From positions 1 through 25,261 of the IMG/VR virus record IMGVR_UViG_3300037504_000613: 25,261 bases of DNA, one strand, 5' to 3'. The position numbers and the translations under genes were made by a program. The notes under the pieces were generated by a model that saw only the letters and a list, made by a program, of their open reading frames with translations, did no database searches and was not told the origin of the DNA. Of the stretch, positions 1 through 25,261 are shown one piece after another. The stretch is from a virus. Each line of letters begins with the position of its first letter. Within the stretch, counting starts at the first letter, position 1.

Positions 1-54
1 AGTCGAACCCCTGGGGACCATCAGCAGTGACCGCAGCCCCTGGCGCTCACCCAT

Positions 55-76
55 CGAGGCGACACCTGGCGCCTCG
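55..76 (-). terminator. GC-rich hairpin downstream of the RHH gene
   Basis: A perfect 7-bp inverted repeat (CGAGGCG / CGCCTCG) with an 8-nt loop lies about 50 nt beyond the stop of the leftward gene ending at 126. No T-run follows it on the minus strand, so a role as an intrinsic terminator is only possible. Nothing else supportable was found in bases 1-125. Confidence 0.3.
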
Positions 77-125
77 CCGTCACACTTCACCGCCGCGCAG
101 CCCCGCGGCCCACCCGGTCAAGATG

Positions 126-413
126 CTACGAGCGCCTGAGCATCTCCTGGCCCTTTTCCGTGATGGAGATGGGCAACGGGAGATGCATCACGACCTCGGT
201 CAACCGCTCCAGCGCCTCCTCCGCGGTCACCAGATCGAGCAGATACGCCTGGCCCAGCGCCATCATCCGCTCCGCGACGGGATGATTGCGCACGATCAGG
301 CGCATCGCCGAACTGCGCCCATTGCCGTGCTTTTTCGCCACCTCGTCCACAATCTCCCAATCCTTCGGGAGCATTGAAATGCCGTTCGTGACGTACTCAG
401 TTTTCTTGTTCAT
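126..413 (-). CDS. probable ribbon-helix-helix DNA-binding protein
   Basis: A 95-residue protein. Residues about 7-40 (start YVTNGISMLPKDW, then a helix ending in SSAMRLIVRN) fit the beta-strand plus two-helix pattern of CopG/Arc-like ribbon-helix-helix proteins, which bind DNA as dimers. The C-terminal half looks helical and is not recognised. The ATG at 413 overlaps the stop of the upstream gene as ATGA and has a GAGGGG-type ribosome binding site, so the two are translationally coupled. The operon diverges from the XRE repressor, so a role in the phage genetic switch (antirepressor or Cro-like) is inferred. It could instead be the antitoxin-like half of a small module, with the upstream gene as partner. 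Confidence 0.55.
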   Translation of the reverse strand: MNKKTEYVTNGISMLPKDWEIVDEVAKKHGNGRSSAMRLIVRNHPVAERMMALGQAYLLDLVTAEEALERLTEVVMHLPLPISITEKGQEMLRRS

Positions 414-640
414 AATCCCCTCTCAAAATGCCTATTAATCGACATCATAAAACCGTTAAATATTTGCAATTCCTCGGCAATGGCTATCATTGCCTCGATG
501 CGAGCGTACTCCAGCCGCTCGTCAACTGCTCGCAGATCGCTTTCATCGCCTAGTTCTGTACCATCGGCAATGCAATCGCGGATTCTCTGCGCCGCGTCCA
601 ACCATTCTTCCGCTTCTTCCAAGTGCTTGTTTTTAGCCAT
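410..640 (-). CDS. small helical protein of unknown function, first gene of the leftward early operon
   Basis: A 76-residue acidic, mostly helical protein beginning MAKNKHLEEAEEWLD; no family recognised. The ATG at 640 was chosen because GGAGGT lies 7 nt upstream. The reading frame continues to 718 but only through the promoter. The transcript from the promoter at 690-718 would carry a leader of about 43 nt. Its stop overlaps the next gene (ATGA). Position opposite a repressor and its operators is typical of early regulatory or excision genes of temperate phages, but nothing in the sequence itself shows the function. Confidence 0.6.
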   Translation of the reverse strand: MAKNKHLEEAEEWLDAAQRIRDCIADGTELGDESDLRAVDERLEYARIEAMIAIAEELQIFNGFMMSINRHFERGL

Positions 641-666
641 TACTTTACCTCCAGTGATAACTTGGA

Positions 667-690
667 CTATCATTATGCTCACCGAGATTA
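667..690. promoter_or_regulatory. operator-like repeat O1
   Basis: A 24-bp sequence (CTATCATTATGCTCACCGAG then ATTA) recurs with a few mismatches at 725-748, in the same orientation and 58 bp away. This copy covers the expected start point of the leftward promoter. Two copies placed over the two divergent promoters are best read as binding sites for the neighbouring XRE repressor. Confidence 0.5.
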
Positions 691-718
691 GTATAACATA
701 TGTTGCAACCGTTGTCAA
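690..718 (-). promoter_or_regulatory. leftward early promoter
   Basis: On the minus strand TTGACA (718-713) is separated by exactly 17 nt from TATACT (695-690), a near-consensus sigma70-type promoter. It points at the two coupled leftward genes. The operator-like repeat O1 begins at the -10 box, so a bound repressor would block initiation. Confidence 0.7.
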
Positions 719-731
719 GTGTATCTATCAT
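703..731 (+). promoter_or_regulatory. rightward promoter of the repressor gene
   Basis: TTGCAA (703-708), a 17-nt spacer and TATCAT (726-731) point toward the XRE gene that starts at 769. It overlaps the leftward promoter face to face. The second operator-like repeat (725-748) covers its -10 and start point, which suggests autoregulation. Confidence 0.55.
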
Positions 732-748
732 TTTGCTCACCAAGACTA
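725..748. promoter_or_regulatory. operator-like repeat O2
   Basis: Second copy of the 24-bp sequence also present at 667-690 (shared core TGCTCACC, with flanking CTATCATT on the left). It lies upstream of the leftward -35 box and over the rightward -10/start, the arrangement expected of a dual-purpose repressor site. Confidence 0.5.
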
Positions 749-768
749 TAGAAATTAGGATTATAATT

Positions 769-1137
769 ATGCTAGATATGTCAAACATTGAATTTTCAGA
801 ATGGTTAACGGATAGAGTGGAAGAGCGCGGCTGGTCATTCAGGGAATTATCTCGCCGCGCTGATTTATCATCGGCTGTAATAAGCCAAGTGGTTACGAGG
901 AAGAGCTTTCCTGGTTTAGATTTCTGCTTAGGTATCTCGCGTGCCCTGGATATTCCACCCGAGCGTGTCTTCCGCAAGGCCGGATATTTACCAGCCCGCC
1001 CGCGCATCATCAGCGAACAGAAGGAAGAGCTCGACGACTACTACGAGGCGCTTGACCAGAGTGACCGCGACCGGCTCGTCGCCATCGCCAAAACGCTGCA
1101 CGAGCAGCAGGAAAGCTATGATGTCGGAGAAGATTGA
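769..1137 (+). CDS. XRE-family helix-turn-helix repressor
   Basis: A 122-residue protein with an N-terminal helix-turn-helix of the Cro/C1 (XRE) family at about residues 8-68: WSFRELSRRADLSSAVIS is the HTH core, followed by the IPPERVFRKAGY segment typical of phage repressors. The C-terminal 50 residues are helical. There is no S24/LexA-like autoprotease domain, so RecA-driven self-cleavage is not expected. The ATG at 769 was chosen over upstream in-frame starts because those would lie inside the promoter/operator region and because a weak TTAGGA ribosome site precedes it. It diverges from the leftward early genes and probably acts on the repeats at 667-690 and 725-748 to hold lysogeny. Confidence 0.8.
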   Translation: MLDMSNIEFSEWLTDRVEERGWSFRELSRRADLSSAVISQVVTRKSFPGLDFCLGISRALDIPPERVFRKAGYLPARPRIISEQKEELDDYYEALDQSDRDRLVAIAKTLHEQQESYDVGED

Positions 1138-1180
1138 GCTTTGTGAGCAGTGCGGGACAGAGCTGGACGAGCTGGAGTGA
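1121..1180 (+). CDS. possible 19-residue CxxC micro-protein
   Basis: A short frame starting inside the 3' end of the XRE gene (ATGATG at 1118-1123, preceded by AGGAAAG) encodes MSEKIELCEQCGTELDELE. The CEQCG pair looks like one half of a zinc ribbon. It is out of frame with the repressor and translationally coupled to it if expressed. It could equally be chance; the only support is the ribosome-site-like sequence, the overlap and the CxxC motif. Confidence 0.25.
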   Translation: MSEKIELCEQCGTELDELE

Positions 1181-1220
1181 CCCCCATCCTAACGGCTGCC
1201 ATTTTTGATGCTCTACCCGC

Positions 1221-1342
1221 GACCGTAAGGCGTCCTCCCTGCCCCATCCGTCCGCCCGCCGGTAAACCGCCATCGACGGCGGGCTGTTAACCGGTAGGCT
1301 GAAGGTTCAAATCCTTCCCGAGGAGCTTACGGTCTTACGGAC
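1221..1342. repeat. candidate integrase arm sites flanking the att core
   Basis: GACCGTAAG at 1221-1229 is the exact reverse complement of CTTACGGTC at 1326-1334, and a tandem near-copy TTACGGAC follows at 1335-1342. They bracket the tRNA-Asn-like segment. Short directly and inversely repeated words around a core are typical of tyrosine-integrase binding sites; the assignment is inference. Confidence 0.4.
1282..1326 (+). other. attP/att core: 3' half of a tRNA-Asn gene
   Basis: The sequence contains an anticodon loop CTGTTAA (anticodon GTT at 1286-1288), a perfect T-arm (GAAGG, TTCAAAT, CCTTC at 1301-1317) and an acceptor 3' strand CCGAGGA (1318-1324) with discriminator G. No matching acceptor 5' strand or D-arm is found upstream and CCA is absent, so it is not a functional tRNA gene. 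Partial tRNA 3' ends beside an integrase gene are the usual form of phage attP sites, which rebuild the host tRNA on insertion. Confidence 0.65.
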
Positions 1343-1449
1343 ACCGCCGCAAGCCATCCGTACCATCGCCGGTAGATTATCGTTGGCACGCTCGCTCACC
1401 CGCGACCTAACGATGTACCGAAAAGCGCCCTCTACACCCTCGCGGCGCT

Positions 1450-1467
1450 TTAGAACATACGTTCTAA
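1450..1467. promoter_or_regulatory. SOS (LexA)-box-like palindrome upstream of int
   Basis: TTAGAAC-ATAC-GTTCTAA has perfect 7-bp arms and contains GAACNNNNGTTC, the core of the LexA box of Gram-positive bacteria. It sits 20 bp before the integrase start codon, so LexA binding would repress int until DNA damage. The host's LexA motif is unknown here. Confidence 0.5.
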
Positions 1468-1486
1468 CCTACCGGAGGCCATACGG

Positions 1487-2491
1487 ATGAACACAGGCAT
1501 CACCTTCGAGCAGGCCGTCGAGGGCTATCTCCTCGACGCCCGCGCGCGGCAGCTATCGCCGCGCACCATCGGCGATTACATCAATTCGTTCAACCACTTC
1601 CGGCGCTGGCTCGACGGCGCGGATCCGCGCATCGCGGGAATCGACGCCGACGAGATTCGCCGCTTTCTGGATTGGCTGGGCAACTCTCGCGCACCCCACG
1701 GCGGCGCTGCGCCACGCCAGCCGGTCGAGCTCTCGCAGAAATCCATCCTCAATATCCACACCGCGCTCTCCGCACTGTGGACCTGGGCCACGGCCGAGGG
1801 CTACGCCGACGATCACATTGTGCGAGCCGTCAACGTCAAACGGCCCGATCCGCCCGCCATCGAGCCTTTCTCTCGCGACGACGTGCAGGCGCTCCTGGAG
1901 GCCTGCGATTACACCGACGAGTACGACCGCCCCGGCAAATCCCCTTGCCGCAACCGCCGCCCCACCGCCGCCCGCGACCGCGCGCTGATCCTCATCTTTC
2001 TTGATACCGGCGCACGCAACGGCGAGATCTGCTACAGCCCGCGCCTCGATAAGCCCGGCCTGCTCGTCGGCCAGGTCGACCGCCGCAACCTGAGCACCAA
2101 GGTGGTCGGGAAGGGCAGCAAGGAACGCGTACTGCGCATCTCCCACCGCACGATGAAGGCCGTGTGGGAATATCTCCTTGAGCGCGACGATGCGCGGCCC
2201 GACGATCACCTCTTTCTCTCCTCAAAAGGCCACAAGCGCCCGCTGACCACGGACGCTTGCTATCATCTCATACATCGCCTCGGCGAGCGCTGCGGCATCG
2301 AGGCCTACCCGCATCGCTTCCGGCATACCTTCGCTATTAACTTTTTAAGGAACGGTGGCAAGACCCTGGAGCTGCAGCAGTTCCTGGGCCACGCATCGCT
2401 GAAGATGGTCAAGCGCTACGTGGCTATCGCCCAGGTCGACCTGGACGAGGCCCACAAGCGCGCCTCGCCGGTCGCTAACTGGCGTCTGTAG
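1487..2491 (+). CDS. int: tyrosine site-specific recombinase (phage integrase)
   Basis: A 334-residue integrase. An N-terminal SAM-like core-binding domain (about residues 5-115) is followed by the catalytic domain with the full active-site set: R177 (TGARNGE), K209 or K212 (GKGSKER), H276 and R279 (HRFRH), H302 (GHAS) and the nucleophile Y311 (KRYV). It would cut and rejoin DNA at attP and at a tRNA-Asn attB. The ATG at 1487 follows GGAGG by 8 nt. It is the last rightward gene before the leftward late operon, and its 3' end overlaps that of the facing gene by 17 bp. An SOS-like box lies just upstream. Length and motifs are intact. Confidence 0.93.
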   Translation: MNTGITFEQAVEGYLLDARARQLSPRTIGDYINSFNHFRRWLDGADPRIAGIDADEIRRFLDWLGNSRAPHGGAAPRQPVELSQKSILNIHTALSALWTWATAEGYADDHIVRAVNVKRPDPPAIEPFSRDDVQALLEACDYTDEYDRPGKSPCRNRRPTAARDRALILIFLDTGARNGEICYSPRLDKPGLLVGQVDRRNLSTKVVGKGSKERVLRISHRTMKAVWEYLLERDDARPDDHLFLSSKGHKRPLTTDACYHLIHRLGERCGIEAYPHRFRHTFAINFLRNGGKTLELQQFLGHASLKMVKRYVAIAQVDLDEAHKRASPVANWRL

Positions 2492-2855
2492 TCTCGCCCT
2501 CTATGCCCGCCGCCGGATCCACGCCCAGCTTTTCGCACAGCGCCAACAACATCATATCGCCCATTGACCAATCCTCGCCCTTGTTTTTTTGGCGCACGTG
2601 GTCCTCCAGGACGCGCGCCACCAGGTGCGCGGCCTCGCGGTCGGCGATCTCGACCTCGAATTCGTGATCAGTATCACGCCACTGCACACCTCGCGAGGTC
2701 TGCTGGTACCCGACGAGATCCTTCTCCTCGTCTGTCAGCTCCAGCGCATCCAGTGCCCTCATTCCCTTGCGCACGGTCGCGAGGTTAGTCCCCTGCAACT
2801 GCGCGATCAATTGCTGCAATCGTTCTCTCTCCCACGTCGTCAACGTCCAGGTCAT
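2475..2855 (-). CDS. phage protein of unknown function, last gene of the late block
   Basis: A 126-residue acidic protein beginning MTWTLTTWERERLQQL. The N-terminal 60 residues look helical, a central stretch (QWRDTDHEFEVEIADREAAH) is beta/alpha, and the C-terminal part (WSMGDMMLLALCEKLG) is helical. No family recognised. AGGAGG lies 5 nt before the ATG at 2855. It is separated from the upstream gene by a strong hairpin (2892-2924), so it may be transcribed only by read-through or from its own start. It overlaps the 3' end of int tail to tail. Confidence 0.65.
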   Translation of the reverse strand: MTWTLTTWERERLQQLIAQLQGTNLATVRKGMRALDALELTDEEKDLVGYQQTSRGVQWRDTDHEFEVEIADREAAHLVARVLEDHVRQKNKGEDWSMGDMMLLALCEKLGVDPAAGIEGETTDAS

Positions 2856-2891
2856 ATTCCTCCTAATGTATCATCTCAATAGCTCGGGGAA

Positions 2892-2924
2892 AGAAACCAG
2901 GTTTTTCTGAAAAACCTGGTTTCT
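2892..2924 (-). terminator. perfect 15-bp hairpin, terminator or palindromic repeat
   Basis: AGAAACCAGGTTTTT and its exact reverse complement are separated by only 3 nt (CTG). It begins at the stop codon of the 70-residue gene. Because the stem ends in an A/T stretch on both strands it could stop transcription in either direction. It also resembles the AGAAACC-type palindromic repeats dispersed in cyanobacterial and Chloroflexota genomes. Confidence 0.6.
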
Positions 2925-3136
2925 CATCTTCCAAACCCCATTATCAACCTCACCCACGGCCCCACCAACATCGCCGTGGTGAACGCAATCAAAACACCCC
3001 ACCACAACGCCCGCGGCAAAATTCTACGGGCGTATACCTTTTTTTGTCTCGGCATCCACAGCGAATCATCTTCCACCAGCTCGCTTGCCGCAAGGCCCCG
3101 TACTACTCTATCCACATCATTACGACGCATCGTCAT
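2924..3136 (-). CDS. small single-pass membrane protein (possible holin-like)
   Basis: A 70-residue protein with a charged N-terminal half (MTMRRNDVDR..., PRQKKVYARR) followed by one strong membrane segment at about residues 43-66 (LWWGVLIAFTTAMLVGPWV). The ATG at 3136 overlaps the end of the giant tail gene by 17 bp, so it is probably coupled to it. Position after the tail fibre and a basic-plus-TM layout are compatible with a holin or a spanin-like accessory, but no lysin gene is next to it and no family was recognised. A strong hairpin begins at its stop codon. Confidence 0.6.
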   Translation of the reverse strand: MTMRRNDVDRVVRGLAASELVEDDSLWMPRQKKVYARRILPRALWWGVLIAFTTAMLVGPWVRLIMGFGR

Positions 3137-6100
3137 AATCCGCGATTTTCAATTTCTTGCCATCGCCCCACATCACATACACGCTATTGTCCCCGCCCGC
3201 GGTCGCGATGTGGTACAAAAACACGCCATCCGACGGATCGCTCGGATGCGACGAGCCTACATCATCCAGGCGAACTTTATCCACATTTTTTATCACATTA
3301 CCATTAAGATCAATATCCCCCGACATCGCTCGGCCACCCGATGCCAAAAAATACTGCGAGTGATCGTCGTCGCCCTTGCCACTCAAAGCCCCGTGGTCAA
3401 TGGTGCCTCCGTCACCGCCATTGTGGTTGTGACTATTGCCATTAGTAACGTGGCTGCCGGAAAGACCCGAGTGCCAGGTATTGGCCCGCGAATCATTGTG
3501 GTACTGGCTGTGATCGTCGTCTCCCTTGCCACTCAAAGCCCCGTGATCAATGGTGCCTCCGTCACCGTCGCTGTGGTCGTGGGAGTCGCCGTTGGTGACG
3601 TGCGCCCCGGATAAATTCCCGTGCCAGGTGTTGGCACGGGAATCATTGTGGTACTGCGAGTGATCGTCGTCGCCCAGCCCGCCCAACCCGCCGTGATCCA
3701 CGCCATCGGCGTAGGCCTCGGTCGCCAAATTCCTCCACGCGCTGGCAGCCCGCAGCCGCATCTTGTCTGTGTCGGTGCGATAGAATATCATCCCGTCGCT
3801 GATGCTCGCCGTCGGATCACTGCTGCCAGTGCCGGGCCGGAATGGCACCGACTGTAGTCGCAAATAATCGTACGTGCATTGCATCACGTAGCGATTATTT
3901 CCCCCATCCTGGATGAAGAAATCAATCTGATTTAGGTGAAAACTGATATTGGACTGATTGTTGGCGTCGTGACGAATGCCGACGTTGAAGACACCATTTG
4001 TGCTCGCAGTCGGGTCCGTCTCCTGCAAATTCGCGAAGGCAAACATATCACCGTAGCTCGTCACGTCCTCGTTCACCCAGCGGATGTAGTTGCCTGAATC
4101 CCCGCTGCTCGTGATGGTCTGGCGCGTCGCATTCAATTTGATCGCCCCGGCGCCCGCGACGATAGCGCCATCAGAATCCACCTTGCATTGGATTGTCCCG
4201 CCCTTGGTGGCGCGAGTGGTGAAAGCCGCGTCAGTGCCGTAGATATTGATGCCATTAATAGCGTCAATCTCCACGCCGCTGTAGTCGTACCACTCCCCGT
4301 CCGCCACCAAATCCGAGGTAAGCTTGATGTGGCCCGAGCTTATCTCCGTGGACAGCACCATTGCATATGTCCCGTCGGACACATCCGTCAGCCAGTCGCT
4401 GCCCTGCGGATTATCCGCCGTCACATCCGCCCCGCTTGCCACATCCGATATATCCCCGCTCGTGATAGTATTCGTGAGCGTGATACTGCCCTTCATCTCC
4501 AATGTCCCCGCCGACTCATCCCATAGCAGGTAATTGTCGGCCTGGCGCCCGATCTGCACATCATTCTGATCCAGCGTGCCGCCATCCCAGGATAACCCAT
4601 CCTCAAGCGCCAGAGCAAACGCCGCGTTGCCTGAGCTGTTCCACGCCCGCCATCCGCTCACATCGATCTGCGTCCGCGCCCCGCTGGTCGCCGTCGCCAG
4701 CGAGAATTGCCCATCCAGGATGTAGATTCCCGGCGTGTCGAATGCGCCAGCGTCCGCCAGCGGGCGGTTGCTGTGGTACAGCGCCGCCACCTGCTCGGCG
4801 GTGAGAATGGAGTCAAAAACGGCAAGCTGCGCCACGGCGATGTTACTGTAAAGTGTCGATATATATGCCCGGCCACAATCAAATGAGGATAGAGTTGGGG
4901 CGATTCTACTGGTTGCATCACTATCCTCTATCGCCCCCTGAATATACATCTTCCACGCATTACCAGAGAAATCGAGCGTAATATCGATTTGAATCCAATC
5001 CCCAGCCTCGAAAGATTGCTCCGCAGAAATCAGCAGTCTATTCCCGTTAATATGCCCCTCGAATTTATTGGCGCTGCTATCATAAATTAGAATCAAACGA
5101 TTACTGGAATCACCACCACGGATATCGTAGATGTAGTTGTGTCCTGATTGGGGCCATGCTCCATCTGCATCATAGGCCACCTGGAACATCACGTGGATTG
5201 TGAGTGCGTTATTATCGGATATTACTCCAACGAGGTCGTCCATGGTAAACGCAGTGTCGGTGCGCGAACTACTACTGTTATGCCCCGCACCACTCCACGA
5301 GCACCATGTTAAATCACCATAGCACACGCTAGATAGCGCATTCGACACCTCCATTTGCACACCATCAAACCATACATCATCTCCGGAGTCTATCGTATAT
5401 AATCTGATTTGAATATCTACTGCGCCCCCCGTATTGTTCGTCCACGCCGCGCTCCCACGCCGCCATCTATCACTATCAGAAAATGAGAAACTTCCCCGAT
5501 ATACATTATTGGTCGTGTCTCGTATAAAGACCATACCATTCGCGCCGCGATAGTATGCAGATACTGTCACAGCTTCGCCGTTCGCCAGCGAAAACTCATT
5601 AGAACGATGTGTTGCTGTTCCCGTCAGTTTACAGGAAGCAGATCCGAATACTGCATAATTCGTGTCGCGAGCAGCGCTGCCTCCTACTGTCGCCCACCCA
5701 TCCGTTACGTTGTTTTCAAACACAGGATTATTTATTTCATTCGTTGTGGCCCCTTCCACCACCACAGCCCGACTCCCCGCCCACGGCCCCGCCACGGTGT
5801 GGAACGCCCCGCTGATCGTCGCCTCCTGCCCGCGCAGGCTCGTCCAGCTCGTCTCCGTGATCGGGCAGTTCGGGCCGAGGAGCAGCAGGCCATCGGCCTC
5901 GCTGAAAATCCCCGCATCCCCCAGATCGATCTGATTCGCCTTGATCTTGTCGATCTCCCCCGCCGCGTTCCACGTGATCGGCTCGTACGAGCTACTGCCG
6001 ATCTGCCCCGACCCATCCACGTCGAATTGTGCCGTGAGCACGTCGCTGGCGTTGAACACGCGGATGCCATCCGTACTATCCTGCACCACCCGCGCGCCGC

Positions 6101-8522
6101 TGGCCGCCGTGCGGATCGTCGCCCCGGTCACCGTGCCAGCCGTGATGGTACCCAGGTCAGCAGCGATAGCCGAGAGCTGGCTCACGCTCATCTCCGTCGC
6201 CGTGATAGTGGAGGCCGCGATCTCGCTGGCGGTGATTGTATCAGCCGCGATCTGGCCCGCGCCAATGGTGTTGGCCGCGATTTGGCTGGCCGTGATAGTG
6301 GAAGCCGCGATCTCATTGGCGGTGATGGTGTCGCTGGCTATCTCGTTGGCCGTGATGGTGCCCGCCGCGATCTCCGTCGCCGTCACCGCGCCCGCATTGA
6401 TTTTCGCCGTCGTCACCGCATTGGCCGCCAGCTCATCCGTATCAATCGCCCCCGCCGCGATCTCCGTCGCCGTCACCGCGCCCGCCGCGATCTCCGAGGC
6501 CGTGATGGTGGAAGCGGCTATCTCATTCGCCGTGATGGTATCGCTGGCGATCTCGTTGGCCGTGATGGTGCCAGCAAAAATCTTCGCCGCTGTCACCGCA
6601 TTGGCCGCCAATTTATCAGTGTCCACCGCCCCATCGGCGATTTTGCCCAGCTCGACCGCCAGATTCGCCAAGCTATCAGTATCCACCGCTCCACTGGCGA
6701 GCTTGGCAGTTTCCACTGCATTATCCGCCAATTTATCAGTGTCCACCGCCCCCTCGGCGATCTTTGCCAGTTCCACGGCATTATCGGCCAGCTTGTCCGT
6801 CAACACCGCGCCATCGCTCAGATCGCCGGATTGAATCTGATCTGCGCTTACCGAGCTGGCAATCTCTACCCAATTGCTGCTGTTGCCGCTGGTATCTACG
6901 GCCCGCACGCGGTACCAATAGCTCGTGCCGATAGTCACCGTGTTGTCGACGAAGAAATTCAGACTGCACGTCGCCAGGTCAGAGTAGGCGCCGCCATTCG
7001 GCTTGCGCTGTATCTCATAGTGTGCCAGGTCGCCCTCGCTGTTGGCATCCCAGGAGAGATGCACGCTCACCGGCGTCGCCACCGCGCTCACGCCAGTGGG
7101 GTCGCTAGGTGCGCTGTTATCCTTCGCCGAGGTGAAGGAGTGCGCCGAGCCGCCGCCATAGTCCCAGTCGCTGTCGTTGCCTACCCAATCGGTGGCCCGC
7201 ACGCGGACATAGTACGTCGTGTTCCCCAGCAGCCCCGCGAACCGCTCGGATCGGTCCCCGCCCGCCGGATGCGTGCGCGTAGTCACATCGCTGCTGAAAT
7301 CCGCCTGCGTGCTCAGCTGCAGCTCGTAGTGGTCCAGGTCGCTATCCGTGACCTCGGACCAGGTGATCTCGGCCCATACGATCTGCTTGCCATCGGCGTC
7401 CTCGCTTACGCCAGTGGAGATGTTCCCCGCGCCCAGCGCGTTCGGCGCGGCGGGCGCGTCGGTGTCGAAGACCGTATCTCCGACTGAGTTGATCTCCGTC
7501 TCCAGCCGCGTCACCTGGATCTGCTGTTGGCGCGCCGTGCGGCTTGGCTCCGGCGGCTCGTCGTTCAGCAGCAGGTGATAACGCCGCTTTTCCCCATCCC
7601 GTCCCAGCACTTTCACGCGCACGCGTCGAATGTAGAAGGAATCGTTGATGCCGTATACCTCATTGACCAGATCTACCTGTTGCCCGGCCCGCAGCCCATC
7701 CTCCTCCGTCCACAGCTCGTACGAAACGCGCGCCGAGCTGTAGCTATCATAGATTGCCTTTCCGCGGTCGGTGACGCCCTGGCTGGTCGTGATCCGCTGG
7801 TCGCGGCTCACGGCGTGCCGCTCGCTGCCATCGTAGCTCGGCGTCCCGGCCGGATACCAGCCGCTGACCTCTTTGCCCAGCACGTAGACCTTCTCAGCGA
7901 GCTTCGAGCCGTACCGGATGCGCTTGAATCCCCCGAAGGGGAACGTGGTCGCGAAGTCGGGCGAGGTGGACAGCCCGAAGCTGGCGTTATTGGCCTCGGT
8001 GTCGAACCAATGAAGGTATTTGTCGTAGTCGACGTAGTACCTCGCCCCGGTGCGGGAAGCCAGGTCGTCCAATATCTCTCGCAGGCTCATACCTGCGTAA
8101 TCAACCGCCTCCATCGACGCATCGAGCGTGGAGACGTGCGTGCTGGCGTCGATGTCGCTGCGGTAGCTGGTGAAGAGCGAGTTCAGGAACGCCGCGTCTG
8201 AGGTGCCCGCCGAGAGACTCTCGCTCTCGACCACGGTCTCATCCAGGAGAATGTTGTAATCGTGGCACGTCACACGCCACGTTTTCGCGACGCCCTCCTG
8301 TCCGTCGTCCGTTTTTGCCACCTCGCCCGCGAAGATCGTCGTGCCATCATCGTCTATGTCGACGGCATCCTTCGCCGCGATGGAGACGGTGCCCGTGTGG
8401 TCGCGCACGTTGAACGAGCAGGTGGCCACGATCTCCGTGCCCACCTCCTCAATGACGATGCTCTCGACGTCGACGTAATCCGTGATGTCGTTGCCCCCGA
8501 CTGTGATGGTCAGTCCTGCCAT
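3120..8522 (-). CDS. giant tail hub / tail fibre fusion protein (receptor-binding)
   Basis: An 1800-residue virion protein. Order: residues 1-350, a beta-rich baseplate/tail-hub domain resembling late-control-D/gp27-type hubs (MAGLTITVGGNDITDY start); about 355-465 and 469-565, two fibronectin-III domains (YYVRVRATDW, YWYRVRAVDT); 571-780, twenty-one ten-residue repeats of the kind xTITAxEIAA; about 930-1060, a galactose-binding-like jelly roll; about 1070-1255, a LamG/concanavalin-like domain ending AALYHSNRP; 1609-1724, fifty-residue repeats with DDDHSQY. It probably joins the tail tip to a carbohydrate-binding fibre. The ATG at 8522 overlaps the upstream stop (TAATG) behind a GGGGAG site. 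Domain borders are approximate; the hub and carbohydrate-binding calls are by pattern only. Confidence 0.82.
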   Translation of the reverse strand: MAGLTITVGGNDITDYVDVESIVIEEVGTEIVATCSFNVRDHTGTVSIAAKDAVDIDDDGTTIFAGEVAKTDDGQEGVAKTWRVTCHDYNILLDETVVESESLSAGTSDAAFLNSLFTSYRSDIDASTHVSTLDASMEAVDYAGMSLREILDDLASRTGARYYVDYDKYLHWFDTEANNASFGLSTSPDFATTFPFGGFKRIRYGSKLAEKVYVLGKEVSGWYPAGTPSYDGSERHAVSRDQRITTSQGVTDRGKAIYDSYSSARVSYELWTEEDGLRAGQQVDLVNEVYGINDSFYIRRVRVKVLGRDGEKRRYHLLLNDEPPEPSRTARQQQIQVTRLETEINSVGDTVFDTDAPAAPNALGAGNISTGVSEDADGKQIVWAEITWSEVTDSDLDHYELQLSTQADFSSDVTTRTHPAGGDRSERFAGLLGNTTYYVRVRATDWVGNDSDWDYGGGSAHSFTSAKDNSAPSDPTGVSAVATPVSVHLSWDANSEGDLAHYEIQRKPNGGAYSDLATCSLNFFVDNTVTIGTSYWYRVRAVDTSGNSSNWVEIASSVSADQIQSGDLSDGAVLTDKLADNAVELAKIAEGAVDTDKLADNAVETAKLASGAVDTDSLANLAVELGKIADGAVDTDKLAANAVTAAKIFAGTITANEIASDTITANEIAASTITASEIAAGAVTATEIAAGAIDTDELAANAVTTAKINAGAVTATEIAAGTITANEIASDTITANEIAASTITASQIAANTIGAGQIAADTITASEIAASTITATEMSVSQLSAIAADLGTITAGTVTGATIRTAASGARVVQDSTDGIRVFNASDVLTAQFDVDGSGQIGSSSYEPITWNAAGEIDKIKANQIDLGDAGIFSEADGLLLLGPNCPITETSWTSLRGQEATISGAFHTVAGPWAGSRAVVVEGATTNEINNPVFENNVTDGWATVGGSAARDTNYAVFGSASCKLTGTATHRSNEFSLANGEAVTVSAYYRGANGMVFIRDTTNNVYRGSFSFSDSDRWRRGSAAWTNNTGGAVDIQIRLYTIDSGDDVWFDGVQMEVSNALSSVCYGDLTWCSWSGAGHNSSSSRTDTAFTMDDLVGVISDNNALTIHVMFQVAYDADGAWPQSGHNYIYDIRGGDSSNRLILIYDSSANKFEGHINGNRLLISAEQSFEAGDWIQIDITLDFSGNAWKMYIQGAIEDSDATSRIAPTLSSFDCGRAYISTLYSNIAVAQLAVFDSILTAEQVAALYHSNRPLADAGAFDTPGIYILDGQFSLATATSGARTQIDVSGWRAWNSSGNAAFALALEDGLSWDGGTLDQNDVQIGRQADNYLLWDESAGTLEMKGSITLTNTITSGDISDVASGADVTADNPQGSDWLTDVSDGTYAMVLSTEISSGHIKLTSDLVADGEWYDYSGVEIDAINGINIYGTDAAFTTRATKGGTIQCKVDSDGAIVAGAGAIKLNATRQTITSSGDSGNYIRWVNEDVTSYGDMFAFANLQETDPTASTNGVFNVGIRHDANNQSNISFHLNQIDFFIQDGGNNRYVMQCTYDYLRLQSVPFRPGTGSSDPTASISDGMIFYRTDTDKMRLRAASAWRNLATEAYADGVDHGGLGGLGDDDHSQYHNDSRANTWHGNLSGAHVTNGDSHDHSDGDGGTIDHGALSGKGDDDHSQYHNDSRANTWHSGLSGSHVTNGNSHNHNGGDGGTIDHGALSGKGDDDHSQYFLASGGRAMSGDIDLNGNVIKNVDKVRLDDVGSSHPSDPSDGVFLYHIATAGGDNSVYVMWGDGKKLKIADYDDAS
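3351..3698 (-). repeat. 150-bp tandem repeats encoding DDDHSQY fibre units
   Basis: Two full 150-bp units (3698-3549, 3548-3399) and a 48-bp partial third (3398-3351), each starting at a DHG codon triplet and holding GDDDHSQY at the same offset. The His/Asp-rich units (also HDHSDGDGG) resemble metal-binding HxH stretches of phage tail-fibre tips. Confidence 0.85.
6183..6812 (-). repeat. 21 tandem 30-bp repeats (ten-residue fibre repeats)
   Basis: Residues 571-780 of the tail protein are an unbroken run of 21 decapeptides with hydrophobic residues at fixed positions (for example STITASEIAA, GAVDTDKLAD). The DNA repeats are diverged, but blocks such as GTITANEIAS-DTITANEIAA recur, showing internal duplication. 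Such runs form elongated trimeric fibre shafts. Confidence 0.85.
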
Positions 8523-8872
8523 TATGCTTGCTCCCCGCTCTCAATCAGCCCCGCGTCCTCGCGTGCCTCCGTGCGCGTCCAGCCGTCGATAGCCACCAGC
8601 GCCTGCCGAATATCGGCCGGTATCTGGTCCAGCGGGACATCCCGCTTGATCTCCCGCGCCGGTAGCTCCCGCACGATCTCGCCCGCCTCATCCACCATAC
8701 GATAGGTGCGCTTGAATCTCAGTAGCGCCGGTCGGGCCTCCTGGGCCACGTACTCCTCGCCCGTCTCCGGGTCCGTCGTCGTGATCTCCTCTTGGGCCGG
8801 ACGAAGCACCATAATCGTCAGCGGCCCGAGCTGCACGTCCGCCGCCGTGATCGTGATTGGATTGAGCACCAT
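8522..8872 (-). CDS. phage tail-associated protein of unknown function
   Basis: A 116-residue protein starting MVLNPITITAADVQLGPLTI, with a beta-rich N-terminal half, a central ITTTDPETGEEYVAQ loop and a helical C-terminus. No family recognised. GGAGG lies 5 nt before the ATG at 8872, and its start immediately follows the tape-measure stop. Its own stop overlaps the start of the hub/fibre gene. Position between tape measure and tail hub suggests a distal-tail or connector role, but that is position-based inference only. Confidence 0.65.
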   Translation of the reverse strand: MVLNPITITAADVQLGPLTIMVLRPAQEEITTTDPETGEEYVAQEARPALLRFKRTYRMVDEAGEIVRELPAREIKRDVPLDQIPADIRQALVAIDGWTRTEAREDAGLIESGEQA

Positions 8873-11113
8873 CTATACCTCCCAGCTCCTCACGCCGCGG
8901 ATATTCAGGATCTCCTCCTGTCGCCGCGCGATCTCCTCGATGTCATCGTAGCTGCGCACGGAGCCACTACCAAAGTGATTGTGGATTTCGTAGCACACGC
9001 CCCCGCCGCCGCCACCCGCGCCCGCCATCGCCATCTGCGGCTGCGCCCCCTGCACACTCAGCGAGGCGCTCAGATCCGGCAGATTGCCGATTGCATCGCC
9101 CACGCCGCGCAGTCCGACCTCGAAGGGCGTCGGGCTGCCCGGGACCAGCCAATCTGGGACAGCATCGGCGATACTATTAAGCCCTTCCTGGAAGGCATCG
9201 CTAAAGAATCGCACCGCGTCCGGCAAATCTTTCAAATCCTCGATCAATTGTGTGGTGAAATCTACCAGCAACTCTAGTGGTTTCAGAGATAATCTCATCA
9301 AAATCCCACTCAATTTTAGGAACGCTTCCACAGCCTTCCCCACGAATTGACCCGCGATCCTGAAGTCCGCCTTAATAGGCTCCATATCATCACTGGTTAA
9401 TCCCAGCGCTTGGCCTAAATCTCGCAATGATTCCAACAAGTCGTTGAATGTGTCGCGCTGAATCAACCTTAGCTCACCAAGCGTTTGCCTCACATCTCGC
9501 CCCATTCCGTCGCGGAATCCGCGCCCGAAATCCGCCACAGCATCCTTAGCCTCGCGTGCTGCTGCCGGGATGTTATTGCGCAACCAATCAACTACATTAC
9601 CAAGGTGCTCATCTGCCAGATTAGAGAACCAGGAGAGGTAAGCGCGTGCAATGCCGATTTTTTCACGAAGCGTGAGGGTCATCTTGCCCCACCATTCATT
9701 CAATACACTCACGGCTTCTGGGATTTTCCCGGCCAGCCAACTTCTCAAATCCTCCGCAACCGGGAAGACATTCTCGCGTACCCACCCCCAAGCAGCCTGT
9801 AATGCCGGAAGTAGCCGCTCTTCCCAGAAAGAAACAAGCGTATCAATCGCTTGTGGTATTTTCTCGGAGAGCCAGGAGCGGAGGCGCTGTGCAACCGGGA
9901 AGACATTCTCGCGTACCCACCCCCAAACAACCTGTAATGCCGGAAGTAGTCGCTCTCCCCAGAACGAAACAAGCGTATCAATCGCCTGTGGTATTTTCTC
10001 GGAGAGCCAAACGCTCAATGATTCAATATGCGGTATAGCCTGATCAACCGCCTCGCCCATCATATCGCCCAGCGGCGCCAGATTCGTCTGTACCGTACGC
10101 CACAGGCGCTCCAGCGCCGGGCCGATGCCCTTCTCCATCGCCTGGCCCGCCGCGTCCGTGGCACCACTCATATTCTCGATAGCGTCCTGGGCCTGGCCTG
10201 CCGCCAGGAACACATCGCCGCCCACGTCCTCCCATTTGCTCCCAAAAAGCGCCGCCCCGGCCTGCGCTTTCAGCGTCTCGCTGTCCACGTCGCCCAGCGC
10301 GCCGGTGATCGTCTCCATCGCATCAGCGACGGTGATCTCCCCGGCCTCGTATTTGGCGTAGAGCTCCTCGCTATTGATGCCAATCGAGTCCAATGCCTGC
10401 ACCGCGCTCTCCTCCGCCGCGCCGAAGCGGATGCCGAACTCGCGGACGCCGTCGGCCACCACGTCGGTGTTATAGGCCCCCTGGTCCAGCCCGGCGTTGA
10501 GCGCCCCCAGCGCCTCCTCGGCCGTGAAGCCCAGCCGCTCGAAGTCTGAGCTGTACTCGCGCACCGTGTCGCCGAAGTCGCCCGCCTGGTTGAGGCCCTC
10601 CTGAAAGCCCTTGGTGATCAGGTCGAAGGCGGCTTCCGAGTTCTCGACCAGGCCAGATTTCACCGCCGCCCCGGCGATGCTCGCACCCTCGGCCACCTCG
10701 ACGCCGAAGGTATCCCGCAGCACCATCGCCCGGCGCGTGCTCTCCTCCAGCGCGTCGCCCTGCTCGCCCAGTACCTGGTTCACGTTGGCCATCGCGTCGG
10801 CGATGCCCTCCACGTTCTCGCCCCAGCCGCTCTCGAAGACATCCAGCGCCTGCGTGCGGAAGTCAGCCATCTCCTCAGCGCTGGCGCCGACCTGCGCCTG
10901 GAAGCGATTCATCGCCTGGTCCGTCGTCTGCGAGAAGCTGAAAGCCTTCCCCGCCACGGCGGCCACCGCGGCACCGGCGGCCGCCAGGCCACCCACCGCC
11001 ACCTTGCCCGCCACGCCGCCCAGGTTGCCCAGCGCGCCGCTGGCCTGCTCCAGCGCGCCGCTGGCCTCATCCCGTGCCTGCAAAATTATCTCTAGTGCTG
11101 CCTGGCTTGCCAT
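8873..11113 (-). CDS. tail tape measure protein
   Basis: A 746-residue protein. The N-terminus (ALEIILQARDEASGALEQ), a Gly/Ala-rich hydrophobic segment (about residues 35-57) and the TP901-type region that follows (TKGFQEGLNQAGDFGDTVRE) are typical of tape measures of long non-contractile tails, which set tail length and enter the host envelope. Residues 369-458 are two near-identical 45-residue units with a degenerate third. The C-terminal 50 residues carry a glycine tract and an IHNHFG motif. By the usual 0.15 nm per residue the tail would be about 110 nm. GAGGAG stands 8 nt before the ATG at 11113. Confidence 0.9.
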   Translation of the reverse strand: MASQAALEIILQARDEASGALEQASGALGNLGGVAGKVAVGGLAAAGAAVAAVAGKAFSFSQTTDQAMNRFQAQVGASAEEMADFRTQALDVFESGWGENVEGIADAMANVNQVLGEQGDALEESTRRAMVLRDTFGVEVAEGASIAGAAVKSGLVENSEAAFDLITKGFQEGLNQAGDFGDTVREYSSDFERLGFTAEEALGALNAGLDQGAYNTDVVADGVREFGIRFGAAEESAVQALDSIGINSEELYAKYEAGEITVADAMETITGALGDVDSETLKAQAGAALFGSKWEDVGGDVFLAAGQAQDAIENMSGATDAAGQAMEKGIGPALERLWRTVQTNLAPLGDMMGEAVDQAIPHIESLSVWLSEKIPQAIDTLVSFWGERLLPALQVVWGWVRENVFPVAQRLRSWLSEKIPQAIDTLVSFWEERLLPALQAAWGWVRENVFPVAEDLRSWLAGKIPEAVSVLNEWWGKMTLTLREKIGIARAYLSWFSNLADEHLGNVVDWLRNNIPAAAREAKDAVADFGRGFRDGMGRDVRQTLGELRLIQRDTFNDLLESLRDLGQALGLTSDDMEPIKADFRIAGQFVGKAVEAFLKLSGILMRLSLKPLELLVDFTTQLIEDLKDLPDAVRFFSDAFQEGLNSIADAVPDWLVPGSPTPFEVGLRGVGDAIGNLPDLSASLSVQGAQPQMAMAGAGGGGGGVCYEIHNHFGSGSVRSYDDIEEIARRQEEILNIRGVRSWEV
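9740..10009 (-). repeat. tandem 135-bp duplication inside the tape measure
   Basis: Copies at 10009-9875 and 9874-9740 are nearly identical in DNA (for example ACATTCTCGCGTACCCACCC recurs exactly 135 bp apart). Each encodes 45 residues, WLSEKIPQAI...WGWVRENVFPVA. The segment that follows (WLAGKIPEAV) is an older, diverged third unit. Confidence 0.9.
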
Positions 11114-11180
11114 CCGCTACTCCTCAAAGAAAACTGTTTACTCCAGTTACCAAATTGGTTCCCACAGTCAAAGCCTGATG

Positions 11181-11189
11181 TGGTATAAT
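11181..11189 (+). promoter_or_regulatory. extended -10 promoter of the rightward 82-residue gene
   Basis: TGGTATAAT is an exact TGnTATAAT extended -10 element; no good -35 is seen at 17 nt. The start point would be near 11196, immediately before the first arm of the long inverted repeat at 11199. It is the only clear promoter inside the late block and faces against it. Confidence 0.55.
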
Positions 11190-11195
11190 TTCGAT

Positions 11196-11353
11196 ACTGA
11201 GATACCAACTCATCGGCAGGGGCGTTTTTGCGTTTCTGGTACAATCGCATACAATTCACCTGTGAGCCCGTGGTGGAATGCGCCCCGTCGAGTTGGTATC
11301 TCCCGGAAGCGCGAAAGCCGCGGGCTCGCGCCATCGAGTAAAGGAGATACCAA
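11196..11353 (+). promoter_or_regulatory. structured leader RNA with two exclusive pairings (riboswitch-like)
   Basis: GAGATACCAACTC (11199-11211) is the perfect complement of GAGTTGGTATCTC (11290-11302). The same central segment (11293-11303) is perfectly complementary over 11 bases to GGAGATACCAA (11343-11353), which contains the ribosome binding site and ends at the GTG start. The first pairing encloses an inner stem (GGGGCG 11219-11224 with CGCCCC 11281-11286) and two small hairpins (about 11229-11249 and 11254-11279). The second encloses a strong GC hairpin (11309-11331, GCGCGA...TCGCGC). This has the logic of a translational on/off switch. It matches no riboswitch class I can recognise. 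Confidence 0.55.
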
Positions 11354-11602
11354 GTGAAGACCCGTAGCATCGATCCGAGCCTCGTCACCGTCGAGCTCAC
11401 TGCTCACGAGTGCGACCTCATCGCCCGCGCCCTCTACACCTACACCGACCGCGCGGTCGAAACTGAAGCTCAACTGAGCCAGATCCAATCCCTCTCCGAT
11501 TCCTTCGAGCTCGCCTCCATCCTCGCCACCGCCCTCTCCTACCTGCCGCCGGATACCATCGAGCACCTCCGCGAAGAGATGAAGGTCTCCATCCTCGCCT
11601 AA
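11354..11602 (+). CDS. small protein of unknown function, lone rightward gene in the late block
   Basis: An 82-residue protein with a GTG start at 11354, preceded by AAGGAG at 7 nt. The sequence (LTAHECDLIARALYTYTDRA, then a helical region ending LPPDTIEHLREEM) looks like a soluble helical protein. Strong use of C-ending codons supports coding, as in neighbouring genes. No family recognised. It is the only gene between 2475 and 25070 on the plus strand, has its own promoter and a folded leader, and is followed by a hairpin, so it behaves like an independently expressed 'moron' active in the lysogen or under a specific signal. An antisense effect on the tape-measure transcript is also possible. 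Confidence 0.65.
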   Translation: MKTRSIDPSLVTVELTAHECDLIARALYTYTDRAVETEAQLSQIQSLSDSFELASILATALSYLPPDTIEHLREEMKVSILA

Positions 11603-11610
11603 CCCCACCG

Positions 11611-11656
11611 CCTGGTCATCCTTCGCTTGCACTAGCAAAGCCGAGGGGTGACCAGG
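11611..11656. terminator. hairpin following the rightward gene
   Basis: CCTGGTCA (11611-11618) pairs with TGACCAGG (11649-11656), with an imperfect inner stem (TTGC/GCAA). It starts 9 nt after the TAA. No T-run follows, so it may be a weak terminator or a member of the dispersed CATCCTTCG-type palindromes also seen at 12303, 12352 and 19390. Confidence 0.4.
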
Positions 11657-11657
11657 C

Positions 11658-11685
11658 CCTACTCCCTACTCCCTACTCCCTATCC
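11658..11685. repeat. TACTCCC heptamer tandem repeat
   Basis: About four tandem copies of TACTCCC (GGGAGTA on the late-gene strand) lie directly at the stop of the frameshifted chaperone extension. It is one of several such arrays in the late block. Confidence 0.85.
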
Positions 11686-12259
11686 CATCCTCGTCCGTGC
11701 CTCTCGCGCCTTCCGCCGCTCCCGCTGCACGATGGACCGCTTCTGCAAATACGCCTTGATGTCGCGCACCACCCAGGCTGGCGTGCGCATTAGCTCCTCC
11801 CACGTCCAGCCCAGCTCCAGGCACACCACGATGTCCGGGTCCAGCGGCAGCGCGCTATTCCTTCGTAGCGCCGTCTCCAGATCGACCTCGAAAGGATTCC
11901 TGCTCGTCCTCCGTCCGCTGGCGGCGCGGGTTCAAGTCGTTGATCGCCGAGAGGATGAAGTCCGCGTCTTGCTCCGTCAATTGCTCGATGGCCTGGCGCG
12001 TCACCCGGATCGGCTCGCCCTCCTCGTCCGTCCAGGCCACAATACCCCGCTCCAGAATCGCCAGATTCATCCGGTCGATCTGGAAGTCGGCCACTGCGTC
12101 CTCCTCGGACGCGCCCGGTTTCATCCCCATCGCCACCGTCTGCCCGGCCAGCCACTGCCGGTCGCCGTAGGCGAATTTCTTGATCGTGCAGGTCTCTTTT
12201 TCGCCCCACCAGGGCGCTTGTATCGTCTTCCTCTGCGAATCATCCACAAACCTTGGCAT
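11680..12259 (-). CDS. tail assembly chaperone, frameshifted long form (gpGT-like)
   Basis: The short-form frame can shift +1 at TTT-C (11893-11890: UUU to UUC, with CGA next in the zero frame), giving 123 + 69 = 192 residues. The extension reads EVDLETALRR..., with GWTWEELMRTPAWVVRDIK and a basic tail QRERRKAREART, a pattern typical of the second part of tail chaperones. It has no plausible start of its own before its conserved part, and the two frames overlap for about 75 nt (T-frame TGA near 11932, zero-frame TAG at 11855). Location between tail tube and tape measure is exactly where lambda G/GT-type pairs sit. A -2 shift gives the same frame; an assembly indel is the main alternative. Confidence 0.7.
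11855..12259 (-). CDS. tail assembly chaperone, short form (gpG-like)
   Basis: A 134-residue protein starting MPRFVDDSQRKTIQAP, with KKFAYGDRQWLAGQTV and VTRQAIEQLTEQDADFILSA, typical of phage tail assembly chaperones that coat the tape measure during tail assembly and are not kept in the virion. GGGGAG precedes the ATG at 12259. The last 11 residues (after Phe123) are replaced in the frameshifted long form. It follows the tail tube gene, as in most siphoviruses. Confidence 0.75.
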   Translation of the reverse strand: MPRFVDDSQRKTIQAPWWGEKETCTIKKFAYGDRQWLAGQTVAMGMKPGASEEDAVADFQIDRMNLAILERGIVAWTDEEGEPIRVTRQAIEQLTEQDADFILSAINDLNPRRQRTEDEQESFRGRSGDGATKE

Positions 12260-12302
12260 AATCTCCCCTTTCCGCTCTCTACGTGCCTCTCAGAGAATCT
12301 AC

Positions 12303-12386
12303 TAGCCATCCTGAGCCTGTCGAAGGATGGCCCTACTCCCTACTTCCTACCTAGCCATCCTGAGCCTGTCGAAGGATGGCCCTACT
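12303..12386. repeat. two copies of a CCATCCT...AGGATGG palindrome with heptamers
   Basis: The 34-bp sequence TAGCCATCCTGAGCCTGTCG... with inverted ends CCATCCT/AGGATGG occurs at 12303-12336 and again at 12352-12385, separated by TACTCCC/TTCCTAC heptamers. It fills the gap between the tail tube and chaperone genes. Close relatives lie at 19390-19423 and 20669-20695. The same kind of palindrome is common in bacterial chromosomes. Confidence 0.85.
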
Positions 12387-12395
12387 CCAGCCGTT

Positions 12396-13427
12396 CTACG
12401 TCGGCAACGCACTCAGGCTATTCAGCAGCGCCACCTCAAACAACTTCGCGTAGGAGCTGTTGTACACGCTGTACGCCGTCACCTCGAATGTGCTGGCGCC
12501 CTCGTCCTCACCCCAGGACGGCCAGGCCTCGTATCGCACCGCCTGGTCAAGCTGCAAATACGGCGGGTTGTCCTGCCCGCTGTCGAGCTCCGTCTGTCCA
12601 TTGAGCTCGATGCGCATCAGGCGCGTGCTGCGGCTCTTGTAGTGCCCTTCCTCCGTGTCGGCGTCACTGTTGTACCGGTAGGTCAGCGAGAGCTCCACCG
12701 CCTTCGGGCTTTCCGTCACAGAGCCATAGCTCAAATCCCCGTCGGCGGTGTAGAACGCTGCGAACCTCGTGTTCAGCGTCCAGGTGAATCCGCGCAGCAG
12801 ACCCGTCTTCTGCGTGCTGCCCATCGTGCCACCGCTGTCATCGATGTAGAATTTCGCCAGGTTGAACGGCGCGCGCTGCACGCTCTGCACGCTCAACCCG
12901 CCCGTGAACGATATGTCCGTCTTCTTGTCGCCCACGATGTCGAGGCTAAACTGACAAACCTCGTTCGGCGCCCCGCTGATCTCCAGGTTGGCGCCGAAAC
13001 AGTAGGCCATCTCCCAGGCCTGCGTGTTGTCGCCGTATTCAAACGTAAATGTGTCGATGCCGTTGGCCTGATCCGGCGTGTTGGCGCTCGTCACCGCCGG
13101 TGCTATCGTCCATTTGTACGCATTCGGCTCGTTGGTCGCGTCCGGCTGCGTCGGCGTGATGTTGCCTCTGATGCTCATCAGCAGCGCCCACAGGATGTGG
13201 CGGAAATTCAGATCCCCCGTCCACGTGGCCACGGCCTTCTCGCTCACGAACTCGTCATCCTCAAAGTACTGCGCCAGCGAGTTCCGCTCCTCCTCCGGCC
13301 GGTGGAGCTCGTACTCATCCTCCCAGGTGCTCATCGTGCCCAGCAGAATCTCCGTCGCCACCTCGGTCGTCCCCGGCGTGTCCTCAGCGTTGCTCACCTG
13401 AATCTTTCGAAAAGCCTCTAATCCCAT
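12396..13427 (-). CDS. major tail tube protein
   Basis: A 343-residue, beta-rich protein beginning MGLEAFRKIQVSNAEDTPGT. The AED-P/GT start, WTGDLNFRHILWALLMSIRG and FEYGDNTQAWEMAYCFGANLEISG are typical of siphovirus tail tube proteins that stack as rings around the tape measure. GGAGGAG lies just before the ATG at 13427, one base after the upstream stop, so it is tightly coupled to the zinc/HhH gene. Placement before the chaperone pair and tape measure supports the call. At 343 residues it is longer than many tube proteins, which may reflect an extra surface domain. Confidence 0.8.
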   Translation of the reverse strand: MGLEAFRKIQVSNAEDTPGTTEVATEILLGTMSTWEDEYELHRPEEERNSLAQYFEDDEFVSEKAVATWTGDLNFRHILWALLMSIRGNITPTQPDATNEPNAYKWTIAPAVTSANTPDQANGIDTFTFEYGDNTQAWEMAYCFGANLEISGAPNEVCQFSLDIVGDKKTDISFTGGLSVQSVQRAPFNLAKFYIDDSGGTMGSTQKTGLLRGFTWTLNTRFAAFYTADGDLSYGSVTESPKAVELSLTYRYNSDADTEEGHYKSRSTRLMRIELNGQTELDSGQDNPPYLQLDQAVRYEAWPSWGEDEGASTFEVTAYSVYNSSYAKLFEVALLNSLSALPT

Positions 13428-13428
13428 C

Positions 13429-13920
13429 TTACTCCTCCAATCTCTGCTCTACCTCTGCCTCTCGGCTGATCGCCCGCGCCTGCCCGCGCCAATCTCGCAT
13501 CTGCCGCGCGCTCACACGCGGGATCGTGTCCGCCATCTCCTCCAGGCGCACGTCCGTCATCCCCGCCAGGTCCCAGGCCGTGCCGATGTCGCGCTCCCGC
13601 AAACACGCCGCCGTCTCCGGCCCGATGCCCGTGATCTGCGTCAGCGCGCCGTGCTCCTCGCAGCGCAGCCCCCAGGCCGCCACCGGTTCCCGGCAGTTCC
13701 CGCCGTCCTCGAGCGGCGCGCCACAGAAAGGCTCCACCTCCGCCAGGTTGACCGGCGCGTACAACCCCGATTGGGCGATCTCCTCCTGCGTGATCCCCTC
13801 CCGCTCCTCGACCTCCATCAGGTCCCGCGGGTACAGGTCCCGCGCGGGGACGCCCATCAGGTACTCGCCCTCGCGCCCGATCCACTCAAATGCCTTGTGC
13901 GCGTCGGTAATCTCGCTCAC
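13429..13920 (-). CDS. phage protein with zinc knuckle and helix-hairpin-helix
   Basis: A 163-residue protein starting at a GTG (13920) with GAGGAG upstream; its start overlaps the end of the glycosyltransferase gene by 35 bp. Residues 66-90 hold C66, C76, C87 and H90 (FCGAP...NCREP...RCEEHG), a likely single zinc site. Residues about 93-130 form a helix-hairpin-helix (LTQITGIGPETAACLRERDI) of the kind that binds DNA or proteins. The N-terminal part (YLMGVPARDLYPRDL) recalls short phage proteins located before tail tube genes. Function unknown; it may help tail tube assembly or joining. Confidence 0.65.
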   Translation of the reverse strand: MSEITDAHKAFEWIGREGEYLMGVPARDLYPRDLMEVEEREGITQEEIAQSGLYAPVNLAEVEPFCGAPLEDGGNCREPVAAWGLRCEEHGALTQITGIGPETAACLRERDIGTAWDLAGMTDVRLEEMADTIPRVSARQMRDWRGQARAISREAEVEQRLEE

Positions 13921-14506
13921 GTCTCCTCTTCCCCGGCAGCCAGGCTCGCTTGGCTCGCTGCCGCTCTACGCTCCGCAAATGGCTCAGGTGCAACAAATAC
14001 GCCTGCTCCCGCGCCACCCGCACCCAGTCCTCGTGCCAGATCAACGTCTCGTCACGCCAGAGATGGTGATGCGCGCCGTAGTAGCGCGTATGGCCGAGGT
14101 GTTGAAAGATGCGCGGCACCCACGACCATCCGCCACCCCGTCTCTGAATTCGCAGCGCATACACCCGCCCGTGCTCGAGATCGGGCAACTCCCCCAGCAA
14201 CCTTTCATCCGCATCGATTTGAAAATACCAATCTCCCTCGTTCCCAATGAGATAAGCATTCCGTTTCTCCACCTCATCGCGCCAGCAGCGCCGCCTAGAG
14301 CCACGCTCAGGCGCGGGAATCCACAAAACACCGTAAGTTTCGGCGATCTCCTGCGTAGCATCGTCTGAGAAGACCACTCTGTGCGGAAAATCGGCGTAAG
14401 CGCCGTCGACCACCACGATCTCGTCCACGAACGGCCTCTGCAGGCTCTCCAGACAGCCCGGCAGCATATCCTCCTCGTTGTAGACGATCACGCACGCTCG
14501 AATCAC
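13886..14506 (-). CDS. family 2 glycosyltransferase
   Basis: A 206-residue GT-A-fold protein: nucleotide-sugar motif IVYNEEDMLPGCLESL (residues 7-22), D34 in VVVDG, and the metal-binding DAD at 98-100 (YFQIDADERL). A conserved-looking HHHLW/HLSH region and a basic C-terminus follow. It transfers a sugar from a nucleotide donor; the acceptor is unknown. It starts with GTG, overlapping the upstream stop (GTGA), and its 3' end overlaps the next gene by 35 bp, so it is embedded in the structural operon. Modification of a virion protein during assembly, or of the host surface to block superinfection, are both possible. At 206 residues it is shorter than typical GT2 enzymes and has no membrane segment. 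Confidence 0.8.
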   Translation of the reverse strand: MIRACVIVYNEEDMLPGCLESLQRPFVDEIVVVDGAYADFPHRVVFSDDATQEIAETYGVLWIPAPERGSRRRCWRDEVEKRNAYLIGNEGDWYFQIDADERLLGELPDLEHGRVYALRIQRRGGGWSWVPRIFQHLGHTRYYGAHHHLWRDETLIWHEDWVRVAREQAYLLHLSHLRSVERQRAKRAWLPGKRRRERDYRRAQGI

Positions 14507-14961
14507 GCGAACTCCCCGCTGCCATCGTAAACGACCTCCTCCACGCAGCGCACCGTGACGCGGGAAAAGACGAACTGCGGCACATCCCCGCCGTCATCGG
14601 AGTAGAGATACAGCGGCTTTGTCCCACCGCTAATGTGGGCCTGGCTGATCTCGCTCTGTCCGCCCAGCGTCGGATTCTCGCCAATCGCATCTAGCACCGC
14701 CTGACGCGCCGTGGAGAAATCGGCGTAGGAATCATCGATAAAACGCTCGAAAACCTCCACCGTGTGCTCCCAGACGAAGGCCACCTGCGACCAGTCGCCC
14801 GACCGCTCCGCCGAGATGATCTCCCCCGGCAGCACCACCGCATACGGCGCGCTCCCTCGGTCCAGGACGCGGAAATCGCCCAGCGTCACGTCCGCATCGT
14901 CAAAGTTGCTGTCCGCCTGGATCAAGCCCTGGATGTAGCCCTGGATCGCGCTGTCACTCAT
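14503..14961 (-). CDS. tail terminator/completion-like protein
   Basis: A 152-residue protein beginning MSDSAIQGYIQGLIQ. An N-terminal helix, a beta-rich core (FRVLDRGSAPYAVVLPG) and a late section with FSRVTVRCVEEVVYDG resemble the small tail-terminator/tail-completion proteins that cap the tube before it joins the head. The ATG at 14961 overlaps the sulfotransferase-like gene by 8 bp, with GGGAGTGAGGG upstream. Its position a few genes after the connector protein and before the tail tube supports the call, which otherwise rests on fold-like features only. Confidence 0.55.
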   Translation of the reverse strand: MSDSAIQGYIQGLIQADSNFDDADVTLGDFRVLDRGSAPYAVVLPGEIISAERSGDWSQVAFVWEHTVEVFERFIDDSYADFSTARQAVLDAIGENPTLGGQSEISQAHISGGTKPLYLYSDDGGDVPQFVFSRVTVRCVEEVVYDGSGEFA

Positions 14962-15562
14962 CCCTCACTCCCTGCCGTATATGCCCCGCCGCCTCCTGGA
15001 TCACATCCCAGCCCGGCCTATTCATTCCCTCGAAGGCGTGGTATGCCAGCCGCTGCGCTGCTCCCATCGGCTCACGCAGCGTCCGCGGCCACCACAGATA
15101 GAGCGTCGGAACCTCCAGCCGCAGCGAGAGCATACCCAGCATCCGATACCGCTCCTCAAACCAGAACTTCGCCTGGTCGCGCCCCACGCCATACGCCCGC
15201 CGGTACGAGGCGATGCACGCCTCCCGTGGTCGCACCGCGATCACCAGCCGCACTTCAGCCAGCTCCTGCAGCAGCGGCAACGCCTGATGCGCGATCTTCA
15301 CGAAGGGCGGGATTTTGAATCCCCACAGCGGCTGCTCGCTCAGCGCCTGCCAGATCGGCTTGAACGCCTCCACTGGATCTGTACCCGCGATCACCCACCG
15401 CGTCAGCGTCATCAGCCGCGCGTCCTCGAAGGTGCCCCAGGGATTATTGCCATCCGCTCCCACGAACGGCTCGCCCATCGGCACGCCCAGCTTATGCAGC
15501 ACCCCCGCCGTCGCCGAGGTCCCGCTCCGGCCCGTGCCCAGCACGCAGATGCAGCGGCTCAT
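14954..15562 (-). CDS. sulfotransferase-like protein
   Basis: A 202-residue P-loop protein. Residues 8-16 (LGTGRSGTS) match the 5'-phosphosulfate-binding loop of PAPS-dependent sulfotransferases, followed by a helix GVLHKLGVPMG. Residues 108-122 (IAVRPREACIASYRR) match the 3'-phosphate-binding region with R111 and S119. The family moves sulfate from PAPS to hydroxyls or amines of sugars or proteins. The ATG at 15562 overlaps the upstream stop (ATGA); an in-frame TTG at 15574 is a less likely start. It lies between two virion genes and two genes before a glycosyltransferase, so joint modification of a virion glycan is an attractive inference. It is short for the family and could have another acceptor or be inactive. 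Confidence 0.75.
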   Translation of the reverse strand: MSRCICVLGTGRSGTSATAGVLHKLGVPMGEPFVGADGNNPWGTFEDARLMTLTRWVIAGTDPVEAFKPIWQALSEQPLWGFKIPPFVKIAHQALPLLQELAEVRLVIAVRPREACIASYRRAYGVGRDQAKFWFEERYRMLGMLSLRLEVPTLYLWWPRTLREPMGAAQRLAYHAFEGMNRPGWDVIQEAAGHIRQGVRDE

Positions 15563-16068
15563 CCCGTATCCCAATCCACGATCTTGTTGCCCATCTGCGC
15601 CCGGTCGAAGAATGGCACCAATTCGTCTCCATCGTCATCCTCCGTGCGGCACGCCAGCCCGTCCGTCAGATGCCGATCCCTCGTTGCGCCCAGCGCCTCG
15701 AAGCCCGCCGCGTGCGAGGCGATGAATGCCTCCGCCTCCTCGATGATGGCTGACCGTGCCCGCCGCCCGCGCAACTCCGTGCTGCCCGGCGCATATGGCC
15801 CGGCGCCGTTGGCAGCGTGACAGAGCTGCGCGGCCTGGTCGACCGCGAAGTCGTCCAGGGCCAGCTTGGCGTCAGCCTGGCTCACTGGCACCTCGAACCC
15901 CGCTTGCGCCAGCAGCACGTTCAAGATGCCGCTCACTCTGTCGATGAATTTCTCTACCTGCGTCAGCGTCGGCCGCGTGTCCGCGTCGTAACTGCCGTTA
16001 TCCGTGTAGCGCAGTGTCAGTGCCTCTACCTCGTCTACGCTGCCGTAGGAGTTGGATCCGATTGCCAT
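15559..16068 (-). CDS. head-tail connector-like protein (Mu gp36/DUF1320-like)
   Basis: A 169-residue, mainly helical protein. YGSVDEVEALTLRY at the N-terminus followed by PTLTQVEKFIDRVSGILNVLL fits head-tail connector proteins of the gp6/Mu gp36 type, which form a ring below the portal. The middle (FAVDQAAQLCHAANGAG) and the acidic C-terminal tail (RTEDDDGDELVPFF) are also seen in such proteins. It starts 1 nt after the upstream stop and ends overlapping the sulfotransferase-like gene. Confidence 0.65.
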   Translation of the reverse strand: MAIGSNSYGSVDEVEALTLRYTDNGSYDADTRPTLTQVEKFIDRVSGILNVLLAQAGFEVPVSQADAKLALDDFAVDQAAQLCHAANGAGPYAPGSTELRGRRARSAIIEEAEAFIASHAAGFEALGATRDRHLTDGLACRTEDDDGDELVPFFDRAQMGNKIVDWDTG

Positions 16069-16069
16069 A

Positions 16070-16444
16070 TCACTGCCTCACGTAGACGTAAACCGTCACC
16101 GCCGTGTCAAACGCATTGCACTGCGCCACGCTTACCTTCACCGTTCCACTGATAGGAATCGGACGGTATGTGCTCCGCCCCGTCCCGCCCGTGTCTGTCT
16201 CCTCGATGGTCGGATAGAACCAGGCATCCGTCGCTGAATCATCTTTGTCGACCAGCGTAACCTCCGGATGATCGTCGTCGCTCTCACATACCACATCAAT
16301 GTCGCTGGTTGCCGGGGCGCTGCCGTTCCAATCCACATAGATCGCCACCACCTCGCCCACCAGCGCCCGCGCGCTAGCCTGCGAGCCGGACGCCGAGCCA
16401 TCGCTGCCGGTCGTTTCTACCGCGATCTTCTCAGTCGTGATCAT
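16070..16444 (-). CDS. beta-rich virion protein of unknown function
   Basis: A 124-residue protein starting MITTEKIAVETTGSDGSASG, with alternating beta strands (EVVAIYVDWNG, VTVYVYVRQ at the C-terminus) and no recognised family. The ATG at 16444 lies inside the end of the PSBD-like gene (14-bp overlap) with GGAGG about 9 nt upstream. Location between capsid and connector genes suggests a small head or neck component. Confidence 0.6.
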   Translation of the reverse strand: MITTEKIAVETTGSDGSASGSQASARALVGEVVAIYVDWNGSAPATSDIDVVCESDDDHPEVTLVDKDDSATDAWFYPTIEETDTGGTGRSTYRPIPISGTVKVSVAQCNAFDTAVTVYVYVRQ

Positions 16445-16742
16445 CTAGCGCCTCCTCCACATCGCCCACCAGCACCCGGCCCTCCTCACCGCTGCCCGGC
16501 ACCAGGGCCGCCAGCACGACGTCGTGCTCCTCCGCCAGCTCGCGGGCCGCGTTGGTCGCGTCCACCGCCTCCGGCTCCGGCGCGTCCATCTCCTCGATAG
16601 TCAGCAGCGTCGAGTTGCGCATCTCCTCGTTGATGTGTCCCTCGGCCATCACCGCGCCGCTTTTCGTGAACTCACGCCCCGCGACGCGCACGCGCGCCCA
16701 GCGATGATCCTCCCGCACCTTGACGTTATATCGCTTCGCCAT
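16431..16742 (-). CDS. small phage protein with E3-binding (PSBD)-like domain
   Basis: A 103-residue protein. Residues about 1-45 form a short basic beta region with a KSGAVMAEGHI segment. Residues 61-98 (ATNAARELAEEHDVVLAA then GSGEEGRVLVGDVEEAL) closely follow the pattern of the peripheral subunit-binding domain of 2-oxo-acid dehydrogenase E2 proteins, a small two-helix protein-binding fold. In a phage it most likely serves as an oligomerising or docking module of a capsid-surface protein rather than in metabolism. AGGAGG precedes the ATG at 16742, 10 bp after the upstream stop. Confidence 0.65.
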   Translation of the reverse strand: MAKRYNVKVREDHRWARVRVAGREFTKSGAVMAEGHINEEMRNSTLLTIEEMDAPEPEAVDATNAARELAEEHDVVLAALVPGSGEEGRVLVGDVEEALDDHD

Positions 16743-16751
16743 TTGCGCCTC

Positions 16752-17408
16752 CTAGTCTACGTCGGACCAAGTTCCAATCTCTTGCATATTGGCCCATTCT
16801 GCCGTGTCCAACGCCACGACACAGACGGAATCGCCGACCGTACCCGTATTCTGGATCGCGTCGCCTGTCGAGTTGGTCAGGTCGAGGATTTGATCGGCAT
16901 CATCGACGTCCACTGTGATCGTATAAGCCTCCGCCACGAAGATGCAGTAGTTGAGCCCCGGCGTCGCCGCAGGCAGCGTCAGTTGTATTGCCCCCGAAGC
17001 CCCGGCATTGCTCAGCAATGCACCAGACTCGCCCTGCGTTGCGGTATAGTCGCTCGTCTTCGCCAGCGAAGGCGTCTGCTGGTACACGTCTACCTGGAAT
17101 GTTGCGTCCGATGCCGTAAACTCGACTGCATCTTGACCGCCGATCTCGAAGTCCACCTCGTCGTCCGTGTCGGCCGTGAGGCTCGTATCCGCGTCGGCGT
17201 CCAGGTCGATCTTGTTGCCCTGCACGTCAACCGTCCCACCGTCCGCGATCGTGAACTGATCCGTCCCGGTCCCATCCTCCACCGCGAACAGATAGCCGCT
17301 CACGCTCATCACCTGGTACTCCGTCTGCGTCTCCAGGTACATCACCACGCCAGCAACTGCCAGCGCCGTTACTAAAATCGCAATCGCAACCCTATGCCAC
17401 GTTTTCAT
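16752..17408 (-). CDS. beta-rich protein with N-terminal membrane anchor or signal
   Basis: A 218-residue protein. Residues 1-25 (MKTWHRVAIAILVTALAVAG, then VVMYLE) form a basic-plus-hydrophobic signal or anchor. The rest is Asp/Thr/Gly-rich beta sequence (GTVDVQGNKIDLDADADT..., PAATPGLNYCIFVAEAYTIT) like phage fibre or surface-display proteins. The ATG at 17408 was preferred to an adjacent GTG because GGAGG lies 6 nt upstream. Its start overlaps the end of the CHAT-like gene. A membrane signal on a protein within a virion operon is odd; a host-surface protein made late, or a decoration protein matured by cleavage, are possible. No cleavage site is obvious. Confidence 0.65.
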   Translation of the reverse strand: MKTWHRVAIAILVTALAVAGVVMYLETQTEYQVMSVSGYLFAVEDGTGTDQFTIADGGTVDVQGNKIDLDADADTSLTADTDDEVDFEIGGQDAVEFTASDATFQVDVYQQTPSLAKTSDYTATQGESGALLSNAGASGAIQLTLPAATPGLNYCIFVAEAYTITVDVDDADQILDLTNSTGDAIQNTGTVGDSVCVVALDTAEWANMQEIGTWSDVD

Positions 17409-17952
17409 CACCCACCTCCTTACTCCCTACTCCATACTCCCTACCTACCACCGCAAACTGAGCCGCGTCGCGATCGCTCGCCCGCCAGCCCGTCAGCCGC
17501 AACCGCCAGCGCGCCGCCTGCAACGCCCGCTCCACGCCCGCGCCCAGCTTCATCAGCCGTATCACCCACTGCACTAGCAGATCCGTGCCCACTACCCGCC
17601 TCACCGCCGCCAGATTCTCGCCCGGTCCGGCGATGACGGCCCGCGCCCCGGAGCGGTAGAACGCCTCTACCATCTGTGCATTCTCCGCCCCGTAGCAGTT
17701 GGCCGCCACCACCACCGCCCCATCCAGATCCGCCACGCTCACCTGGATCGGCGTCAACGCCATATGCTCGTCGCCGTACCAGGCCGGGCTGTGCGGCTTG
17801 CCGTGCAGCCGGAAGTACAAAAGGTCATATCCCTCCAGCCACTGCGGATCGAATTCAGAGGCCCGCATCGGCGGCGATGTGAGCGGCCTCACGCCAACCG
17901 CCGCCCCCACCGCCAGCCTCGCGCTGTACGTGCAGTAGGCGAAGATTTTCAT
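17392..17952 (-). CDS. compact CHAT/caspase-like cysteine-protease-fold protein
   Basis: A 186-residue protein. Residues 42-51 (YDLLYFRLHG) and 79-87 (AVVVAANCY) place a His (H50) and a Cys (C86) after consecutive hydrophobic strands, as in caspase/CHAT peptidases. The following AFYRSGARAVIAG...LLVQWVIRLMKLGAGVERALQAA closely follows the CHAT pattern of aFl.aGa.avig...l...f...l..G..v..AL..A. The ATG at 17952 begins 5 nt after the capsid gene. The final 17 residues are encoded by heptamer repeats, so the C-terminus is probably not conserved. It might be a virion-processing protease, an effector against the host, or an inactive fold used structurally. The call is by motif only. Confidence 0.55.
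   Translation of the reverse strand: MKIFAYCTYSARLAVGAAVGVRPLTSPPMRASEFDPQWLEGYDLLYFRLHGKPHSPAWYGDEHMALTPIQVSVADLDGAVVVAANCYGAENAQMVEAFYRSGARAVIAGPGENLAAVRRVVGTDLLVQWVIRLMKLGAGVERALQAARWRLRLTGWRASDRDAAQFAVVGREYGVGSKEVGDENVA
17420..17449. repeat. TACTCCC heptamer array at a gene junction
   Basis: TACTCCCTACTCCATACTCC-type heptamers encode the C-terminus of the CHAT-like protein (REYGVGSKE) and lead into the ribosome binding site of the next gene. Confidence 0.8.
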
Positions 17953-17957
17953 CGCGC

Positions 17958-18848
17958 CTACGTGTTGCCCTGCGCCGCCAGGCGCCAGTCGGCGTAATAC
18001 ATCTCGTAGCGCGCGTGCCACTGCCAGTAGTAGATCCCACCCTCTTCCTGCTGCGGATCGAACCACATCGCGTTCAGTGTCGGCGATTTGCGCATCACGA
18101 CCAGGATCGGTTTGATCTCCTCGCTGCTGGCGACAAGATACCACGCCGTGCTGTCCAACTGCGGAGAGGGCAGCAGATCGTAATCGCCGCTGTACGGGTT
18201 TTTCTCATTGTTGGCGGTATCGTATGCTTTGGGGTTACCGACGATCTGGAACGCGGTCCGCTTCAGGTCCGGCGCGCAGACCAGAAGGTCGTGGTTGTAG
18301 TTGACGTGCTCGCCCTGATCGTCCACGAATTTCTGCGCCGCCACCTCGACCGTCTCGAAGTTATCCAGCGAGAGCGCCAGCGTGAACTCGTTGTCCTGGT
18401 TTGTCTGGTAGTGGGCACCCTCGTCCACGTGGTCGTTGTCGAAGAAGTGCTGACCGTCGTAGCAGAGCCCATACGTCGCGCTGTCCCCGCCGTTCAACAC
18501 CGTGAAGACACGGTTGTTGATGTGCTTGTCGAAGTTGCGCCCGGCCTGGCGCGCCTTACGCTCCAGCGAGCCAGTCTGGTCATCGTCGATGGCGTTCTGG
18601 CTGATCCAGACCGTCATATACCAGTCCTGCGGTTTGACCGTGATGCTCTTCTCGATGTAGTCCTGCACCACCTGCGGGTTCTTGGTCGGCATTGGAGCCG
18701 CGCCAAGGTCCACCACGTCCATCTCCCCGCGATCCATCTGCACCATCTGCGCGATGCGCCGCCACGTCTGAGGCGCATCCTTGAATGCGCTCAGAAAGCC
18801 GGTTTTCACCCCGACCGTCAAATGCTTCGGAACGTTACCTGTCAACAT
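17958..18848 (-). CDS. major capsid protein (Mu gpT-like)
   Basis: A 296-residue protein with features of the Mu gpT major head subunit family: an N-terminal helix-rich TVGVKTGFLSAFKD, the KSITVKPQDWYMTVWIS strand region, GQHFFDNDHV, NHDLLVCAPDLKRTAFQI, and a C-terminal region with GGIYYWQWHARYEMYYADWR. It builds the icosahedral shell with an HK97-type fold. Order after a Mu-I-like protease/scaffold and a decoration-like protein matches the Mu head module (I, gap, T). AAGGAGAGAAGGAT precedes the ATG at 18848. The N-terminus has no obvious long delta domain, consistent with a separate scaffold. Confidence 0.87.
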   Translation of the reverse strand: MLTGNVPKHLTVGVKTGFLSAFKDAPQTWRRIAQMVQMDRGEMDVVDLGAAPMPTKNPQVVQDYIEKSITVKPQDWYMTVWISQNAIDDDQTGSLERKARQAGRNFDKHINNRVFTVLNGGDSATYGLCYDGQHFFDNDHVDEGAHYQTNQDNEFTLALSLDNFETVEVAAQKFVDDQGEHVNYNHDLLVCAPDLKRTAFQIVGNPKAYDTANNEKNPYSGDYDLLPSPQLDSTAWYLVASSEEIKPILVVMRKSPTLNAMWFDPQQEEGGIYYWQWHARYEMYYADWRLAAQGNT

Positions 18849-18857
18849 ATCCTTCTC

Positions 18858-18882
18858 TCCTTATCCCTTACTTCTTACTCCC
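18858..18882. repeat. degenerate heptamer array before the capsid gene
   Basis: CCTTATCCCTTACTTCTTACTCC: degenerate TACTCCC-type heptamers fill the 38-bp gap between the decoration-like gene and the major capsid gene. They read as GGGAGTAAG/AAGGGATAAGG on the coding strand. Confidence 0.7.
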
Positions 18883-18886
18883 CGGC

Positions 18887-19351
18887 CTACGCGCCAGAGC
18901 AGACGTTCGGCGTGCTCAGTCGCACGTATGCGTAGCCATCACGCACCCGGTGCAACTTTCCAATCTCCGGGTTGTCCGCCGCCGTCTCGCTCAGCGTGTC
19001 GCTGTCGCTCATATACACCGTCTTGCCCAGATCGGCGTTGTCGAATACCGAGCTCTTGAATCCGATGATAGTCGGCTGGACGTAAACCTCGATCTCGCTG
19101 TCGATGTCGCTCTCGGAATCCCCGGAGGAGATGCTCTTCTCCTCGGCTGCGATTCCCACGAAAACATCAGTCGCCGCCACCGCCTCGTCCCCATCGTCCC
19201 AGTGCCAGAGCTTGGTCGTATCCTTGCCCTGGTTGATCAGCATCGGGTGGCCCTTGTAGATCGTCTGCGCCGCCGAGCTGCTCAGATGAAAAGTTTCTAC
19301 GTACGCCTCGCCCCAGATGCGCAAGGGCGCGTTGCCTGTCAAATCAGCCAT
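18887..19351 (-). CDS. capsid decoration-like protein (DUF2190-like)
   Basis: A 154-residue beta-rich protein. YKGHPMLINQ near residue 32, a VFVGIAAEEKSISSGD strand/turn and LGKTVYMSDSDTLSETAAD with IGKLHRVRDGYAYVRLS at the C-terminus fit small head-decoration proteins found immediately before major capsid genes in phages with Mu-like heads. They cement the shell surface. GGGAGG lies 9 nt before the ATG at 19351. No signal or membrane segment. The function is inferred from position and fold pattern. Confidence 0.65.
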   Translation of the reverse strand: MADLTGNAPLRIWGEAYVETFHLSSSAAQTIYKGHPMLINQGKDTTKLWHWDDGDEAVAATDVFVGIAAEEKSISSGDSESDIDSEIEVYVQPTIIGFKSSVFDNADLGKTVYMSDSDTLSETAADNPEIGKLHRVRDGYAYVRLSTPNVCSGA

Positions 19352-19360
19352 CGTTATTCC

Positions 19361-19427
19361 TCCCTAGTCTCTACTACTTACTCCCTACCTAGCCATCCTG
19401 AGCCTGTCGAAGGATGGCCCTACTCCC
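19361..19427. repeat. heptamer array plus CCATCCT...AGGATGG palindrome
   Basis: TACTCCC-like heptamers (19369-19388) run into the same 34-bp palindrome seen at 12303 and 12352 (here 19390-19423). The palindrome supplies the stop codon (TAG at 19422-19420) of the protease/scaffold gene. Confidence 0.85.
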
Positions 19428-20013
19428 GATCCTCAAACTCCGTCAGATCGTACTCGCTCATCTCGCCGAGCTCGGCCGCGTTGATCTCGAAGAACTCCTC
19501 AAGGTCGTGCCCGGCCTCCAGCCAGCTTTCCAGGTGCTTGCGCATCCCTGCCGACAACTCCTGAGCACCGCCCTGCCCCTCGCGGCTGCTGCCACGCTCA
19601 GAGAGATCCACGTATCCCGCCTCCAGCACCTCCTGCCAGGCCTCGCGCTCCTCCTCATCCATCCGCGCCATCAGCTCCGCCACCGTCTCCGGCTCCGCCG
19701 CCAGGCTGATCCCCTCGGCGAATTCCGTCAGGTCGGCGACCGTCTCGCGCTCGGCCAGGAAGGCAGCCTCCACCTCTTCCCGCACCTGCTCACGCAGTTC
19801 TGCGCGGGTGCGCTCCTCCTCCTCCAGTTCCGCCAGCACCTCCTCGCGGATTTGCTCCCTCAGTTCATCCTCGTTCATAGCCTCCTCCTCTTCGTTACTT
19901 GCCTGCTGATCCAGGACCTCTTCCTCCGCATCCTCTTCGCCCGCCTCAACCTGCTCGAACACGCCGCGCACGGCGCTGACGATGCGCTCAACCAAACTTT
20001 GCTCTAACTTCAT
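19420..20013 (-). CDS. nested scaffold protein (internal start in the protease gene)
   Basis: Within the protease/scaffold frame an ATG at 20013 (MKLEQSLVERIVSAVRGVF) is preceded by GGGAGG with 7 nt spacing, a far better ribosome site than chance, and begins exactly where protease sequence gives way to coiled-coil. It would give a 197-residue scaffold, like Mu gpZ or lambda Nu3, made from the same gene. A second internal ATG at 19878 (MNEDELREQI), after GAGGAGGAGG, is a weaker candidate. Confidence 0.6.
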   Translation of the reverse strand: MKLEQSLVERIVSAVRGVFEQVEAGEEDAEEEVLDQQASNEEEEAMNEDELREQIREEVLAELEEEERTRAELREQVREEVEAAFLAERETVADLTEFAEGISLAAEPETVAELMARMDEEEREAWQEVLEAGYVDLSERGSSREGQGGAQELSAGMRKHLESWLEAGHDLEEFFEINAAELGEMSEYDLTEFEDRE

Positions 20014-20652
20014 CGTATAACCTCCCTCGGCCAGCTCCACCGGCTGCAAACCCTTCACCGCCGGGAAATTGACCAATGAAATCGACTTCAACACCTGCCG
20101 CGCCGTGTCAATCGTCGCGCTCAGGTACCGGTACACGCGCTCCCCGACCAGCTCCTCGCCCAGCGAGTTCCAGTCCACCCGCGCCAGCAGCCGGTCGCCG
20201 CGCCGCCAAACCTCCGTCACCCAGCCCGCGGCCTCGCCTTTTTCGTGATCGACGTCAATCGGCACGTCCTGACCCGCCGCGCCAGCCTCGAAGTTCGCCA
20301 CCAGCGCCGCCAGGTCCTCGCGCGTCACCTCCACCTCGCGCCCGTGGGCGTCCGTGAACACGCCTACCCGCAGGAACTCGACCGGCTCGCCCTCCTGGAG
20401 GTACGCCTCGGCGAAGAGGAACTCCCCGGCCTCGGCATCCTGCCCGAGGGACTTCTTCACCCAGCGCCCATCCTCGACCTCGTACAGATCCTTGAACCGC
20501 GCAATAGCCGCCGCCCAGGGATTCTCTGGCCCGTCCTCCGCCTCCTCCATCGCATCGGCCCACCCCGCGATCACGTTCGCCTGCTCCAGGCTTACCCTTG
20601 GCTCGATTCCTCTGATCGCCTCATTTACCTCGTCCCACTCACCGTACGGCAT
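19420..20652 (-). CDS. prohead protease with C-terminal scaffold (Mu I/Z-like)
   Basis: A 410-residue protein. Residues about 75-210 match the Mu gpI protease type (FTDAHGREVEVTREDLAALV, then DVPIDVDHEKGEAAGWV, with the DVDH motif, and SISLVNFPAVKGLQ). From residue 214 the protein becomes a long, very acidic coiled-coil (EEDAEEEVLDQQASNEEEE..., repeated REEVLAELEEEE, REQVREEVEAAF), the expected scaffold. The protease would cleave the scaffold and itself after shell assembly. The ATG at 20652, with GGGAG 7 nt upstream, was chosen over an in-frame TTG. A nested start at 20013 could make scaffold alone. The stop codon lies in a dispersed repeat. Confidence 0.82.
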   Translation of the reverse strand: MPYGEWDEVNEAIRGIEPRVSLEQANVIAGWADAMEEAEDGPENPWAAAIARFKDLYEVEDGRWVKKSLGQDAEAGEFLFAEAYLQEGEPVEFLRVGVFTDAHGREVEVTREDLAALVANFEAGAAGQDVPIDVDHEKGEAAGWVTEVWRRGDRLLARVDWNSLGEELVGERVYRYLSATIDTARQVLKSISLVNFPAVKGLQPVELAEGGYTMKLEQSLVERIVSAVRGVFEQVEAGEEDAEEEVLDQQASNEEEEAMNEDELREQIREEVLAELEEEERTRAELREQVREEVEAAFLAERETVADLTEFAEGISLAAEPETVAELMARMDEEEREAWQEVLEAGYVDLSERGSSREGQGGAQELSAGMRKHLESWLEAGHDLEEFFEINAAELGEMSEYDLTEFEDRE

Positions 20653-20668
20653 CAATTTCTCCCTGTCT

Positions 20669-20723
20669 AGCCATCCTGACCTGCTGAAGGATGGATCTAC
20701 TTCCTACTCCATACTCCCTACTT
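20669..20723. repeat. diverged palindrome and heptamer array
   Basis: A shortened variant of the CCATCCT...AGGATGG palindrome (loop GACCTGCTGA) followed by TACTTCC/TACTCCA/TACTCCC heptamers fills the gap between the gp10-like and protease genes. Confidence 0.75.
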
Positions 20724-20729
20724 CTGCCC

Positions 20730-21167
20730 TTACACCGCATCGGCTACCCTCTCCACTACATCCAGCCCCACCTGCGCCATCATCGGCTCGATCTCGCTCA
20801 CGTGCTCGCGCACCACGTCCTCGGTCGTCTGCCACCTGCCGCGATGCACTGGCCTCTGCTCGCCTTCCTTCTGCACCTTACGCGCGTACGGTATCGCGTT
20901 CTCAATCCGCGCCTCGAGCACGTGCCCGCTCACCGTCACCCGCGGCTGCGCCGATGTCCAGGCCCGGCCCAGCGTCCGCGTCCGGCGGTAACTGCTGCCC
21001 TGCGGCGCCGGTGGATAATCCGCCGCGTACGTGCCCAGGAGCAGCAAGGCCCTGTGAACCGTATCCCGCAGATCGTCCCGCAGCCCGCCGGTCGCCTCCT
21101 GCTCCAATGCCTCCCGCAGCCGCTCCAACTCCCGCTGGAACTCCTCCAGATTTGTAATCTCGGTCAT
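20730..21167 (-). CDS. HK97 gp10-like morphogenesis protein
   Basis: A 145-residue protein. A helical N-terminus (LEEFQRELERLREALEQE) is followed by YRRTRTLGRAWTSAQPRV, IENAIPYARKVQKEG and RGRWQTTEDVVREHV, the layout of HK97 gp10/Mu gpG-like head-tail or tail-completion proteins. The ATG at 21167 overlaps the stop of the portal-MuF gene (ATGA), so it is coupled to it. In Mu the corresponding gpG follows the MuF gene, which supports the call. Confidence 0.65.
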   Translation of the reverse strand: MTEITNLEEFQRELERLREALEQEATGGLRDDLRDTVHRALLLLGTYAADYPPAPQGSSYRRTRTLGRAWTSAQPRVTVSGHVLEARIENAIPYARKVQKEGEQRPVHRGRWQTTEDVVREHVSEIEPMMAQVGLDVVERVADAV

Positions 21168-23167
21168 TGCACTTCACTCAATTTCTTGCCCAGGTATTTC
21201 TTCTTCTCCGCACCCACGATCATCTTGTGCAACTCACCGCACCCGTTCACCCGGCCCCACGGCGTCGAAAGCGGGCGTTTACAGACCCGCTCGTCTCGGG
21301 CCGTGTACCACACGATCACCCAGTCTCCATTGTCCAGGAGCATCGGGTGCGTGGAACACCGACAGCGCGGGTGTGCGGGCGCCTTGTAGCGCGTCCTCGG
21401 CAGCCCGATCCGCTGGCGCGTGATGTCATTCGCCTCGTCAAATGCGCGCGTGACCTCCGTGCTGGCGATCAACTCCGCTCGCCGCGGCCCGAACACCGGC
21501 GCCAGCGTCCGCGTCAACTCATCCAACTCCGCGCCCGTCTCGATCCACGAGGCCACCGCCTCCCGGACCGCGTTGCGCGTCGTCATCGTCACGTTACTGA
21601 TCAACTCGCCCGCGTACTGCCGCGCCCAGGCTGCCGCTTCCTCATTCACCCCGGCCCAATCGACCCCGCCGCCGACTTCCTCCTCCACGTCGTCCGTCGC
21701 CATCGAGATCAGGCGCTGCACAGCCTGCACCAGCCGCCCCAGGAACTCCTTCCGCAGCCGCGCGCTCTCCTCCTGCCAGAACGCGTCGTCGTCCGCCACG
21801 TCCCGGTCCCGCTCCACCGCCTCAACCACGCGCTCCTGCTGCTCGTCCAGGAACTGGCGTAAATCGTCGCCTAACTCATTCTCAATCCGCGCCCGCTGCT
21901 TCCGCCGCCCCTGCTCCGCAAACTCCGCCAGCCCCTCCTCATCCTCATCCTCCACGCTCTCCTGCTCGCCTACTCCATACTCCCTACTCCCTACTCCCGC
22001 CGTTGGCATTCCGGTTCTTTTCCTGATCCAATTCTCATCCTCCGGCGTCCACGTCAGCAAGTCGCCCACCTGCTGCAGCCAGTTGCCCAATTGCCCCAGC
22101 GCGGGTTTTTCTACTTTCGTATGCGTCAGCCGCGCCCGGCCCTTGATCTGCGGGTTATACGCCAGCAGCCTCGGCACTGCGAAGCGGTTGACCACGCTCG
22201 CCAGCCGGTCCAGCGTCCCGTCCGTGGCCATCAAAAACAACTGGCTCTTATCGCTCCCCAATGCCCACGAGCCCGTCTGGCCCGTGCCCAGGTTGATAAA
22301 ATCGGCCAGCATCGTCTGCAACATCAGCAGGCGATAGTACCGGATCGTATTCAGCAGCGCCTCGGCGTTGGTGTTGCTCACGCTGGTCAAAGAGAAATTC
22401 ACGCCGCTCGGCACGCTCACGTATTGTTTCGCGTCCACCGAGAGCGCCTGGCCCACGCTCTCGACCTGGCTCTGATCCTCGCTGCTCGGCTTCTCCTCGA
22501 ACTCGAAAGTCGGCAGCCCCACGAACGACCGCTGCCAGCCGATACCGTTGATGATCTGCAGATTTTTCAAGTAATACCAGGTCTCATAGAGCGATTCCAG
22601 CAGCGCCAGCCCCTCCGGATTCCCCCCGTCCCGCTGGAACGTGAAATGGAGGCTCTTCTGGATCGGGATCGTGATCTCCTCGTAGTCCGGCGCCGGGCGC
22701 TGCACCAGCGCCTGGAGCCCGCCGGTCTCGTCGAACTGCCACTTGTGGAAGGAACTCTGCCGGCGCACGGCCCACTTCCGCCAGCCGATATAACCCTCGC
22801 GCTCCTCGCGCCGCTTGTAGCAGATCTCCAGCCAGGACCAGCCGAACATCACGCACGTCAGCGCGTCCTCGATGGCGTCGGCGGGCGTATGGCTCATATC
22901 GTGCAGACAATCGTCCAGAAAATCCGCCGCCGCCCGGTCCTCCGCGCTCTCACTCTCCGGCTCGAAGTACCACTGGGCGGTGCGAGAAAGCATCACCAGC
23001 GCGTTCCACATCGTTCGGATCGTCGGATCGCGCCTGCGCATCTCATCATACACATCATACGCTGCGGGCCACTCCAATTTTGATGTATAAGACTCGGAGA
23101 CCTGCCCCGCAAACTCCAGCAGCCCCGTCCTTCCGACCTCATTCATCGTCAGCGGTATCCGTACCAT
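21164..23167 (-). CDS. portal protein fused to a MuF-type head morphogenesis domain
   Basis: A 667-residue protein. Residues 1-370 match Mu gp29/DUF935-type portals (DEMRRRDPTIRTMWNALVML, WSWLEICYKRRE, NINGIGWQRSFVG-like segment, MLADFINLGTGQTGSWALGS). Residues about 490-665 match the Mu gpF (gp30) family: AELIASTEVTRAFDEAND, HPRCRC at about 598-603, then WYTARDERVC and TPWGRVNGC. The portal forms the ring for DNA passage; MuF proteins join it in the prohead. A heptamer array (21971-21998) encodes the linker AGVGSREYGVGE near residue 390-400, where the two parts are tied. GGAGG precedes the ATG at 23167. The MuF motif order appears permuted. Confidence 0.85.
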   Translation of the reverse strand: MVRIPLTMNEVGRTGLLEFAGQVSESYTSKLEWPAAYDVYDEMRRRDPTIRTMWNALVMLSRTAQWYFEPESESAEDRAAADFLDDCLHDMSHTPADAIEDALTCVMFGWSWLEICYKRREEREGYIGWRKWAVRRQSSFHKWQFDETGGLQALVQRPAPDYEEITIPIQKSLHFTFQRDGGNPEGLALLESLYETWYYLKNLQIINGIGWQRSFVGLPTFEFEEKPSSEDQSQVESVGQALSVDAKQYVSVPSGVNFSLTSVSNTNAEALLNTIRYYRLLMLQTMLADFINLGTGQTGSWALGSDKSQLFLMATDGTLDRLASVVNRFAVPRLLAYNPQIKGRARLTHTKVEKPALGQLGNWLQQVGDLLTWTPEDENWIRKRTGMPTAGVGSREYGVGEQESVEDEDEEGLAEFAEQGRRKQRARIENELGDDLRQFLDEQQERVVEAVERDRDVADDDAFWQEESARLRKEFLGRLVQAVQRLISMATDDVEEEVGGGVDWAGVNEEAAAWARQYAGELISNVTMTTRNAVREAVASWIETGAELDELTRTLAPVFGPRRAELIASTEVTRAFDEANDITRQRIGLPRTRYKAPAHPRCRCSTHPMLLDNGDWVIVWYTARDERVCKRPLSTPWGRVNGCGELHKMIVGAEKKKYLGKKLSEVQ
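21971..21998. repeat. TACTCCC heptamer array inside the portal coding region
   Basis: Four TACTCCC/TACTCCA heptamers lie in frame and encode GVGSREYGVG in the acidic linker of the portal-MuF protein. Seven is not a multiple of three, so the copies use different frames (GVGS, REYG), showing a nucleotide-level insertion tolerated in a loop. Confidence 0.85.
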
Positions 23168-23400
23168 TATTCATCCTCCGGCAACCAGACTTGCGTGTTG
23201 TACGGCCTATCGCCTACAAATTCGACCACGTGACCGCAACCCTCGCTGCCATCCGCCCGCTCTTTAAGCGTGTACGTGCGTCCATTCCGATGTGTGATCG
23301 CGTACTTAAAAGGCCCGTTGCCCCCAGACCAGCAAATCATCACCCGTGAGCGATGGGGCAAATTGTCAACCTCTTCTTGAGTCAGCAATGTCCGTGCCAT
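23167..23400 (-). CDS. small phage protein of unknown function between terminase and portal
   Basis: A 77-residue, beta-rich protein beginning MARTLLTQEEVDNLPHRSRV, with WSGGNGPFKYAITHRNGRTYTL typical of a small barrel. No family recognised. Its ribosome site AGGAGTAGGG comes from the adjacent heptamer array. Its stop overlaps the portal start (TAATG). Small joining or accessory proteins between terminase and portal are common. Confidence 0.65.
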   Translation of the reverse strand: MARTLLTQEEVDNLPHRSRVMICWSGGNGPFKYAITHRNGRTYTLKERADGSEGCGHVVEFVGDRPYNTQVWLPEDE

Positions 23401-23446
23401 CCCTACTCCTTACTCCCTACTTCCTAACCCCTAACCCCCACTCCCT
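23401..23446. repeat. heptamer array at the terminase end
   Basis: TACTCCT/TACTCCC/TACTTCC followed by TAACCCC units overlap the 3' end of the terminase gene (encoding ERQGVGVRG) and provide the ribosome binding site of the next gene. Confidence 0.75.
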
Positions 23447-25070
23447 GCCGCTCCCGCGCCATCTCACTGAATCCCGCCCCGCCGATCTCCCCAAACGCAT
23501 CCCACCGGCTCGGCGTATCGGGAGCCTGCGGCACGTCAGAGAAGGCCACCACCGCCGGGAGCATCTGCACCGCCCCGCTCACCGCGTCCACCTGATCGTC
23601 GTGCTGCCCCCGCGGGAACGCCAGTGCCTCAGCAATGAAATCATCGTTCCACGGCGCCCGCACCATCGCCACCAGCCCGTCCTCGATCCGGCTGGCCCAC
23701 ACGTTGGCCCGCACTTCCTTGTTGCCCACCTTGCGCGGATCCACGCCAGAGATCGGCACGCCCGCCAGCGCCTCATCCCGCTGCAGCTCCTGGCAGTAGC
23801 CGCCCTGCTGCCCGCTCACCTCGATGCCCTGCTCCACCTCGGCGCCGTCGCGCTGCATCGTCGCCACCATCCGCGGCCTCGCGTCCGCCCACGGCCCCGG
23901 GAAACGCGCTATATCTAGAATGTAGAGCCGCCCCTCAGAGGAGCGCCCCACCTTCGCGCCCACGATGTAATCCGCGCTCTCGCGCCCGCTCACGGCCAGG
24001 TCCCAGTACCGCGCCAGCCGCAGCCCCTGCGGCACCTGGTCCACAATCGGAATCTCATTCGCCTTAATCAGCGCCCCTTCCAGTTGGCGCGGTCGCTGCT
24101 GATAAAGCGCGTCCCAGTCATAGCCGCCCAGGTTGGCCCGGATCGCGTCCAGCGCCTCCCGGTCAAACTTCCCCGTCCACAGCGCCTCGCCCGGTTCCCG
24201 CCCCAGCGGATCGCGGCTGATCCAATACCCCTGCCGCACCGCCTTCCGCACCATCTCCTCAAAATCCTGCTCCCCTGCTCCCCTGCTCCCCTGCTCCCCC
24301 TCAGCCTCCTGCGCCCACTCCTCCGCCAGCGCCGGGAGCGAGAGGATCTCCCACCGGTCGCCGCCCTCCAGCATCCGCCGGATCAAGCGCCCCGCCAGGT
24401 CGTCGCTGTGCCATCGCTGGTGCATCAGCACAATCGCCCCCGCCTCCTCCAGTCGCGTGTAGAGCGTGCTCCGATACCACGCATCTACTTTGTCCCGCGT
24501 CGCCTGCGATTCCGCATCGTTGCGGTCCTTGAACGGATCATCGATCACGGCCAGGTCCGCCCCCCGCCCAATGATCGAGCCGCCCACGCCCGCCGCCACC
24601 AGCCCGCCCCGGTGACCCTCGATATTCCAAGCGTCCACCGCCCGGCTTTCCGTCGAGAGCAACACCGGCTCCTGCTGGCTGCTCCGCGCCCCGAAAACCG
24701 CCTGGAACGGTGTATCCTTCACGATCTCCCGCACCCCGCGGGAGAAATCGTACGCCAGCGAGCCCGTGCAACTCGAGAGGATCACCCGCTTGTCCGGGTT
24801 CCGCCCCAGGAACCAGGCCGGGAAGCGCTTGGAGACCAGCTCAGATTTCCCGTGACGCGGAGGCATGAATACCATCAGCCGCCCAATGCCCTCCTCGCCG
24901 CCGCTGGCGACGAACCGCTCGACCTCCTCCAGGTACTCGGCCAGCAGTCGATGCACCCCCGCCGCCTGGTACCGCCGGTACGTGTACCACGCAAACGCGA
25001 TCAAATCCCGCCGCGCCAACTCCCGGCGAGCGAGCTCTTTTCTGGTCTCCTCTACGCGATCTTTAGCCAT
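23424..25070 (-). CDS. terL: terminase large subunit
   Basis: A 548-residue packaging motor. The ATPase has Walker A FMPPRHGKSEL (K75) and Walker B LAVIDDP (D177, D178), with the adaptor-like RLMVF strand before Walker A. The C-terminal RNase H-like nuclease shows RYWDLAVSG, ISGVDPRKVG and HDDQVDA. It cuts and pumps phage DNA into the prohead. An ATG at 25070 follows a weak TTGGAA; an in-frame TTG at 25085 has even less support. No small terminase is seen upstream in this window. A run of four CTGCTCCC octamers (24267-24298) encodes EQGSRGAGEQ in a loop after the ATPase, probably a tolerated expansion. Confidence 0.93.
   Translation of the reverse strand: MAKDRVEETRKELARRELARRDLIAFAWYTYRRYQAAGVHRLLAEYLEEVERFVASGGEEGIGRLMVFMPPRHGKSELVSKRFPAWFLGRNPDKRVILSSCTGSLAYDFSRGVREIVKDTPFQAVFGARSSQQEPVLLSTESRAVDAWNIEGHRGGLVAAGVGGSIIGRGADLAVIDDPFKDRNDAESQATRDKVDAWYRSTLYTRLEEAGAIVLMHQRWHSDDLAGRLIRRMLEGGDRWEILSLPALAEEWAQEAEGEQGSRGAGEQDFEEMVRKAVRQGYWISRDPLGREPGEALWTGKFDREALDAIRANLGGYDWDALYQQRPRQLEGALIKANEIPIVDQVPQGLRLARYWDLAVSGRESADYIVGAKVGRSSEGRLYILDIARFPGPWADARPRMVATMQRDGAEVEQGIEVSGQQGGYCQELQRDEALAGVPISGVDPRKVGNKEVRANVWASRIEDGLVAMVRAPWNDDFIAEALAFPRGQHDDQVDAVSGAVQMLPAVVAFSDVPQAPDTPSRWDAFGEIGGAGFSEMARERQGVGVRG
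24267..24298. repeat. CTGCTCCC octamer, four tandem copies in terL
   Basis: Exact copies at 24267, 24275, 24283 and 24291. The octamer shifts the frame each unit, giving EQ-GSR-GA-GEQ in the encoded loop. It looks like slipped-strand expansion. Confidence 0.9.
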
Positions 25071-25152
25071 AATATTTCCAATCAATTACAAAAGCATAGA
25101 TGCATTTTAGTTATGATAATTGGCGTTATGTGCGCTGCCTGCAAAATGCCTC

Positions 25153-25208
25153 GCCCAAAAACCCCCCTGTTTTGCCCAAAAACTTTAAGGTTAGAGCACT
25201 TTTTGGGC
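25153..25208. repeat. three copies of GCCCAAAAA, two direct and one inverted
   Basis: GCCCAAAAA lies at 25153-25161 and 25174-25182, and TTTTTGGGC at 25200-25208. The last two can form a 9-bp stem with a 17-nt loop just upstream of the rightward promoter. Possible terminator, protein site or terminase-recognition repeats; no function is shown. Confidence 0.5.
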
Positions 25209-25236
25209 TTGCAAACGTATAGCAATATGCTATAAT
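25209..25236 (+). promoter_or_regulatory. rightward promoter with internal palindromic operator
   Basis: TTGCAA (25209-25214), 16 nt, TATAAT (25231-25236). A palindrome TATAGCA-ATA-TGCTATA (25218-25234, perfect 7-bp arms) covers the spacer and -10, as expected of a repressor site. It would drive genes to the right of the window, away from the terminase. Bases 25071-25261 hold no gene. Confidence 0.6.
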
Positions 25237-25261
25237 TGCTCTTAGTTGAGGATACAGAGAC

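Follow-up and report, generated by a model that had tools for sequence, protein, structure and literature searches.

The window analysed here is a stretch of 25,261 nucleotides, a 25-kb fragment from an IMG/VR virus record. Judged from its gene content the phage is temperate, since an integrase (1487-2491) and an HTH repressor (700-1137) are present; its other genes include a Mu-like portal, a Mu-like major head protein, a tape measure and a terminase. A LexA-type box (GAACATACGTTC, 1453-1464), which is also present in L080 and L081, lies 23 nt 5' of the integrase start (1487) and suggests a damage-responsive expression of the integrase. The terminase gave no match when used as query against the genome contigs. 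In the relative L004 the terminase (3264-5957, minus strand) carries an insertion of ~340 aa that has LAGLIDADG/homing-endonuclease matches and whose end, HN-S, resembles that of an intein, and the portal protein (649-2826, minus strand) contains tandem STGSPQV repeats, both of which are missing from the window copies. Between portal and terminase, the interval that holds a cassette in L003 and L004 is filled in the window by a 77-aa ORF of no family (23167-23400, minus strand).

The subject of this analysis is a rightward ORF (11354-11602), which, together with its leader, is flanked by the start of the tape-measure gene (11113) on one side and the downstream end of the following late gene on the other. 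The initial annotation had regarded it as the only rightward gene of the late operon. The orientation is as described, but the gene is not a simple member of that operon, as it belongs to a cassette that is found at varied sites and in both orientations relative to the neighboring genes. Indeed, the cassette of L086 occupies the same gene interval as in the window in the opposite orientation, and the related phage L018 has no cassette between the same genes. Close by, a frame on the minus strand (11690-11860) overlaps and follows the gene at 11855-12259, resembles a small ORF at the equivalent place of L018 and looks like a tail-chaperone frameshift product. A dispersed repeat, CATCCTGAGCCTGTCGAAGGATGG, which we take to be common in Chloroflexota genomes, is located at ~12300-12380.

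The cassette consists of an operator-like palindrome, a promoter, the leader, an acidic ORF of 61-82 aa and a hairpin, in this order. In the window its elements, including the paired strands of the leader, are the following:

11149-11159, strand not assigned: palindrome ACCAAATTGGT, likely operator, centered 30 nt upstream of the -10
11181-11189, plus strand: extended -10 TGGTATAAT (TG-G-TATAAT), predicted transcript start ~11196
11199-11211, plus strand: arm 1, GAGATACCAACTC, the 5'-terminal strand, which copies the ribosome binding site (GAGATACCAA) and adds CTC
11219-11224, plus strand: 5' strand of the inner stem, GGGGCG, pairs with 11281-11286
11224-11239, plus strand: strand x of the tentative helix X, pairs with 11303-11318
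11261-11274, plus strand: strand a of helix A, an unbroken run of 14 pairs with 11317-11330 (distant relatives have 16-20)
11281-11286, plus strand: 3' strand of the inner stem, CGCCCC
11290-11302(03), plus strand: arm 2, GAGTTGGTATCTC(C), the contested strand
11303-11318, plus strand: strand x' of the tentative helix X, pairs with 11224-11239
11317-11330, plus strand: strand b of helix A, pairs with 11261-11274
11343-11353, plus strand: arm 3, GGAGATACCAA, the ribosome binding site GGAG and spacer, abutting the GTG at 11354
11354-11602, plus strand: ORF of 82 aa, acidic, predicted all-helical, GTG start, without known family
11610-11657, plus strand: closing hairpin, strong and terminator-like, here without a T run

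The extended -10 was not reported by a simple promoter scan, which requires a -35 box; in most relatives the element is kept as TGGTATAMT or TGATATACT, 6-8 nt 5' of arm 1. Each of the seven cassette types has a hairpin past its ORF. For the 82-aa protein no credible relative was found in the genome contigs, annotated phages or plasmids, nothing informative in Pfam, PHROGs, NCBIfam, PADLOC or the sequences of solved structures, and no match at E 0.001 in a fold search with a model of pLDDT 81. Six of the seven cassette proteins align with each other, the window protein sharing 24-31% identity with those of the distant lineages, while the L086 protein shows no clear alignment with the others. 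The proteins are acidic, belong to no known family and are predicted to be helical, as modelled for the window protein.

The central feature of the leader is that 11290-11303 can pair either with 11199-11211 (13 bp) or with 11343-11353 (11 bp), as the initial annotation had stated and as both direct reading and a repeat search, which recovered the arms as two inverted repeats and one direct repeat, bear out. More precisely, 11290-11302 pairs with arm 1, and 11293-11303 (TTGGTATCTCC, an anti-Shine-Dalgarno sequence) pairs with arm 3. Since arm 2 is common to both helices, arm1:arm2 and arm2:arm3 are mutually exclusive, and the inner 6-bp stem of the first fold is likewise present as proposed. 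The 5' domain has a folding z-score of -4.3, with none of 200 shuffles equally stable, and the whole leader one of -2.0. In every copy of the cassette arm 3 spans the Shine-Dalgarno sequence and the spacer and ends at the start codon or 1-2 bases short of it; by comparison, 38 unrelated matches with the same spacing of promoter and ribosome binding site all lack the arms.

In addition, the lists of strongest stems repeatedly contain, besides arm1:arm2, the inner stem and arm2:arm3, the long helix A, which had escaped the first reading and crosses both arm pairings in a pseudoknot topology, and the tentative helix X. In the window lineage arm 2 is separated from strand b by ~14 nt, and strand b from arm 3 by ~12 nt; given these spacings, a pseudoknot of helix A with either arm pairing looks sterically feasible. 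The GC-rich hairpin that had been placed within the second fold (11309-11314/11329-11334) is only weakly kept and is broken in L004, whereas the longer helix A at this place is strongly conserved. Helix X was considered as a core part but is regarded as tentative: its contiguous pairs number 16 in the window, 10 in L060 and 12 in L013 and it is weak in L086, only three positions changed on both sides, and shuffled partners often did equally well.

Six further distinct copies of the leader are found in IMG/VR phages (L003, L004, L013, L060, which is the same as L066, L077 and L086), and the leader of L002 is nearly identical to that of the window, so that there are eight leaders of seven types. 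A protein scan yielded three copies, of which L002 and L004 share one contig, at sites adjoining the tape measure and between portal and terminase, respectively, and L003 is on a separate contig. The distant copy L013 came from a de novo search for X...rc(X)...X upstream of a start codon, L060 and the identical region of L066 from a pattern scan, and the second cassettes of the same phages, L077 (in the L060/L066 phage) and L086 (in the L013 phage), from a search of the contigs. Three lineages (G001, G006 and G011/G012) carry two cassettes each, whose arms differ (L002/L004, L013/L086 and L060/L077), and the window and G002, both 25-kb fragments, have one each. No convincing cassette was seen in the related contigs G003, G004 (20.0 of 21.4 kb read), G005 and G007-G010, nor was any found by searching annotated phages and plasmids with the leader DNA. 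The family is probably larger than seven types, since the pattern scans favor close relatives and L086 would have escaped them.

The alignment of the window with L003 and L004 shows how the arms evolve: GAGATACCAA of arm 1 is replaced by GAGCAACCAA in L003 or GAGCTAGCAA in L004, arms 2 and 3 are altered to match, and the remainder of the leader is almost unchanged. Over all eight leaders both pairings are maintained by compensatory changes, with 104 of 104 (arm1:arm2) and 87 of 88 (arm2:arm3) cells paired, and helix A is paired in 111 of 112; the arms were put in register by hand, so that percentages of this kind lean towards structure. Double-sided changes occurred at 11 of 13 positions of arm1:arm2 and 7 of 11 of arm2:arm3, and 21 of the 27 pairs of arm1:arm2 and helix A together have changed on both sides. 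The covariation score, calculated on ungapped helix blocks, is 0.79 for arm1:arm2 plus helix A (0.30 for shuffles) and 0.79 for arm2:arm3 (0.20 for shuffles), values that 0 of 500 shuffles reach in either case, and it drops to at most 0.16 when the partners are slid out of register. Swapping strands between cassettes breaks the pairings, leaving on average 8.0 of 13 pairs for arm1:arm2 and 7.1 of 11 for arm2:arm3. Even the closest relatives, with three distinct arm sets, contain three double-sided changes in each alternative helix, which was matched by 1 and 0 of 200,000 simulations for the two helices. Because all three strands have changed together, letter by letter, in related phages, the arm pairings are real; on this comparative evidence it is established that both pairings exist, that they exclude each other and that helix A crosses them, and the earlier observation is correct and stronger than first stated.

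Arms that change in concert could also be repeats at the level of the DNA with no role in the RNA, either operators or sequences whose identity is kept by quasipalindrome template switching. Such an explanation would account for arm1:arm2 being strictly Watson-Crick, with no G-U pair in 104 cells, and for the three arm changes within the close group of the window being transversions that were made in all three arms. However, it is improbable, as helix A covaries and uses G-U pairs, arm 3 never leaves the register of the ribosome binding site, arm 1 is located directly past the -10, and seven different sites would require seven regulators. Template switching between the repeats could nevertheless be part of the reason why the arms are strictly Watson-Crick.

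The leader is thus bistable in the sense that two exclusive helices share one strand and one of them covers the ribosome binding site. In nested folding, the two states of the window group differ by ~0-5 kcal/mol, with arm1:arm2 favored in the full-length RNA, whereas the in silico removal of arm 1 shifts the window lineage to the occluded fold (P 0.84-0.97). When the nascent chain is folded, arm1:arm2 forms first in the window, L003, L004, L077 and L013. For L060 and L086 the nested prediction is dominated by helix A and contains neither arm pairing, pseudoknots being beyond what ViennaRNA can score.

We consider it likely that the leader of this self-contained phage cassette acts in cis as an RNA switch, with arm 2 as the anti-ribosome-binding-site strand. 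In the on state arm 2 would be held by the 5' mimic, arm 1, leaving the real ribosome binding site free, and in the off state arm 2 would pair with arm 3 and block it, so that the state of the fold would set translation. Helix A probably keeps arm 2 between its two partners. Since arm1:arm2 is predicted to be favored at full length and to form first in the nascent chain, and since removal of arm 1 leads to occlusion, a fresh full-length transcript, in which arms 1 and 2 are transcribed first, would be on by default and would turn off if arm 1 were lost or occupied.

The initial annotation had recognized the architecture of a translational riboswitch or thermosensor. Exclusive folds over the ribosome binding site are borne out, but neither of the two sensor types is. 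Base pairing can occlude the ribosome binding site of the leader, as it would in a thermosensor, but the predicted energy gap between the two folds (~0-5 kcal/mol) stays nearly constant from 25 to 65 C, and because it hardly depends on temperature this reading is very improbable indeed. A riboswitch for a metabolite or protein, with arm1:arm2 as its P1, would operate on the same kind of on/off platform. In translational on-riboswitches, e.g. the adenine (add) riboswitch, the 3' strand of P1 is the anti-ribosome-binding-site strand, a double function that arm 2 shares, and within the close group of the window the interior of the leader is nearly invariant. Unlike the add class, however, the leader has no conserved aptamer core, and a second long helix crosses P1. 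With 13-14 bp plus the inner stem, arm1:arm2 is also long for a P1 under ligand control, so that a ligand-sensing riboswitch has little probability. For a metabolite riboswitch in particular, few unpaired positions are invariant over the seven leader types, and L013 and L086 have a rebuilt interior; a variable interior between conserved helices is the reverse of an aptamer.

An Rfam search of the window leader (E up to 10) gave no match at the gathering threshold, in line with the earlier statement that no known RNA class was recognizable, and L060, L077 and L059 likewise matched no family at this threshold (C4 antisense, IsrK, riboswitches and thermosensors included). In seven leader types one strand is contested by two partners and covaries with both, and a crossing helix covaries as well; the leader apparently represents an undescribed family of structured phage RNA switches.

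A simple cis switch leaves one observation unexplained, namely the fast change of arms that are under a triple constraint. Between the window and L003 the arm 7-mers differ at 7 of 21 positions and the rest of the leader at 2 of 135, and between L060 and L077 at 14 of 19 and 22 of 136, respectively (Fisher p 2e-3 to 7e-7, or 3e-3 to 0.05 with a single count for all three arms). By these counts the leader changes fastest in its arms. Code selection would be one explanation, concerted template switching among the repeats another. It is conceivable, though unlikely, that the leader is processed or terminated to a small RNA whose arm 2 acts in trans on transcripts of the same code, the arms forming an immunity-like code. 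This would fit the order target - antisense - target, as in P4 (PMC4825925), the concentration of differences in the arm 7-mers, and the different arms that two cassettes on one contig always carry. On the other hand, neither a processing site nor an internal terminator was found in the leader, arm 2 is buried within arm1:arm2, Rfam returns neither C4 nor IsrK, and differing codes within one genome may be drift. Somewhat more doubtful still is that the arms are an RNA recognition code by which leaders, in cis as well as in trans, recognize only leaders of their own code. If so, a resident prophage could silence or time an incoming or sibling copy of the same code, and selection for different codes would keep co-resident cassettes orthogonal. 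In any case the most constrained element is also the one that changes fastest, which sets drift aided by template switching against selection for code specificity, and compact cassettes with different codes within one genome would be a natural source of orthogonal translational switches.

Upstream of the leader, the operator slot of the window, L003 and L004 contains ACCNAAYTGGT, and that of L060, L077 and L086 an exact GAACN4GTTC, from which the box of L013 deviates by one mismatch; in these four the boxes are centered 30.5-32.5 nt upstream of the -10. GAACN4GTTC is the SOS box of the B. subtilis type (PMC4234289). As four of the seven types carry a LexA-type box, the cassette plausibly contains a tightly held, damage-induced prophage gene, for example a small antirepressor. 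A further GAACN4GTTC box (L087 4472-4483, ~L013 6335) is located ~120 nt past the stop codon of the L013 cassette, beside a TATACTATACC-like sequence. The antirepressors of Gifsy prophages are small, LexA-controlled and encoded outside the immunity region (PMC3121763). The promoter logic alone is shared with these, whereas the cassette proteins have no sequence match to a known family and the operator of the window cassette differs.

LexA-type boxes at four of seven promoters would also suit a type I toxin-antitoxin-like mRNA with metastable folds. The mRNAs of hok, aapA and timP have metastable or exclusive folds around the ribosome binding site, as described in PMC6733600 and PMC11228461; coupled covariation is found in the hok family (referenced in PMC6733600) and a pseudoknot in timP (PMC11228461), both as in the present leader. 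By contrast, the cassette proteins are acidic and not membrane-spanning, with a mean hydropathy of -0.1 to 0.1 in six of seven and a best 19-residue value of 0.6-1.5, and are not small hydrophobic toxins, and even close relatives have hypervariable arms. A simple consensus promoter scan revealed no antisense gene. A hok-like covarying 3' partner of arm 1 was absent from a range of 400 bases before to 500 after the start. Such a system is, if anything, a little less probable than a ligand-sensing riboswitch or DNA-level repeats.

Closer parallels come from phage RNAs. The targets with which the CI RNA of P4 pairs, seqA and seqC, flank it on the upstream and downstream side, respectively (PMC4825925), and the present leader, too, has a middle segment that is complementary to one target on either side within a single phage transcript. 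Rfam gives no C4 or IsrK match, however; moreover, unlike in P4, it is the next gene's ribosome binding site that serves as downstream target, and arms 1 and 2 form a long helix, which a second long helix crosses. The isrK-orf45-anrP leader of Gifsy-1 has alternative folds of -85.66 and -84.21 kcal/mol (PMC4825925), and is thus similarly a prophage leader with two near-isoenergetic folds, where translation of a small downstream ORF is controlled. There, however, a short leader RNA activates in trans, and its partners and sequences are unrelated to those of the cassette, for which no Rfam match was obtained. The P4 CI RNA and IsrK are the nearest working analogues of the leader.
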